The translations under genes were made by a program, and so were the position numbers. Of a stretch of 64,000 nt of DNA, positions 1-64,000 are shown piece by piece (the first letter of the stretch is position 1; each line of letters starts with the position of its first letter). The notes beneath the pieces were generated by a model that worked only from the letters and a program-made list of their open reading frames with translations, did not search any database and was not told the DNA's origin. This DNA is from Desulfuromusa kysingii. GTDB lineage: Bacteria > Desulfobacterota > Desulfuromonadia > Desulfuromonadales > Geopsychrobacteraceae. The stretch spans positions 1 to 64,000 of the forward strand of contig NZ_FNQN01000003.1 of the NCBI RefSeq assembly GCF_900107645.1. Reading direction: 5' to 3'.

Positions 1-49
1 GCGGAAGGAACCTGCCTTGGCAGGCGCTGGTATTGGGGCGACCTCTTTT

Positions 50-214
50 GGTGCCTTTTCTATGTCGTGATAGAAAAGTCACTCGTCTGGCGGGACGAGA
101 CCCGCCGGTTCTTCTCTGACTTTGTGTGATAACCCATAAGGTCGCGGGGTTGCGGCCCTGCCCGACGCCTGGCTTTTTTGTCGTGCCACAAAAAAGTCAG
201 CAAAAAAAGGCACC
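50..214. repeat. Composite inverted repeat with two hairpins (dispersed repeat family)
   Basis: The 456 bases before the first gene hold no convincing gene. They contain a composite repeat: GGTGCCTTTT at 50-59 is exactly inverted as AAAAGGCACC at 205-214. Just inside each end is a hairpin with an A/T stem and a TCGTG-type loop: 55-62 pairs with 71-78 (8 bp), and 173-181 pairs with 188-196 (9 bp, loop CGTGCC). A relative of the second hairpin lies at 1634-1653. The layout resembles two inverted copies of a short REP-like unit. Reading frames across this stretch look like by-products of the repeat. No mobile-element gene is present. Confidence 0.6.
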
Positions 215-456
215 TGACCTCCTTGCCCTACGGGTTCCCTCCCTTCCACAGCTGCTTTGATGAGCGGCAAAAACTCTGGCTGTCGCCCTCAAACATTTGC
301 CGCTCTGATTCTCAAATCAGCTGTTTCATTCCGGCTGCGTCACACGGGGGAGGGGAGCCTAACACTAGAAAAATTCCACCCCCAATACTCAAAAGTGTAG
401 AAAATGGTAGAATCATCTAAACACCATTTTATGCCAACTTTGAAATGGAGAGGATT

Positions 457-1596
457 ATGCAATCACTACGTTTAATCAGTTATCTATCCCTTTTATGTCT
501 CCTGGTTTCAAGCAACGCTTATGCATGGCTATTTGGAAACACGATTAAAGGGAATGCGGGTTCAATTCTTGAATATGAGAGTTTTGGCTCATTTAATGAG
601 CCTTGGGCTATGACTTTTTTGCCGAGTGGAAACTTGCTGGTCACTGAAAAACAAGGGTCATTGCTTTTGGTCGATCTGGATGACGATTCCAAAGTGTCAG
701 TCAAAGGCTTACCCGAAGTCGCTTACAGCGGTCAGGGCGGGTTGGGTGATATCGTGCTTCATCCTCAATATAAAGAAAACCATTGGATCTATTTATCCTA
801 CGCTGAACAGGATGGGGCAGGAAATCGGGGCGCCGTTGTCGCACGAGCTCAACTTGATCCGGCGGCCACATCGCCGCACCTGGAAAACTTTACGGTCATC
901 TGGCGGCAAACTCCCAAAGTCTCAGGGAGTGGCCATTATTCTCACCGACTGGCATTCGATCCAGATGGCTACTTATTTATCACTTCTGGGGAACGACAAA
1001 AACAGGCCCCTGCGCAGAGTTGGGAGCAAAATCTGGGTAAGGTTATCCGCCTCAATGCCGATGGCACCGTCCCGCCTGACAATCCGTTTCAAGATAAGGG
1101 AGAACTGGCGAAAACTTTTTGGTCGCTTGGGCACCGCAACTTGCTTGGGATTGCTTTTGATCAACAAGGACAGCTGTGGACTCATGAAATGGGCCCCAGA
1201 CATGGTGACGAATTTAACCTGATCGTTGCTGGTGATAATTATGGTTGGCCAATTGTCTCCTGGGGAGACCAGTACTCCGGAATTCCTATTCCCGACCATG
1301 ATACGCGACCAGAGTTTCATGCCCCTGAGGTCTACTGGATCCCTACTGTTGCACCATCGGGGCTGATCATCTATTCTGGCGCGATATTTTCGCAGTGGCA
1401 GGGGAATACTTTTATCGGTGGGCTGAGATCAAAATCATTAATACGGATTCAAATCGATGGAGATCAGGCCAAAGAGGTCGAACGTTTTGCTATGGATCAA
1501 CGCATCCGTGAGGTTGAACAGGGACCTGAAGGTGCTATCTGGGTTCTGGAGGACGGGGATGATGGCCGTTTGCTTCGACTTACGCCAAAACAATAA
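457..1596 (+). CDS. PQQ-dependent sugar dehydrogenase family protein (YliI/soluble GDH-like)
   Basis: Probable periplasmic aldose dehydrogenase of the soluble glucose dehydrogenase/YliI beta-propeller family, which uses PQQ to oxidise aldose sugars. The start at 457 is preferred to the in-frame ATG at 445 because GGAG (447-450) sits 6 bases before it. The 379-residue product starts with a signal peptide (hydrophobic segment ending NAYA). Family motifs follow in order: [19 protein letters not shown] near the N-terminus, then a [18 protein letters not shown] segment with the conserved active-site His/Arg region, then [14 protein letters not shown], then [14 protein letters not shown] and GDNYGWP. 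Length is normal for the family. No PQQ biosynthesis genes are in the window, so cofactor use is inferred. The exact sugar cannot be told from sequence. Monocistronic. Confidence 0.85.
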
Positions 1597-1633
1597 GGTG
1601 GAAAATACGTTTTGTGCGGCTCTTCGTCCCACA

Positions 1634-1653
1634 CTTTTGTCATGCCACAAAAG
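1634..1653. repeat. Third copy of the TCRTGCC-loop hairpin repeat
   Basis: A 7-bp perfect stem (1634-1640 with 1647-1653) closes a CATGCC loop. It matches the hairpin at 173-196 (loop CGTGCC) in both stem and loop. It lies between the sugar dehydrogenase and gdx genes and has no U-run on either side that would make it a good terminator. Confidence 0.55.
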
Positions 1654-1730
1654 GTAAGAAACCTGTATGATCCCCTTTGGTTGCTATAATTCGTAAATTT
1701 ACTTGATGTGAAAGGATAGAGTAACAAGTC

Positions 1731-2063
1731 ATGGCGTGGTTTTATCTGGTTGTTGCAGGGGTTTTTGAGTGTGGCTGGGCGGTTGGTCTTAAATATACTG
1801 AAGGATTCACTAAGTTCGTTCCGTCCTTGCTGACGGTATCTGCAATGGCTATTAGTTTTGGTTTGCTCTCAGTTGCTATGAGATCAATCCCAATAGGGAC
1901 TGCTTATGCCGTGTGGACAGGGATTGGCGCCGTAGGTGTGGCGATAACGGGCATGTTTCTTTTTGGTGAGTCCAAGGAGATCATGAGGATCGTCTGCTTG
2001 TTTTTGATTGTTGTCGGCATCATCGGCCTGAAGGTTTACGCTTCCTCGTCAGGAAACAACTGA
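1731..2063 (+). CDS. gdx: Guanidinium exporter Gdx (SugE), small multidrug resistance family
   Basis: A 110-residue, four-helix inner-membrane protein that works as an antiparallel dimer, exchanging guanidinium for protons. The sequence follows E. coli SugE/Gdx closely: the essential Glu in [16 protein letters not shown] of helix 1, [19 protein letters not shown] in helix 3 and the GIIGLKVYA end of helix 4. The helix-1 context ([11 protein letters not shown]) favours the Gdx subtype over the promiscuous EmrE/QacE type. ATG at 1731 follows a weak purine-rich site (AAAGGATAGAG). I looked for guanidine riboswitches in the 134-base leader and found none. A terminator follows at 2189-2215. Confidence 0.93.
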
Positions 2064-2139
2064 ACAGACAGTTTGACAATTTGCTGTGAAAGATTGCACA
2101 GAAGAATTTATTAAGTTTTACCCTCCATTAAGACAAAAC

Positions 2140-2167
2140 TTGCCCCTTTTTATTTTCTTGCTATAAT
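2140..2167 (+). promoter_or_regulatory. Candidate sigma-70 promoter
   Basis: TTGCCC (2140-2145), a 16-bp spacer and a perfect TATAAT (2162-2167). It would start a transcript near 2174 that runs first into the hairpin at 2189-2215 and then into the structured region at 2232-2412 ahead of the lipoprotein gene. Confidence 0.4.
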
Positions 2168-2188
2168 AAATGCTATTTAACTTTCTTG

Positions 2189-2215
2189 CGACAACGCTTT
2201 TGTTGTTGTTTTTTT
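2189..2215 (+). terminator. Rho-independent terminator
   Basis: A 7-bp stem (2189-2195 with 2202-2208, one G-U) with a GCTTTT loop and seven Ts. It is suited to ending the gdx transcript, although a promoter-like sequence at 2140-2167 starts just before it, so it could also act as an attenuator. Confidence 0.5.
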
Positions 2216-2231
2216 GAGGTATAATTATGAG

Positions 2232-2412
2232 CATCGGCACGGCATGTTGCTCAAAGCAGAGGTGCCGTGTTTTGACTCTCGGACGAGCAAAGCTCATGCA
2301 CTAATCTGTATCTGCCTGGTGTCTAAGTCAAAGGTTTTAGTAATATTTAATGGAACTGCCACAATGACCAAGAACATAGCCTGATCTCTATTGATATTGA
2401 GATCGGGCTTTT
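2232..2412 (+). ncRNA. Candidate structured RNA or leader upstream of the lipoprotein gene
   Basis: About 180 bases with ordered pairings. Hairpin 1: CACGGCA (2238-2244) with TGCCGTG (2263-2269), plus an inner TGCT/AGCA pairing. A long-range stem, TTTGACT (2271-2277) with AGTCAAA (2326-2332), encloses a small GAGC-AAA-GCTC hairpin (2285-2295). The region ends in a terminator (2380-2412). A TATAAT box at 2220-2225 lies immediately upstream, with a poor -35. It may be a free small RNA or the terminator-bearing leader of the gene at 2451. It does not match any riboswitch or 6S RNA consensus I can recall. Confidence 0.4.
2380..2412 (+). terminator. Rho-independent terminator ending the candidate RNA
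   Basis: A 9-bp stem (2380-2388 with 2399-2407, one T-G) with a 10-base loop, followed by CTTTT. It is 38 bases upstream of the lipoprotein start codon, so it either ends a separate RNA or attenuates that gene. Confidence 0.6.
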
Positions 2413-2450
2413 AGGTAGTATGTAGCATCACCATAAAATAGGAGGTATTC

Positions 2451-3872
2451 ATGAACAAATCACGATTTTTTGCAACGGTGGAGAAATCATCATGCCATCT
2501 TTTTTCAGAGGCAACAGGCGAGATACCTAAGGCTGAGTTCTCGAAAGATGTTATCGAACAAAGATTACGATTTCGACAGCTTTTCTTCTTGCTGACCTTT
2601 GTGTTGATTCTTCTTTCTGTTAGCGGATGTAGCGATTCGGATGGTGGCAAGTCAACTTTGGTTATTGAAGACGCACAATGGATCGCATTTCAGGACGGTG
2701 ATGGTGAATGGGAGGAGATTGAGATGCCTGATGATCTTATCTTCACTCCACCGGTGACTGACTCTGCCGGCCGATACGGTTTAGCCATACTTATCGCCAA
2801 TGCAGAGGATCAAAGTGTCTACACAACCACCTTGCAGACCACTACGAATGAGATCCCCAGTTTTGACTTAAGGACTTTTTTCGATCAGGACGAAACGTCT
2901 TTAGAGGTTACTGTGGCAGAAAGTTCTCTTGGTGATGATTGGGGAAAGGTTTATGTTGGTGGTGACTATGACACTGTCTGGGATTCAAATCCAATCATCT
3001 TCTCTCCAGAAACCGTCCCATATGATCTCGTAGTGACTCGAACCCCCAATAATGTTAATTACCCTTCAGAGATGATCGTGAGGACGTTTGAGGCATCGGC
3101 GCAGACAGATGTTGATTTTGGCACAGCTGAAGATGTTGTTTCCCTTGACTCATCATATACTTTTACCTTCAATCCGAGTGGCTATTTTTCTGACGACGGT
3201 GTTCAGACGGATGGTTTCGAAGTCTATCTGCAAACCGCGAACAAAACACTGGTTTCTATGGGCTATGAATCTAACGAAGGGGCAACGTTTGTCAGATACT
3301 CTGCTCCTGAAGATCTATCTGTCGTTGCGCCCGGCGGTTTTTACCTGCTCGAGCTTGGCATTGATCTTGATGAGGAATCATCACTCTTTTATTCTAAAGG
3401 TTTCGCTTCCCCGGGTTTCTCTTTTGATGAAGACCTGGATCTTAGCATCTTGGTCCCTCTTGAACTTCAGCATGTTGCCGATACCAGTAGCGGTTCGATG
3501 TTGCCAGGTATGAGTTGGGATGAAACTCCTGCAAACACTGTTGCCTATGTCAGTTACTTCAACGGCACAGCAAACAGTATTGATTACTCTACGACGACTA
3601 TAGTCACCGTTGGCAGGCAGGGAACAGAGAATTCTCTGATGATGCCCGACCTCAGCTCAGCTGAGAATTGGTACTCCCTCTGGTCCATTCCCTCGGAGGC
3701 TGAAGCAAGTGAGAAGCAAGCCAACGTGGTGATGTCATCAAAGGGGGTGAATGACCTTTCTACGGGAAATCTTTCATATCGCTCTGATTTGGGGGGTGGT
3801 TTCCTAGATGCAGGAGATTGGCTCGCAACCTATTCGAAGCGTTGGTTGAGTGAGGATATCGATCCACTCTAA
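2451..3872 (+). CDS. Putative surface lipoprotein of unknown function
   Basis: I do not recognise this 473-residue protein. ATG 2451 is well supported by AGGAGG seven bases upstream. A lipobox-like LLSVSGC puts the acylated Cys at residue 60, after a hydrophobic stretch at about 44-58, so the signal peptide has an unusual cytoplasmic extension of about 40 residues. The mature part is acidic (many Asp/Glu) and rich in Ser, Thr and aromatic residues, with no Cys after the lipobox and no obvious repeats, as in beta-rich exported proteins. It stands alone between the structured leader at 2232-2412 and a terminator at 3893. Export and lipidation are inferred; the function is unknown. Confidence 0.7.
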   Translation: MNKSRFFATVEKSSCHLFSEATGEIPKAEFSKDVIEQRLRFRQLFFLLTFVLILLSVSGCSDSDGGKSTLVIEDAQWIAFQDGDGEWEEIEMPDDLIFTPPVTDSAGRYGLAILIANAEDQSVYTTTLQTTTNEIPSFDLRTFFDQDETSLEVTVAESSLGDDWGKVYVGGDYDTVWDSNPIIFSPETVPYDLVVTRTPNNVNYPSEMIVRTFEASAQTDVDFGTAEDVVSLDSSYTFTFNPSGYFSDDGVQTDGFEVYLQTANKTLVSMGYESNEGATFVRYSAPEDLSVVAPGGFYLLELGIDLDEESSLFYSKGFASPGFSFDEDLDLSILVPLELQHVADTSSGSMLPGMSWDETPANTVAYVSYFNGTANSIDYSTTTIVTVGRQGTENSLMMPDLSSAENWYSLWSIPSEAEASEKQANVVMSSKGVNDLSTGNLSYRSDLGGGFLDAGDWLATYSKRWLSEDIDPL

Positions 3873-3892
3873 GGTTTTAGCGTAACAGGTTC

Positions 3893-3923
3893 GGGGTGCG
3901 GATTTCTTGTTCGCGCCCCTTTT
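3893..3923 (+). terminator. Rho-independent terminator
   Basis: An 8-bp GC-rich stem (3893-3900 with 3912-3919, one T-G) followed by TTTT, 20 bases after the lipoprotein stop codon. Confidence 0.7.
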
Positions 3924-4071
3924 ACGTCTCTCGAATGAAAAAAGATTAACCATCTATTTTGTTCGTCTTTTAAACGTGGCTCGTCCTATTCTTTTCCCCT
4001 GACGGTCTTCATCCTTTTTAAATCATCCCGACTCTGATATCCTGCCAGATCTATTGAATTCAGGAGTTGTT

Positions 4072-5442
4072 ATGGAAGAGAAACACGGACATCGTTTACC
4101 ACCACAAAATCTAGAAGCTGAAATGTCAGTGCTCGGGGGGGTGTTGCTCGAAAACGAGGCCCTTAACCGGGCATTGGAGTTCTTGACAGTTGATGATTTC
4201 TACCGTGGCAGCCACCGGAAAATTTTCAGCGCATTGATCCTCCTCTCCGAAAAAAGTGAACCGGCAGATCTGGTCACTTTAACCGCTGTTCTTAAAGATC
4301 GTGGTGAGCTTGAAGAGGTGGGTGGCAGCACCTATCTGGCGACTCTGGTCGATTATGTCCCGACGGCTGCCAATATCAGCTATTACTGTAAACTGGTAAA
4401 AGAAAAATCCGTTGCGCGAAAATTGATTGAGGCCTCAACGGCTATTGCAACCCGTGGTTATGACGGCGGGGATATGGAAGAGATCCTTGATCAGGCCGAA
4501 AAATCGATCTTCGAAATCTCTGAAAACAGAATGCGGCCCTCTTATTTTCCGGTGCGGGATATTCTTAAAGACACTTTTAAGTCGATAGAGGCCCTCTACG
4601 AACGTAAAGAACTGGTGACCGGAGTGCCGACAGGCTATCACGATCTGGATAAGATGACGGCCGGGTTGCAACCTAGTGACTTAATTATTGTCGCAGGCCG
4701 TCCTTCTATGGGGAAGACCGCTTTTGCGCTGAATCTGGTGGAATATGCAACCACCCATGCCGACAATCCGGTCCCGGCAGTGATTTTCTCGCTGGAGATG
4801 AGTAAAGAGCAACTGGTGCAACGGATGCTCTGTTCTTTGGCAAAGGTCGATGCTGGTCGGTTGCGCACCGGACATTTGGGCGAATCCGATTGGCCGAAGC
4901 TGACGATGGCTGCAGGTCAATTAAATGAGACCCAACTTTTTATTGATGATACCCCAGCGATTTCCGTGCTGGAGTTACGTTCCAAAGCGCGACGTTTGAA
5001 AGCTGAGCATGGATTGGGATTGATCATTGTCGATTATTTGCAACTGATGCGTGGTAGCAACCCCGAAAGTCGGCAGCAGGAAATTTCTGAGATTTCCCGT
5101 TCTCTCAAGGCGCTAGCCAAAGAGTTGGCATTGCCGGTTGTTGCACTGTCACAGTTGAACCGTTCTCTGGAAAGCCGGACCGATAAGCGCCCGATGATGG
5201 CAGATTTACGTGAATCTGGTGCGATTGAGCAGGACGCTGACGTTATCATGTTTGTCTATCGTGAAGCGGTGTATTGCGAAGATTGTAAAAGCCGTGAGCG
5301 AACCTGTGAAAAGGGGCATGATAAGGATGCTGAGCTGATTATCGGTAAACAGAGAAATGGTCCAATCGGTACCGTCCACCTGACCTTCCGGGGCGAATTT
5401 ACCCGTTTTGAAAATCAGGCTCAACGGGATGACAGCTATTAA
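4072..5442 (+). CDS. dnaB: Replicative DNA helicase DnaB
   Basis: Hexameric 5'-3' helicase that unwinds DNA at the replication fork and recruits primase. The 456-residue product has the N-terminal DnaB domain (LPPQNLEAEMSVLGG, roughly 9-110) and the RecA-like C-terminal domain with Walker A (GRPSMGKT, near 209-216) and Walker B (LIIVDYLQLM, near 315-325), then DLRESGAIEQDADVIMFVYR and GKQRNGPIGT. Near the C-terminus is a Cys-rich insert (YCEDCKSRERTCEKGH) of a kind common in relatives of this group. ATG 4072 is chosen over an upstream TTG at 4054 because CAGGAG lies 5 bases before it. No rplI or radA lies directly next to it. Confidence 0.97.
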   Translation: MEEKHGHRLPPQNLEAEMSVLGGVLLENEALNRALEFLTVDDFYRGSHRKIFSALILLSEKSEPADLVTLTAVLKDRGELEEVGGSTYLATLVDYVPTAANISYYCKLVKEKSVARKLIEASTAIATRGYDGGDMEEILDQAEKSIFEISENRMRPSYFPVRDILKDTFKSIEALYERKELVTGVPTGYHDLDKMTAGLQPSDLIIVAGRPSMGKTAFALNLVEYATTHADNPVPAVIFSLEMSKEQLVQRMLCSLAKVDAGRLRTGHLGESDWPKLTMAAGQLNETQLFIDDTPAISVLELRSKARRLKAEHGLGLIIVDYLQLMRGSNPESRQQEISEISRSLKALAKELALPVVALSQLNRSLESRTDKRPMMADLRESGAIEQDADVIMFVYREAVYCEDCKSRERTCEKGHDKDAELIIGKQRNGPIGTVHLTFRGEFTRFENQAQRDDSY

Positions 5443-5465
5443 TCGGAGTGTCCATGGTATAGGCA

Positions 5466-5489
5466 GGACTGCATTTAAAAATGCAGTCC
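5466..5489. terminator. Hairpin between convergent dnaB and ntrC
   Basis: An 11-bp perfect stem (5466-5476 with 5479-5489) in the 65-base gap between the two convergent genes. It lacks a U-run on either strand, so it may be a weak or Rho-assisted terminator. Confidence 0.45.
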
Positions 5490-5507
5490 GGATAAATTGT
5501 CAGTTGT

Positions 5508-6947
5508 CTATGCGTCACCACGTTTGACGTCAATTTCCAAGGTCTTTATCTTTTTTCGTAACGTGTTACGGTTAATCCCAAGGATCTGAGCTGCCTTGAT
5601 CTGATTGCCACGGGTTTTTTGCAAGACGATATTAATCAGAGGGCGTTCGACCTGATGGAGGACCATTTCGTAAAGGGTGTCCATCTCGTGAAGATTCATC
5701 TGGGAGAGCGAATTTTCAAGTTTTTGTGCAACCAAGGTTTCTAGCGACTCGTCTTGGCGTTGATATTTTTTCCCTTCGAGTAAATCTGGAAAATCCAATG
5801 GGGTCAGGACCTGATTCGGAGAGAGGAGGGCTGCTCTTTTAATATTGTTCTCTAACTCTCGAACATTCCCTGGCCAGTTGTAGGTTTTGAATAGTTCTAA
5901 TAATTCTTCGCTGTACTCCATGGCATCAATGCCGAGATCCTGCTTGGATTTCTGTAGAAAAAAATCGGCTAGCAAGGGGATATCATCACGCCTTTCGCGC
6001 AGCGGAGGCATCTTGATTGGGACAACATTGAGTCGATAATAAAGATCTTCACGGAACTGTTTCTCTTTGACCCGTGAAAGAATATCCTGATTGGTGGCGG
6101 CGACAATCCGCACATCAACTTGAATTGTCTGGTTCCCCCCGGTGCGGGTGATCTCTTTTTCTTGCAGGACTCGTAAAAGTTTTGCTTGTAATTCCAAAGG
6201 CATATCGCCGATTTCATCCAGAAAGAGAGTGCCCCCGTTAGCTTGTTCAAACTTTCCGATTTTACGTTCTGTCGCCCCAGTAAAAGCTCCCCGCTCATGA
6301 CCAAATAACTCAGTTTCCAGTAACTCGTGGGGAATGGCAGCACAATTTAAAGCGATCAATGGTTTGCCAAGTCGTTGACTGTTAACGTGGATTGCCCGGG
6401 CAATCAGTTCTTTGCCGGTGCCACTCTCTCCAGTGACCAGAATAGTGACGTCAGAACCAGCGGCTCGACCGAGAATTTTGTAGATATCCTGCATCGCTTG
6501 ACTGTTGCCGATGATCGCCCGCCCAACGCTGTAATGATCCTGTAATTCCTCTTTGAGATGATCAATTTTCCCTGTCAAATCCGCCGCTTTTTCTGCTTTG
6601 AGAATGATGGCATCGAGGGCCGTCAGGTCAAAAGGTTTTGTCAGGTAGTCATAAGCACCATGTTTCATGGCGGAGACAGCATTTTCCATCGTTGCCTCAG
6701 CCGTCATGATAATAATCAAGGTGTCTGGCGATTCAGCACGAAACAACTTAAGTAAATCTAGACCTTGAACCCCAGGCATTTTAATGTCCAAAATAGCCAG
6801 ATCATAGTGGTTCTTTTGTGCCAGACTTCTGGCTTGTGAGCCATCTTCAGCAAGGTCAACACTGAATCCTTGTTTCTTCAAGGCTTTAGATAGAACCCAG
6901 CGGATGCTTTCTTCGTCGTCAGCGACAAGAATACGTTGAATAGCCAT
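5508..6947 (-). CDS. ntrC: Nitrogen regulator NtrC, sigma-54-dependent response regulator
   Basis: Enhancer-binding activator of sigma-54 promoters in nitrogen control. The 479-residue protein has a receiver domain with phospho-acceptor Asp54 (LAILDIKMP), an AAA+ domain with Walker A GESGTGKE (173-180) and the sigma-54 contact loop GAFTGA (220-225), and a C-terminal Fis-type helix-turn-helix (IKAAQILGINRNTLRKKI). It is the last gene of dusB-ntrB-ntrC, five bases after ntrB. The ntrB partner and the gene order are what favour NtrC over other members of this large family. No glnA or glnB is present in the window. Confidence 0.9.
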   Translation of the reverse strand: MAIQRILVADDEESIRWVLSKALKKQGFSVDLAEDGSQARSLAQKNHYDLAILDIKMPGVQGLDLLKLFRAESPDTLIIIMTAEATMENAVSAMKHGAYDYLTKPFDLTALDAIILKAEKAADLTGKIDHLKEELQDHYSVGRAIIGNSQAMQDIYKILGRAAGSDVTILVTGESGTGKELIARAIHVNSQRLGKPLIALNCAAIPHELLETELFGHERGAFTGATERKIGKFEQANGGTLFLDEIGDMPLELQAKLLRVLQEKEITRTGGNQTIQVDVRIVAATNQDILSRVKEKQFREDLYYRLNVVPIKMPPLRERRDDIPLLADFFLQKSKQDLGIDAMEYSEELLELFKTYNWPGNVRELENNIKRAALLSPNQVLTPLDFPDLLEGKKYQRQDESLETLVAQKLENSLSQMNLHEMDTLYEMVLHQVERPLINIVLQKTRGNQIKAAQILGINRNTLRKKIKTLEIDVKRGDA

Positions 6948-6952
6948 GCGAT

Positions 6953-8071
6953 TTATCCTTTAGCGGTTTTATCCTCGCTTTGATTGCGGAGTAACGGCAG
7001 TGAAACTTTTACCTGAGTTCCCCCTTCATCTCTGTTGATGAATTCTAACATTCCGCCATGATCAGTAATGATTTTTTGACAAATGGGGAGTCCGAGACCG
7101 TTGCCGCTCTCTTTGGTCGTATAGAAGGGGGTGAGGATTTTCTCCAGTTCCGGAATCGAGATGCCTGGTCCCTGATCGCTGATGGATACTTGAACCATAG
7201 GAGTAGGACGGGTATCCGGAAGTCGTAAATGATATTCAGTGTCAATGCGGGTCGCGATGGTAATCTTACTATGATCCTGTGTCGCTTCACAGCTGTTCTT
7301 GATCAGGTTCAGAAACAGTCTCATTAACAAGTCATGGTCTCCCGGAATATCTGGGATGCTCGGATCCAGTTCCCAGGCAAAGACGATGCCACGATCACTA
7401 ACCGTATTCTTCTGTAGAGTTATAATTTCATTGAGAATCTGGCTGATATTAACAAATTCAAGTTGAGTTTTTCGTGGACGAGAAAGGTTCAGTAATTCTT
7501 CAATGATGCGATTGACCCGTGTTGTTTCCCGCACAATGAGTTGCGTGTATTCCTGCAATTCATCGTTGCCTTCCAGTTCCATCTGTAAGAGTTGTGCAGA
7601 ACCTTTGATGCCGCCAAGGGGATTTTTAATCTCATGCGCCAAGCCAGCAGCCATTGTTTCGATCATTGCCAGGCGATCGGCATTCCGTACCGCACCTTCC
7701 AAAGAGCGAACCCGGGTTAGATCATGAAGGACAATGACCGCTCCTTGTTGTGGAGCGGAAGCTGGAAAGATAGGTGAAGCGGTGACACTGACCTGATGTT
7801 GTTTGGAGTTTGACGTTCTCAAGGTTATGGTTTCATGGCTGGAAATGGAACGTCCATTTTCAAGGGTCGTCCGTGCCAGATAACAGAGAGTTTTCTGGGT
7901 TTTAAAGCACTCAAAAAACGATTGACCGATGGACTGTTTCTCTGATAATCCAGAAAAAAGCTGCGCCGAAGCATTAAAATAGGTGATCATCCCTTGCATA
8001 TCGACGGCAATGATTGCGTCATCAATATTTTCTAAAATCAAGGCATATTCTTGGTGTGACAATCTATTCAT
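6953..8071 (-). CDS. ntrB: Nitrogen regulation sensor kinase NtrB
   Basis: Soluble histidine kinase/phosphatase that controls NtrC, in known systems under PII protein control. The 372-residue protein has a PAS domain (about 8-110), then the HisKA domain with phosphorylated His146 in GLAHEIKNPLGGIKGSAQLL, the NtrB signature, then the ATP-binding HATPase domain with LIKNSCEAT (N box), SDQGPGI (G1) and GNGLGLPICQKI (G2). No transmembrane helix is seen, as expected for NtrB. Its start overlaps the end of dusB by four bases, so translation is probably coupled. It precedes ntrC by five bases. Confidence 0.92.
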   Translation of the reverse strand: MNRLSHQEYALILENIDDAIIAVDMQGMITYFNASAQLFSGLSEKQSIGQSFFECFKTQKTLCYLARTTLENGRSISSHETITLRTSNSKQHQVSVTASPIFPASAPQQGAVIVLHDLTRVRSLEGAVRNADRLAMIETMAAGLAHEIKNPLGGIKGSAQLLQMELEGNDELQEYTQLIVRETTRVNRIIEELLNLSRPRKTQLEFVNISQILNEIITLQKNTVSDRGIVFAWELDPSIPDIPGDHDLLMRLFLNLIKNSCEATQDHSKITIATRIDTEYHLRLPDTRPTPMVQVSISDQGPGISIPELEKILTPFYTTKESGNGLGLPICQKIITDHGGMLEFINRDEGGTQVKVSLPLLRNQSEDKTAKG

Positions 8072-9048
8072 GCGGCCTCAGCTTGAGAAAAGAAAATCCT
8101 GACGAGTTCTCGAATGTGATCAAGCTGTTCGGTTTTTTGTAAAGAGGCGCGGAAAAGTGCAGCACCTTCCATACTCCGTGTGTACCAGCAAAGATGTTTG
8201 CGCATTTCTAAAATAGCTTTTTTTTCTCCGAATTGGTCGTGGTGTAATTGCAGGTGTTGTAATGCGGTCTGATACTTTTCCAGTGGCGTGGGAATTGTCA
8301 CTGGCTTACCCGCCAGTTGTTCAATGATTTGTCGGATTAGCCACGGATTACCGTATCCCCCACGACCTATCATAATAGCGTCACAACCGGTCTTCCGAAG
8401 CATCGCAATACCATCTTCAGGATTGAAAATATCGCCACTTCCAAACACTGGTATATTTAGCTCCGATTTTAGTGCGGTAATGTGTTCCCAGCGCGCACTT
8501 CCTGAGAAGCCTTGGCTTCGAGGACGGGGATGGAGGGTGATAGCATCAACTCCTTCTGCTTCGGCGATGCGACCGATTTCTAAAAAATTAAGAGATTGTT
8601 CGTCCCAACCTGAACGTATTTTTATTGTCAATGGGCCGGGGTAGACCTTGCGAACCGCAGCTACGATTTGTGCCACCCTGAGCGGTTCTTGAAGGAGGGC
8701 GCTTCCTGCTCCGTTCCGCACCACTTTTTTAACTGGGCAGCCCATGTTTAAATCCAGTAAGGTGGTTTCATCCTTGATGCTTTCAGCCGCTTTGGAAAGA
8801 ACCATGGGATCTTCTCCAAACAGCTGAACCCCAAGGGGAAATTCATCTTTATGCGAGGTCAGAAGTAACCGGGTTTTCTTGCCATCACGGATCAACCCGT
8901 TAGCACTTATCATTTCTGAAAAAACCAGGCTGGCGCCAAAGGATTTCATCACTCTGCGGTAAGGTAGGTTGGTGATCCCTGCCATGGGTGCGAGGATGAC
9001 AGGATTAACCAGTTGCAGTGACTTTATTTGAATAGGTTGTGTATGCAT
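8068..9048 (-). CDS. dusB: tRNA-dihydrouridine synthase DusB (NifR3)
   Basis: FMN enzyme that reduces uridine to dihydrouridine in tRNA. The 326-residue TIM barrel shows LAPMAGITNLPYRR at the FMN site, LDLNMGCPVKKVVRNGAGSA with the catalytic Cys, IKIRSGWD, the TLHPR-type phosphate loop and MIGRGGYGNPWL. The start at 9048 (MHTQPIQIKSLQL) matches family N-termini; an in-frame ATG at 9099 would add 17 unrelated residues. The order dusB-ntrB-ntrC is the classic nifR3-ntrB-ntrC operon of several Proteobacteria, with a four-base overlap into ntrB. Confidence 0.94.
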   Translation of the reverse strand: MHTQPIQIKSLQLVNPVILAPMAGITNLPYRRVMKSFGASLVFSEMISANGLIRDGKKTRLLLTSHKDEFPLGVQLFGEDPMVLSKAAESIKDETTLLDLNMGCPVKKVVRNGAGSALLQEPLRVAQIVAAVRKVYPGPLTIKIRSGWDEQSLNFLEIGRIAEAEGVDAITLHPRPRSQGFSGSARWEHITALKSELNIPVFGSGDIFNPEDGIAMLRKTGCDAIMIGRGGYGNPWLIRQIIEQLAGKPVTIPTPLEKYQTALQHLQLHHDQFGEKKAILEMRKHLCWYTRSMEGAALFRASLQKTEQLDHIRELVRIFFSQAEAA

Positions 9049-9141
9049 AATTATTAGGCATTTTATGCTCTCTGGGCCTGAGTGGCAAGGAAAAAACACC
9101 TGTTATGTGGTCTGAACCCACACAACTTTTAGGAGTATAAA

Positions 9142-9160
9142 ATTGAATACTGTATACAAT
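9142..9160. promoter_or_regulatory. 19-bp operator-like palindrome upstream of gltA
   Basis: The sequence has the form ATTG-A-ATAC-T-GTAT-A-CAAT, a dyad with all paired arm positions conserved and mismatches only at symmetric positions 5/15 and the centre. It ends 7 bases before the -35 box of the gltA promoter. The form resembles GntR-family operators. The regulator is unknown; HgtR is a known repressor of gltA in Geobacter, but I cannot confirm that this is its site. The rest of the 347-base gap 9049-9395 contains only the promoter and a leader. Confidence 0.5.
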
Positions 9161-9167
9161 TTACCGC

Positions 9168-9196
9168 TTGACAATGGGGAAGTGAATTGCTAGAAC
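9168..9196 (+). promoter_or_regulatory. gltA sigma-70 promoter
   Basis: A perfect -35 TTGACA (9168-9173), a 17-bp spacer and TAGAAC as -10 (9191-9196). It predicts a start near 9203 and a leader of about 190 bases before the citrate synthase start codon. Confidence 0.65.
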
Positions 9197-9395
9197 AATA
9201 TTTGTGAATTTAGGCGAAAGAAGGTTTACGGACTTGAGAAAAAGGGTCTGTAAACCCACTTCAAAATTAGTTTTATAGCCTGCATAAAAAGATGTTTTTT
9301 TGTGCAGTTCGATATTTCCGCTTTGCGGAATTTCTTTCTTGGCCCAGATGGGCTTCTCGATTGTTTATTTAACGTCCAAAAAAAGGAGAGAGAGT

Positions 9396-10709
9396 ATGTC
9401 AACTTTGAAAAAGGTTCTAGCAGAAAAGATTGCTGCGCATCGCCCCCGCACAACTCGACTGGCTAAAGAATTTGCTGATGTGAGTCTCGGTGAATCTACT
9501 ATCGGTCAGGCTATCGGTGGAGCTCGTGGTATCAAGTGTCTGGTTACTGATATCTCCTATCTGGATCCAATGGAAGGGATTCGTTTCCGTGGTTACACTA
9601 TTCCTGAAACCTTTGCTGCGCTGCCCAAGGTTCCTGGTAGTGACTATCCTTACGTCGAAGGTTTCTGGTATCTGCTGATGACCGGCGACATTCCAACGAT
9701 GGAACAAACTCTCGAAGTCGTTGAAGACTGGAAGAGCCGTTCCCAGGTTCCTCAATATGTTATTGATGTTCTTCGTGCTCTGCCACGTGACAGCCATCCA
9801 ATGGTTATGTTCTCTTCTGCTATTTTGGCAATGCAACGTGATTCGGTCTTCTCTAACAACTACGCTGCTGGCAAATTCAATAAAATGACTTGCTGGGAAG
9901 ATATGTATGAGGATTCCACAAACCTGATGGCTAAACTTGGTCCTATCGGTGCTTATATCTATCGGATGAAGTACAAAGGTGACACTCATATTGATGCCGA
10001 TCCTGATCTGGATATGGGTGGTAACTTCGCTCATATGATTGGTCAAAGCGAAGATTACAAAAATGTGGCCCGGATGTATTTCATCCTCCACTCTGATCAT
10101 GAGTCCGGTAACGTTTCTGCACATACCACTCACCTGGTTGCTTCTGCTTTGTCAGATGCATACTATGCCTACAGTGCTGGTATCAACGGTCTTGCTGGTC
10201 CTTTACATGGTCTGGCTAACGAAGAAGTTCTTCGTTGGACACAAAACTTCATGGCCAAACTGGGTGGCGAACTACCCACCGAAGAACAACTTAAAGAAGC
10301 TCTTTGGGCTACCCTTAACAGCGGCCAGGTTATCCCAGGTTACGGTCATGCTGTTCTGCGGAAAACTGATCCACGTTATACCTCACAGCGTGAATTCTGC
10401 CTCAACACTGAAGGTCTCAAAGATTACCCACTGTTTAAATTGGTCAGCATGATCTTTGATGTCACACCAGATATTCTGGTTGAACAAGGGAAAGCTAAAA
10501 ACCCATGGCCAAATGTTGATGCTCAGTCGGGCGTTATTCAATGGTATTATGGTGTTACCCAGTACGAATTCTATACCGTTCTGTTCGGTATCGGTCGTGC
10601 CCTTGGTTGCTTGCCAAATATCACTTGGGACCGTGCCCTTGGTTATGCCATTGAGCGTCCTAAGTCTGTTACGACTGACATGCTTGAGGCTGCTGCTGGT
10701 ATCAAGTAA
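9396..10709 (+). CDS. gltA: Citrate synthase, eukaryote-type
   Basis: Condenses acetyl-CoA and oxaloacetate to citrate at the entry of the TCA cycle, the main oxidative route in acetate-oxidising metal reducers. The 437-residue product resembles mitochondrial rather than usual bacterial citrate synthase: NGLAGPLHGLANEEVL carries the first catalytic His, PGYGHAVLRKTDPRYT the second, and EQGKAKNPWPNVDAQSG the catalytic Asp, all nearly as in the pig enzyme. ERPKSVTTDML near the C-terminus is also of mitochondrial type. GGAGAG lies before ATG 9396; the in-frame ATG at 9300 has no ribosome site. A strong terminator follows. Eukaryote-like citrate synthase is a recognised trait of Geobacteraceae and relatives. 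Confidence 0.96.
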   Translation: MSTLKKVLAEKIAAHRPRTTRLAKEFADVSLGESTIGQAIGGARGIKCLVTDISYLDPMEGIRFRGYTIPETFAALPKVPGSDYPYVEGFWYLLMTGDIPTMEQTLEVVEDWKSRSQVPQYVIDVLRALPRDSHPMVMFSSAILAMQRDSVFSNNYAAGKFNKMTCWEDMYEDSTNLMAKLGPIGAYIYRMKYKGDTHIDADPDLDMGGNFAHMIGQSEDYKNVARMYFILHSDHESGNVSAHTTHLVASALSDAYYAYSAGINGLAGPLHGLANEEVLRWTQNFMAKLGGELPTEEQLKEALWATLNSGQVIPGYGHAVLRKTDPRYTSQREFCLNTEGLKDYPLFKLVSMIFDVTPDILVEQGKAKNPWPNVDAQSGVIQWYYGVTQYEFYTVLFGIGRALGCLPNITWDRALGYAIERPKSVTTDMLEAAAGIK

Positions 10710-10739
10710 GCGAGTTAGATTTTATTGTTCTTTGTTTAT

Positions 10740-10770
10740 GGGAGGTCCCGTTTGGGGCCTCCCTTTTTTT
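10740..10770 (+). terminator. Rho-independent terminator of gltA
   Basis: A 10-bp GC-rich stem (10740-10749 with 10754-10763, one T-G), a GTTT loop and seven Ts. Confidence 0.93.
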
Positions 10771-10876
10771 ATGGATTTTGTTTTGTCTGTACGGAGGGCG
10801 CTATTTTTTTCAATTCGAATCGAGTATAATTCCAAACAGTCACAGTTATATTTTCCAGATGTTAAAAGGGGTATTT

Positions 10877-11557
10877 ATGAAACAAAGATTTTTGGCTGTT
10901 TTGGTTGTTTTTTTATTTATTGCTGGTTGTGCAACTAATACAACCCATCAAAATACGAAGAAAGGGGCGGGGGTTGGCGTTCTGGTCGGCGCGGTGTCGG
11001 GAGCTTTAATCGGATACCATAATGATCATTCTGGGGGCGCTCTCAGAGGGGCTCTGATCGGTGGTGCAGCTGGTGGTGCGTTGGGTGCTGGAGCCGGTGC
11101 CTATATGGATAAGCAACAGACTGAGTTTGAACAGGAATTGGCAAATGAACAGGCACAGCATCAGATAGAAATTGAACGGCAGCAGAATGAGATTCTTAAG
11201 CTGACGATGAATAGTGAGGTCTCGTTTGACTTTAACTCAGCGAATATAAAATCAACATTTTACTCACCCTTGACAAAGATCGCTGACATTATGAGTCGTT
11301 ATCCTCAGACCCAGATAGTCGTGGTTGGTCATACGGATAATGTTGGTTCTGATCAATACAATTTTGAGCTTTCACTAAGAAGAGCGAATGCCGTTGCCAA
11401 TTATTTAATTATGCGCGGGGTAAGTGCTGCAAGGATGGGGACAGAAGGGCATGGTGAGATGGAACCCATTGCTAGTAATAATACTGTGTCCGGTCAGGCG
11501 CAAAACCGCCGTGTAGAGATTTTTGTTGTCCCGAATGATAATGCTGGACAATATTGA
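10877..11557 (+). CDS. OmpA-family lipoprotein with glycine-zipper domain (YiaD-like)
   Basis: Outer-membrane lipoprotein that probably ties the envelope to peptidoglycan. The 226-residue product begins with a lipoprotein signal peptide and lipobox (LFIAGC, Cys18), followed by a glycine zipper (GVLVGAVSGALIG, GGAAGGALGAGAGAYM), a short coiled coil rich in Glu/Gln (about 75-105) and a C-terminal OmpA domain with the peptidoglycan motif GHTDNVGSDQYNFELSLRR and QNRRVEIF. ATG 10877 follows AAGGGG; upstream in-frame starts lie before any signal peptide and are rejected. Monocistronic, followed by a hairpin shared with the convergent methyltransferase gene. Confidence 0.9.
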   Translation: MKQRFLAVLVVFLFIAGCATNTTHQNTKKGAGVGVLVGAVSGALIGYHNDHSGGALRGALIGGAAGGALGAGAGAYMDKQQTEFEQELANEQAQHQIEIERQQNEILKLTMNSEVSFDFNSANIKSTFYSPLTKIADIMSRYPQTQIVVVGHTDNVGSDQYNFELSLRRANAVANYLIMRGVSAARMGTEGHGEMEPIASNNTVSGQAQNRRVEIFVVPNDNAGQY

Positions 11558-11569
11558 ATCTAAAGGTTG

Positions 11570-11597
11570 CTAGGGCAACCCGCTGAGGTTGCCCTAG
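11570..11597. terminator. Convergent bidirectional terminator hairpin
   Basis: An 11-bp perfect stem (11570-11580 with 11587-11597) with a CGCTGA loop. It overlaps the last codons of the minus-strand methyltransferase gene and follows the OmpA lipoprotein gene. The U-tracts are short (TCTTT on the plus strand). Confidence 0.6.
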
Positions 11598-12454
11598 TCT
11601 TTCGTTGCATCAGAAGGTTTATCTATCTCATCTAGAACTTCTGGTGCTGTCTTCTGGTGGATGTGTTTTTCTTTCTCTTTCCGGGTGGCGTAGATCAATA
11701 ACTTTTTATCAGTGTACGACTCTACTTCACCGGCAAAAGATTCAATTTGAAAATAATCGTGGATCTTTTGGGGAGCGTCCATGAAAAACTTATTCAACTC
11801 CTGAACTTTTGCACGATTCAGTCCTGCGGTTTTGGTCCATTCTTGAAAGTCATGGGTTTTGGAAATAATCTGGATCTCTTGGAGTATCAGTTCAGAATCC
11901 TGAATCATTTCACGCCATTGTTCTTCATTGAATGCTTTTATGTGGGTCGGGTTACGCATTTTTTCCATGGTTTGAAAGAATTCTGCGATTTCAGGGTCTG
12001 CAGGCATTAAGGTGTCAATGATGGCCATTCGACCGCCTCGACGGAGAACCCGGTGAAATTCACGTAACGCTTTGGGAACATCTGGAAAGTGATGGGGAGC
12101 GATGCGACAGGTGAGCAGGGTAAAAGACCCTGCAGGGAAAGGGAGGTCTTCTGCATCTGCTTCGCGGAAAACGACGTTGTCAACGCGTCCCTCTTCGGCA
12201 ATATGCTCTTGTGCTTTTTTGAGCATTTGCATAGTTAAATCCGAGGCCACAACCTGTCTGACCATTGGCGCAAAGAAAAGAGCCATGTGACCGCCACCAC
12301 AGGCAACGTCGAGCATATTGTCATCATGGGAAGGTTTGAGTAGCTTTGCTGCTTCTTCCAGATCTTCGCCCCCGGAAAAATGGGTTGCCTCAACATATGC
12401 TGATGCAGTTCTACCGAACTGCTCACGAATTCTATTTTTAAATTTGCTGTTCAT
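11594..12454 (-). CDS. Class I SAM-dependent methyltransferase (UbiE/Methyltransf_11 type)
   Basis: A 286-residue S-adenosylmethionine-dependent methyltransferase. Motif I is LDVACGGGHMALFFA; the acidic residue after strand 2 is in VVASDLT; motif II/III is FREADAEDLPFPAGSFTLLT; then VLRRGGRMAIID. This resembles the UbiE/COQ5-like group, but the substrate cannot be read from the sequence. The C-terminal tail after the fold is charged and low in complexity. ATG 12454 has AAGGAG six bases upstream and is preferred to the ATG at 12484. It is divergent from rlmI, with no operon partner. Confidence 0.82.
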   Translation of the reverse strand: MNSKFKNRIREQFGRTASAYVEATHFSGGEDLEEAAKLLKPSHDDNMLDVACGGGHMALFFAPMVRQVVASDLTMQMLKKAQEHIAEEGRVDNVVFREADAEDLPFPAGSFTLLTCRIAPHHFPDVPKALREFHRVLRRGGRMAIIDTLMPADPEIAEFFQTMEKMRNPTHIKAFNEEQWREMIQDSELILQEIQIISKTHDFQEWTKTAGLNRAKVQELNKFFMDAPQKIHDYFQIESFAGEVESYTDKKLLIYATRKEKEKHIHQKTAPEVLDEIDKPSDATKD

Positions 12455-12649
12455 TCGGTCTCCTTCTATGTATTCCTTCGCCATTATAGCATTGTACTGT
12501 AATATTTTTGGAAATAATTAACAGCTTAATATTGAAACTGCTACTGAAATAGTATCTTATTCTTAAACTGGCACTTGGCGTCAAGGTTTGACTCAGTTAC
12601 AATTCCGATGGTTTTAATCCATATCGTCGGTGTGAATAAAGGATGTTCT

Positions 12650-13843
12650 ATGAAAAAATGTCGCGTTGGCCCCGAAACAATTCGTATGCTTGAGTTGGGA
12701 CACCCTTGGGTCCTCGCTGATCGCTATACAAAACAGTGGCCTTCCGGAGAAGCAGGTGATCTGATTGCGCTTGTTGATGATAAGAATCAGCATTTGGCTA
12801 CGGCTTTGTATGATCCCAAAGATCGGATTGTAGCGCGAATTCTTGATCGGAAAAAAATTCAAATAACTGTGGAATGGTTCGAAGAGAAGCTTCTTTTGGC
12901 AAAACAGTTGCGTGTGCATGCGCGCCTCCAGGAGACCGATGCGTACCGTTGGCTCAATAGCGAAGGCGATGGGTTGCCCGGGGTAACGATAGACCGTTAC
13001 GGCGACTATTTGATGCTGCAATTGTACACTTCTGCCTGGGATGTTCATCTGGATCGATTGACGACCGCAGTACGCAATGTTTTTCAGCCGATGGGTGTCT
13101 ACCGTAAATTGAGGCCACAGGAAACCCGTGCCTTGGAGGCGAAGCGGCGCAGCAAGGAATACAGCCGGGTGATTGCAGGCACAGCGGCCCCTGTCCCTTT
13201 GCAGGTGACAGAAAATGGATTGAATTATCTGGTTGATTTACGTGAAGGTCTCAATACGGGGCTGTTTCCGGATCAGAGGCGTAACCGACAGGAGTTCTCG
13301 GAGCGGGTTGCAGGAAAAAGGGTCCTGAACTTATTCGCTTTTACTGGTGCCTTTTCTGTTGCCGCTGCGGCTGCTGGAGCTCAAAAGGTGACCAGTGTCG
13401 ATGTTTCGGCAAAGTATCTGGATATTGCGCGGGAGAACTTTTCCATCAACAGGATTAATCCGAAGCGACATGAATTTGTCGTCAATGATGTTTTTACCGA
13501 ACTGGCAAAAATGCAGGGACAGCAGCGTTGTTTTGATATTATTCTCTTTGATCCCCCGTCCTTTTCGACTACGAGTAAGAGTCGTTTTTCTACTCATGGG
13601 GGAACGTCAAAGCTGGTGTTGGCGTGTTTGCCTCTTTTGGAATCTGGTGGCCTTCTCGTCAGTTCCAGTAATCATCAAAAGGTCTCTATGGAGGATTATC
13701 TGAAAGAGTTACGGCGGGGGGCTTTGCAGTCAGGTGATGACTTGAGGACAATCTTTATCGGCGGTCAGCCGGAAGATTTTCCTTGCTCTGTGAGTTTTCC
13801 TGAAGGTCGGTATCTCAAATTTGTCATCAGTGTCAAAAGTTAA
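12650..13843 (+). CDS. rlmI: 23S rRNA (cytosine) methyltransferase RlmI-like
   Basis: Probable 23S rRNA m5C methyltransferase. The 397-residue product has an N-terminal PUA RNA-binding domain (about 1-75, GHPWVLADR), the RlmI middle domain (WLNSEGDGLPGVTIDRYGDYL) and a Rossmann methyltransferase domain with NLFAFTGAFSVAAAAAG (motif I), VTSVDVS and the catalytic-loop motif DPPSFS. ATG 12650 fits the family N-terminus; an in-frame ATG at 12575 would add 25 unrelated residues. Members of this family (COG1092) act on rRNA, but the exact position is inferred from E. coli. The gene ends 24 bases before the kinase gene, with no visible terminator. Confidence 0.85.
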   Translation: MKKCRVGPETIRMLELGHPWVLADRYTKQWPSGEAGDLIALVDDKNQHLATALYDPKDRIVARILDRKKIQITVEWFEEKLLLAKQLRVHARLQETDAYRWLNSEGDGLPGVTIDRYGDYLMLQLYTSAWDVHLDRLTTAVRNVFQPMGVYRKLRPQETRALEAKRRSKEYSRVIAGTAAPVPLQVTENGLNYLVDLREGLNTGLFPDQRRNRQEFSERVAGKRVLNLFAFTGAFSVAAAAAGAQKVTSVDVSAKYLDIARENFSINRINPKRHEFVVNDVFTELAKMQGQQRCFDIILFDPPSFSTTSKSRFSTHGGTSKLVLACLPLLESGGLLVSSSNHQKVSMEDYLKELRRGALQSGDDLRTIFIGGQPEDFPCSVSFPEGRYLKFVISVKS

Positions 13844-13867
13844 TCCGTCACTTAACCCTCTTTTTAG

Positions 13868-15655
13868 GTGGATCTACGCTTGCTCATGAAGAAATTATTC
13901 AGAAATATCAGCTTGTTCTGGGTGTTGATTATCAGTCTGCTGCTGGCGACAACTCTTGTCTGGCAGGCCACTCGATGGGCTTATACCGATGCCCTGAATA
14001 CGCTGATAAAAGTCGGCGGAGAGAGGATGACACTGTACTCTGGTACTTTGCATGAAGCTCTGAGCCGGTACGCTTACCTCCCTTACGTTTTATCTCAGAA
14101 TATTGATATCAAAATTTTGCTGAAGTCTTCCTTTAATGCTGATTTAGTGAATGATTATCTGCAATCCCTCAACGCTGAGGCCGGTTCTGATACTCTCTAC
14201 GTGATGAGCGCTGTGGGCGACACTCTGGCGGCGAGCAATTGGCAGGATCCACAAACCTATATTGGCCATAACTATGGGTTCAGGCCTTACTTCACCGATG
14301 CAAAATCCAAATTGAAGGGGCGGTTTTTTGCTATCGGTGCAACCACTGGAAAGCCGGGATATTTCATGTCTCATTCGGTTTGCGATAATGGCCAGTTTCT
14401 GGGGGCAACTATCGCTAAGGTTGATCTGACCCCATTACAGGATGATTGGCATAAGGGGGGAGAAACGGTTTTGGTCAGTGATGCCAATGGCGTTTTGTTC
14501 CTCTCCAGTCGGGAGGATTGGAAGTACCGGACGCTGACGCAACTCTCTGAAAACCAGAGAACTATGATCCTTGCTGGGCGACAATACGGGGCTCAAGCTC
14601 TTGAATTGTTGCCTCTGGAGACAGTTGAGGTTTTGGCTGAGGGGCAAAAGATCGTCCGTTTTGATAAGGCGCTTTATCTGTTTCTCTCGCGGCCTCAGGA
14701 AGATCTTGGTTGGCAACTCCATCATGTGGCGCCGTTGGCTCCAGTGCAGGAACGAAGCCAGGCGGTGATGATTATCGGGATAGTCCTGACTTTGCTTCTT
14801 CTCGCCTTATCTTTATATGGCCGAGAGCGGCGGCAAAAGCAGATTTCACGACGGAAGGCACATCAAGCTGAGGCGATTCAGGCAATGAATCTGCGTCTAC
14901 AGGCAGAAATTGCCGAACGGAATCGGACCGAAAGTGTTTTGCATGAGACCCAGAAAGAATTGGTTCAGGCTGGGAAGTTAGCGGCATTAGGACATATGGC
15001 GGCGGGGATTGTTCATGAATTGAACCAGCCTATCACCGCTATCCGTACTCAGGCGGCCAGTGGCCATCTATTGCTTGACCGGGGGGAAACAGGCAAGGTC
15101 CGTGAAACCTTCTCGGCTATTACTCGAATGACCGAACATATGGCATCGATTACAGCTCAACTAAAGACGTTCGCCCACAAAATTCCTCCGAAGCGTAAGG
15201 AGCGAGTTGTGCTTCAGGATTGCCTTGATGGCGCGTTAAATATGACTGCCTCAATGTTCAGTGATTTTGGCATCTCTTTACAGACCGAGGTTCCCGCCGC
15301 CCCGGTAGTCTTAAGTGGTGATCAGGTGCGGATAAAACAGGTGCTCGTGAATCTGATTCGTAATGCTGTCGATGCCATGAAAAATAGTGAAAAAAAAGTG
15401 TTGCAGATTAAAGTCACTGCCCTGCCGCAGGATGTTGAAATTGTTATCATCGATAGTGGGATTGGAATTGACGAACACAATATGGGGGAGTTATTTACCC
15501 CGTTTTTTACGACCAAAGATGTTGGTGAGGGGTTAGGCTTGGGGCTCTCGATCTCCTATCGGATTATCACGGATCTCGACGGCAGTATCAAGGGTAAGAG
15601 TCTTGATGACGGAGGAGCCTGTTTTACCATTAAGCTTCCTCGGATACAAAAATGA
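13868..15655 (+). CDS. dctB: DctB-type sensor histidine kinase
   Basis: Membrane sensor kinase. The 595-residue protein has a first transmembrane helix (about 15-32), a periplasmic double-Cache (PDC) domain with the typical FRPYFTDA...GKPGYFMSHSV signature (about 160-185), a second helix (about 300-318), a coiled coil, then HisKA with MAAGIVHELNQPITAI (His near 383) and HATPase motifs LIRNAVDAM, IDSGIGI and GLGLGLSIS. HELNQPI with a PDC sensor is the DctB arrangement, which in known cases senses C4-dicarboxylates. The listed start is GTG; ATG 13886 is an alternative and may be better. It lies 13 bases from the response regulator. Here the ligand may differ, since the nearby transporter is of TAXI type. 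Confidence 0.85.
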   Translation: MDLRLLMKKLFRNISLFWVLIISLLLATTLVWQATRWAYTDALNTLIKVGGERMTLYSGTLHEALSRYAYLPYVLSQNIDIKILLKSSFNADLVNDYLQSLNAEAGSDTLYVMSAVGDTLAASNWQDPQTYIGHNYGFRPYFTDAKSKLKGRFFAIGATTGKPGYFMSHSVCDNGQFLGATIAKVDLTPLQDDWHKGGETVLVSDANGVLFLSSREDWKYRTLTQLSENQRTMILAGRQYGAQALELLPLETVEVLAEGQKIVRFDKALYLFLSRPQEDLGWQLHHVAPLAPVQERSQAVMIIGIVLTLLLLALSLYGRERRQKQISRRKAHQAEAIQAMNLRLQAEIAERNRTESVLHETQKELVQAGKLAALGHMAAGIVHELNQPITAIRTQAASGHLLLDRGETGKVRETFSAITRMTEHMASITAQLKTFAHKIPPKRKERVVLQDCLDGALNMTASMFSDFGISLQTEVPAAPVVLSGDQVRIKQVLVNLIRNAVDAMKNSEKKVLQIKVTALPQDVEIVIIDSGIGIDEHNMGELFTPFFTTKDVGEGLGLGLSISYRIITDLDGSIKGKSLDDGGACFTIKLPRIQK

Positions 15656-15668
15656 ACGGAGCAAAAGA

Positions 15669-17039
15669 ATGACAGAAGGTGAAAACCGGGTTTATTTAGT
15701 CGATGATGATGTCGAAATGCGCACAGCGACAGCGCAGTGGCTGGAACTATCCGGCTGCGATGTCCAGAGCTTCGCAGATGCACCGACCGCGCTGGCTGAA
15801 CTCTCCAGCACGTTTTCCGGAGTTGTTGTCAGCGACATCCGCATGCCAAAGATGGATGGTATGACCTTTCTCACCCGTCTCTATGCTCTTGACTCAGATA
15901 TCCCTGTAATTTTATTGACAGCTCATGGTGATGTGCAGATGGCCGTTGATGCTATGCAAAAGGGGGCTTATGATTTTATTGAAAAACCCTTTGACCCAGA
16001 ATACCTCCTCGATATTGTCCGTCGTGCGTGTGAGAAGCGTCGTTTGGTCATGGAGAACCATGAGTTACGACGTCGTTTAGCAGGGGTGTGTGGGATTGAG
16101 CAACGTTTGATTGGCAACAGCCCTGAAATCTGCCGCTTGCGAGAGGAGATCCTTGATGTCGCTGATACTGATGCACCAGTGCTGATACAGGGAGAAACCG
16201 GGACCGGAAAAGAGGTGGTTGCCCGTTGCCTGCATGCCTTCGGGGCGCGTCGGGAAGGGAAGTATGTCCCCGTTAATTGTGGCGCTGTTCCTGAGAATAT
16301 TTTTGAGAGTGAACTCTTTGGTCACGAGCGTGGAGCTTTTACCGGTGCTGATCGGCAGCGCATTGGTCGTTTTGAATATGCGCAGGGGGGAGTTCTCTTT
16401 TTAGATGAGATCGGAACCATGCCGCTACCCTTGCAAGTTAAAGTGTTACGTGCTTTGCAAGAACGCGAAGTGATCAGAGTCGGGAGCAACGAGGCGAAGC
16501 CGGTTGATATCCGTTTGATAAGTGCGACCAGTAAGGACCTGCTGACGGAGTGTTCCACCGGAACCTTTCGTGAAGACCTCTATTATCGGATTAATGTGGT
16601 TGAATTGCGGGTGCCGCCGTTACGTGAACGAGGTGAAGATATTCTGTTGTTGTTCAATTATTTTGTCAGTCTTGCTGCTGTGGCTTACAATCGCCCCGAA
16701 GTTTCATTGCCGAGTGCCGATATCGGTCTGATGATGAATCATGACTGGCCGGGAAATGTTCGGGAGTTGAAAAACATTGCTGAGCGGTATGTTCTCTCTT
16801 CGATCCCCATCGGACAACGTTTGACAACGGTGCTCCGGTCTCCGCATCAAGGCGCAATAAATTCTGAAAATACCTCACTGCAGGAATTGATGCGTTATCA
16901 TGAGCGTTTATTGCTTGAACAAGCCTTGATTCGCCATTGTGGCGATGTTCAGGCGGTGATGACTGAGTTAGATTTGCCGCGACGGACATTAAACGAAAAG
17001 ATGTCTCGACATCATCTCGACAGGAAAAACTACCTCTAG
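15669..17039 (+). CDS. dctD: DctD-type sigma-54-dependent response regulator
   Basis: Partner of the upstream kinase; activates sigma-54 promoters. The 456-residue protein has a receiver domain with Asp56 (VVVSDIRMP), AAA+ Walker A GETGTGKE and the sigma-54 loop [16 protein letters not shown]. The receiver sequence [13 protein letters not shown] is close to DctD. The C-terminal helix-turn-helix ([19 protein letters not shown]) is of the DctD kind. ATG 15669 has GGAG seven bases upstream. A sigma-54 promoter and an 18-bp palindrome lie just downstream, before the TRAP transporter genes, so the likely target is that transporter. It could instead respond to another acid or amino acid. Confidence 0.88.
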
Positions 17040-17044
17040 ACTGC

Positions 17045-17062
17045 TCGGCAAGATCTTGCCGA
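17045..17062. promoter_or_regulatory. Perfect 18-bp palindrome, candidate DctD enhancer
   Basis: TCGGCAAGA followed by its exact reverse complement, about 100 bases upstream of the sigma-54 promoter at 17144 and 6 bases after dctD. The distance suits an enhancer site. A stretch of six Ts begins only 8 bases later, so an imperfect terminator for dctD is the alternative. Confidence 0.5.
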
Positions 17063-17143
17063 AATAGATTTTTTGCTGGCATGATTTTGCTGAAAACTAT
17101 CGTCAACGACACTCCATCCCCCCTTTCTTTGTAGTGAATAAGC

Positions 17144-17160
17144 TTGGCATACCTATTGCT
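17144..17160 (+). promoter_or_regulatory. Sigma-54 promoter of the TAXI transporter genes
   Basis: TTGGCAT-N5-ATTGCT with GG at 17146-17147 and GC at 17158-17159, exactly 10 bases between, matching the -24/-12 consensus YTGGCAY-N5-TTGCW at nearly all positions. The expected start is near 17171, 65 bases before the solute-binding-protein gene. Confidence 0.75.
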
Positions 17161-17235
17161 CTATCATCGGTTGAGAAAAATAAAATAGTGTTTCCATTTT
17201 CGGAGACAACATTAACCGATCCCGAGGAGGATAAA

Positions 17236-18264
17236 ATGTCAATTGCTAAAAGATTTAAAAAAGCAACCTTTTTACTTGTTGCCGTGTTTCTGTGCAGCTC
17301 AATTGCAACAGTTCAGGCTGCTCCTGTAGAACGCAATTATTTGTTAGCGACTGCATCGACCGGTGGTACCTATTATCCTGTTGGTGTCGCACTTTCAACA
17401 GTTGTCAAGGTTAAACTGCAACCGACGGAGAAGATAGGAATGTCAGCTATTAACTCCGCTGGCTCTGGTGAAAATATTAAGCTTCTGCGCGATAACGAGG
17501 TTCAATTTGCCATCCTTCAGGGCCTTTATGGTGCTTATGCTTGGAATGGTACCGGCCCGATTGCAGGTGAAGGTCCACAAAAGGAGCTTCGTTCAGTAAC
17601 GATGTTGTGGCAAAATGTTGAGCATTTTGCGGTGATGAAGAAATTTGCGAAAACCGGAACAGTTGCTGACCTTGTTGCTATGAAGGGTGAGGCGATGTCG
17701 ATGGGGAAAAAGAATTCCGGTACCTTAGGTTCGAATACCGTTTTACTTGGTAACCTCGGCGTTGATATCGAAAAAGACTACAAGCTGATTCATGTCGGAT
17801 ATGGCCCGAGCGCTGATGCTCTGCAAAATGGTCAGATCGCTGGATTCGGCATTCCTGCTGGTGTTCCCGCAAGTGCTGTTACCAAGGCAGCAGCTAATCT
17901 GGGCGACAAAATGGTTATTCTGGATGTCACTGATGAGCAGATGAAACAAGCTGATGGTGGTATGTTTCTTTGGACCCGTTTTGTGATTCCTGCGGGCACA
18001 TACCCTGGTCAAGAAAAAGATATCAATACCATTGCTCAACCAAACTTCCTCAGTGCCCGTGCCGATGTCGATGAAGAAGCTGTCTATAAGATTACCAAAA
18101 CTATTTATGAAAACCTCGCCTTTTTAGGTGCTATTCATGGTGCTACAAAAGTGATGGCTGTAGAAAAAGCTATTTCCGGTTTGCCAATGCCTCTGCATCC
18201 TGGTGCACTAAGATATTATAAAGAAGTTGGGATTAATGTTCCTGCCCGTCTGATTGCTGATTAA
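17236..18264 (+). CDS. TAXI-family TRAP transporter solute-binding protein
   Basis: Periplasmic binding protein of a TRAP transporter. The 342-residue product has a signal peptide ending TVQA and the TAXI-family start motif ATASTGGTYYPVGVALS, then the usual ...DNEVQFAILQ and the ligand-domain segment LIHVGYGPSADALQNGQI. ATG 17236 has GAGGAGG five bases upstream. The TAXI family binds substrates such as glutamate or 2-oxoglutarate in known cases; the substrate here is unknown. It is first in a two-gene unit with the fused permease and lies behind a sigma-54 promoter. A hairpin between the two genes probably keeps binding-protein mRNA in excess. Confidence 0.9.
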   Translation: MSIAKRFKKATFLLVAVFLCSSIATVQAAPVERNYLLATASTGGTYYPVGVALSTVVKVKLQPTEKIGMSAINSAGSGENIKLLRDNEVQFAILQGLYGAYAWNGTGPIAGEGPQKELRSVTMLWQNVEHFAVMKKFAKTGTVADLVAMKGEAMSMGKKNSGTLGSNTVLLGNLGVDIEKDYKLIHVGYGPSADALQNGQIAGFGIPAGVPASAVTKAAANLGDKMVILDVTDEQMKQADGGMFLWTRFVIPAGTYPGQEKDINTIAQPNFLSARADVDEEAVYKITKTIYENLAFLGAIHGATKVMAVEKAISGLPMPLHPGALRYYKEVGINVPARLIAD

Positions 18265-18279
18265 TCTGTTTATTCTATG

Positions 18280-18309
18280 GTCACCCCTTAAGGGGGTGAC
18301 TGTTTTTTT
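18280..18309 (+). terminator. Intercistronic attenuator between binding protein and permease
   Basis: An 8-bp stem (18280-18287 with 18293-18300) followed by TGTTTTTTT. It lies between two genes of one transporter, so partial termination is likely rather than a full stop. Confidence 0.75.
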
Positions 18310-18327
18310 ATCTGGAGAATAGTTACT

Positions 18328-20412
18328 ATGACGTCACCCGAAACTGAAGTCCATCCTCTCCACACAACGATCATGCTGATTCTCGGTGTTGCTATTTCAG
18401 TGATGCACATCTGGTTCAATGTTGTGACTGTGCTGCCCTCCTTGTGGCAGAATTCATTGCATTTTGCCGGATTTGCTCTGCTTGCAGCGCTGGTTTACCC
18501 GTTCCGGAGGGATGGTTCAATTGCTTGGCGTGTTACGGATGTCTTTTTGGGCTTAACCGCCGCTGGTTCAGCTGTCTATATGATTGCTATGGAAGATGCC
18601 ATTTATGCTCGTGGTGTCACCATGTCGATGACTGAGTGGGTTGTTGGAGTTGTCCTGCTTGTCTGTGCTCTGGAGTTTACTCGGAGAGTCGCAGGTTGGT
18701 TTATCCCTGTCCTTATTGTTATCGCCTTGACCTATGTTGGTTGGTGGGGAACAATGATTCCCGGAGTCTTTAAATTTGCCGGATTATCTCCTGAGACTAT
18801 TTTATTTCGTAGTATTTATGGCGATGATGCACTGTTTGGTACGATCGCACAAATTTCTTCAACATATGTTTTCATGTTTATCCTGTTTGGTGCCTTTCTC
18901 CTCCGTTCTGGTGCCGGAGAATTTGTTATTGATCTCGCGCGCGCAGTGGCCGGTCGCATGGTTGGTGGTCCTGGGCTTGTTGCGGTTATGGCTTCTGGAT
19001 TGATGGGGACTATTTCCGGATCTGCTGTCGCAAATACGGCTTCGACTGGCGTTATTACTATCCCATTGATGAAACGAGCTGGATTCCCCGCTAAATTTGC
19101 TGCCGGGACAGAAGCCGCTGCATCAACCGGTGGGCAGTTAATGCCTCCGATTATGGGGGCTGGTGCTTTTATTATGGCGACCTATACCCAGATATCTTAC
19201 AACACGATTGTTCTGGTGAGTATTCTTCCGGCTATTCTCTATTTTGCAACCGTAGCATTTTTTGTCAGAATTGAGGCGAAGCGGAGTTTCGTCACGGCCC
19301 TTGATGATGAAAAAATCTCTGCCATCGAAGTCCTCAAGAAAGGTGGGATTGTTTTTCTCGCTCCTATTGGAGTGCTCATTGCCCTGCTCATTTACGGTTT
19401 CACCCCGACTTATGCCGCTGGAATAAGTATTGTCGCAGTTGTGGTCTCATCTTGGCTCAGTCCAAATAAAATGGGGGTGAAGGCGATTATCGAAGCCATG
19501 GCCATGGGAGCAAAGAATATGGTCATGACAGCTATCCTCCTATGTGCTGTCGGTCTGATTGTCAATGTTATTGCTACCGCTGGAATCGGCAACACCTTCT
19601 CTTTGATGATTACACAATGGGCAGGTCATAGCATGGTTATCGCTATTCTTCTGGTTGCTCTGGCATCTTTGGTGCTGGGTATGGGACTACCAGTGACAGC
19701 CGCTTACATTGTCCTCGGTACGCTCTCTGCTCCCGCGTTACATGGATTGATAGCAGACGGGATGCTGGTGGAAGCTTTGGCTAACGGTCAAGTCTCTGAA
19801 ACGGCTAAAACGATTTTCATGCTGGCGGCACCAGAGCATCTGGCAGAGATCGGTAACCCGATGAATCATGCGGCAGCACGGGCTATCATAGATGCTGTCC
19901 CGGTTGATTTGATTAGTGCAGTGCGCGAATCGATGTTAAGTGAATCGGTGTTGATGTATGCTCTGTTATCGGCTCATTTGATTGTTTTTTGGCTTAGTCA
20001 GGACTCTAATGTGACCCCACCTGTGGCACTGGCAGCTTTTACCGGTGCAGCAATAGCTGGAACGAAGCCGATGGCGACAGGAGTGCAATCGTGGAAGGTC
20101 GCTAAAGGTATCTACATTGTTCCGCTCCTGTTTGCTTATACCCCATTCATTGGCGGATCTTGGACAGAAGTGTTCTCCATCTTCTTCTTTGCCCTGTTTG
20201 GTCTTTATGCCTTTGCGGCTGCAATTGAGGGATTTATGGAGAACAAGTTGACGATCTTGTTTCGCCTGTTGACTTTAGGATCTGCAATAGCGCTGTTATG
20301 GCCCACGGTCTGGTTTGTTCACCTGCTTGGATTGCTCGTGTTGATTGGAATTTTTGTCCTCAACCGGCGGAGCGTTGATGAGGCAGCGGGAGCTGCTTCT
20401 GTGGCTGCCTAG
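18328..20412 (+). CDS. TRAP transporter fused permease (DctQM type)
   Basis: A 694-residue membrane protein joining the small (DctQ, four helices) and large (DctM, about twelve helices) TRAP subunits in one chain, the arrangement found with TAXI binding proteins. The N-terminal quarter is the Q part. The M part starts near FGTIAQISSTYVFMFILFGAFL and shows MVGGPGLVAVMASGLMGTISGSAVANTASTG and GGQLMPPIMGAGAF, both highly conserved in the family, then GMGLPVTAAYIVLG and SNVTPPVALAAFTGAAIAG. Cation-driven uptake is expected. The ribosome site GGAG is rather far (10 bases) from ATG 18328, which may lower its translation compared with the binding protein. Confidence 0.93.
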   Translation: MTSPETEVHPLHTTIMLILGVAISVMHIWFNVVTVLPSLWQNSLHFAGFALLAALVYPFRRDGSIAWRVTDVFLGLTAAGSAVYMIAMEDAIYARGVTMSMTEWVVGVVLLVCALEFTRRVAGWFIPVLIVIALTYVGWWGTMIPGVFKFAGLSPETILFRSIYGDDALFGTIAQISSTYVFMFILFGAFLLRSGAGEFVIDLARAVAGRMVGGPGLVAVMASGLMGTISGSAVANTASTGVITIPLMKRAGFPAKFAAGTEAAASTGGQLMPPIMGAGAFIMATYTQISYNTIVLVSILPAILYFATVAFFVRIEAKRSFVTALDDEKISAIEVLKKGGIVFLAPIGVLIALLIYGFTPTYAAGISIVAVVVSSWLSPNKMGVKAIIEAMAMGAKNMVMTAILLCAVGLIVNVIATAGIGNTFSLMITQWAGHSMVIAILLVALASLVLGMGLPVTAAYIVLGTLSAPALHGLIADGMLVEALANGQVSETAKTIFMLAAPEHLAEIGNPMNHAAARAIIDAVPVDLISAVRESMLSESVLMYALLSAHLIVFWLSQDSNVTPPVALAAFTGAAIAGTKPMATGVQSWKVAKGIYIVPLLFAYTPFIGGSWTEVFSIFFFALFGLYAFAAAIEGFMENKLTILFRLLTLGSAIALLWPTVWFVHLLGLLVLIGIFVLNRRSVDEAAGAASVAA

Positions 20413-20448
20413 CTTTTTTTATCATCAGTATAATTTTGCAATAACAAT

Positions 20449-20483
20449 AAAAGGCCAACTGGTAAAATAGGTTGGTCTTTTGT
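20449..20483 (+). terminator. Rho-independent terminator after the TRAP genes
   Basis: An 11-bp stem (20449-20459 with 20471-20481, one G-T) ending in TTTT. Confidence 0.8.
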
Positions 20484-20575
20484 TGTTCTGTTGATTGTAT
20501 TTTTAGTGTTGGTTCAGTTATAGTCAGCGTTTATTGACTTATAATGATATTTACACCATCGATAGGAGGAGTAAA

Positions 20576-21671
20576 ATGTTCCGTGAGCCGAAAGAAATAG
20601 CGAGTGATCTGCAAGATAAGCTTCAGGAACTCTGGAGGTATCTTTGACGTTCCAGGAAAACAGGAACGGGTTTTTGAACTTGAAGCAGAGATCGCCAAAC
20701 CAGACTTCTGGGATCGAGGAGATGAGGCTCAAGAGCGTTTAAAGGAGCACACCCGATTGAAAAAGGTGGTTGAGGATTGTGTCTCCACAAAACAACAGTT
20801 AGAAGATATTCAAGTCCTTATTGAATTGGGTGAGGAGGGGGAAGATACTGAAACATTATCCGAAGTCAACTCTTTACTCCCCGAGTTAACCAAGTTGATC
20901 GGTCAGATGGAGTTTGCTCGCATGCTGTCCGGGGAACATGACGCTAATAATGCAACTCTGAGCATTAATGCAGGAGCTGGTGGGACAGAGGCTCAAGATT
21001 GGGCAGATATGGTCTTGAGAATGTATGTGCGTTACTGTGAACGGAAAGGCTTCAAGGTTGAGTTTACCGAATACCAGGCTGGTGACGATGCAGGGTTAAA
21101 AAGTGCAACTATCAGCGTTGAAGGTGATTATGCCTATGGATATTTAAAGTCCGAGAGTGGGATTCACCGCTTGGTGCGAATTTCCCCCTTTGATGCGAAC
21201 TCTCGTCGGCATACCTCTTTTTGTTCAGTATTTATTTTTCCTGAACTTGATGATTCAATTGAGATTGAAGTTGAGGATAAAGATCTCAAAGTTGACACCT
21301 TTCGTGCTAGCGGCGCCGGTGGTCAGCATATTAATAAAACTGATTCAGCTATCCGCATTACCCATATTCCGAGCGGTATTATCGTTGCTTGTCAAAATCA
21401 ACGTTCGCAGCATAGCAACCGTGCCACAGCTATGAAGCAATTAAAAGCGCGCCTTTATGAAATGGAAATCCGCAAGAAAGAAGAGGAGGCCGCTGCTTTT
21501 TCCGAGGATAAGAAGGACATTGGTTGGGGGAGCCAAATTCGATCGTATGTTCTGCATCCGTATCGCATGGTCAAAGATCATCGCACTGGATATGAAACCG
21601 GCAATACTGATGCAGTTCTTGATGGTGATCTTGATGCCTTTATCGAGGCTTACCTTTTAAAAGGAAAATGA
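20576..21671 (+). CDS. prfB: Peptide chain release factor 2 with programmed +1 frameshift
   Basis: Ends translation at UGA and UAA codons. The gene is in two frames: 20576-20644 (23 codons) then a UGA at 20645-20647, with the reading resuming at 20646, giving 364 residues in total. The shift site is the classic one: GGAGG, TAT, CTT, TGA, C, with the internal Shine-Dalgarno three bases from the slippery CTT. The start at 20576 has AGGAGGA five bases upstream. The protein shows the SPF anticodon-like motif (RISPFDANSRRHTSF) that marks RF2 and the GGQ peptidyl-release motif (RASGAGGQHINKTDSAIR). A gene finder would call only the second frame and lose the first 23 codons. Confidence 0.97.
20633..20648 (+). 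promoter_or_regulatory. RF2 programmed frameshift site
   Basis: Slippery codon CTT (20642-20644) followed by in-frame stop TGA (20645-20647) and C, with internal Shine-Dalgarno GGAGG (20634-20638) at the same spacing as in E. coli. Low RF2 slows reading of the UGA and favours the shift, so RF2 controls its own level. Confidence 0.95.
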
Positions 21672-21722
21672 TCGACCGATTAAACAGGCGAGCATCAAGG
21701 TGATCTCATCGGCCCTTTTTTA
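21669..21722 (+). terminator. Probable terminator of prfB
   Basis: An imperfect hairpin: CCGAT (near 21675) pairs with ATCGG (near 21710), with an inner GAGCATC/GATCTC pairing, followed by CCC and six Ts. Confidence 0.5.
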
Positions 21723-21781
21723 GGATCTCGATCAGGTAGTGCAGGACTTTCCTTGCTAATTGATTGACTAACCGGATTTTT

Positions 21782-23300
<1,519 letters not shown>

Positions 23301-23304
23301 TAAC

Positions 23305-24864
23305 ATGGCAGATATCCATAGTGACAAGATCCTGATTCTTGATTTTGGCTCTCAATATACCCAGTTGATTGCCAGACGGGTACGGGAATGTCAGGTTTAT
23401 TGTGAGTTACACCCCTTTGATATGAGCTTGGATGATATCAAAGCGTTTCAACCCAAAGGGATTATCCTCTCTGGTGGACCAAAGTCGGTCTACGAAGAGG
23501 GGGCACCAGAGATCACCGAAGAGTTATTTGAATTGGGAGTACCTGTTCTGGGGCTCTGTTATGGCATGCAACTGATGAGTCGCCATTTTGGTGGGCAAGT
23601 TGTCCCCGCAGGGAAACGGGAATACGGACATGCAGATTTATTAAGTTTGGGGACTCCGGGCCCTTTATTTGATGGTTTCTTTAGCGATGGTGTCAGCTCG
23701 GTCTGGATGAGTCACGGTGATCATGTCGAGACTATGCCGCAAGGTTTTGAAGTCGTCGCTAAAACCAGCAATGCTCCTGTTTGTGCGATCCAGAATGTTG
23801 CTCTCAATCTGTATGGTGTTCAGTTTCACCCAGAAGTCAATCATACTCCCAAGGGTGAGTTACTGATCAATACCTTTGTACGTAAAGTCTGTAACTGCGC
23901 AGGATTATGGACTCCCGGTCAAATTGTCGAAGATGCTATTGTCAAGATTCGTGAACAGGTTGGCAGCGATCAGGTGATTCTTGGATTGTCTGGCGGGGTT
24001 GATTCTTCAGTCGCGGCAGCTTTGATCCATCGGGCAATCGGGGCCCAACTTCACTGTGTTTTTGTCGATAACGGCCTACTGAGACTGAATGAAGGTGATC
24101 AGGTTATGGCCACTTTTGCCGAGAACATGGGGGTCAAAGTGACCCGTGTGAACGCTCAACAGCGTTTTTATGATGCTTTGTCCGGCGTTGTTGATCCTGA
24201 AAAGAAGCGTAAAATTATCGGCAATCTGTTTGTTGACATCTTTGAAGAAGAATCTCAACAGGTTGTCGACGCTAAATGGTTGGCTCAGGGGACCATCTAT
24301 CCCGATGTTATCGAGTCTGCAGGGGCGAAGACAGGTAAAGCCCATAACATCAAGAGTCATCATAATGTCGGTGGCTTGCCGGACTATATGACATTAAAAC
24401 TGCTGGAACCTCTCAGAGAATTATTTAAAGATGAGGTTCGTGCTATCGGCGAAGAACTCGGCTTACCGCAGCAGATGGTTTGGCGCCATCCGTTTCCTGG
24501 GCCTGGGCTTGGAGTGCGTATCCTTGGTGAAGTCAAAGAGGAATATTGTGATATTTTGCGCCGTGCCGATGCCATTTATATTGATGAACTTTATGCCAGT
24601 GGCCATTACCATAAAATAAGTCAGGCTTTTGCCGTATTTTTGCCAGTTAAATCGGTGGGAGTCATGGGGGATGGCAGAACTTATGAGTATGTTGTGGCTC
24701 TACGAGCAGTGGAGACAAAAGATTTTATGACCGCAGGTTGGTATCCGATGCCCTATGAAGATCTCGCCCGCATCAGCAACCGCATCATCAATGAGGTCAA
24801 AGGGATAAATCGGGTGACCTACGATATTTCAAGTAAACCACCTGCCACGATCGAGTGGGAGTAG
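23305..24864 (+). CDS. guaA: GMP synthase (glutamine-hydrolysing)
   Basis: Converts XMP, ATP and glutamine to GMP. The 519-residue protein has an N-terminal class I glutamine amidotransferase domain (catalytic Cys in GLCYGMQLM, His-Glu in FHPE) and a C-terminal ATP pyrophosphatase domain with the P-loop [15 protein letters not shown], followed by the dimerisation domain with [17 protein letters not shown] and the C-terminal [12 protein letters not shown] typical of the family. It is translated four bases behind guaB. A hairpin shared with the convergent chemoreceptor gene ends the operon. Confidence 0.98.
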
Positions 24865-24874
24865 AGAACATAAC

Positions 24875-24904
24875 AATGGCCGTCTGAATTTTCAGGCGGC
24901 CATT
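24875..24904. terminator. Bidirectional terminator between guaA and the chemoreceptor
   Basis: A 14-bp stem (24875-24888 with 24891-24904, one G-T) flanked by A/T-rich sequence on both sides, in the gap between two convergent genes. Confidence 0.75.
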
Positions 24905-24915
24905 ATTGTTGCTGC

Positions 24916-26706
24916 TTACTTCAGTAGCACCTCTGGGTTGAAGCCCAATCGAACGGCTCCCCAATGTCGACCTGCAAGCAGGATTGGCAGAGAGAGGTCA
25001 CTGAGGACTTCTCCCGTATCCCGCATATAGGTTTGTAGGAGGAAATTCTCTGTGTTCTTGGCACTGCGGGAACCGGTTGGATCGTTGAACATTCTCTTAT
25101 CTCGGCTGTTAGAAATGTCATGCTCTGGATGACCCGTCAGCGGTTCCGCGAAACAACTATTATGGGTTGGTCCATAGCCATTCACATCGACACAAATAGC
25201 AAAAATCCCCGCAGGAATCTGACTGAGGGTCTGATCGTATAACGACTGCAAGTGCTGAGCGAACAGTTGGTCATAGCTGGTCGAATATTTTGTCGGGTTG
25301 GTGTTGGGGATTTCTTTATAATTAACGTCGAAAACGTTGACACCTGTCTTGGATAATTGCTCAATATGTTCTGCCGCTTTATCACGAAAGTTTCGTCCCA
25401 GGGCTAAGATCTGTTCAAAGGCCCCTTCACCTGTAATAAATTTGGCAACCAATTGCTGCAGTGACTCGCTGGTCGTCTGCAGGTTGACTGCTATCTGCTC
25501 TGAAGACGTTGTGCGTTCGCCGACAATATAACTTAAATCCCGAATGTCAGAGACCTGTCTGTGTGTTTCCATATTTGTTGCTGAAATCTCTTCAACCGAA
25601 GCGGTAATCTGTGTCAGTAAACCGTGATTATCATCAAATTCCCGGATAAGATTGCCGTAATGGTCACATGTTGTCTGTGAAACATTCATGGTGTGGGTTG
25701 CTGCTTGATTAATTTTGTCTGCTTCCGCAAGGGCATGATCGATGCTGCTGAGCATATCAGTAATCTGGTCCGCGATTTGTTCACTGGCTTTGTTTGCATC
25801 TTCTGATAACTTTTTGACTTCACTGGCCACGACGGAAAACCCTTTACCCGCCTGACCCGCACGAGCTGCTTCAACGGCAGCATTAAGAGATAAGAGACCT
25901 GTTTGAAAAGAAATCCCCTGAATGGTCGAGATAATTTTACGAATATCCCGGGATTTATCGCCCATAATCTTAATTGATTGATCATGTTGTTTGATCTGCG
26001 CCAACATCTCTTCCATATTGTGATTAACCGACTGTAATTCATTTAGGGAATCACGCGCTGAATTTAAACTTTCGGAGTTTGAGGCAGCGATGTGTTGAGC
26101 ATTGTCAGAGATCCTTCCCAGTGTTTGTGTCGCTTCTTCACTGTTGGCAAAAACAACCGCAGATAGTTCTCCTTGGCTGATTGCCTTACTTGAGGCCTCT
26201 TTTGCTTGATTAACAACAGTCGTGGCACCAACGGCGACGTTGATACCCATTTGCCGCAGACTGTGGACTGTTCCTCGAAGTTGATTAAGGAAGTTATTGT
26301 AATTATAGGCCAGGTCTTGGAACTCATCATGAGTCGTTGCGTGTAATTGATTCGTCAGGTTCATTTCGCCACTATTCATCTCTTCCAGCTGCCGGTTCAG
26401 ATTGTCAACGGGGCGAATAAATAGATAGCGTAAAAACAGAAACGAACCGATTGTTACGATAAATGAAATAAAAAACAAGGTAATGGCTTGCAATGACGCC
26501 CGGTCGACAATGTTGGTTAACAATATTGTTTGCGGGTTATCCGCTGAATTGAGAATATTGCGTAATGCTCTGATATTAGAATAGATACTGATAAACAATA
26601 AAAGTTGTAGAAAAAACATGAATGTAATATTGCCGAATAGCTTTCGAAATAAAGTGTTGAATACGCTTTTTTCGATACGGACATAGATATCTCGAAATAA
26701 TGACAT
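24916..26706 (-). CDS. Methyl-accepting chemotaxis protein with C-terminal sensory domain
   Basis: A 596-residue chemoreceptor. Two transmembrane helices (about 27-50 and 75-97) are separated by only about 25 residues, so there is no real periplasmic sensor. A HAMP domain (about 97-150) and the signalling coiled coil with hairpin tip [14 protein letters not shown] (near 270) follow. After about residue 440 comes an extra cytoplasmic domain containing [43 protein letters not shown] and [11 protein letters not shown], a Cache/PAS-like module seen at the C-terminus of some proteobacterial receptors. Ligand sensing is therefore probably cytoplasmic. No che or flagellar genes are near. The ligand is unknown. 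Confidence 0.9.
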
Positions 26707-26751
26707 AGGGAATCCTTGTTAGTTACGCCGTTGTAATTCAAGGTTGAGATG

Positions 26752-26780
26752 AAATAGAACAAAGTTATAAGCTTTGTCAA
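26752..26780 (-). promoter_or_regulatory. Candidate chemoreceptor promoter with internal dyad
   Basis: On the minus strand: TTGACA (26780-26775), a 17-bp spacer and CTATTT (26757-26752). A dyad ACAAAG-N7-CTTTGT (26759-26777) fills the spacer and could bind a regulator. Confidence 0.4.
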
Positions 26781-27101
26781 TCATAATAAATAAATCTTAA
26801 GAATAAAATCAAGCTTTTTAAATTTTCATATCAAAAGGTGTTGATATTTCACCAACTCATTGTTTTTTCGCGATTTTTTCTCAGAGGATAAGCAGCCATA
26901 GTAATTGTTCCCATGATCGCAAAATATATAATTTAATTATTTCAGCTGAATTGTGGGGAATGACTAGTCTTTGACAGGGGAAAAACGGGGCTTTATCTAT
27001 TTTCTTCTTAGTGAATGCGACGATTCTCAAACCACAAGAGCATGTATCAGAGTCAATTTTGCAGGTTCGGTCTAAGCCATGATGGCAGTGGCAAATTGAC
27101 G
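26781..27101. other. Intergenic region without a gene
   Basis: A/T-rich spacer between the chemoreceptor and the HNH gene. It contains one dyad, ATATCAA (26828-26834) with TTGATAT (26841-26847). I see no coding potential, tRNA or good terminator. Confidence 0.5.
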
Positions 27102-27485
27102 CTATTGTTTTTGCGAAATTTTTTTAGCGAGGGCAGCAAAGGGTGAATAGGAGAGGGAGTCAGCCTGTTCGGATGCATCGCCGCTTCCTTCTATTCGGTC
27201 TTCTTGAACTCCACGGGTATGTTCATGATCATGGCAATAGATACACAGGAGTTCCCAGTTATTACCATCTTGGGGATTGTTGTCATGGTTATGATCCCGA
27301 TGATGGACGGTTAATTCGCGCACTTTTTTCCCCTCAAAATCACGACCACAGCGGCCACAGACATGGGGAAACAGTTTTAATGCTTTTTCCCGATACCCGG
27401 CCTGTCGTTGTTGCTCCTCTTGGCGCATTTCCGAGACAATTTGATTGCGTTTATCTTCGCTTAATCTGTTTTTAATGTTTGTCAT
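27102..27485 (-). CDS. yajD: HNH nuclease family protein YajD
   Basis: A 127-residue protein of the YajD group with one HNH domain: CGRCGRDF, then LTVHHRDHNHDNNPQDGNNW, then LLCIYCHDHEHTRG. The two Cys pairs form a structural zinc site, and the HHRDHNH segment carries the metal-binding catalytic His. The N-terminal part is a charged helix (RLSEDKRNQIVSEMRQEEQQ). The function in the cell is unknown; DNA binding or nicking is inferred from the domain. The start at 27485 is preferred to 27506 because AGGAG lies between the two ATGs, 10 bases before 27485. It is divergent from the ferritin-like gene. Confidence 0.85.
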   Translation of the reverse strand: MTNIKNRLSEDKRNQIVSEMRQEEQQRQAGYREKALKLFPHVCGRCGRDFEGKKVRELTVHHRDHNHDNNPQDGNNWELLCIYCHDHEHTRGVQEDRIEGSGDASEQADSLSYSPFAALAKKISQKQ

Positions 27486-27595
27486 GATATCGTGGCTCCT
27501 GCACAATTTTCATCGTAGTGTCTTTACAGTTGTCATCATTTTGCTAGAGTTAAACTATATATTCTCACATAAATCCATATGATAGGAGCAGAAAT

Positions 27596-28084
27596 ATGAA
27601 TGTTTTTGATTATGCGTTGAAGATGGAGCTTGATGGTAAGGCTTTCTACGAAAAGCTGGCACAGGAAACCGAGTCAGAGGGATTGCAGAAGATCTTTAGT
27701 GAGTTAGCTGAAGATGAACAAAAGCACTACGATATTTTTGCTCAGCTGAAGAAAAATCAAAATATTGATTCAATGCCGGATAGTGTCGCCTTGGAGGGGG
27801 CAAAAAATATTTTTAGCCAAATGCAGGAAGATCTCTCTGCCCAAAAGTTATTGAAGACAAATCTGGATGCTTACCAGCATGCAATGCAGGCTGAAAAGGA
27901 GAGCGCCAAGCTCTATCGTGACGCGGCAGCTAAAGAGGACAGTCCTGAAGTTAAAGCGTTGCTGTTGAAAATTGCTATTGAGGAAGATAAACACTTTAAT
28001 ATTCTGGAAAATATCTTCGATTTTGTTAACGCGCCGACGCAGTCGCTGGTTTGGGGGGAATTCAGTAATCTCAATGAATATTAG
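27596..28084 (+). CDS. Ferritin-like/rubrerythrin-family diiron protein
   Basis: A 162-residue four-helix-bundle protein. The paired metal-binding motifs typical of rubrerythrin-like proteins are visible: a Glu in the first helix (MELDGKAFYEKLA), EDEQKHY closing the second helix, a Glu in AEKESAKLYRDAA of the third and EEDKHF in the fourth. There is no C-terminal rubredoxin domain, so it is the erythrin type. Likely roles are peroxide reduction or iron handling in an anaerobe, inferred only from the family. ATG 27596 has AGGAG eight bases upstream. Single gene, with a strong terminator after it. Confidence 0.85.
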   Translation: MNVFDYALKMELDGKAFYEKLAQETESEGLQKIFSELAEDEQKHYDIFAQLKKNQNIDSMPDSVALEGAKNIFSQMQEDLSAQKLLKTNLDAYQHAMQAEKESAKLYRDAAAKEDSPEVKALLLKIAIEEDKHFNILENIFDFVNAPTQSLVWGEFSNLNEY

Positions 28085-28122
28085 TGGCCGCTAGTTGCCC
28101 TTTCAGCAACGGGTTGCAGCAG

Positions 28123-28162
28123 CAAGCCCCGACTATTATGTCCAATGGTCGGGGCTTGTTTA
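28123..28162 (+). terminator. Terminator after the ferritin-like gene
   Basis: An 11-bp perfect stem (28123-28133 with 28148-28158) followed by TTTA. It can also serve the convergent acyl-CoA dehydrogenase gene, which ends at 28169. Confidence 0.75.
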
Positions 28163-28168
28163 ATGTCT

Positions 28169-29719
28169 TTATGGTTTGTGGGGTTGATCAATGTTAGTAA
28201 AACAATCAAACCATGAACCCGCTTCTGAGTAATTATCAATAAACGCGGTCGAGTTTTTTGTCGTAAAGAGCCCCATCAATGACGAGACTTCTTGATTGAT
28301 ATTGTTTAAACAATCATCGATCAATGCTTTTTTAAAGCCCGTTGTTGCTAACTTCAAGACCAGATTCATAGCCACGACCCGGCTGATAATACAACCGAGT
28401 TCGGTAAGTTTGCGCTGTGGCAGTTGTGGGTTGAGGTTGAAGTCGAATAATTTTTTGAGCCGTTCGGCGGCATGCTGGGTCAATTCATGTTGATACAAAA
28501 ACTGGAACAGGTTCTGCTGCTTCGCTTTTTGCATCTGTTTCTGGATTGTTTCCGCTATCTGAATATAAAGGATGTCATTCGATCCCTCAAAAATCTGAAA
28601 TGGACGACTATCAACGATGGCGCGTCCGGCAATGTGATTTAAGCGATAGCCTTTGGCTCCGACCAGTTGCAGCAGGGATTGGGCTGAGCTCTGCATCAGA
28701 TCGGTGAGATAGGTTTTGACCGCGTTGGCTTCCAGCCCATGAGGGGCTAAATTGTTTTCAACACCGGCTTTCTGGCTACTATTGAGGCACATGGCTGAAC
28801 AAACTGTATAAGCTGATTGGATTCGCGATATCCGTTGTTGAACCTGATCATAGTGAAACAGGCTTTTGCCGCCGACGAACCGCTGTTGGCAATGTTGTAC
28901 GGCTTCATCCAGCATGCGTTGCAGGAAACCCATTCCCATCCCAGGAAATTGCATTCGGCTACGATGTAGAAGATCCAGCATCATTTTGATTCCAGTACTC
29001 TTTGGTTGGAGTTTATGGATGGCAGGAACTTTAACGTCAATCCGGTTACGGCCATAAGGGAGAAGATAGATGCCGAGGTTTTCATAGAACTCTTCTACTT
29101 CAATGTTTTGTTCCGGACTATTGGCATCACAGATAAAAAAATCGATGTCACGCTTTAAATCTCCAGCGGCATTTTTATGTCTGGCGGTGAGTAACCAGTA
29201 GTCGGCCCAACCGGTCAATCCTGCCCAGTGTTTGGTTCCTTGGATATGATATTGACCGTTTTTATAGGTATAGGAGCTTTTCATGTGAAGAGCGTCACTA
29301 CCAAAATCAGGTTCGGTAATCATCAACCCGCCCATTTTTCTGTTACGGAGGAAATCGTTAAAGACAGCGGGCTTGATTTCTTCTTGACCATACTTGCCGG
29401 TCGGTTGCAAAAAGAGGGCCCAGTTAATCCCAAAACCAAGGGCAAGGGGTAGCGATTGATAGCTGGCAGCAGCTGTTAAGGCAAGACCTTCATGAATATG
29501 ACCACCTCGCCCCCCATATTCTGTCGGAATGTAGGTTGCTAAAGGGTTACTGGACATTATTTCCCGTAACATAAATGGTGGCATACCACGTTTGGTACTT
29601 AATTGGTCAATATTACTGCGAACATAAAACAAGTGCTTGAGCTGAATTTTGAATTCTTCGATGAATTGGGCGAAAGGTTTGTAAGCATTTGTGTTTGTTG
29701 ATGTTGCTGAAACAGTCAT
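28169..29719 (-). CDS. Acyl-CoA dehydrogenase family protein
   Basis: FAD-dependent dehydrogenase of 516 residues. It has the three-part fold: an N-terminal helical domain with IPTEYGGRGG, a middle beta domain with MITEPDFGSDALHMKS and GTKHWAGLTGWADYWL, and a C-terminal helical domain with VGAKGYRLNH and the FEGSNDILYIQIAE segment at the usual catalytic Glu region. It is longer than typical chain acyl-CoA dehydrogenases (about 380-390), with an extra C-terminal helical part of about 120 residues. The substrate is unknown. No thiolase or electron-transfer flavoprotein genes adjoin it. Its leader contains a terminator (29801-29836) and a 14-codon ORF, suggesting attenuation. Confidence 0.85.
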   Translation of the reverse strand: MTVSATSTNTNAYKPFAQFIEEFKIQLKHLFYVRSNIDQLSTKRGMPPFMLREIMSSNPLATYIPTEYGGRGGHIHEGLALTAAASYQSLPLALGFGINWALFLQPTGKYGQEEIKPAVFNDFLRNRKMGGLMITEPDFGSDALHMKSSYTYKNGQYHIQGTKHWAGLTGWADYWLLTARHKNAAGDLKRDIDFFICDANSPEQNIEVEEFYENLGIYLLPYGRNRIDVKVPAIHKLQPKSTGIKMMLDLLHRSRMQFPGMGMGFLQRMLDEAVQHCQQRFVGGKSLFHYDQVQQRISRIQSAYTVCSAMCLNSSQKAGVENNLAPHGLEANAVKTYLTDLMQSSAQSLLQLVGAKGYRLNHIAGRAIVDSRPFQIFEGSNDILYIQIAETIQKQMQKAKQQNLFQFLYQHELTQHAAERLKKLFDFNLNPQLPQRKLTELGCIISRVVAMNLVLKLATTGFKKALIDDCLNNINQEVSSLMGLFTTKNSTAFIDNYSEAGSWFDCFTNIDQPHKP

Positions 29720-29800
29720 GACAGTGCTCCCCTAAAGTATGTAAGAAATAGTATTTACCAGTAAATATAGCAGCTTTTATCCTGCAGGGGGGCGTAGACG

Positions 29801-29836
29801 ACAAAAAAGCCTCGACTTAAATCGAGGCTTTTTTGT
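29801..29836. terminator. Strong bidirectional terminator ahead of the acyl-CoA dehydrogenase gene
   Basis: A 15-bp perfect stem (29801-29815 with 29822-29836) with a six-base loop and six As/Ts built into each arm, so it works on both strands. On the minus strand it ends ilvC transcripts and also stands between the promoter at 29940-29979 and the acyl-CoA dehydrogenase gene. Confidence 0.92.
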
Positions 29837-29875
29837 CCATTAGTATGAATTGTTTATGTTTTTAAACAGATTGTC

Positions 29876-29920
29876 TTAACTGGTTGCAGTTTCAAGTTGT
29901 GGTGGCTCAGCAACAATCAT
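29876..29920 (-). CDS. Candidate 14-residue leader peptide
   Basis: ATG 29920 is preceded by GAAGGGAG at ribosome-binding distance and opens a 14-codon frame, MIVAEPPQLETATS, ending in TAA. It lies after a promoter-like sequence and 40 bases before a strong terminator, then comes the acyl-CoA dehydrogenase gene. The peptide has no cysteine or aromatic residue and no known precursor motif. It may be a leader peptide of a translation-coupled attenuator, or chance. Nothing else supports it. Confidence 0.3.
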   Translation of the reverse strand: MIVAEPPQLETATS

Positions 29921-29939
29921 AATTTGCTCCCTTCACAAG

Positions 29940-29979
29940 TTGTTTAATAAACAATACCACCGTTTATGGTTTGGCACAA
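29940..29979 (-). promoter_or_regulatory. Candidate promoter with palindromic operator over the -10
   Basis: Minus strand: TTGTGC (29979-29974), a 17-bp spacer and TATTGT (29956-29951). A perfect 15-bp palindrome TTGTTTA-A-TAAACAA (29940-29954) covers the -10 box and would suit a repressor. It would drive the mini-ORF leader and the acyl-CoA dehydrogenase gene independently of ilvC. Confidence 0.4.
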
Positions 29980-29994
29980 CTGATGTGGATAATT

Positions 29995-31467
29995 TTAAGC
30001 GATCGCTTTCATCCCCTGCATTGCTTCGCGTAAAACCTGACCAACTTCTTCGACCAAGTGCCCGCGAATTTCTGCGTTAATTTCTACCAGATCCTGATTG
30101 TTCACCTGATTGTCTTGATTCTGCAGTCCTCGGCCAATGACATCAGTGCTGATTGAGGCCATGAAATCCTTTAGCAGCGGGACACAGGCATGAGCAAACA
30201 GGTAACAACCGTATTCTGCTGTGTCGGAGATGATGCGGTTCATTTCATAGAGTTTTTTACGTGCTATGGTATTGGCGATCAATGGTGTTTCATGGAGAGA
30301 TTCATAATAGGCTGATTCTGGCTCAATCCCGGAAATAACCATGGTCTCGAAAGCGAGCTCCACACCGGCCTTAACCATAGCGACCATCAGGATTCCCTTA
30401 TCAAAGTATTCTTGTTCAGAAATCTCTCCGGCAGCTTCAGTTTTTTCAAAAGCAGTTTGTCCTGTTTCTTCACGCCACTTGAGTAAATTTTTGTCGTCGT
30501 TAGCCCAGTCTGCCATCATGGTTTGGGAAAACTCACCAGAGAGGATATCATCCATGTGTTTTTCAAATAATGGCCGCATGATCTCTTTGAGCTCTTCGGC
30601 TAAATCGAAGGCCTCCATTTTGGCAGGATTCGAGAGCCGATCGAGCATATTGGTGATCCCGCCATGCTTAAGGGCTTCGGTGATGGTCTCCCAACCTTGT
30701 TGAATCAGTTTAACCGCCCAGGGAGCATCAATACCATCGGCAACCATTTTGTCGAAACAAAGTAGAGAGCCAACTTGCAACATTCCGCAGAGGATGGTTT
30801 GCTCTCCCATCAGGTCAGATTTTACTTCAGCCACAAATGATGATTCCAGGACCCCGGCGCGGTCACCACCTTGGGCTGAGCAGAGGGCTTTGGCAATCTC
30901 TAAGCCATCGCCATTAGGGTCGTTTTCACCATGAACAGCGATCAGGGTTGGGACTCCAAACCCCCGTTTATACTCTTCGCGAACCTCTGTTCCAGGGCAT
31001 TTGGGGGCGACCATGATAACGGTCAGGTCTTTGCGGATTTCCGTCCCTTCTTCAACGATGTTAAATCCATGCGCATAAGAAAAAGTGGCCCCTTTGCGCA
31101 TCAAGGGAACGACAGTATTGACGACATCAGTATGTTGCTTGTCGGGGGCGAGGTTCATGACGATATCCGCACCAGGAAGCATCTCTTCGTAGCTTCCTAC
31201 TTTGAAACCGTTTTCCGTTGCATTGATGTAGGATTGCCGTTTTTCAGCAATTGCCCCTTGGCGTAGTGTGTAAGAAACATCCAAACCACTATCACGCATA
31301 TTTAACCCTTGATTGAGCCCTTGAGCGCCACAGCCAACAATGACAATTTTTTTCCCTTTGGCATATTCACAGCCGGAAGAAAATTCATCGGCATCCATAA
31401 ATCGGCAAGTTCCAAGTTCTTGTAATTTGCGACTGAAGGGGAGGGAATTGAAGTAATTTTGACTCAT
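29995..31467 (-). CDS. ilvC: Ketol-acid reductoisomerase, class II
   Basis: Rearranges and reduces acetolactate or acetohydroxybutyrate with NADPH in valine, leucine and isoleucine synthesis. At 490 residues it is the long class II enzyme (as in E. coli and plants) with a duplicated helical domain, not the short class I form common in many bacteria. Motifs: [20 protein letters not shown] for [34 protein letters not shown], and Mg-binding acidic residues in [17 protein letters not shown] 31467 has AAGGAG eight bases upstream. It is divergent from ilvY, its probable activator. Confidence 0.97.
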
Positions 31468-31550
31468 CGTCGAGCTCCTTATGGTGTGGGTGTTTTAAGT
31501 GTGAAATTCATGATTAACTTGAAATATAGCATAGAATAGACTAACGAAAG

Positions 31551-31596
31551 GTGTTGCGTAAATTGATTTATTGTATATATTGTGTTGCGATAATTG
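31551..31596. promoter_or_regulatory. Tandem IlvY operator candidates
   Basis: Two direct repeats, GTGTTGCG-NN-AATTG, at 31551-31565 and 31582-31596, agree at 13 of 15 positions and are 31 bp apart (three helical turns). The second continues to a TTGC-N7-GCAA dyad (31585-31599), a LysR-type half-site pair. In E. coli, IlvY binds tandem operators between ilvY and ilvC; this layout is the same. Confidence 0.6.
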
Positions 31597-31619
31597 CAAT
31601 ACGGTGGAGGACAGCAACG

Positions 31620-32504
31620 ATGGATATGAAAGAGCTTAAAATTTTTCTGACGGCCGCAGAGTTTCTCCATTTTGGACGTGCCAGTCAAGCTTGTAACTTA
31701 AGCCCTTCAGCGTTGACACGGACGATTCAACGGTTGGAGGAGGAACTTGGTCAAGCCCTGTTTGAACGTGATAATCGGACGGTGCAATTGTCATATGCCG
31801 GTGAACAATTCAGTCTTTATGCCAAACAGGCCCTCCATGATTATGCCAGTTTCCTTGGTTCGCTGTCGGTGGCTCGTAATATTGCTGGCACCCTGTCTCT
31901 CTACGCATCTGTGACGGCTGTCTACAGTATTCTTCCTGATTTATTGGAGGCTTATCGAAAAGCTTATCCTGAGGTGCATTTAGAACTTCGGACTGGAGCC
32001 GCCGAAGGGGCTGTGAATCAAGTGGAAGCTGGAGAGATTGATATTGCTGTCGCTGCCTTGCCGGATCGGCGTAACGCAGGGGTGGAGTTTTTGCCGATCA
32101 TGACGACACCGCTGATTTTTATTGCCGGCAAGCAGTTTGCTGCTTCAATTCTCCAGAAGGGGAGTGAATCCCTGAAATTTGATCAACTCCCACTGGTTCT
32201 GCCACAATCAGGATTGTCTCGACGACGTTTGGATAAATGGTTGCGGAAGAATCATATTGTCCCGACTATCAGCTCTGAAGTGTCTGGAAATGAAGCCATT
32301 GTCCCTATGGTCAATTTGGGTTGTGGGGTCGGGATTGTTCCGCGGTTAGTCCTTGAACGGAGTCCATTTCGCAATGAGGTTGTTATTTTGAGACAGGCAC
32401 CGCAACTGGAGCCCTATATTGTCGGGCTGTGTTCGACGAAACAAAATTTGCAAAAGGCGGCAGTTCAAGCATTGTGGCAACTCGCGGAGAGCCAGATCAG
32501 TTGA
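31620..32504 (+). CDS. ilvY: LysR-type regulator IlvY
   Basis: Activator of ilvC that in E. coli responds to acetolactate and acetohydroxybutyrate. The 294-residue protein has an N-terminal winged helix-turn-helix (LKIFLTAAEFLHFGRASQACNL, then SPSALTRTIQRLEEELGQAL) and a periplasmic-binding-like effector domain, with MVNLGCGVGIVPRLVLE typical of IlvY. ATG 31620 has GGAGG nine bases upstream; upstream in-frame starts overlap the operator region. Divergent from ilvC with two repeat operators between them. Confidence 0.9.
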   Translation: MDMKELKIFLTAAEFLHFGRASQACNLSPSALTRTIQRLEEELGQALFERDNRTVQLSYAGEQFSLYAKQALHDYASFLGSLSVARNIAGTLSLYASVTAVYSILPDLLEAYRKAYPEVHLELRTGAAEGAVNQVEAGEIDIAVAALPDRRNAGVEFLPIMTTPLIFIAGKQFAASILQKGSESLKFDQLPLVLPQSGLSRRRLDKWLRKNHIVPTISSEVSGNEAIVPMVNLGCGVGIVPRLVLERSPFRNEVVILRQAPQLEPYIVGLCSTKQNLQKAAVQALWQLAESQIS

Positions 32505-32521
32505 CATTGTTGTCGATGGTA

Positions 32522-32743
32522 TCAGTTTTTTTCCAGAATACCGATAATGAACTGTTCAACAGGGAACTCACCTGTTCTTTTTTTTGAGTAAATTAATTGA
32601 TCATCAACGACGATTTCAAATACCCCTCCACTGGAAGGAATCAACTCTACCTCAATTTCAAACTGTTGCTTTATTTTTGCTGCCAGACTGGCGGCTTTGG
32701 GGCGATAGCCTCAACTGTTACAATATTCGATACTGATATTCAT
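32522..32743 (-). CDS. selW: SelW-like selenoprotein (Rdx family), UGA read as selenocysteine
   Basis: A 73-residue thioredoxin-like protein of the SelW/SelT/SelH (Rdx) family. The reading frame from ATG 32743 contains TGA at 32713-32711 (codon 11), exactly where the family has the redox CxxU: IEYCNS-U-GYRPKAASLA. The rest fits the family without a break: ELIPSSGGVFEIVVDDQLIY and SKKRTGEFP, to a TGA stop at 32524-32522. A hairpin follows the UGA (see 32679-32713). AAGGA precedes the start. It lies 12 bases after the exonuclease gene. Gene finders that take UGA as stop would miss it. Selenocysteine machinery should be encoded elsewhere in the genome. Confidence 0.88.
32679..32713 (-). promoter_or_regulatory. 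Candidate bacterial SECIS element of selW
   Basis: Minus strand: 15 bases after the UGA (32713-32711) starts the hairpin arm pair GC-C-GCCA (32695-32689) and TGGC-A-GC (32685-32679), with a three-base GTC loop and one C-A mismatch. The apical loop is about 23 bases from the UGA, inside the 16-37 base window known for bacterial SECIS, and holds a G. Confidence 0.55.
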
Positions 32744-32755
32744 AAAAATTCCTTT

Positions 32756-33427
32756 TCAACCAAAAAGATTTCCTGTCATCCCAATCTGGTTGTTGCGAGA
32801 TTCTTCGGCCTCTTTTAGTAGGAGGTCAAAAGCCAACTCTTTATTCATTTTGCCGATTTTTTTCAGCAAATCAAAAGGGATGCTTTCAAAACCAAATTGT
32901 GATTTTAGATCTGCAATGATTTTAACTAGGAGTTTTGCTGTCATTTCAGCATCTGCCAACGCTCTATGAAACTGACTGTTAACCGGAATCTCTTTGTAGC
33001 GGATTAAAGTTTCCAGTTTGTAATTGATGACATCTGGATATAACCTCCGCGCGACCTGAAGGGTGCAGCCAAAGTTTAAGGGTCGTTTTTTGTCCAGAAG
33101 ATCCAGTTCCGCCTCGAGGAATGATTTGTCAAAGGAAGCGTTGTGTGCCACCAGTGGGCGAGTGTCGAGAAACTTTAAAAACGACGCCATGACTTCAGCC
33201 GCTGGTGGGGCTTCACTGAGCATGGTGTTGCTGATTCCCGTGATCGTTTCTATTTCACGAGAGACCAAAAAGCCTGGATTTACAAGGCTTTGAAAACGGT
33301 CAACGATGGATTCCTCTCGAATCAATACAGCCCCGATTTCAATGATCCGATCCCCTTTGGCTGGATACAGCCCCGTGGTTTCGAAATCAAGAACGATAAG
33401 GGGTTCTGTTGGATAGGTTGTCGGCAT
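32756..33427 (-). CDS. 3'-5' exonuclease, DnaQ/DEDDh family
   Basis: A 223-residue exonuclease of the DNA polymerase III epsilon superfamily. Exo I motif LDFETTGL carries the Asp-Glu pair, Exo II is AHNASFD and Exo III is HRALADAEMTA with the DEDDh His. The last 40 residues are a charged helical tail after the catalytic domain. There is no polymerase or helicase fused to it. It could be a free proofreading-type nuclease or an RNase T-like enzyme; the target is unknown. It is 12 bases from the selW start, probably one transcript. Confidence 0.88.
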   Translation of the reverse strand: MPTTYPTEPLIVLDFETTGLYPAKGDRIIEIGAVLIREESIVDRFQSLVNPGFLVSREIETITGISNTMLSEAPPAAEVMASFLKFLDTRPLVAHNASFDKSFLEAELDLLDKKRPLNFGCTLQVARRLYPDVINYKLETLIRYKEIPVNSQFHRALADAEMTAKLLVKIIADLKSQFGFESIPFDLLKKIGKMNKELAFDLLLKEAEESRNNQIGMTGNLFG

Positions 33428-33551
33428 GACCTTTATTCTCTCTTTGAATAATAATTACAGTTTAACCTCTAAATAGTGTTGATTGTCTCCTGCTGCTGCT
33501 TCTGTGTCAATCATGGAGGAGGTAAAAAAAGTGATTTCGACATACAAAACA

Positions 33552-33600
33552 TACTTTGTAAAAGAGTGTCGATCTTTTTAACAAAGTAAGAAGACCGACA
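33552..33600. promoter_or_regulatory. Interleaved dyads, candidate enhancer of the PEP-CTERM gene
   Basis: TACTTTGT (33552-33559) is inverted as ACAAAGTA (33581-33588), and TGTCG (33567-33571) is inverted as CGACA (33596-33600). Both pairs are exactly 29 bp apart centre to centre. They lie 43-91 bases upstream of the sigma-54 promoter at 33643, where an activator would bind. The rest of the 321-base gap is A/T-rich and empty. Confidence 0.45.
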
Positions 33601-33642
33601 ATGTAAGCTTTATTTGTTGACTAATATTATAAAGTTACCGAG

Positions 33643-33659
33643 TTGGCACTTCTTATGCT
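33643..33659 (+). promoter_or_regulatory. Sigma-54 promoter of the PEP-CTERM gene
   Basis: TTGGCAC-N5-TATGCT with GG at 33645-33646 and GC at 33657-33658, 10 bases between. It deviates from the -12 consensus TTGC only by an A. Published work links PEP-CTERM proteins to sigma-54 promoters controlled by PrsK/PrsR; the connection here is inferred. Confidence 0.65.
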
Positions 33660-33678
33660 TCAATGAGATTCTATTCGG

Positions 33679-33702
33679 ATTAGGTTGCTTGGTGAACCTA
33701 AT
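33679..33702 (+). other. 5' UTR hairpin
   Basis: ATTAGGTT (33679-33686) pairs with AACCTAAT (33695-33702) in the predicted leader of the PEP-CTERM gene, just after its expected start site. It may stabilise the mRNA. Confidence 0.4.
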
Positions 33703-33748
33703 TTTAAAATAGTTTTCTTTCACAATAGGAAATGAAAGGAGATATAAA

Positions 33749-34630
33749 ATGAAAAAGACCGTAGCTATTTTAATTCTTGGCTTTTTGATGACGGTTAGCC
33801 CTGTGTTTGCGTTGACCGTTGTAACATCAGATGATGGTAATGCTTTGGCTGGTGGAATTCTTGGAGCAGGGATTACAACTGTGGGGACCGTGACTTACAC
33901 TGGCAGTTCGTCCTCTTCCGGTTTTTTTGCTGATGGCCTATCTTCAGGCATTGGAATGGAAACTGGAATTATTTTGACAAGTGGTGACGCAATGCTTGCT
34001 GCTGGACCTAACATGGAAGATGACTCAACAGGTGTTGTTGGGACAGGTTATGATGCTGATTTAGCCCCTCTTATTCCAGGCTATAGCATTCAGGACACAT
34101 CTTTTTTACAGTTTGATTTCGAAACTGCAGGCGGTGATTTATACTTCAATTACGTGTTTGCTTCTGAAGAGTATAATGAGTATACCAACTCCGAATTTAA
34201 CGATGTCTTTGGCTTTTTTCTGGATGGAGTGAATATTGCTTTAATCCCAGGGACTAACACTCCTGTGTCGATCAATAATGTAAATGGTGGGAATCCTTAC
34301 GGAGCAGGTGCAAGTCATGCTGAGTTTTTCAACAATAATGATTTAAGCGATGGTGGCCCTTTTTATGACCTTGGGTATGATGGTTTTACTGATGTGTTTA
34401 CGGCCTTTGCCCTTGACTTGTCTGCTGGAATACATACCATAAAACTTGCAATAGCTGATGCAGGAGATAGTATTCTTGATTCAGCAGTTTTTATTCAGGG
34501 TGGGTCTTTTTCAGATACTCCTGTTGATCCAGGAAACGGAACAGCTCCGGTTCCTGAACCCGGTACCATTATTCTGTTGGGCAGTGGTCTGCTGGGTTTA
34601 GCGTTTGCGCGTAGAAAAATAAAAAAATAA
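33749..34630 (+). CDS. Choice-of-anchor L domain protein with PEP-CTERM sorting signal
   Basis: Exported surface protein of 293 residues. A signal peptide (ends VFA) is followed by the choice-of-anchor L domain: GILGAGITTVG, GIILTSGDAMLAAGPN, a segment FLQFDFETAGGDLYFNYVFASEEY, then FNDVFGFFLDG and the IKLAIADAGDSILDSAVFI end. The tail is a PEP-CTERM signal: PVPEPGTIILLGSGLLGLAF plus a basic end (ARRKIKK), recognised by exosortase. The exosortase and its exopolysaccharide cluster must be elsewhere. ATG 33749 has AAAGGAG eight bases upstream. Single gene behind a sigma-54 promoter, with a terminator after it. Confidence 0.93.
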   Translation: MKKTVAILILGFLMTVSPVFALTVVTSDDGNALAGGILGAGITTVGTVTYTGSSSSSGFFADGLSSGIGMETGIILTSGDAMLAAGPNMEDDSTGVVGTGYDADLAPLIPGYSIQDTSFLQFDFETAGGDLYFNYVFASEEYNEYTNSEFNDVFGFFLDGVNIALIPGTNTPVSINNVNGGNPYGAGASHAEFFNNNDLSDGGPFYDLGYDGFTDVFTAFALDLSAGIHTIKLAIADAGDSILDSAVFIQGGSFSDTPVDPGNGTAPVPEPGTIILLGSGLLGLAFARRKIKK

Positions 34631-34660
34631 AATGAATGGTTTACTGTGAAATTTGTTATA

Positions 34661-34689
34661 AAAAAGGGTGCTTTTGGGCACCCTTTTTT
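34661..34689 (+). terminator. Rho-independent terminator
   Basis: AAAAAGGGTGC (34661-34671) pairs with GCACCCTTTTT (34678-34688), 11 bp with the U-run in the 3' arm. Confidence 0.93.
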
Positions 34690-34752
34690 ATTGTTGTTAC
34701 TTTCAGTTTATTTGTCGAATTATTTTACACATGATTTTGCTACAGGGAAATT

Positions 34753-35766
34753 ATGACAAAACGCAAGCTCGGCCGTGCGCCTAAAAAATACAGTCAAGCA
34801 TCCCGTCTTCACGATTTGATCCGTATCCTCGAATCCCGTTACGGAGCAACGGTCGATGAACTCGTCGAAGAATGTCAGGTCACCCGGCGGACTATTTATC
34901 GCGACCTGCAAGCGATTGTTGATGCCGGTTATCCTCTGGTGAATGAGCGGCAGGACGATGGCCACGTTCTTTATAGTTTTATTTCCGGTTTTAGTAAATT
35001 GCCGCCGATCACCTTCTCACTTGAAGAGTTGATGACCCTTTATCTGTGCCGCGGGCAATTGGCTTTTTTGCGCGGCACACCGTTCCAGGATGATCTTGAG
35101 GCAATATTTGCCCGAATTCGCTCAAGTATACCGCCACGCAGCGTTGCTCATCTGGAACGATTAGCTGAGGCTTCATCTCCCCGTTTTCTTGGGTTTAAGG
35201 ATTACTCGCAACAGCATCAACTGCTTCAGGATCTACGGCAGGCACTATTGCTGCAGAAGCGTTGCCTGATCTCTTATCGTCCGGCAAAGAGGGAGCAGTC
35301 TTCTTACTTGATCGATCCCTATACGCTATTGTTTTTTAAAAACGGCCTCTATATTGGCGGTTATGCCCACAATCGTCGCGCCTTGCGATTATTTGCCGTC
35401 GAGCGGATTACGAAAGTTGAATTGCAGGCCGAACGATTCGAGGTTCCCGAAGATTATCGGGTAGAGCAGCTGACAGGAACTGCTTTTGGGTTGATCGCAG
35501 AGGACGATCCCCAGCAACTGGAACTGTTGTTCGATAAAGAAATATCCCACCTTGTCCGGGAACGGATTTGGCATCCAGATCAATTGATTGAAGAACAGGA
35601 CGATGGTTCTCTGATTATTCGTTTTAGTGCCAGTGGTGATAAAGAGATTCTTGCTTGGCTTTTTTCGTTTGTACCTTTTGTTCGAGTCATCAGTCCGCAA
35701 TCGCTACGAGAAAAATTCGTCGCCGGTTTGCAAAAAGGCTTGGAGTTTCAACAAATCGAACCCTAG
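34753..35766 (+). CDS. WYL-domain transcriptional regulator
   Basis: A 337-residue regulator with an N-terminal HTH (YGATVDELVEECQVTRRTIYRDLQ split over helices, about 30-60) and a WYL domain, where LIDPYTLLFFKNGLYIGGYA and RRALRLFAVERI match the usual pattern, followed by the WCX dimerisation region (LLFDKEISHLVRERIWHPDQ). WYL proteins sense nucleic-acid or nucleotide ligands in defence and DNA-damage contexts, but many are stand-alone. No defence genes adjoin it here. The gene downstream at 35837 is 70 bases away. The target and ligand are unknown. Confidence 0.88.
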   Translation: MTKRKLGRAPKKYSQASRLHDLIRILESRYGATVDELVEECQVTRRTIYRDLQAIVDAGYPLVNERQDDGHVLYSFISGFSKLPPITFSLEELMTLYLCRGQLAFLRGTPFQDDLEAIFARIRSSIPPRSVAHLERLAEASSPRFLGFKDYSQQHQLLQDLRQALLLQKRCLISYRPAKREQSSYLIDPYTLLFFKNGLYIGGYAHNRRALRLFAVERITKVELQAERFEVPEDYRVEQLTGTAFGLIAEDDPQQLELLFDKEISHLVRERIWHPDQLIEEQDDGSLIIRFSASGDKEILAWLFSFVPFVRVISPQSLREKFVAGLQKGLEFQQIEP

Positions 35767-35836
35767 TGTGACATATTATGGCATTTTCTTGTGCGAGCTT
35801 AGGTGGTAACTCGATACCTTTTTGAAGGAGGACGTT

Positions 35837-36214
35837 ATGATCTGGTTATCCCCAGCAAGTGGGACAAAAGAATGCAGCATCTATTTTGATATTCGTGATA
35901 TCGATTTACAGCGCTCTGAAGGAAAGTCAACCGGCGTGATCCGTGGGTTAGTTGGTGATGGCTCATGTGAATTGTGGGGGGAAGTTTTTCTTGGACAGCG
36001 GGAGTATGCTCAGGTTTTGCCCCTATGGACTGAATCTGGAGAAGTGGAATCATTTTCCGATGAAGTTGATGAATCTTTATTGTTGCAAGAGATGTTGACC
36101 GCAGTGAAAGGATTACAGTTTAGCGTTGGTTCTTCTCGTCATGATCTGTCATTATGTGAACATGCGAATATAGAATTTTCAACACCATCTCCAACTGATT
36201 GTCTTGCAGCTTAA
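35837..36214 (+). CDS. Small hypothetical protein
   Basis: A 125-residue acidic, soluble protein with no signal peptide or membrane helix. I recognise no domain. It contains IYFDIRDIDLQRSEGKSTGV and GLVGDGSCELWGEVFLGQRE, which look like beta strands, and an acidic C-terminal half. The start at 35837 has AAGGAGG five bases upstream. It sits between the WYL regulator and maf and may be co-transcribed with both (gaps of 70 and 37 bases). Confidence 0.7.
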   Translation: MIWLSPASGTKECSIYFDIRDIDLQRSEGKSTGVIRGLVGDGSCELWGEVFLGQREYAQVLPLWTESGEVESFSDEVDESLLLQEMLTAVKGLQFSVGSSRHDLSLCEHANIEFSTPSPTDCLAA

Positions 36215-36251
36215 CGCTTTATAGGTTCAGGTTGGTTGATAAAGGATTTTT

Positions 36252-36839
36252 ATGAGAACGATCATTTTGGCTTCAACCAGCCCCTATCGTCAGCAACTTT
36301 TGCAGCAGTTAGACTTACCCTTTATTGCGGTAGCTCCTACATTTATTGAAGAAATTGATCCTAACGTTGCCCCGGCATTATTGGTTCGTCATCTTGCCCT
36401 TGGCAAGGCCCAGAGTTTAGCAGAGACATACCCTGACGCCTTGATTATTGGGGCAGATCAAGTTTTTGTTGATCAGAGACGACGGCCCCTCGGTAAGCCG
36501 GGGAATTTGCAGGCTGCTTTCCAGCAATTAAAACAGATGGTCGGACGAACCCACAGTTTCTATACTGGATTGACCTTGCTCGACAGCCGCAGTGGTGTTG
36601 TCCAGGTTGACTATGCCACTTATTCGGTCACTTTTCGGCAACTGAGCGATGATCAGATTTTTAATTATTTGCAGCGTGAAAAACCATTCGATTGTGCAGG
36701 CTCTTTTAAAATTGAAGGGCTTGGAATTGCTCTGATGGAGAAGATGTCCGGAGAAGATTATAATTCTTTGATCGGTCTGCCGTTAATAAAGTTGGTCAGC
36801 ATGTTGGCGGTGGCCGGAGTTAACATCCTGGAATCTTAG
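36252..36839 (+). CDS. maf: Maf/YceF-family nucleotide pyrophosphatase
   Basis: House-cleaning enzyme that hydrolyses modified nucleoside triphosphates. The 195-residue protein has the Maf signature ASTSPYRQQLL, then DALIIGADQVF (catalytic Asp), RRPLGKPGN, the TGLTLLDS strand and KPFDCAGSFKIEGLG. SPYR plus the FDCAGSFKIEG sequence favours the YceF (7-methyl-GTP) subgroup over the dTTP/UTP subgroup. ATG 36252 follows AAAGGA. Next downstream is the tandem-riboswitch leader, with no clear terminator between, only a promoter. Confidence 0.9.
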   Translation: MRTIILASTSPYRQQLLQQLDLPFIAVAPTFIEEIDPNVAPALLVRHLALGKAQSLAETYPDALIIGADQVFVDQRRRPLGKPGNLQAAFQQLKQMVGRTHSFYTGLTLLDSRSGVVQVDYATYSVTFRQLSDDQIFNYLQREKPFDCAGSFKIEGLGIALMEKMSGEDYNSLIGLPLIKLVSMLAVAGVNILES

Positions 36840-36878
36840 AAGATGAAGATTTTTTCATTTCGGGGGTTGATTTTTTTC

Positions 36879-36906
36879 TTGAATCTCAATACTATTGAAA
36901 TATAAG
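36879..36906 (+). promoter_or_regulatory. Promoter of the tandem-riboswitch transcript
   Basis: TTGAAT (36879-36884), a 16-bp spacer and TATAAG (36901-36906), with TATAAT also at 36907-36912. It would start transcription close to 36914, just before the first aptamer. Confidence 0.45.
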
Positions 36907-36921
36907 TATAATTAGCGCATA

Positions 36922-37012
36922 GCTATCTACCGAAAGGGCAAAGCTGGAGTAATCCGGTGACGCAAAGCCACGGATCCTGTTTTTCAGGACAGCCGGGTTG
37001 CCGAAGAAGATT
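36922..37012 (+). promoter_or_regulatory. GEMM-I cyclic dinucleotide riboswitch, copy 1
   Basis: The GEMM-I (c-di-GMP-I) consensus is present: AAAGGGCAAAGC, a P1b stem closed by a GTAA tetraloop (GNRA), then GACGCAAAGCCACGG and a second stem (ATCCTG/CAGGAC), ending CAGCCGGGTTGCCGAAG. The base that distinguishes ligands (position 20, the middle G of GGG by my alignment) is G, favouring c-di-GMP over 3',3'-cGAMP. The 3' strand GTTGCCGAAG (36997-37006) is exactly complementary to CTTCGGCAAC (37061-37070) in the following terminator. Confidence 0.92.
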
Positions 37013-37053
37013 CAGCGGACTTCTTCAAGCCTTTTGTAACTATGTCTTGGGAA

Positions 37054-37088
37054 ACGCTCACTTCGGCAACGGGGTGAGCGTTTTTTTT
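37054..37088 (+). terminator. Terminator of riboswitch 1
   Basis: An 8-bp stem (37054-37061 with 37074-37081) followed by eight Ts. The base of the loop, CTTCGGCAAC (37061-37070), can pair with the aptamer 3' strand, which would stop the terminator from forming. Confidence 0.93.
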
Positions 37089-37160
37089 GTTTATGGTATA
37101 TTTGCTAGGAGCGTATTTATCGAAATACTGCACTCAAAGGTGCGAATGAAAGACAATAAA

Positions 37161-37250
37161 TTGTCTCCGAAAGGGCAAACCCAGAGAGATCTGGGGACGC
37201 AAAGCCACGGATCCTTATTCCAGGATAGCCGGGTTGCTGAAGGGAATGTA
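37161..37250 (+). promoter_or_regulatory. GEMM-I cyclic dinucleotide riboswitch, copy 2
   Basis: Same consensus as copy 1: CGAAAGGGCAAACC, a P1b stem closed by a GAGA tetraloop, GGACGCAAAGCCACGGATCC, then CCAGGATAGCCGGGTTGCTGAAG. Position 20 is again G. The 3' strand TTGCTGAAG (37234-37242) pairs with CTTCGGCAA (37294-37302) in its own terminator, with one G-U. It lies about 235 bases downstream of copy 1 and 107 bases before the start codon of the secreted protein. Confidence 0.92.
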
Positions 37251-37283
37251 GCGTAAAAGCTCCCAGTGGTTGGTTTGTCTGGA

Positions 37284-37321
37284 ATGCGCTCATCTTCGGC
37301 AATGGTGGTGAGCGCATTTTT
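37284..37321 (+). terminator. Terminator of riboswitch 2
   Basis: A 9-bp stem (37284-37292 with 37309-37317) followed by five Ts, 36 bases before the secreted-protein start codon. The loop contains CTTCGGCAA, complementary to the aptamer 3' strand. Confidence 0.88.
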
Positions 37322-37356
37322 GTATCGACACTCACGGAAAGGCATCGGGGGTACAA

Positions 37357-40300
37357 ATGAAAAGACAGATAATCGCAACATTTATTCTACTGATTTTATT
37401 GGTCGGCACTATTTCGACCAATGTATGGGCAAAAACGGTCACTCTCTCGTGGGATGCTAGTCCAAGCAATGTCTCAGGCTACAAAATCTATTATGGGACT
37501 GAATCTACAGGTTCTTGGAATGGTTCAGGCGCTACTGAGGGGGATTCCCCTCTCTTGGTTGGAGATGTTTTGACTTATGTCATCCACGATTTACCGGATG
37601 ACATGGATCATTACTTTGCAGTGACGGCATATGACGATTCTGACAATGAGAGTACTTACTCTAATATCGTACATAGCCCGGTTATCAGCCACAGCAATAC
37701 CCCTCCTGTTCTTGCCCCGATTGGAGATTATTCAATCTCTGAGGGTGCGACTTTACATTTTAACCTTACTGCAACAGATGCCGATGGTGATCCGCTAACA
37801 TATACCGCTAGCAATTTACCGAATGGTGCCGGCATTGATGCGGCAACAGGTGATTTCAGTTGGACGCCAACCTTTGACCAGTCGCAAATTTATGCGGTGA
37901 CCTTTTCTGTCAGTGATGGCGAAAGTGTTGATACCGAAACAATTAATATTACTGTGGCAGATGTTGCGCTCAATCGAGCCCCTGAATTGTCGGCGATAGG
38001 AAACAAAGCGGTTAGTGAAGGTGAGACCCAATATATTCCTGTTAGTGCTACGGACCCTGATGGTGACAACTTGGTTTACAGTGTAACTAATTTGCCTTCA
38101 GGAGCGACATTTGATGCAGCTAATCGGATCTTCACCTGGCCGACAAATTTTGATCAGGCTGGAATTTATTCTCTCACATTTTATGTCAGTGATGGGACTT
38201 TGACTGATTCAGAGCAAATTTCCATAACCATCAACAACGTGAACCGTCCCCCGGTGCTGAATTCGGTTGGAACTCAAACTGTTGGAGAAGGAGAGCGATT
38301 GAGTTTTACCGTTAGTGGGGTTGACTCTGACGGTGATGCCTTGGATTACAGTGCTCAAAATCTGCCATCCGGAGCTACCTTTGACCCTCTCCAGCGTCTG
38401 TTCAGCTGGACCCCGTCCTTTGAGGCGTCAACAAATACCCGTGTATATCCGGTGACCTTTACGGTCAGTGACGGTTCAGCTGAAGACTCTGAAACCATTA
38501 CCCTCAACGTTACGAACGTGAACCGGGCTCCAGTCCTTGATGCGATTGGTACACAGGTCATCACTGAAGGCGATAGTGTTAATCTGGTCGTCAATGCTTC
38601 AGACCCTGATAACAATCCATTGACTTACAGTGCCAGTGGTCTTCCTGCCGGTGCAGTTTTCACCGCTGAAACCTTTTCATTTAATTGGATCCCAGGGAAT
38701 GAGCAATCGGGGAGTTATCAGGTTAAATTTGTCGTCAGTGATGGTTCTCTCAGCGATTCTGAAACTGTTACCTTTACGGTGAATAACGGGAATGAACCCC
38801 CAGTGTTTTCTGCCATTGGCGCTCAGTCTGTGGAAGAGAACTCACCCTTATCTTTTGTTGTTGTTGCCAGTGATAGCAATGGTGATAGTCTCAGCTATAG
38901 TGTGCAGGGCCTTCCGGATGGTGCTGTTTTTGATGAGTCCCAACGGCGCTTTAGCTGGACCCCGGATTATACTCAGGCCGGTAGTTTTACCGTGGTCTTC
39001 AAAGCATCTGATGGAACTCTTAGTGATGCAGAGACAGTCGAAATAACGGTGACGAATAACAATCGCTCCCCTGTTGTCAGCGGTAACCCCAACGGTTCAG
39101 CTATGGCGACTGCACGGTACTCTTTTACCCCGGTTGCCAGCGATCCTGATGGCGACCCGTTAATTTTTTCCATTACTAATAAACCTAGCTGGGCAGACTT
39201 TAGCACTGCAACGGGTGAACTGAGTGGCACTCCGACAGCAGCTCAGGTTGGCACGAGTTCTGACATTCTTATCAGTGTCAGTGACAGCATTAGTACCATG
39301 TCTCTTTCACCGTTCTCCATTGAGGTGTTGGCGTATGTGCAACAGGATTCTGATGGTGATGGTATTTTAGACCATCTGGACGCTTTTCCTGACGATAATA
39401 GCGAATGGTTGGACACTGATGGTGATCAGATCGGCAATAACAGCGATCTTGATGATGATAATGACGGGATTGCTGATGTCCGTGATGGTTTCCCGCTGGA
39501 CAGTACTCAGTCTGGATGGGTTATATCTGCTACCGCTGGGACTGGTGGATATCTGACCCCAGAAGGAGATACGGCTGTCCTTTATGGCGGATCGCAGGGG
39601 TATCAACTGACGCCAATGAGTGGATATTATATCCACGATCTATTGGTTGATAATGTTTCTGTCGGTACGGTTGACCGGTATGAATTTGAAAATATCGGTG
39701 CTCATCACACCATTACCGCTGTATTTGCGACGATTCCTACTGGTCTCAGCTATAATCCCATCTCCTCAGGGCTCATCGGAGTTGAGAGGGTTGATGGCGG
39801 TGATGATAGCAACAATTTGGTTGATAACAAGCCGAAGCAGAATCTCGATTATCAATTTAAGGTTGTTCTGCGCGATTCAGTGCCCGCGGATCAACGCAGG
39901 GTTTTCTTGATCCTTGATCAATATAAATACGAGATGGAATTTGATTCAGGACTTCTTTCCAGTGGTGCCGATTATGTATTGACTGCCCGATTAGGACCAG
40001 CTTTTTCGCATAGCTTCCATTTTAGTGCTGAAGACTCCTCTGGAAACCATATCTGGCGTTATCCTGCCAGTGGTGATTTGCCCGGGCCTGTTGTGTCTCT
40101 TCTCAACGGCAAGAATGTTGTCGGTCTCGCCGCAAAGATTAATGCGTATGCTCTCACTGCGACTGAGGCTTTCAATGATAGCCAGATCTATCGTTGGGTT
40201 CCCCAATCTGAAATCAGTGGCCATTTCGAGTTGGTTGATATTGGTGCCCCAATAGCGACGGGTGAAGGTTATGTCCTGAAGAATACCCGACAGTCGAGCT

Positions 40301-40650
40301 TGCCGAATTTCAGCCTTTATGGTGACATCAGTGAAGCCACGCATGAATTTCAAGTGCATTCAGGCTGGAATCTGATCAGTAATCCCTATGGCGGGAATGT
40401 CTCTTTGGCCGATATCGAGATCCGTTTGGGGGATGCTGACCCGGTTCCTTGGTTGACCGCCGTTGCCGATAATCTGGTTGTCGATGTTATTTATTCTTAC
40501 TTAGGGGCTGATTGGGATAATGGGAACGAATTTGCCAGTGCCGCTGGAAGTAAATCGGCAATTCTGGTTCCATGGGTAGGCTATTGGATCTATGTGAATC
40601 CGACGGATCAAGAAGCATCATTAATTATTCTAAAGCCTCTGCAGGATTAG
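37357..40650 (+). CDS. Large secreted Ig/cadherin-like repeat protein with FN3 and thrombospondin-type repeats
   Basis: A 1097-residue exported protein, probably a matrix or adhesion component. Signal peptide, ends VWA (25). Fibronectin III-like domain (about 26-108: VTLSWDASPSNVSGYKIYYG). Six Ig/cadherin-like repeats of about 90 residues (about 113-655), each with a DxDGDxLxY calcium-type sequence (DADGDPLTY, DPDGDNLVY and so on), SDG-based ends and NRxPVL linkers. Thrombospondin type 3 calcium motifs (660-715: DSDGDGILDHLDAFPDD). A glycine-rich InlB-type segment (about 720-795). A unique C-terminal domain with GWNLISNPYGG and PWVGYWIYV. No sortase or PEP-CTERM signal. Under double GEMM control; followed after 10 bases by a lipoprotein gene. 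Confidence 0.9.
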   Translation: MKRQIIATFILLILLVGTISTNVWAKTVTLSWDASPSNVSGYKIYYGTESTGSWNGSGATEGDSPLLVGDVLTYVIHDLPDDMDHYFAVTAYDDSDNESTYSNIVHSPVISHSNTPPVLAPIGDYSISEGATLHFNLTATDADGDPLTYTASNLPNGAGIDAATGDFSWTPTFDQSQIYAVTFSVSDGESVDTETINITVADVALNRAPELSAIGNKAVSEGETQYIPVSATDPDGDNLVYSVTNLPSGATFDAANRIFTWPTNFDQAGIYSLTFYVSDGTLTDSEQISITINNVNRPPVLNSVGTQTVGEGERLSFTVSGVDSDGDALDYSAQNLPSGATFDPLQRLFSWTPSFEASTNTRVYPVTFTVSDGSAEDSETITLNVTNVNRAPVLDAIGTQVITEGDSVNLVVNASDPDNNPLTYSASGLPAGAVFTAETFSFNWIPGNEQSGSYQVKFVVSDGSLSDSETVTFTVNNGNEPPVFSAIGAQSVEENSPLSFVVVASDSNGDSLSYSVQGLPDGAVFDESQRRFSWTPDYTQAGSFTVVFKASDGTLSDAETVEITVTNNNRSPVVSGNPNGSAMATARYSFTPVASDPDGDPLIFSITNKPSWADFSTATGELSGTPTAAQVGTSSDILISVSDSISTMSLSPFSIEVLAYVQQDSDGDGILDHLDAFPDDNSEWLDTDGDQIGNNSDLDDDNDGIADVRDGFPLDSTQSGWVISATAGTGGYLTPEGDTAVLYGGSQGYQLTPMSGYYIHDLLVDNVSVGTVDRYEFENIGAHHTITAVFATIPTGLSYNPISSGLIGVERVDGGDDSNNLVDNKPKQNLDYQFKVVLRDSVPADQRRVFLILDQYKYEMEFDSGLLSSGADYVLTARLGPAFSHSFHFSAEDSSGNHIWRYPASGDLPGPVVSLLNGKNVVGLAAKINAYALTATEAFNDSQIYRWVPQSEISGHFELVDIGAPIATGEGYVLKNTRQSSLPNFSLYGDISEATHEFQVHSGWNLISNPYGGNVSLADIEIRLGDADPVPWLTAVADNLVVDVIYSYLGADWDNGNEFASAAGSKSAILVPWVGYWIYVNPTDQEASLIILKPLQD

Positions 40651-40660
40651 GAGAATGACC

Positions 40661-41899
40661 ATGACAAGGTTTATCTCAATCATTATCTCTTTGTTTGCTC
40701 TGAGCTCCTTATGTCTGTTGTCAGCATGTGGTGGCGGCGGTGGCGGTGGAGACTCAAGCGGGACGAGTAAGGCTGCTGATGATGCGTCTTCTCCTGTTGT
40801 GACAATGTTGACCGGAAAAGTCGCGGATGGTTATCTTCGTGAAGCACGAGTCTTTCTTGATCGGAATAATAATCATGCATACGACAATGGAGAGCCGACG
40901 ACACAATCTACGTCTGGCGGGTCTTATCAGTTAGACGTAAGCCCTGGAGAGGGTGACCTGTATCCGGTTGTTGCTCAAGTTGTCGCCGGACAGACGGTTG
41001 ATGAAGATACCGGAACCACGGTTGCCTATAATTATCTCCTTGAGTCATCGCCTGGATATTGGCAATTTGTCTCTCCCTTGACAACTTTGGTTAAACTGGA
41101 GCGTGACAAAAATCCATCCTTTTCTCACCAGCAGGCTGAGATTGCCATCCGTTCCCGGTTCGGTATTGCCGATTCTGTCTCTCTTTTTACTGATTATATT
41201 GAACCCGAAAATGTTAATAGCGCCTTAATCACCGAACACAGTCGTACGCATAAAGCGGCACAAGTCATTGCGACCCTGATGGGGCGCGTGCGGGAGAGTA
41301 TCAGACAGAATTTAGGTGGGATTATTGGTGCGACTGAACAGTCGCTGGTCTCTTATATGGTGAGTGATCAGATTCTCTTGCAGGCGGGGGTGATCGAGCA
41401 AGCCTTAAACGCCGAGCGCAATCAGGGTTCGGTTGTCGATGTCGTTGCTTTGACTAATAACATCGCTGATGCAATAAATACCGACAGGTTGGATGCTGAG
41501 GCGCTGGCTCTTTATGAGCAGCGGTTGGAGCAGAACTTTGAAACCTGGGATATGTCTCCTCCCAGTATCCAGAGTCAATATCCTCCCGCAGATGATACTG
41601 CATCCGTGGATGTCGTTGTTTCCTTGTCTTTTGATGAGTCACTCGATGAGACCTTATTGAGCAACAACATTGTTGATCTCTCCGGTCCTAATGGATCGGT
41701 GTCCGGGGTTTTGAATTATGATCGTGAATCCCTGAGTATCTCTTTCACTCCGAGTCAGCTGCTTATCCCTTTCAGTCGCTATCAGGTGACAGTAAAAGGG
41801 GAATTAGCGGACGCTCTTGGCAACTCGTTAGGGGATGATGTGAGCTGGAGTTTCACAACAATTTTTGACCAGGTTCCACCACCGCTACCTGATTTTTGA
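40661..41899 (+). CDS. Putative lipoprotein with carboxypeptidase-regulatory-like and Big_5 domains
   Basis: A 412-residue exported lipoprotein: hydrophobic signal, lipobox LLSAC (Cys23), then a seven-glycine run as flexible linker. An N-terminal domain with GKVADGYLREARVFLDRNNN resembles carboxypeptidase regulatory-like folds. A helical middle (about 125-285) follows, then a C-terminal Ig-like SbsA/Big_5 domain (SIQSQYPPADDTASVDVVV, TVKGELADALGNSLGDDVSW). ATG 40661 is preferred to 40655 because AGGAG is at proper distance only from it. The gap of 10 bases to the large secreted protein means both are under GEMM control. The job may be to anchor or partner that protein; this is inference. Confidence 0.8.
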   Translation: MTRFISIIISLFALSSLCLLSACGGGGGGGDSSGTSKAADDASSPVVTMLTGKVADGYLREARVFLDRNNNHAYDNGEPTTQSTSGGSYQLDVSPGEGDLYPVVAQVVAGQTVDEDTGTTVAYNYLLESSPGYWQFVSPLTTLVKLERDKNPSFSHQQAEIAIRSRFGIADSVSLFTDYIEPENVNSALITEHSRTHKAAQVIATLMGRVRESIRQNLGGIIGATEQSLVSYMVSDQILLQAGVIEQALNAERNQGSVVDVVALTNNIADAINTDRLDAEALALYEQRLEQNFETWDMSPPSIQSQYPPADDTASVDVVVSLSFDESLDETLLSNNIVDLSGPNGSVSGVLNYDRESLSISFTPSQLLIPFSRYQVTVKGELADALGNSLGDDVSWSFTTIFDQVPPPLPDF

Positions 41900-41924
41900 C
41901 AGCCCTGATTATGGGCGATTTGAC

Positions 41925-41948
41925 GCCACTCTGCGCTAAAAGGGTGGC
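41925..41948. other. Hairpin between convergent genes
   Basis: GCCACTCT (41925-41932) pairs with AGGGTGGC (41941-41948), 8 bp with one T-G. There is no U-run, so it is only a weak terminator candidate. Confidence 0.35.
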
Positions 41949-41986
41949 ATCTTAGCTCCGGGGTGGGTGTTATGGTCGTTATTGAT

Positions 41987-43300
41987 TTATGCCTTTATCT
42001 CCTGGTCTTGAATTAAGCGTCGTTTGATACGGCGAGTTACATACCAGATTGTTGTCAGGACAACGGGGATTGAGCAGGCCAACAGGACGTTGTTGTTCAA
42101 TCCCCATTGTTCTAGTGGAAGTCCTTTAAATAGATAGCTGAGAAGACCGACAGAATAATAACTGATCGCAGCAATGGATAAACCTTCAACGGTCTCCTGT
42201 AATCGAAACTGCAGACGACTACGTCGATTCATGGCCGAAAGCTGAGATTGGTTCTGTTCCTGAAGATTAAGATTGACTCTGGTCCTCATTAAGTCACTTG
42301 CCCGTTCAATTCTTTTGGATAGGTCCTCCATCCACTGTTGCACTGACTCACAGGTCCGCAGTGCTGGATTCAGCCGACGATTTATGAATTCGCCTATCGA
42401 TAGATGGCCATCTATCTTTTCTTCATTAATTCGCTCAAGACGGTCTTTAACCAACTGATGGTAGGCTTGTGTCGCTGAAAATCGTTGCGTAGTTTCAGCG
42501 CGATAGGTTTCGAGTTGGGCTTCAATTGTGGTTATTTTTTCCAGTAACTGCCGTTCACTGCTGGCGGTTTTCTGCTCGGCCACAAGATTGAGGATGTCAG
42601 CCATCTGTTTATCCATAATGAGTAGCTGGGGAGAGATCCTCTTTGCGATCGGTAATGAAAGGAGTGATAATAACCGGTAAGTTTCTAAGTCGATCAAACG
42701 TCGGGTTAGCCGTCCCGTTTGTAACGTGCTCATCCCGTTATGACAAATCATAAATCGGCCATAACCATCACCATGAAGCTTGAATGCTGTAAGAATTTGG
42801 GTTTTGCCACCATAGGCACTACTCATCATCACGGGGTGGCCTTCAAAGTTATGCGACAGGGCGTGTTCATCATAACTGAGTTGTTGGTTGTCAATGATCA
42901 TGTGAAAAGCTGCAAGCACTTCTCCGGGAAGCTGTTTAAGCCAGTCTGATGGGAGGAGATCGACCGCTGTGTATTCAAACGGTTTTCCTTGAGACGGGGC
43001 TGGTTGCATAATGGTCAATGAGTAGAATTCAACATGCCGTTCCCAGTTGATGGTGAAGTTGCCAAAATTCTGATAGAAGGTCACCGCATCACTCGGAGGG
43101 GGGTTGATTTCGTAACGTTTGCAGAGTTCAGACACCAGATCACATGATTTCTGCAGAGCTTCTGGATTCCCACAACAAGCGGCTAAATGGGTAATCTGTT
43201 GAGGCGACGCCATTGCATGGAATGGTCTTATATGCAGCTCGTTGTAAAGGGTGTCACGCATGGGGTGGAGCTGATACTCAATCCCGCCATTTTTACTCAT
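41987..43300 (-). CDS. DUF3422 family membrane protein
   Basis: A 437-residue protein of the uncharacterised DUF3422 family. The signature is at the N-terminus: LHPMRDTLYNELHIRPFHA. A central coiled coil (about 225-360) and two C-terminal transmembrane helices (about 375-395 and 402-422) follow, with a basic end. It therefore looks like a cytoplasmic domain tethered to the membrane by its C-terminus. ATG 43300 is preferred to 43315 because AGGA lies 8 bases before it. It is downstream of guaC in the same direction (69-base gap). The function is unknown. Confidence 0.85.
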   Translation of the reverse strand: MSKNGGIEYQLHPMRDTLYNELHIRPFHAMASPQQITHLAACCGNPEALQKSCDLVSELCKRYEINPPPSDAVTFYQNFGNFTINWERHVEFYSLTIMQPAPSQGKPFEYTAVDLLPSDWLKQLPGEVLAAFHMIIDNQQLSYDEHALSHNFEGHPVMMSSAYGGKTQILTAFKLHGDGYGRFMICHNGMSTLQTGRLTRRLIDLETYRLLSLLSLPIAKRISPQLLIMDKQMADILNLVAEQKTASSERQLLEKITTIEAQLETYRAETTQRFSATQAYHQLVKDRLERINEEKIDGHLSIGEFINRRLNPALRTCESVQQWMEDLSKRIERASDLMRTRVNLNLQEQNQSQLSAMNRRSRLQFRLQETVEGLSIAAISYYSVGLLSYLFKGLPLEQWGLNNNVLLACSIPVVLTTIWYVTRRIKRRLIQDQEIKA

Positions 43301-43368
43301 TTGTCTTGTCCTCACTGCATAATTGTTCAGGCGTCATTAGGATATGATCCTTGTGTTAGCGTTTTATG

Positions 43369-44406
43369 CTACGAGAAGGTTTTATTCTCCTGTTCCTGGA
43401 CGCGAATGAAGGTGGTTCGTTTGGTCAGTTCTTTGAGTGCCGATGCGCCAACATAGGTACAAGTTGAACGGACTCCACCGAGAACATCTTTCACTGTGGC
43501 AGCGACAGCTCCTCGATAAGGGACTTCGACGGTTTTCCCTTCTGACGCACGATATTCAGCGACACCACCAGCATGCTGTGCCATGGCCGTTTCTGAACTC
43601 ATGCCATAAAACAGTTTAAATTGTTTGCCGTCTCTTTCAATCAACTGACCACCACTTTCATCGTGTCCGGCAAACATCCCCCCGAGCATCACAAAGTCCG
43701 CACCACCGCCAAAGGCTTTGGATACGTCTCCAGCGCTGACGCAGCCGCCGTCGGAAATGATGTGTCCTCCGAGTCCGTGAGCGGCATCTGCGCACTCAAT
43801 GACTGCTGAAAGTTGAGGGTAGCCAACACCAGTTTTGACCCGTGTCGTGCAAACAGAACCTGGTCCGATCCCAACTTTGACAACATCCGCTCCGGAAAGA
43901 AGTAACTCTTCCACCATCTCACCGGTCACCACATTGCCAGCTACGATCGTTTTATCGGGGTAGTTCTCACGGCATCGTTTGACAAAGTCGACAAATGACT
44001 CAGCGTAACCGTTGGCGACGTCGATACAGATGAATTCCAGTTTTGGGTGCTGGATGAGGATATTTTGCAGATGGGTGAAGTCGGCATCAGCAGTACCGGT
44101 ACTCACCATAACATGCTGAAAAAAAGAGTCGTCTTTTGGGCTCAGGAAGTTTTGCCATTCCGACAGGCTGTAATGTTTATGGATCGCTGTCAATAGCCCG
44201 AAATTTGAAAGAACTTCAGCCAGCTCAAAGGTTCCGACTGTATCCATATTAGCGGCAATAATAGGAATTCCAGCCCAGCCTTTCTGACTGTGTAAGAAGG
44301 AAAAGTTTCTCTCGAGATTGACTTGAGAACGGCTTCTTAGAGTGGAACGCTTTGGACGAATGAGGACATCTTTAAAGCCAAGTTTTAAGCCAGATTCTAT
44401 ACGCAT
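43369..44406 (-). CDS. guaC: GMP reductase
   Basis: Converts GMP back to IMP with NADPH, opposing GuaB. The 345-residue TIM barrel has [15 protein letters not shown], the catalytic-Cys loop [32 protein letters not shown] and the flap [16 protein letters not shown]. It lacks the CBS insert of IMP dehydrogenase, and its length matches E. coli GuaC (347). The start has GGGGAAACCA before the ATG. Its presence with guaBA in the same window suggests active purine recycling. It may share a transcript with the DUF3422 gene. Confidence 0.96.
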
Positions 44407-44654
44407 TGGTTTCCCCTATGATCTTCAAATTTATTGATGTTTTTACTGTACCTTGGAAAAATAGCGCAAATATACGTTCATGGAAAGAGGTGATATTTCA
44501 TTTGAAGATTATTGACCCGTGAACTCTGGCGGTGCTAATCTTCAGCCGGTGGTCAGGCGGCCAGAAGTCTCCTTTTACTGGCTGCTTCACTTGACCTGAT
44601 TTTTCCCTGATGATTGATTTGATACCTTCTTCCTTCGCGGATAAAATAGCACTT

Positions 44655-47600
44655 ATGGAACATTCCGATTTCGTACATTTACACCTTCATAGTCAATATA
44701 GTTTGTTGGACGGAGCGATTAAACTCGATGAACTGATCGCCCGTGCAAAAGAGTTTAAGATGCCAGCAATTGCGGTGACTGATCATGGCAACATGTTCGG
44801 CGCTGTTGAATTTTATAGCAAAGCGATGAGCGCCGGGATCAAGCCCATTATTGGCTGCGAAGTTTACGTCGCTCCGGGATCCCGCTTTACTAAAGGGAAC
44901 GCTCGTGGTTCCTCCGAAGCGTCCTACCATTTGGTGCTGCTCTGCATGAACCAAACTGGATACCAAAATATTTGTCATCTGGTCTCAGCTGCCTATCAAG
45001 AAGGCTTTTATTACAAGCCGCGTGTTGATTGGGAACTGCTGCTTAAGCATAACGAAGGGTTAATTGCTCTATCGGCTTGCCTTGGTGGGGAATTGCCAAC
45101 GCTGATCAATCTGAACCATTCTGACGAGGCGTTAGAGCGTGCCAGACAAATGGCTGAAATTTTCGACGATAACCGTTTCTATCTGGAATTACAGGAAAAT
45201 TTTTTACCGGAACAGGCAAAAGCGAATGCTGGCCTTATCGAGATCGCAACCAAGTTGCATCTCCCTCTGGTTGCGACTAACGATTGTCACTATTTATCCC
45301 GTGAAGATTCTTTTGCCCATGAAGTGCTGTTGTGCATACAAACGGGCAAAACCATGGATGATCCGAATCGTATGCGATTTCCAAATGACGAATTCTATGT
45401 CAAATCGTCAGAAGAAATGGCCAAGCTGTTTCCTGATCATCCTGAAGCTATTGCCAACACGATTCGGATTGCTGAACGTTGTAATCTGGAACTTGATTTT
45501 AGTACTTACCACTTTCCACAATATGACAAGCCTGCTGATAAATCACTCGATCAAGTGCTGGAAGAGCAAAGCCGATCGGGGTTGGAAGAACGCCTTAAGG
45601 AGATACGTAAGGTTCGTGATCTGAGCGAGGACGATCTGCAGATTTATCATGATCGCCTTGAAGAAGAGTTGACCTGTATCGAGCAGATGGGATTCCCCGG
45701 ATATTTTCTCATCGTTGCTGATTTTATTAACTGGGGAAAAGATCATGGGATTCCCGTAGGTCCAGGTCGTGGGTCAGCTGCCGGGAGCTTGGTTGCCTTC
45801 GCTATTCGGATTACAGATATCGATCCGATACCGTATAATCTTCTGTTTGAACGGTTTTTGAATCCAGAGCGGATTTCCATGCCAGATATTGATGTCGATT
45901 TTTGCATCTACGGGCGCGAACGAGTTATCGACTATGTACGGCAGAAATATGGCCCAGGCAATGTTGCTCAGATTATTACCTTTGGAACGATGCAGGCGAA
46001 GGGGGCTTTACGTGATGTTGGTCGAGCTTTGAATATCCCTTATGGCGAGGTTGATAGAATTGCCAAGCTTGTCCCGACTGTTCTTGGGATTACTCTGAAG
46101 GAGGCTATTGATCAGGAACCACAATTAAAAACTTTGATTGAGAAAGATCCTAAAATAAAAGAGCTGGCAAGCATCTCTTTGGCTCTTGAAGGATTGACTC
46201 GCCATGCGTCGACCCATGCCGCTGGCGTTGTGGTCACACCCCGCCCTCTCCCTGAGTATCTTCCTCTTTATGTTGATCCCAAATCTGGCGGACAAGTGAC
46301 CCAGTACCCGATGAAATATGTCGAGAAAATCGGGTTGGTTAAATTTGATTTTCTGGGGCTAAAAACTCTGACGGTTATTGAAAATGCAGTCCGAATTATT
46401 CGTGAGAGTAAAGATGAAAAGTTTGACCTGCAATTGATTTCTGACGATGACAAGACAACTTTTGACTTACTCAGTCGCGGCGAGACAACTGGGGTCTTTC
46501 AGCTTGAATCGAGCGGGATGAAAGAATATCTGGTCAAGCTGAAGCCCAGCTGTTTTGAAGATTTGATTGCCATGGTGGCTTTGTATCGTCCCGGACCTTT
46601 GGGCTCAGGGATGGTTGACTCGTTTATCAAAAGAAAGCACGGAACCGAACAGTTCCAATATGACTTTTCACAGCTTGAACCCATCCTGAAGGATACCTAC
46701 GGCGTTATTGTCTATCAGGAACAGGTTATGTTGATTGCTCAGGTCTTGGCAAACTTCAGTCTTGGTGCCGCTGATTTATTGCGTCGGGCCATGGGGAAAA
46801 AGAAGCCTGAAGAGATGGCCAAGCAGAAGAAAATCTTTCTTGATGGCGCAGCGGAAAACAAACTTAATCTTAAAAAAGCGGAAGCAGTCTTTGATCTGAT
46901 GGAGAAGTTCGCGGCTTATGGTTTCAACAAGTCGCATTCAGCTGCATACGCCCTGATTGCTTATCAAACAGCATACTTAAAAGCTCACTATCCGGTTGAA
47001 TTTATGGCCGCTCTTCTCACCGAAGATATGGAAAACACGGATAAGGTGATTAAGAATATCAGTGAGGTTCGTGCTATGGGGGTTGAAGTCCTCCCCCCGG
47101 ATATTAATGCTTCAGCACGTTCTTTTACCGTCGCCGAAGAGGTTATGCGTTTTGGTCTTGGTGCTGTCAAAGGTGTTGGCTCTGCGGCTCTTGATTCAAT
47201 CCAGGAGGTCCGCAAGGATGAACCCTTTACATCGTTGCAGGACTTTTGCGAACGCGTCGATTTGCGCAAAGTGAACAAGAAGGTCGTTGAAGCGCTGATT
47301 AAATGTGGAGCATTTGACTCTCTCGGAGGTAAGCGGGCCCAATTTTTTGCCGGTCTGGAAGAGGCGATGGATATCGGGCAACGTTTGCAACGTGAGCTCG
47401 AGTCTGGACAAGATTCCCTGTTCGGTAGTCAAGAAATTCTCTCTGTCGGTGGCAACGGGTATGGTGTTTTACCCGATGTTGATGAATGGGATGAAAAAAC
47501 TCTTTTGACTTATGAAAAAGAGATTCTGGGTTTTTATGTCACCGGTCACCCCTTAGCACGATATAGTGACTCGATCAAACGATTTGCAACCTGTGAAGCA

Positions 47601-48125
47601 TCAGCCCTGTCCGAACGTACAGATAAGGAGCAGGTGCGTGTGTGTGGAATTGTTTCGGGGATCAAGGAGCTTATTACCAAAAAAGGAGACAGGATGGCCT
47701 TTGTCTCTTTGGAAGATCTGAGCGGCTCCGTTGAGATCATTGTGTTTCCAGAAGTCTATAGCGCTTCAATGGACCTTCTTAAAGGGGACGATCCGCTGTT
47801 GGTTAGCGGAGAACTTGATGTTGGAGAAGAGGCTTGTAAAGTTTTGGCAACGGAAGTTGCTTTACTCCGTGATGTCAAGCAGGCCATGGCTAAGCGGGTG
47901 CACATCCGATTGACGACCCCAGGGTTGGATGAGATGCAGATGCGTCAGCTTAAAGGGATAGTCCAGCGTTATCGGGGAGATTGTGAAGTGAAGTTGCATA
48001 TCGTTATTCCCAATCGCAGTGAAACCGTTATTGCTTTGCCAGATAAACTGAAGATGGCCGCCACCGATGAAGCTTTAGCTGATGTTAATGCTCTGTTTGA
48101 GTATAATGTTATGAATTATGAATGA
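44655..48125 (+). CDS. dnaE: DNA polymerase III alpha subunit
   Basis: Catalytic subunit of the replicative polymerase. The 1156-residue protein has an N-terminal PHP domain (VHLHLHSQYSLLDGAI, ITDHGNMFGAVEFY-type motif), the palm with catalytic Asp in ISMPDIDVDFCIYGRE, the motif GRGSAAGSLVAFA, a finger domain and an OB-fold near the C-terminus (VCGIVSGIKELITKKGDRMA). ATG 44655 begins MEHSDFVHLHLH, the family start; no strong ribosome site is visible. Single gene on the plus strand, with accA 124 bases downstream. Confidence 0.97.
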   Translation: MEHSDFVHLHLHSQYSLLDGAIKLDELIARAKEFKMPAIAVTDHGNMFGAVEFYSKAMSAGIKPIIGCEVYVAPGSRFTKGNARGSSEASYHLVLLCMNQTGYQNICHLVSAAYQEGFYYKPRVDWELLLKHNEGLIALSACLGGELPTLINLNHSDEALERARQMAEIFDDNRFYLELQENFLPEQAKANAGLIEIATKLHLPLVATNDCHYLSREDSFAHEVLLCIQTGKTMDDPNRMRFPNDEFYVKSSEEMAKLFPDHPEAIANTIRIAERCNLELDFSTYHFPQYDKPADKSLDQVLEEQSRSGLEERLKEIRKVRDLSEDDLQIYHDRLEEELTCIEQMGFPGYFLIVADFINWGKDHGIPVGPGRGSAAGSLVAFAIRITDIDPIPYNLLFERFLNPERISMPDIDVDFCIYGRERVIDYVRQKYGPGNVAQIITFGTMQAKGALRDVGRALNIPYGEVDRIAKLVPTVLGITLKEAIDQEPQLKTLIEKDPKIKELASISLALEGLTRHASTHAAGVVVTPRPLPEYLPLYVDPKSGGQVTQYPMKYVEKIGLVKFDFLGLKTLTVIENAVRIIRESKDEKFDLQLISDDDKTTFDLLSRGETTGVFQLESSGMKEYLVKLKPSCFEDLIAMVALYRPGPLGSGMVDSFIKRKHGTEQFQYDFSQLEPILKDTYGVIVYQEQVMLIAQVLANFSLGAADLLRRAMGKKKPEEMAKQKKIFLDGAAENKLNLKKAEAVFDLMEKFAAYGFNKSHSAAYALIAYQTAYLKAHYPVEFMAALLTEDMENTDKVIKNISEVRAMGVEVLPPDINASARSFTVAEEVMRFGLGAVKGVGSAALDSIQEVRKDEPFTSLQDFCERVDLRKVNKKVVEALIKCGAFDSLGGKRAQFFAGLEEAMDIGQRLQRELESGQDSLFGSQEILSVGGNGYGVLPDVDEWDEKTLLTYEKEILGFYVTGHPLARYSDSIKRFATCEASALSERTDKEQVRVCGIVSGIKELITKKGDRMAFVSLEDLSGSVEIIVFPEVYSASMDLLKGDDPLLVSGELDVGEEACKVLATEVALLRDVKQAMAKRVHIRLTTPGLDEMQMRQLKGIVQRYRGDCEVKLHIVIPNRSETVIALPDKLKMAATDEALADVNALFEYNVMNYE

Positions 48126-48163
48126 AATGGGTGTGCATAGAACGGGCTTGTTGCTATCTGGGG

Positions 48164-48192
48164 TTGACCTCCGCTTGCGGAAGATTTATGTT
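48164..48192 (+). promoter_or_regulatory. Candidate accA promoter with palindromic spacer
   Basis: TTGACC (48164-48169), a 17-bp spacer and TATGTT (48187-48192), with TCCGC-TT-GCGGA as a 12-bp palindrome inside the spacer. Confidence 0.4.
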
Positions 48193-48249
48193 TAATTGTT
48201 AATCTCGGAATAATATTAAGCAATTATATTCAGGACAGGGAGATCCTTG

Positions 48250-49212
48250 ATGAATCAATATCTTGATTTTGAGCAACCCATTGCCGAACTTGAAACTAAA
48301 ATTGGGGAGTTACGTGAATACTCTACCGACAATGTTGATTTTTCCAGTGAGATCAAAAGGCTTGAAAAGAAAGCTGATAGACTGAAAAAGGAAGTTTATT
48401 CCAACCTCAGTCGCTGGCAGAGAACTCAGCTTGCTCGACATGCAAAGCGCCCTTACACTCTTGATTATATTGAACGGATTTTTACCGACTGGTCTGAGGT
48501 TCATGGCGATAGGAATTACCGGGATGATCCAGCTCTGGTTTGCGGTTTTGCCCGTATTGACGGAAAACCATGTTGTGTCATTGGCCATCAGAAAGGTCGT
48601 AACACCAAAGAGAAAGTGCATCGGAATTTTGGGATGCCAAACCCGGAAGGTTATCGTAAGGCGTTGCGTGTTATGCAATTGGCTGATCAGTTTGGTCTGC
48701 CAATTTTTACCTTTGTTGACACTCCTGGAGCTTTTCCCGGTATTGGTGCTGAAGAGCGGGGGCAGGCTGAAGCTATTGCGAGAAATCTGCGAGAAATGGC
48801 GATGTTACGTGTTCCGGTTATTGTCACAATTACAGGTGAAGGTGGCTCTGGCGGGGCTCTTGCGATCGCCGTTGGGAATCGGGTGTTGATGATGGAGTAT
48901 TCGGTTTATGCGGTGATCTCACCCGAAGGTTGTGCTGCAATTTTGTGGGGCGATGGCAGTAAAGGAGATCAGGCCGCTGAAGCCCTAAAATTGACAGCGC
49001 AGGATGTTGACAGTTTAGGTAGTGTTATTGATGAAGTTATTCCCGAACCTCTTGGTGGAGGGCATCAAGATTATGATCTTGCAGCCCAATCACTCAAGGA
49101 ATATTTACTGAAACACCTTAATGAGTTAGAAGAATATTCTCCTGAAGGTTTAATCGAACAGCGCTACCAGCGGTTTAGAGCGATTGCTGAATTTGAAGAG
49201 CCTAAGGTATAA
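48250..49212 (+). CDS. accA: Acetyl-CoA carboxylase carboxyltransferase subunit alpha
   Basis: Part of the enzyme making malonyl-CoA for fatty acids. The 320-residue protein shows the usual N-terminal helix ([15 protein letters not shown]), then [60 protein letters not shown] and [22 protein letters not shown] 48250 has GGGAG seven bases upstream. Length is standard. It is 11 bases ahead of rlpA, an unusual partner. The beta subunit (accD) is not in the window. Confidence 0.97.
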
Positions 49213-49223
49213 ATCGTAAATTT

Positions 49224-49988
49224 ATGAGTCATATGCGTCGATTTTTACTTCCATCTTTCTCTCTGTTGTTGCTGCTTTTTCTATCCAGTTGCAGTGGACA
49301 CACCACCAGAGTGATTGAGACACCAGAGACTCGTGAGTTAGAGGGTTGGCAAAAGCCATATGAAGTCGATGGCCAGCGCTATCAGCCTCTGCGTGACCAT
49401 CAGGGGTTTCAACAACGTGGAATTGCCAGTTGGTATGGGCGGAAATTCCATGGCCGTAAGACCAGTAACGGTGAAGTGTATGATATGTATGCTGTCAGTG
49501 CAGCCCACAAGACTTTACCTATGGGAGTTTACGTCAAGGTGACTCACCTGGGAAATGGCCGCCATGTTATTGTCAGGATCAATGACCGGGGCCCTTTTGT
49601 TGCCGGGCGTATTATTGATCTTTCTTATGGGGCTGCCAAACAGTTGGGCATCGTTGAGTCAGGGACGGCGCAGGTGCAACTGCAAGCCCTCGGTTATCGG
49701 TCAATCGATGCAAGTAAAACCACAACTTTTAGTTCTCCTGGTAATTATGATTCTGGCTCCTTTGCGGTCCAAATAGCGGCATTTTCTACCTCATCCAATG
49801 CTTACAATTTGGTAGGAAAAGTGGATCGCCAATATGGTCAAGCGACTGTATCTGCTGGAATTAGGAATGGACAGAAAATGTATCGGGTGCGAGTTGGGAA
49901 TTTTACTTCTCTGGAACAAGCAGAACAGGCAGCCAAGAATCTTGCACGGGGTGGATTCTCTGATAGTTATGTTGTTGCCTTTGAATGA
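49224..49988 (+). CDS. rlpA: Septal ring lytic transglycosylase RlpA-family lipoprotein
   Basis: A 254-residue outer-membrane lipoprotein that cleaves denuded peptidoglycan at the septum in known cases. A lipoprotein signal (LLFLSSC, Cys near 20-25 depending on start), a double-psi beta-barrel domain (GIASWYGRKFHGRKTSNGE, VRINDRGPFV, IIDLSYGAAKQLG) and a C-terminal SPOR domain (FAVQIAAFSTSSNAYNLV to YRVRVGNFTSLEQAEQAA). The second in-frame ATG at 49233 is equally possible. The SD is weak, so it may be translationally coupled to accA (11-base gap). Confidence 0.92.
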   Translation: MSHMRRFLLPSFSLLLLLFLSSCSGHTTRVIETPETRELEGWQKPYEVDGQRYQPLRDHQGFQQRGIASWYGRKFHGRKTSNGEVYDMYAVSAAHKTLPMGVYVKVTHLGNGRHVIVRINDRGPFVAGRIIDLSYGAAKQLGIVESGTAQVQLQALGYRSIDASKTTTFSSPGNYDSGSFAVQIAAFSTSSNAYNLVGKVDRQYGQATVSAGIRNGQKMYRVRVGNFTSLEQAEQAAKNLARGGFSDSYVVAFE

Positions 49989-50123
49989 TACGGTTTTTTT
50001 ATCGGGACTGTTTATCGCTATTTTGAATTATTTTTAAAAAAAAGATCTAAAGGGTTGATTTGCCCCTTTATCCGTGCTAGTGTTCCGTCGTATCAGATCC
50101 AGTTTGTGTAGATTATTTCACTG

Positions 50124-50172
50124 TATAGTCAGATAAGAACCACACAGACCAAAAGGGCTGAGTGGTTTTTTT
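50124..50172 (+). promoter_or_regulatory. csp leader: promoter -10 and terminator-like hairpin
   Basis: TATAGT at 50124-50129 would start transcription near 50136. The first RNA element is a hairpin: AACCAC (50138-50143) with GTGGTT (50062-50067 shifted to 50162-50167), inner CAG/CTG and CC/GG pairs separated by single mismatches, and an AAAA loop, followed by Ts to 50172. It lies 66 bases before the csp start codon, with a CCCC-GCA-GGGG hairpin between. It may attenuate csp, or end the rlpA transcript. Confidence 0.6.
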
Positions 50173-50237
50173 GTGACTTGCAGGCGCTGGTCTGCATCAC
50201 GTAACTCCCCGCAGGGGACCTAGTAAGGAGAAAGTAA

Positions 50238-50438
50238 ATGGCAGAAGGAACAGTTAAATGGTTTAATGATTCTAAAGGGTTTGGTTTTATCGAGCAGGAT
50301 AACGGCCCAGACGTGTTCGCACACTTTTCAGCAATCACTGGAGAGGGTTTCAAATCCCTGTCTGAAGGTGCACGCGTTAGCTTTGATGTTGTTGATGGTC
50401 AAAAAGGACCTCAAGCGGCCAATATCGTACGGCTCTAA
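50238..50438 (+). CDS. csp: Cold-shock protein, CspA family
   Basis: A 66-residue single OB-fold RNA chaperone. The RNP1 and RNP2 motifs are KGFGFIEQD and DVFAHFSAI, following the standard start [18 protein letters not shown]. The length matches the family. ATG 50238 has AAGGAG eight bases upstream. The leader carries a terminator-like hairpin, and a strong terminator follows. Cold regulation is a guess from the family. Confidence 0.97.
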
Positions 50439-50460
50439 GATATATCAATTGTTAAGTGGA

Positions 50461-50493
50461 AAAGCTTCATGGGTAACCATGGAGCTTTTTTTC
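50461..50493 (+). terminator. Rho-independent terminator of csp
   Basis: A 13-bp stem (50461-50473 with 50478-50490, one G-T) with a GTAA tetraloop and T-run to 50493. Confidence 0.93.
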
Positions 50494-50592
50494 GTTTGAG
50501 TGACTGTGGCATCAGGTTGATAATTTGTCTCTTGATACCGTTGCATGAGTTAGCGAATATTTTATCTGCCATAAGTTTGAAAGGATGTGATT

Positions 50593-50814
50593 ATGCCCTA
50601 TGTGGAACTCAACTTGACAGTTGGCGCTACAAAAGAACAAAAAGCACAGCTAGTTGAAGGTATTACTGATTTATTAGTTAAGGTTCTTAACAAGAACCCT
50701 TCTTCGACTCAAATTGTGATCAAAGAAGTTCCGGTGGATAGCTGGGGAATAGCTGGACGTTCGGTCAAGTCTCTGCGTAAAGAGGGTGATACGGCGTTTA
50801 TCTCAAAGCAGTAA
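50593..50814 (+). CDS. 4-oxalocrotonate tautomerase family protein
   Basis: A 73-residue tautomerase-superfamily subunit. The catalytic Pro follows the initiator Met (MPYVELNL), and the fold pattern TKEQKAQLVEGITDLLVKVL plus STQIVIKEVPVDSWGIAG is typical. The start is ATG 50593, not the in-frame GTG at 50587, since Pro must become the N-terminal residue. The substrate is unknown: many such small proteins are uncharacterised. GGAT is the nearest ribosome-like sequence. Single gene. Confidence 0.9.
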   Translation: MPYVELNLTVGATKEQKAQLVEGITDLLVKVLNKNPSSTQIVIKEVPVDSWGIAGRSVKSLRKEGDTAFISKQ

Positions 50815-51067
50815 TCTTTACTTAAGTTTTTACCAAAAGTCACCCTTCTAACGGATACTGTCTCGACTTTCTCTTTAATCCTAAGTGCATTATTTAATGC
50901 GCATCCGGCTTAGGGCATGAAGCAAGCATTCTTGCTTTGCTTCTTCGTGAACCTACATTTCTTGTGTCTGCTCTCAGAATCTTCAGTTCTACCTATCTCC
51001 TTGCTCAAAAATAATATTTATAGACCCACAAGTGTGGTCCGGTTCCCTGTGTTTTGTCTGAAGATTG
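50815..51067 (+). other. Intergenic region with overlapping hairpins
   Basis: No convincing gene. Near 50885-50902 is a hairpin, GTGCATT with AATGCGC (7 bp, one T-G). Near 50920-50945, AGCAAG-CATT-CTTGCT and GAAGCAA/TTGCTTC are alternative, mutually exclusive stems. A 68-codon frame at 50917-51123 has no ribosome site and hydrophobic low-complexity content, and is probably chance. Confidence 0.4.
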
Positions 51068-51096
51068 TTGACAACGGTAGAGCAATTCAGTATCTA
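51068..51096 (+). promoter_or_regulatory. Sigma-70 promoter of the flavoprotein gene
   Basis: Perfect TTGACA (51068-51073), a 17-bp spacer and TATCTA (51091-51096). The leader would be about 77 bases. Confidence 0.55.
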
Positions 51097-51179
51097 TGTG
51101 TTCGCACTTTAAATAATATATAGTGAATATATAATAAAAGCGCTGTTTACTGAGTTTTAGAGGATAGAGGATTTTTATT

Positions 51180-52595
51180 ATGACTACTTTTGATTACGAC
51201 ATGCTTACGATTGGTGTTGGACCGGCAGGGATGGCAGTCTCGGCAATGGGTGCTGCAATGGGTTTGAAAGTCTGCGCTATTGAAAAAAACAAGCTCGGTG
51301 GCGAATGTATGAACGTTGGTTGCATTCCCAGTAAGGCATTGTTGAGAATGGCAAAGACACGACATGCCGTTACCAAGTTTACTGCCATGGATATCGATGA
51401 AATGCCGTTGCCAGGCGTTAGCAACCCTTTTCCCCGGATTCAGGAAAAACTTGATTATATCAATAACAAGAAATACGCCGTGAAGTTTGAGAAGGTTGAT
51501 AAAATTGTCGGTCAGGGGGGGGCAAGTTTTGTCGATTCGCATACTGTTGCAGTCGGAGATCGGAAAATTACGGCAAAACGGATTTTTATCTGCACTGGAA
51601 CCAAGCCGGCTCTCCCTCTGATCCCAGGTTTGGACGGTATTGACAATGTTCTGACCAATGAGAATTTATTTAATCTGGAAAAAGTTCCTGAAAGTATGCT
51701 GATTGTTGGTGGTGGGGCCATTGGTTCAGAAATGGCGCAAGCCTTTTCACGGTTGGGATGCAAAACAATGATCGTGCAAATGGATCCGCACCTTTTACCC
51801 TTTGCAGATAATTTTGCTGGTGAAGCTCTTGGAGAGGTTTTTGAAAAAGAAGGGATTGAAGTTTACAACAGCCGGATGATCAGTGAGGTTTTCGTTAAAG
51901 AAGGTCGGGTGATTCTGAAAACCAAAGAGGGAGAATCACTTGAGGCGGAACGGATCCTTGTGGCAGCAGGTCGAACCCCGACCCTGCAGGGTTTAAAGTT
52001 AGAGAATGCCGGAGTCAATTATTCACCTCGAGGGATTCCGGTGAATGGGAATCTGGAAACAAATATCAAACATATTTACGCCCTCGGAGATTGTAACAGC
52101 AATCATCTGTTTTCCCATTCGGCAATGCATCAGGGGATGGTTGCGTTGATGAATATTATGCGTCCTTGGCCGTTTAAAAAAGATTTTCGTAAATATGTTG
52201 TCCCCTGGACTGTTTTTACCGAGCCACAGGTTTCTGGTGTCGGCATGCGTGAATCTGAATTAATCGCTTCTGGCATTAAGTATGATCTGTTTGAAACCAA
52301 ATATAGTGATTATGGGGCAGCAATCGCCGAACAGGTGACGACCGGCTCTGTCCGGGTACTCGCCAGCAAGACTGGTAGAATTTATGGTGCATCGGTTGTT
52401 GGTGAAGGCTCTGCTGAGATGATTAACGAGTGGGGATTGGCAATTCAGAAGAAGCTACGTCTTGCTGATATTATGATGCTGCAACACTCTTTCCCCAGCA
52501 TGTCTTTTATGAACAAAACCATTGGTGAGAACTGGATGATGCGGCGATTAAAAAATCCATGGCTTAAAAGGATTGCGGCGGCATTGATGCGCTAA
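51180..52595 (+). CDS. Lipoamide dehydrogenase-like flavoprotein lacking the catalytic His-Glu pair
   Basis: A 471-residue pyridine nucleotide-disulphide oxidoreductase. The FAD site is IGVGPAGMAVSAMGAAMG, the redox disulphide GGECMNVGCIPSKALL, the NAD site VGGGAIGSEMAQAFSRLG, and the second FAD site HIYALGDCN. In true lipoamide dehydrogenase the C-terminal CHAHPTLSEA supplies the His-Glu base; here the matching sequence is QHSFPSMSFM, with the catalytic His replaced by Phe and Glu by Phe. It is therefore probably not a standard E3 subunit. It may act on another disulphide, a quinone or a metal. Its C-terminus (WMMRRLKNPWLKRIAAALMR) is basic and amphipathic and may bind membrane. Single gene. 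Confidence 0.8.
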   Translation: MTTFDYDMLTIGVGPAGMAVSAMGAAMGLKVCAIEKNKLGGECMNVGCIPSKALLRMAKTRHAVTKFTAMDIDEMPLPGVSNPFPRIQEKLDYINNKKYAVKFEKVDKIVGQGGASFVDSHTVAVGDRKITAKRIFICTGTKPALPLIPGLDGIDNVLTNENLFNLEKVPESMLIVGGGAIGSEMAQAFSRLGCKTMIVQMDPHLLPFADNFAGEALGEVFEKEGIEVYNSRMISEVFVKEGRVILKTKEGESLEAERILVAAGRTPTLQGLKLENAGVNYSPRGIPVNGNLETNIKHIYALGDCNSNHLFSHSAMHQGMVALMNIMRPWPFKKDFRKYVVPWTVFTEPQVSGVGMRESELIASGIKYDLFETKYSDYGAAIAEQVTTGSVRVLASKTGRIYGASVVGEGSAEMINEWGLAIQKKLRLADIMMLQHSFPSMSFMNKTIGENWMMRRLKNPWLKRIAAALMR

Positions 52596-52606
52596 TTGGC
52601 GATCTT

Positions 52607-52644
52607 AAAAAAAGCGGTCTGATGAATGTCAAACCGCTTTTTTT
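52607..52644. terminator. Bidirectional terminator between the flavoprotein gene and tgt
   Basis: A 12-bp perfect stem (52607-52618 with 52633-52644) with seven As on one arm and seven Ts on the other, serving both convergent genes. Confidence 0.92.
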
Positions 52645-52666
52645 ATATTGTGATGAGCTAAACTGA

Positions 52667-53779
<1,113 letters not shown>

Positions 53780-53871
53780 TCAGTTGTTCTCCCTTATTGC
53801 TTGCATTAGGATGTTTATCATCAGGATATAACAAAATCTCACTCAGGGTGCAATCTTATCGGAGGTTTCAA

Positions 53872-54825
53872 GTGAGCTACTATGCCCCGTTTCCCTTTGA
53901 GCTGCAACAAGTAGAATATGTAAAGTTATATTTCTACCTGGAACCCAGCGATTATTTTGACTTGCCAGCTCTGGGGTTACTGCAACTGCGACGCGAATTA
54001 TTACAGGCACTTAAAAGTCTGATCAGTATTGATGAAGATAACTCCTCGCGGAAACTGAAGCAGCTTTTTCATCCTCCTCTCCCCCATGATCCCGTTTTGT
54101 TACGACAGGTCCAGAAACCATCTCCGGCTCTGGTTATTTCACCTGATACGTCTCAATATGGATTAATTGCCCCCAAGCAGCGGATCTGTCTGCCAGTTCT
54201 TTTTATTGGCTCTGGGATCAACCTGATTGACCCCTTTATCGGTCTCCTCCAGCAACTAGGAAAACAAGGGCTTTGGCACGGGACTGGACAGTATGTTTTA
54301 GAGGGGGTAGAGGCTGAGGATGGCAGCGGCTTGAAGTCGATGCTCTGGTTCAATGGTAAACAGAAAACTCCTTTGAATCCTCCGGTTTGTCGTTTGTCGT
54401 GGTGGCTGGAGCAACAGCGTTCACCAGATAGTTCTGTCCAGCTTGAAATCATCACTCCACTCAGATTGTTACATCAAGGGAGGCCATTATTCCGGGCTGG
54501 ATTTGCCAAGATTTTTCCGTTTTTGCTGCGGCGCATAAGTTCGCTCATGGCTGGCCATGCCGGAGTTGAATTGACCTTTGTTCCCTCCCAGTTAATTTCT
54601 CTGTCAAAGCAGGTGAAAGAGATCGAGAACAATCTACAATGGAAAGATTGGCGAACTCTTAATGCTGAGCCGAGTGAGCAAAACCTAGGTGGTTTAATGG
54701 GAACCTTAAGTGTTGACGCTGATGATGTCTCAGAGTTGCTTTGGGTTTTACAATTGGGAAGTTTTTTCAACTTTGGCAAAGGAGCTCCATATGGGGCTGG
54801 ACAATATCGATTGATTTATAGTTGA
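53872..54825 (+). CDS. Cas6-like RAMP protein, without a CRISPR locus
   Basis: A 317-residue protein of the CRISPR_Cas6 (DUF2276) group of RAMP endoribonuclease-like proteins. Marks: the ITPLRLLHQGRPLFRA strand, FLLRRISSLMAGHAG (helix, usual ARFHGG position), the WKDWRT region with GGLMGTLSVD, and a Gly-rich loop near the C-terminus, LGSFFNFGKGAPYGAGQYRL. In CRISPR systems Cas6 cuts pre-crRNA at repeats. No cas gene or repeat array is within this window. GTG 53872 has GGAGG six bases upstream. A second zinc-ribbon gene lies 63 bases downstream. The role outside CRISPR is unknown. Confidence 0.75.
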   Translation: MSYYAPFPFELQQVEYVKLYFYLEPSDYFDLPALGLLQLRRELLQALKSLISIDEDNSSRKLKQLFHPPLPHDPVLLRQVQKPSPALVISPDTSQYGLIAPKQRICLPVLFIGSGINLIDPFIGLLQQLGKQGLWHGTGQYVLEGVEAEDGSGLKSMLWFNGKQKTPLNPPVCRLSWWLEQQRSPDSSVQLEIITPLRLLHQGRPLFRAGFAKIFPFLLRRISSLMAGHAGVELTFVPSQLISLSKQVKEIENNLQWKDWRTLNAEPSEQNLGGLMGTLSVDADDVSELLWVLQLGSFFNFGKGAPYGAGQYRLIYS

Positions 54826-54888
54826 ATGATGGATATTCCTTTCTGTTGAGGTCGTAACTGGGATTGAGTCCCGGCCGGAGGTGTTCGT

Positions 54889-55185
54889 ATGAACAATGCG
54901 TGGGATGACCGTAAAAAGGCACTTGAAAATGAATTCTTCCATAAAAAAGAGAAGGAAGCTCTGGAAAAAATGAAACAGGAGGCAATTGCCACTGCCAGCT
55001 TGGGGCATTGTCCTAAGTGTGGCACTGTTTTGGAGCCGATCACTTTTCATGGGGTCCCTCTGGACCAGTGCCCAGACTGTGGTGGCGTTTGGCTTGGGCC
55101 AAAAGACTTGAAAGTTTTAGCAGCAAAGGATCACCGTAGTTGGTTTGGACGTTGGTTTGATCGAGAGAGTGAAAACACTAATTGA
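54889..55185 (+). CDS. TFIIB-type zinc-ribbon small protein
   Basis: A 98-residue protein. An N-terminal charged coiled coil (KKALENEFFHKKEKEALEK, about 9-28) is followed by a zinc ribbon: CPKCG...LDQCPDCGGVWLGPKDL, the zf-TFIIB pattern. The end is RSWFGRWFDRESEN. Such small zinc proteins are common in Proteobacteria and have no settled function. ATG 54889 has GGAGG seven bases upstream. It is 13 bases ahead of the membrane winged-helix gene, so the two form a unit, probably with the Cas6-like gene before them. Confidence 0.8.
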   Translation: MNNAWDDRKKALENEFFHKKEKEALEKMKQEAIATASLGHCPKCGTVLEPITFHGVPLDQCPDCGGVWLGPKDLKVLAAKDHRSWFGRWFDRESENTN

Positions 55186-55198
55186 TCTGGAGGTTTGA

Positions 55199-55597
55199 AT
55201 GTTCTGTTTTATTGTTCTGTTGTTGGTTGTAGGAGCCGGGTTCTATTTTTATCAGAAACTGATGACGATAGAGCGGGAAATCCGTGCTGAACAGAAAGCT
55301 GAGGGTGGGCACACTGCTGTGGCTCAAGCGCCAGAAAAGCCCGTTGAAGATTTTCCTGATATGGCAGATTTAGACCAGCAAGACAGTTCAGCCAAAATCA
55401 TGTCAGGACAAGACAGTGTCGAAGAGGCAATCATCTCAGCTGTGGCTAAAAGTCCTGGTCTTATCCAGACAGAGCTCTATGCTCAGTTTGTCGATGCAGA
55501 TAAAAAACAGCTTCAGAAGATGATTAAAAAAATGGCTGATAGTGGGACGTTAAGGCGTGAAAAACAGGGGAGCAGCTATACGTTGTACCTTGCTTAA
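55199..55597 (+). CDS. Membrane-anchored winged-helix-like small protein
   Basis: A 132-residue protein with an N-terminal transmembrane helix (about 2-19), an acidic linker (about 35-75) and a C-terminal winged-helix-like domain: VEEAIISAVAKSPGLIQTEL and YAQFVDADKKQLQKMIKKM, then SGTLRREKQGSSYTLYL. The last part resembles a wing hairpin. DNA binding from the membrane or a protein-interaction role are both possible. ATG 55199 has GGAGG four to five bases upstream. I recognise no named family. Confidence 0.7.
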   Translation: MFCFIVLLLVVGAGFYFYQKLMTIEREIRAEQKAEGGHTAVAQAPEKPVEDFPDMADLDQQDSSAKIMSGQDSVEEAIISAVAKSPGLIQTELYAQFVDADKKQLQKMIKKMADSGTLRREKQGSSYTLYLA

Positions 55598-55607
55598 GTT
55601 GTTTAGT

Positions 55608-55636
55608 CTGGGGATGGAAGTATCTTCCATCCCCAG
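55608..55636. terminator. Bidirectional terminator between small genes and eno
   Basis: A 13-bp perfect stem (55608-55620 with 55624-55636) with a TAT loop. The plus-strand flank AGTCTTTATTT is T-rich. It lies in the gap between convergent genes. Confidence 0.8.
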
Positions 55637-55645
55637 AGTCTTTAT

Positions 55646-56947
<1,302 letters not shown>

Positions 56948-57152
56948 TCAACTGTGAAAAGTTATCGCCCCGTTTTCATTTCGGGACAGTTTATAGGCAT
57001 GAAACATAAATATTTATAGCACAAGAGCGGCTTAAATAAAGACCTTTTCTGGTGTTTTATCACGGCTATGATTTTGCTTGGCTTGTTCCAATCAATTGAA
57101 TTGTGATAAGAAGGACTTTCGTCGATTTAAATTTTTCAAAGGAGAGAACTAA

Positions 57153-58592
57153 GTGTCTACTTTTCGTGATTTTAAAGTGAAAGATCTAACGGCTGCTGAA
57201 TGGGGACGCAAAGAAATTTTGCTTGCTCAGGAGGAAATGCCTGGTTTAATGGCCTTGCGTAAAGAGTATGCGGGGCAATATCCGCTAAAAGGTGCACGGA
57301 TTTCTGGTTCCCTGCATATGACAATCCAGACTGCAGTCTTGATCGAAACTTTGATTGAATTGGGAGCGCAGGTGCGCTGGTGCTCGTGTAATATCTTTTC
57401 TACCCAGGACCATGCTGCGGCCGCAGTGGCTGTTGGGCCAAAAGGGACGGTTACAGAGCCACAAGGGGTCCCCGTTTATGCTTGGAAGGGAGAGTCCCTT
57501 GCAGAGTACTGGTGGTGTACAGAACAGGCACTTACCTGGCCCGAAGGCGAATATCCAAATATGATCCTTGATGATGGTGGCGATGCGACCATGTTTGTGC
57601 TCAAGGGCAGTGAATGGGAAAAAGGGAGTGTCCCTGAGCTGGCAGATGATGATCCTGAAGACTGGTGTGAGTTAGTGAAAGCATTGGGGCAATCTATTGT
57701 CAAAAATCCAGGAAGATGGATTCAAACCGCGGCTTCTATCAAGGGGGTTACGGAAGAGACGACCACCGGTGTTCACCGGCTGTACCAGATGGCTGAAGAG
57801 GGGAGTTTGTTATTTCCAGCCATGAATGTTAACGATGCGGTGACCAAGTCAAAGTTCGATAATGTCTATGGCTGTCGCCACTCTTTAGTTGATGGCATTA
57901 TGCGTGCGACGGATGTGATGCTTGCCGGCAAAGTCTCTGTTGTTTGTGGTTACGGCGATGTTGGTAAGGGGTGCTGTCAATCATTGCGTGGACAGGGTGC
58001 GCGAGTGATTGTGACCGAAATTGACCCGATCTGTGCCCTCCAGGCCCTGATGGAAGGGTATGAGGTCAAGCGGGTTGAAGATGTTCTTGATTATGCTGAC
58101 ATCTATGTGACGACGACCGGCAACAAGAACGTTATTACCCTTGAGCATATGCGGCAGATGAAGCATAACGCCATCGTTGGCAATATTGGACATTTTGATA
58201 ATGAAATTGAGATGATGGCCGTCGAAAGAGATTCATCTGTTGTGCGGGAAAATATTAAACCTCAGGTTGACCGTTGGATATTTGAAGATGGCCATGGAGT
58301 TATTGTCCTTGCTGAGGGGCGTCTGCTCAATCTGGGTTGCGCAACAGGTCACCCGAGCTTTGTCATGTCTAACTCTTTTACTAATCAGGTTATGGCGCAA
58401 ATTGAGTTGTTTAATCATGCTGAAAATTATGAAAACAAAGTGTATGTTTTGCCGAAACTTCTTGATGAAAAAGTGGCAAGGTTGCATCTGGAAAAGTTAG
58501 GGGCCAAGTTGACGGTTCTTACTGATGAGCAGTCTAAATATCTGGGGGTGCCCACTTCTGGCCCGTTTAAACCGGATACTTATCGATATTGA
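57153..58592 (+). CDS. ahcY: Adenosylhomocysteinase
   Basis: Splits S-adenosylhomocysteine to adenosine and homocysteine, clearing the product of methyltransferases. The 479-residue protein has the N-terminal [63 protein letters not shown], the NAD-binding GYGDVGKGC and the C-terminal FKPDTYRY. The start is GTG 57153, with AAAGGAGAG seven bases upstream. I looked for an SAH riboswitch in the leader and did not find one. A strong terminator follows. Confidence 0.98.
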
Positions 58593-58622
58593 AAACTTGT
58601 TGTAGCCGTTGTAGACAGGGAG

Positions 58623-58648
58623 TCCCCGGCTTGTGCCGGGGATTTTTT
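58623..58648 (+). terminator. Rho-independent terminator of ahcY
   Basis: An 8-bp GC stem (58623-58630 with 58635-58642) with a TTGT loop and six Ts. Confidence 0.93.
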
Positions 58649-58661
58649 GTTTGTAGTGGTT

Positions 58662-59744
58662 CTATTCCTTGACGTTCAACAACAACCAAATTCCCAACAA
58701 CAGGAAAATGAAGTTAGCAGTCCAAGCCGCGAAGATCGGGGGGAGGGCGTTAGAATAACCGAAGGCGGTGACGAGTGATTGGATAATAAAGTACACCACA
58801 CCAATCCCCAGACTGAGCCCGATTCCGAGAGCGAGATTACTGTTGCGACCTCGTTGTAAGGCAAAAGGAATTCCTAAGAATCCCATGATTAAGCAGGTGA
58901 AGGGAGCTGCAATCCGATTATGCATGTCGACACGTTGCCGGGTCGAGTTATAGCCCTCCTGGTCCAGTTTTTTTGCCACCGCGAGGAGCTGACGGAAGTT
59001 TAGCTCATTATTCATGTTTTCCCGGCCAGAAAAATCTTCCGGTGTGCGATCAAGATCCAATGCAACATTTTCTAGTTGATCGACGTTTAACATGTCTCCC
59101 GAGTTTGCATCAAATTTTCTGTTTGTCAGGTTGCTCGCGAACCACCTTCCATTTATAAAAATAGCCTGATCGATATCCTGCCGTTGTTTAATTTTTTGCT
59201 GCTCATCGAAGGTGAAGATAACAACCCCTTCGAGCTTCTGGTCTTGAGGGTGAGCAATGGCAATATTGATAATCCGACTATTGCTCCGATACCAGATCTC
59301 ATTGCGGGTTAATTGAACTTGTGTTTTGCCCTTGAGTTTCACTTCTAGCAGAGTGTTGAGCTGTTTCGTGTTCCATGGGATAGCAAATTCATTTAACAGC
59401 AAGAGCAAAAAAGAAAGCACTAGCACTAGCCCCATTAAGGGTTGGACGATTCGCCATAAACTGATTCCGCAGGCACGCATGGCCGTCACCTCGTTGGTGC
59501 GACTGAGACCTCCGAGAGTGAGAACCATGGCTGTTAAAATTGCCAAAGGTAGAATCTGGGCAAAGATGACCGGAATATTGTTGGAGATATAGACAAGATA
59601 ATCACTGAGGGCCGCTTTGTGGTCAATGAAGTCATCAACTTTTTCAAAGAAGTCGATCAGCAAGTAGATGCCGATAAAGGCTGTCACACAGAGAATCAAG
59701 ATCCGGCTGAAATGTTGGATGAGGAAGCGGTTGAGAATTTTCAT
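58662..59744 (-). CDS. lptG: LPS export permease LptG
   Basis: Inner-membrane half of the LptB2FG ABC transporter that extracts lipopolysaccharide. The 360-residue protein has six predicted transmembrane helices around a periplasmic beta-jellyroll domain (about 115-270). The start MKILNRFLIQHFSRIL and IYLLIDFFEKVDDFI are typical, and the cytoplasmic segment ANEVTAMRACGISLWRIV is the ATPase-coupling helix (TNEVTAMRACGIS). It overlaps the end of lptF by four bases (ATGA), which suggests translational coupling. Confidence 0.92.
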   Translation of the reverse strand: MKILNRFLIQHFSRILILCVTAFIGIYLLIDFFEKVDDFIDHKAALSDYLVYISNNIPVIFAQILPLAILTAMVLTLGGLSRTNEVTAMRACGISLWRIVQPLMGLVLVLSFLLLLLNEFAIPWNTKQLNTLLEVKLKGKTQVQLTRNEIWYRSNSRIINIAIAHPQDQKLEGVVIFTFDEQQKIKQRQDIDQAIFINGRWFASNLTNRKFDANSGDMLNVDQLENVALDLDRTPEDFSGRENMNNELNFRQLLAVAKKLDQEGYNSTRQRVDMHNRIAAPFTCLIMGFLGIPFALQRGRNSNLALGIGLSLGIGVVYFIIQSLVTAFGYSNALPPIFAAWTANFIFLLLGIWLLLNVKE

Positions 59745-60928
59745 GAACCCCCACCATCTTTTTTAGCTTGAGACCTGAATTGGCGAAGCAGTTGTCGCGG
59801 GATACTGAAAAGTCGAAAAGGCTTTTCAGTCGCGGTACTATGTAAAAAACAGGAGCCGCCGAGTAAGAAACAGACGTTTGGCAGCCAGAGGATGATCGCC
59901 GCGGGCAGGATCCCTTTGTCCGCTAGGGTCCCAGCAAAACTCAACAACACGTAATAAACCAGAAAAACCACCAGAGCCAGAGCAAAACCCGCCCCCTTAC
60001 CTGAACGTTGAGACTGCAATCCCAGGGGGACACCGATCAGGACGAGGACGAGGGGGGCAAAGGCGATAACCACCCGCTCGTGTTTTTCCACCAGAAGGCT
60101 GGAAATACTTGCGGTATTCTTTGCCTGATCAATGGCATTATTTAACTCTGTCCACGAAAGTTCGCTCTTTGACCGACGTCGTTTCTTGTTATCGAGTTCG
60201 CTACCAATATCCAGATTAATATCGTAACTGGTGAAGCCGATGACTTGATAGGTTGATTTTTTCTCTTTCGTCGGTCGACGATGGATGCTCCCATTATTCA
60301 ATCGTAGCATCAGGCTGTAGTGGTTGGGGTTAGAGATAAAGCGACCTTGCTGCGCTGTGATGATGGCTGGCGTTTCATCTTCCCGGCCATCAGAAATAAA
60401 AACATCCTGCATGATGCCACGATTTTCATCAACGCCACGGGCATAGAGGACAAGACCATCGAATTCATCATTGAAGACGCCTGCTTTGACGCTGACACTG
60501 GCGTTACTGGAGGCTATTTGAAATAGTTTACTCCGAAAGGCAGTTTTACTGGCAGGTTCTATGCTGATAGTGATCCAAGCGGTAAGTAAGCTGAACAGTA
60601 TTGCCAGAATAAAAACCGGCTTGACCATATTGTATAAGCTGACCCCCGATGCTTTAAGAGCGATGAACTCACTATCCGCAGAAAAACGGCCAAATGCCAA
60701 GAGAATGCCGAGTAAAAAAGAAAGAGGGATGGTGACACTTAAAAAGGTTGGTAGCAGGTAGCTGAAAAGCTGCAATATTTGGCCGCTGGGCACCCCATTG
60801 TTGATCACGAGTTCAGCCAGACGGGGAATTTTCCCCATAAGCAGGACGAAAGTGAAGATCAACAAGCTTAAAAAAGCCGGGATGCTGATTTCCGTGAGAA
60901 TATATTTATGAATGCGGGCATTTGACAT
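59741..60928 (-). CDS. lptF: LPS export permease LptF
   Basis: Partner of LptG in the LPS extraction pump. The 395-residue protein has the LptF/YjgP pattern: MSNARIHKYILTEISIPAF start, SFLLGILLAFGRFSADSEFIA coupling segment with ALKASGVSLYNMVK, periplasmic domain and C-terminal helices (APLVLVLIGVPLGLQSQRSG). A basic C-terminal tail of about 25 residues is extra. ATG 60928 is chosen over 61057 because the 43 extra residues lack family similarity and a membrane start; no clear ribosome site is visible for either. The ATPase gene lptB is not in the window. Confidence 0.9.
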   Translation of the reverse strand: MSNARIHKYILTEISIPAFLSLLIFTFVLLMGKIPRLAELVINNGVPSGQILQLFSYLLPTFLSVTIPLSFLLGILLAFGRFSADSEFIALKASGVSLYNMVKPVFILAILFSLLTAWITISIEPASKTAFRSKLFQIASSNASVSVKAGVFNDEFDGLVLYARGVDENRGIMQDVFISDGREDETPAIITAQQGRFISNPNHYSLMLRLNNGSIHRRPTKEKKSTYQVIGFTSYDINLDIGSELDNKKRRRSKSELSWTELNNAIDQAKNTASISSLLVEKHERVVIAFAPLVLVLIGVPLGLQSQRSGKGAGFALALVVFLVYYVLLSFAGTLADKGILPAAIILWLPNVCFLLGGSCFLHSTATEKPFRLFSIPRQLLRQFRSQAKKDGGGS

Positions 60929-61211
60929 GGGGCTGCATGTTAGTACGACAGGTTTGATCCTGTAAACTCCCTTTGTCACTATCGAGTGCAGAAATCGGCA
61001 AAAGCTGACTGGGGAGTTTAATTGTGGGGATTGGCGGGGCAGTAACAACCTCTTCAACGATAGACGTTGTCACTGGTATCAAGCTGGATTACCAGTTGTA
61101 TTCTAGTGAGTTGTTTATCTCTTGATCTAACTTTTCACTTGCCTGCTGGGGGAATATGGTGGTATATGTCCGCAGTTAATCAATTCACACGCTTCATGAT
61201 GCGGACAGGAT

Positions 61212-61263
61212 GGTTCTCGATCATCGATTGAGACCTGCCGGAGAAGATTGGAGCGGAGGAACC
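61212..61263 (+). promoter_or_regulatory. Candidate rpsB leader structure
   Basis: In the 359-base gap between lptF and rpsB a structured leader precedes rpsB. GGTTC (61212-61216) pairs with GAACC (61259-61263), enclosing TCTCGAT (61215-61221) with ATTGAGA (61227-61233), which overlaps the outer stem and competes with it. Ribosomal protein S2 leaders often autoregulate rpsB-tsf, but I cannot match a specific family. The other part of the gap has only weak promoter-like sequences. Confidence 0.35.
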
Positions 61264-61287
61264 AAACCAGAAACTGAGGAGAAAAAA

Positions 61288-62118
61288 ATGGCACAAATCA
61301 CCATGAAGCAAATGTTAGAAGCAGGTGTTCACTTCGGTCATCAGACCAAACGTTGGAACCCCAAGATGAAACCGTACATCTTTGGTGCACGTAATGGCAT
61401 CTATATTGTCGACCTGCAAAAGACCGTACGTTATTTCAAAACTGCCTACCAATTTATTCAGGATACCGTTGCCAAGGGAGATAAAGTCCTTTTTGTTGGT
61501 ACTAAAAAACAAGCACAAGATGCCATCAAAGAAGAGTCTCTGGGCGCAGATCAGTATTTTGTGAATAACCGCTGGTTGGGTGGAATGTTGACAAACTTTA
61601 CCACGATTAAAGCCAGTATCGATCGGTTGAAAAAAATAGAAGCAATGGTTGCTGACGGTACAATTGAACAATATACCAAAAAAGAAGCTTTGCAACTTGA
61701 ACGCCAGCGCGAAAAACTGGAAAAGAACCTCGGTGGTATCAAGCATATGAGCAAACTTCCAGGTGCTATCTTTATTATTGATCCTAAAAAAGAGGCGATC
61801 GCCGTTCAGGAAGCGAATAAACTAGGAATTCCGGTTGTTGCTGTTGTTGATACCAACTGTGATCCGGATAATATTGATTATATTATCCCCGGCAATGACG
61901 ATGCCATCCGCGCAATTCGGTTGTTCGCCTCGAAGATGGCGGAAGCTTGTGTTGAAGGCGATCAGCGACGCAAGGAAAAGAAACAGTCCGCCGCAGAAGG
62001 TAAGGATGAGCCCGTTGTTGAGGCAGCACCCGCTCCTGTTGTGGAAAAAGAAACTGTTTCCGAAGCACCAGTTGTTGAAGCACCTGTAGCTGAAAGTTCA
62101 GAATCAGCAGCTGAATAA
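61288..62118 (+). CDS. rpsB: Ribosomal protein S2
   Basis: 30S subunit protein. The 276-residue product has the [19 protein letters not shown] start, [29 protein letters not shown] and [18 protein letters not shown], all standard. ATG 61288 has GAGGAG with a 7-A spacer; the in-frame start at 61210 has no ribosome site. The C-terminus is a Val/Pro/Glu/Ala-rich tail of about 40 residues ([16 protein letters not shown]...), extra compared with E. coli. First of the rpsB-tsf-pyrH-frr block. Confidence 0.98.
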
Positions 62119-62153
62119 AAAAGTTAGTTTTTAATATCTATAGACAGGCCTGC

Positions 62154-62173
62154 GGCCGGGCTCAGGCTCGGCC
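62154..62173 (+). terminator. Attenuator hairpin between rpsB and tsf
   Basis: An 8-bp GC-rich stem (62154-62161 with 62166-62173, one G-T) followed by TTGGTTTAATT, weak as a terminator. It lies between two genes of one operon and may adjust the rpsB/tsf ratio. Confidence 0.5.
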
Positions 62174-62236
62174 GTTGGTTTAATTGGAAAATGTCGCGGG
62201 AAAATCTCCCGTCTATCAAAATATGGAGGAAAGAAC

Positions 62237-63148
62237 GTGAGTATTACAGCAGCAATGGTCTCCGAGTTACGTAAAAAAACCGGAGCAGGGATGATGGATT
62301 GTAAAAAAGCTCTGACAGAGACTGGTGGAAATATGGACGAAGCCGTCGATTTTCTACGTAAAAAGGGGCTTTCGGCTGCCGCAAAGAAATCCGGTCGGAT
62401 TGCCTCTGAGGGGGCAGTTGTTGCCACAGCAGAAGGATCTGTCGGCGCTATCGTTGAAGTCAATGCGGAGACAGATTTTGTCGCTAAGAATGTGGCATTT
62501 AAAACCTTCGTCGCTGATGTTTGTGACATTGTTCGTGCGATTGATATTGCCGATGTTGAGGCTCTTAAAGCTGCTGCCTATCCCGGCACCGGTCGCACCG
62601 TCGCCGAAGAATTGACCCATCAGATTGCCACCATCGGTGAAAACATGAGCATTCGTCGCTTAGCACGTGCCGACGCCGGTCAGGGGATTGTGACTTCCTA
62701 CGTTCATGGCGCCGGTAAAATTGGTGTTCTGGTGGAATTGCAAACAGCATCAACCGATGAAAAAGTTGTTGACCTCGGGAAAAAACTGGCCATGCACGTT
62801 GCTGCTGCGGCTCCACAGTATTTGGACCGTGATAGTGTCCCTGCTGACGTTGTGGCCAAAGAAAAAGAAATTATGCGCGTGAAAGCTCTTGATAGTGGCA
62901 AGCCAGAGAAGATCGTCGAAAAAATCATCCTCGGTCAGATCAACAAATACTTTGGTGAGGTTTGCCTCATGGAGCAGGCGTTTGTCATGGATCCTGACCA
63001 GAAAGTTGGCAAGCTGGTTGCGGCTTTAAGTAAAGAGCTTGGGAGCGAAATCAAGTTGAACAGTTATGTTCGTTATCAGCTTGGTGAAGGGATTGAAAAG
63101 AAAGAGGATGATTTTGCTGCAGAGGTTGCAGCGATGAGCAAACAGTAA
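62237..63148 (+). CDS. tsf: Elongation factor Ts
   Basis: Recycles EF-Tu by GDP/GTP exchange. The 303-residue protein begins [19 protein letters not shown] (UBA domain, the family start), then [10 protein letters not shown] in the TDFV loop that contacts EF-Tu, and ends with the C-terminal [18 protein letters not shown]. The start is GTG 62237, with GGAGG seven bases upstream. It is a little longer than the E. coli protein (283). Followed by pyrH after 28 bases. Confidence 0.97.
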
Positions 63149-63176
63149 TCTATACTTACGATCTTCAGGAGTTGTT

Positions 63177-63908
63177 GTGGCTACGATAAAGTATCGACGT
63201 ATTCTACTAAAGCTGAGTGGCGAGGCTTTGGCTGGTGAGCAGGGCTATGGTATAGATCCTGATGTTATTAGCGGCATTGCTTCTGAAATCAAAGAGGTTA
63301 TTGGTCTGGGTGTCGAGATCGCTGTTGTGATTGGTGGCGGAAACATTTTCCGCGGCTTGGCCGCATCATCTAAGGGGATGGATCGTGCCAGCGCTGATTA
63401 TATGGGAATGTTGGCAACAGTCATGAATAGCCTTGCGATGCAAGACGCTCTGGAAAAACAGGGGGTTGTCACCCGGGTTCAATCGGCCATTGATATGCAG
63501 CAGATCGCTGAGCCGTATATTCGTCGTCGGGCAGTGCGTCACTTGGAGAAAGGGCGTGTTGTTATTTTCAGTGCCGGGACTGGTAACCCTTATTTTACCA
63601 CTGACACCGCTGCTAGTTTGCGGGCTATGGAAATTAACGCTGAGGTTATTCTTAAAGCAACCAAGGTCGATGGTATCTATTCGGCCGATCCCAAGAAAGA
63701 TAAGAATGCAGTTAAGCTGCCAACGTTAACTTACTTAGAAGTTCTGCAGAAAGGGTTGCAGGTTATGGATGCAACAGCAACTTCATTATGTATGGATAAC
63801 GATCTGCCGATGATAATTTTTGACATGACTCATCGAGGTAATATCAAGAAGGTTGTGCTTGGCGACAAAATTGGGACAATTGTCATGGGAGGTGAAGAAG
63901 ATGGTTAA
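63177..63908 (+). CDS. pyrH: UMP kinase
   Basis: Phosphorylates UMP to UDP with ATP; hexameric in bacteria. The 243-residue amino-acid-kinase-fold protein has [71 protein letters not shown] and [15 protein letters not shown]. The start is GTG 63177, with CAGGAG six bases upstream. Its stop overlaps the start of frr by eight bases. It is the third gene of rpsB-tsf-pyrH-frr, a widely conserved order. Confidence 0.98.
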
Positions 63909-64000
63909 GGAAATTTTGAAAGAGACTCGAACCGCAATGGATAAAGCGGTAAAGTCTTTAAAAAAAGATATGACCAAGATTCGTACTGGCCGGGCAAGTA
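63901..64000 (+). CDS. frr: Ribosome recycling factor (cut by the window edge)
   Basis: N-terminal 33 codons of Frr, which with EF-G frees ribosomes from mRNA after termination. ATG 63901 gives [20 protein letters not shown] and then a [12 protein letters not shown] segment, the typical start of the three-helix bundle. It overlaps the pyrH stop by eight bases. GGAGGTGAAG in pyrH serves as ribosome site. The gene runs past 64000. Confidence 0.95.

Follow-up and report, generated by a model that had tools for sequence, protein, structure and literature searches.

Two c-di-GMP-I riboswitches in series, probably acting as transcriptional OFF switches, with terminator apices complementary to their own aptamers

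We propose that in Desulfuromusa kysingii a gene encoding a large surface protein with Ig repeats has in its leader a tandem of two complete c-di-GMP-I transcriptional OFF switches, an assignment that we consider likely. In our model the A strand at the 3′ end of each aptamer (GTTGCYGAAG), which holds the ligand-pairing C, is complementary to the T element at the apex of the terminator that follows (CTTCGGCAAY). Without ligand, A would pair with T once T has been made, opening the top of the hairpin at its nucleation site and allowing RNA polymerase to read on. When c-di-GMP is bound, A would be locked in the aptamer, leaving T free, so that the hairpin would zip and transcription would stop. 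Both units would have to be passed for expression, which would make repression deeper and steeper than that exerted by one unit. Although we infer the ligand, the direction of its effect, the kinetics and the steepness of these predicted OFF switches, the OFF logic, already suggested in the earlier note on this DNA, is the best-supported reading, since many units of the class retain the pairing, which corresponds to the OFF mechanism of Cd1, as given in the accessible part of PMC9262584.

Organization of the locus

The window, by which we mean the whole stretch of 64,000 nucleotides that was analysed, contains only two RNAs at or above the Rfam gathering threshold, both of them c-di-GMP-I aptamers and placed in series. 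The features of the locus and of the genes behind it are as follows.

36928..37006, + strand: c-di-GMP-I (GEMM-I) aptamer, copy 1 (RF03168 67.9 bits, gathering 65.9; RF03167 60.3 bits)
36997..37006, + strand: A strand of copy 1 (A1), GTTGCCGAAG; 3′ end of P3, ligand-pairing C and 3′ side of P1; exact reverse complement of T1
37003..37026, + strand: hairpin GAAGAAG/CTTCTTC in the linker, partly overlapping A1; present in the minimum free energy fold
37051..37084, + strand: intrinsic terminator 1; 15 bp stem, GCAA tetraloop, T run; −22.8 kcal/mol
37061..37070, + strand: T element of terminator 1 (T1), CTTCGGCAAC; complementary to A1
37165..37242, + strand: c-di-GMP-I aptamer, copy 2 (RF03167 70.8 bits, gathering 59)
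37233..37242, + strand: A strand of copy 2 (A2), GTTGCTGAAG, read from the sequence
37282..37319, + strand: intrinsic terminator 2; T run; −20.8 kcal/mol; stem kept in 17 family tandems
37294..37303, + strand: T element of terminator 2 (T2), CTTCGGCAAT; complementary to A2 with two G-U pairs
37357..40650, + strand: open reading frame of the presumed controlled gene, 1097-aa protein (He_PIG 1.8e-70, 6 stretches; fn3 2.1e-4, below the curated cut-off)
40655..41899, + strand: open reading frame of the next gene, a Big_5 domain protein (Pfam Big_5 1.4e-14), starting 5 nt downstream

P2 is capped by a GUAA tetraloop in copy 1 and by GAGA in copy 2, and both copies have GGGCAAA, with G at the selectivity position, and GTTGC, with the C that pairs with the ligand; the two bases are G20 and C92 in Vc2 numbering. 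The Rfam label UAU for copy 1 was considered as a hint to the ligand and rejected, as in our own reading of the Rfam alignment copy 1 has the GGC bases at those pocket sites that distinguish the GGC from the UAU model. Terminator 1 starts 44 nt and terminator 2 39 nt past the end of its aptamer, neither overlapping it, so that each aptamer has its own terminator downstream and the tandem has two expression platforms. A stricter terminator scan picked up terminator 1 and missed terminator 2, and a search of 36820-37400 gave no sigma-70-like promoter.

The 1097-aa protein, probably secreted or surface-bound, has putative cadherin-like and Ig (He_PIG) repeats as well as a weak match to fn3, and the Big_5 gene possibly belongs to the same operon. 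Near the riboswitch locus, at 33749-34630, lies a gene for a PEP-CTERM protein (Pfam 3.3e-7). The host genome (3.74 Mb, 27 contigs) has 25 GGDEF matches.

Complementarity between aptamer and terminator

A1 (GTTGCCGAAG) and T1 (CTTCGGCAAC) form ten Watson-Crick pairs out of ten, and A2 (GTTGCTGAAG) and T2 (CTTCGGCAAT) are likewise paired at all ten positions, two of them as G-U. Within terminator 1, T1 begins with 5 nt of the upper 5′ arm, runs through the GCAA tetraloop and ends with 1 nt of the 3′ arm. Allowing at most one mismatch, the two strands of the window together contain 13 instances of CTTCGGCAAC, where 3.9 would be expected; A1, T1, A2 and T2 account for four of them. Several statements of the earlier note can be judged from these data. 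Its two c-di-GMP-I aptamers with GNRA tetraloops are borne out by the Rfam scores above gathering and by the GUAA and GAGA loops on P2, its terminator behind each aptamer by the hairpins at 37051-37084 and 37282-37319, both with T runs, and its exact complementarity in copy 1 by the ten A1-T1 pairs. The single G-U that it gave for copy 2 is correct for the 9-mer it considered and becomes two over 10 nt, and the complementary terminator loop does include GCAA but reaches beyond it on both sides, into the upper 5′ arm and by a single base into the 3′ arm, for which reason we speak of the apex. Its argument for selection from the changed base of aptamer 2 is weak, this being a one-sided change of C-G to U-G; selection is better argued from the conservation of the terminator hexamer and from a few two-sided changes.

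Related units and the tandem arrangement

RF03167 matches were found in 12 of 14 genus genomes at E 0.001 and, among the matches listed, in 41 of 44 family genomes (1e-8) and 211 of 244 sampled class genomes (1e-10). Our survey comprises 239 distinct units, each with 100 nt or more of downstream sequence, drawn from 215 loci by an nhmmer search with 31 genus seeds, by which distant units may have been missed; units with less downstream sequence and some listed matches (e.g. G037:C32:33, G010:C261 and G001:C79) lie outside it. The 60 class-level regions and 22 automatic loci are among the best scoring, so that the rates given here are valid for high-scoring units, and the map of loci to families was assembled by hand. 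Units in which an independent hairpin follows the aptamer were called OFF-type, and those whose hairpin uses the aptamer 3′ strand ON-type, giving 112 OFF-type units, 72 ON-type units, 5 of both types and 50 unclassed units with no called terminator. An independent downstream terminator is thus present in 117 of the 239 units (OFF-type plus both), 116 of these terminators being distinct.

Among the loci are 29 distinct tandem pairs, 20 of them in the host's own family, and the spacing between copies, 237 in the window, ranges from 221 to 243 across nine tandems of the genus. Behind 14 of the 20 own-family tandems the protein has, by eye, an N-terminus like that of the window protein. T has been lost from one family copy 1 (L038) and is degraded in three family copy 2s (L009, L011 and L017; genomes G012, G009 and G010), each of which has an extra ON-type terminator made from the aptamer 3′ strand. 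The leaders of L009 and L011 precede a pilin-like protein (GFTLVE) rather than an Ig/fn3 protein, and the first listed open reading frame downstream of L017 is of neither type. Copy 2 of these three loci looks like a switch being rewired.

We aligned 17 of the 20 own-family tandems (alignments A3 and A4; L073, L095 and L118 left out), and 93.5% of A.T cells are paired in each copy, as against at most 67.1% when the strands are slid by 1-3 columns. The earlier note had suggested homologous leaders as a source of covariation; the pairing is indeed kept, but its covariation in these alignments is not significant, the observed covariation score being reached by 57 and 58 of 500 shuffles, and the percentage paired by 98 and 123 of 500. 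Over 75 A/T combinations the corresponding value is 0.013, uncorrected for relatedness. The weakness of the formal covariation is explained by the near constancy of the aptamer strand, which is fixed by ligand binding. Two-sided A.T changes in relatives are few, namely GTTACCGAAG with CTTCGGTAAC (L015), CTTCGGTATC (L014) and CTTCGGTATG (L031), and GTTGTCGAAG with CTTCGACGAA (L056). The lower stem of terminator 1 shows two-sided changes across the 17 tandems; at column 172 the U of T is kept in all 17 while its 3′ partner is G in nine and A in eight, and column 171 has U in 13 and C in four.

Folding of the leader

Folding was computed with nested structures, ignoring ligand, tertiary contacts and pseudoknots. 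Before the 3′ arm of the terminator emerges, the fold with A.T forced is 6-9 kcal/mol better than the aptamer and downstream sequence folded apart, and at full length it is worse by 1.5 (copy 1) and 2.9 kcal/mol (copy 2). These values agree with the kinetic OFF mechanism reported for Cd1. As far as this comparison goes the folding is favourable to A.T, but unconstrained folds are better at nearly all lengths. When T is just out they reach −46.2 kcal/mol in copy 1 and −49.6 in copy 2, as compared with −44.9 and −47.4 for A.T. At full length the unconstrained values are −68.6 and −61.4 and the A.T-forced values −52.9 and −53.5, the advantage at the longest lengths being 15.7 and 7.9 kcal/mol. 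At one length of copy 2 the unconstrained and A.T-forced folds are the same (−50.4). Other apo folds would thus compete with A.T, and as the lower stem of terminator 1 lies outside A.T, blocking may be kinetic and incomplete.

One such competitor would be a third conformer ruling copy 1, with an apo state determined by two helices, the linker hairpin GAAGAAG/CTTCTTC and the long-range CGAAAGG/CCTTTTG, and A.T secondary to them. Both helices are part of the lowest-energy fold, and the linker strands are found, by eye, in all nine copy-1 units of the genus. We nevertheless consider this conformer unlikely to govern copy 1, as neither helix is kept by RNAalifold on the 17 family tandems, and neither appears in the fold of copy 2, which yet keeps A.T.

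Terminator type and the sign of the switch

The sign of the switch, as read from the terminator, goes with a single base pair of P2. The pair 21-46 is G-C in 114 of the 117 OFF-type or both-type units, including both copies in the window, and C-G in 69 of the 72 ON-type units (57 by script and 12 by eye, the script having read these 12 as G-G where inspection shows GCC with a partner G and hence C-G). OFF-type and ON-type units may represent two old aptamer lineages. We found no description, in the accessible portion of the GEMM-I literature, of a nearly perfect link between the sign of a switch and one base pair of P2.

The alternative of two ON switches, in which ligand prevents a terminator that includes the aptamer 3′ strand, as in the Geobacter pilM/cGAMP type, must be weighed at this point. 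Surface proteins are often raised by c-di-GMP, and the silencing by c-di-GMP of a presumed attachment protein, which the OFF reading entails, is unexpected and counts against it. The ON type is moreover abundant in the class (72 of the 239 units) and present in the host (the C17:118840 unit, L002), and Geobacter genes controlled by GEMM-Ib fall when cGAMP synthesis is lost (PMC6456294, in its accessible part). However, terminators of ON units start 12-21 nt before the aptamer end, whereas those of the window start 44 and 39 nt after it; no hairpin using the aptamer 3′ strand, which marks the pilM/GEMM-Ib ON switches, was called in either window copy; and both copies have G21-C46, unlike nearly all ON units. 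Two ON switches are, on this evidence, quite improbable.

OFF-type and ON-type units also stand before different genes. The 86 proteins downstream of OFF-type units include 18 with He_PIG, 17 with fn3 and 11 with a response-regulator domain, and the commonest families among the 67 proteins downstream of ON-type units are DsrE (5), cytochrome c7 (4) and cupin (4), the scan of ON-type proteins having covered 67 of 68 (L145 left out) and no proteins behind the 5 both-type and 45 unclassed units.

Conservation of the terminator apex

The case for A.T pairing as a functional constraint is supported by conservation rather than covariation. The hexamer CTTCGG, the complement of CCGAAG, is present exactly in 63 of the 116 distinct OFF-type terminators, in keeping with the expectation that relatives would conserve the pairing. 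We compared these with 205 other hairpins of the same loci (199 distinct), an imperfect control as many are weak folds within genes, with 37 hairpins from the rest of the window and with 5800 stem-pair-permuted hairpins. Exact CTTCGG occurs in none of the 72 ON-type terminators, three of the 199 same-locus hairpins, none of the 37 window hairpins and 0.6% of those permuted; at five or more matches of six the counts are 92 of 116 OFF-type terminators as against 1 of 72, 28 of 199, 3 of 37 and 12.2%, respectively, leaving 24 of the 116 OFF-type terminators with no such match. Complementarity to the last 10 nt of the aptamer gives a similar picture: a 10-nt complement, with G-U allowed, is found in 24 of 117 units and 1 of 205 control hairpins, and a complement scoring at least 16 in 73 of 117 units, 34 of 205 controls and 4.7% of permuted stems. 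In terminators matching at least four of the six bases, the entropy is 0.4-0.8 bit at the six T positions and 1.2-1.8 bit at the six positions immediately 5′, a contrast that is anchored on the motif itself, which favours low T entropy. The terminator side is less fixed than the aptamer strand, and the conservation of the apex hexamer relative to its 5′ flank argues for function.

Exact CTTCGG is found in 51 of 86 units of the host's family and 13 of 31 units of others (7 families), thus in eight families of the class, with terminator starts at −4 to 53 nt relative to the end of the aptamer; none of the OFF-type units of four further families has it. Similar OFF-type terminators (GCGYCATCTCTTT and the like) lacking the T element were seen in L025, L106, L124, L126, L070 and L079, and the linker of L025 has a CTTTGG stretch, perhaps another platform design.

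CUUCGG is a well-known stable motif. The apex might accordingly serve hairpin stability, as a UUCG-like or GNRA loop, with the match to the aptamer a by-product and the terminators constitutive or otherwise controlled. Terminator 1 is indeed closed by a GCAA tetraloop, and in L224 (Peptococcaceae) and L245 (Clostridiales) CTTCGG appears, by eye, as a UUCG tetraloop. We regard this explanation as very unlikely, because in 71 of the 73 units scoring at least 16 the centre of the complement falls 0.5-5.5 nt 5′ of the apex, so that the motif is not simply a UUCG tetraloop, and because the exact hexamer is absent from the ON-type terminators and rare in other hairpins of the same DNA.

A pattern scan of a collection of genome contigs returned 64 stretches with 68 sites, of which 33 end a GEMM-I aptamer and 35 have no aptamer by nhmmer. 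The 33 sites lie in 29 records, 24 of them Deltaproteobacteria/Desulfuromonad, 3 Synergistaceae, 1 Peptococcaceae and 1 Clostridiales. The three Synergistaceae records (L233, L269 and L276) have two GEMM-I aptamer matches each, and CTTCGGCA seems by eye to lie in the stem of the terminator 5′ arm.

Ligand choice

The selectivity position has a role in ligand choice and is A in GEMM-Ib, according to the accessible part of PMC9481103. That the switch works as described and yet senses 3′,3′-cGAMP, or both nucleotides, seems highly improbable, since both window copies have G at this position (AAAGGGCAAA), even if cGAMP signalling exists in Geobacter (PMC6456294, in part) and A stands there in 26 of the 117 OFF-type or both-type units by script. 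Two OFF-type units of the host, L003 (G000:C17:90801-90874) and L005 (G000:C9:53244-53318), have A at the selectivity position (AATAGCAAAC) and are possibly cGAMP-sensing OFF switches.

Relation to known riboswitches

The closest parallel to the OFF switches proposed here is Cd1 of the flagellar operon of C. difficile, a transcriptional OFF switch whose terminator forms from T and H and whose antiterminator pairs T with A. That antiterminator masks the ligand-pairing C (G147-C87 and C148-G86) and is transient in the apo state, later yielding to the terminator (PMC9262584, accessible part, for both points). Like Cd1, the window units are of the c-di-GMP-I class and have a non-overlapping downstream terminator, a strand of which is complementary to A across the ligand-pairing C; by analogy with G86-C87 of Cd1, the A.T helix would contain this C. 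Unlike Cd1, the window has two complete units in series. T at the hairpin apex is a feature of the window, and the comparison does not extend to the position of T in the Cd1 terminator. An apo antiterminator prevented by ligand under kinetic control was likewise predicted from the computed landscape of the GEMM riboswitch of Candidatus Desulforudis audaxviator (PMC3280964, in part), there a single switch as opposed to the tandem here. In the Geobacter pilM/GEMM-Ib switches the aptamer is homologous and a transcription terminator is used, as in the window, but the A strand is part of the terminator (PMC9262584) and A occupies the selectivity position (PMC9481103), as far as these sources are accessible, neither of which holds for the window.

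Tandem c-di-GMP-I riboswitches are themselves well documented, with 347 doublets, 12 triplets and a triple in B. thuringiensis, from which a more digital response is expected (PMC9481103), and c-di-GMP tandems are enriched in Thermodesulfobacteriota (PMC12452182); as in these, riboswitches of one class are repeated before one gene. The accessible text of these two sources mentions neither OFF logic nor apex pairing for the tandem c-di-GMP-I group, and antitermination directed at the apex was not found described for GEMM-I in the accessible literature. GEMM riboswitches precede genes for fn3 surface proteins in G. bemidjiensis (PMC2996986) and G. sulfurreducens (PMC13194489), as before the surface protein of the window, the direction of the switch not being given in the accessible parts of these reports. 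With OFF logic known from Cd1 and tandem c-di-GMP-I switches common, the locus is by kind an ordinary tandem, with a neat and widely conserved design.

Implications

For the class as a whole we put forward, as a possibility that we hold to be rather doubtful, that OFF switches block the nucleating apex and not the basal stem, that the sign can be read from the P2 pair 21-46 (G-C for OFF and C-G for ON), and that a single signal, acting through nearly identical aptamers, switches off one regulon (Ig/fn3 surface proteins and response regulators) and switches on a second. OFF and ON GEMM-I switches could then become predictable from sequence, by a rule that is testable class-wide. If apex targeting is real, hairpin nucleation would be isolated as a controlled step of intrinsic termination, for which these bacteria would provide natural constructs of both signs.
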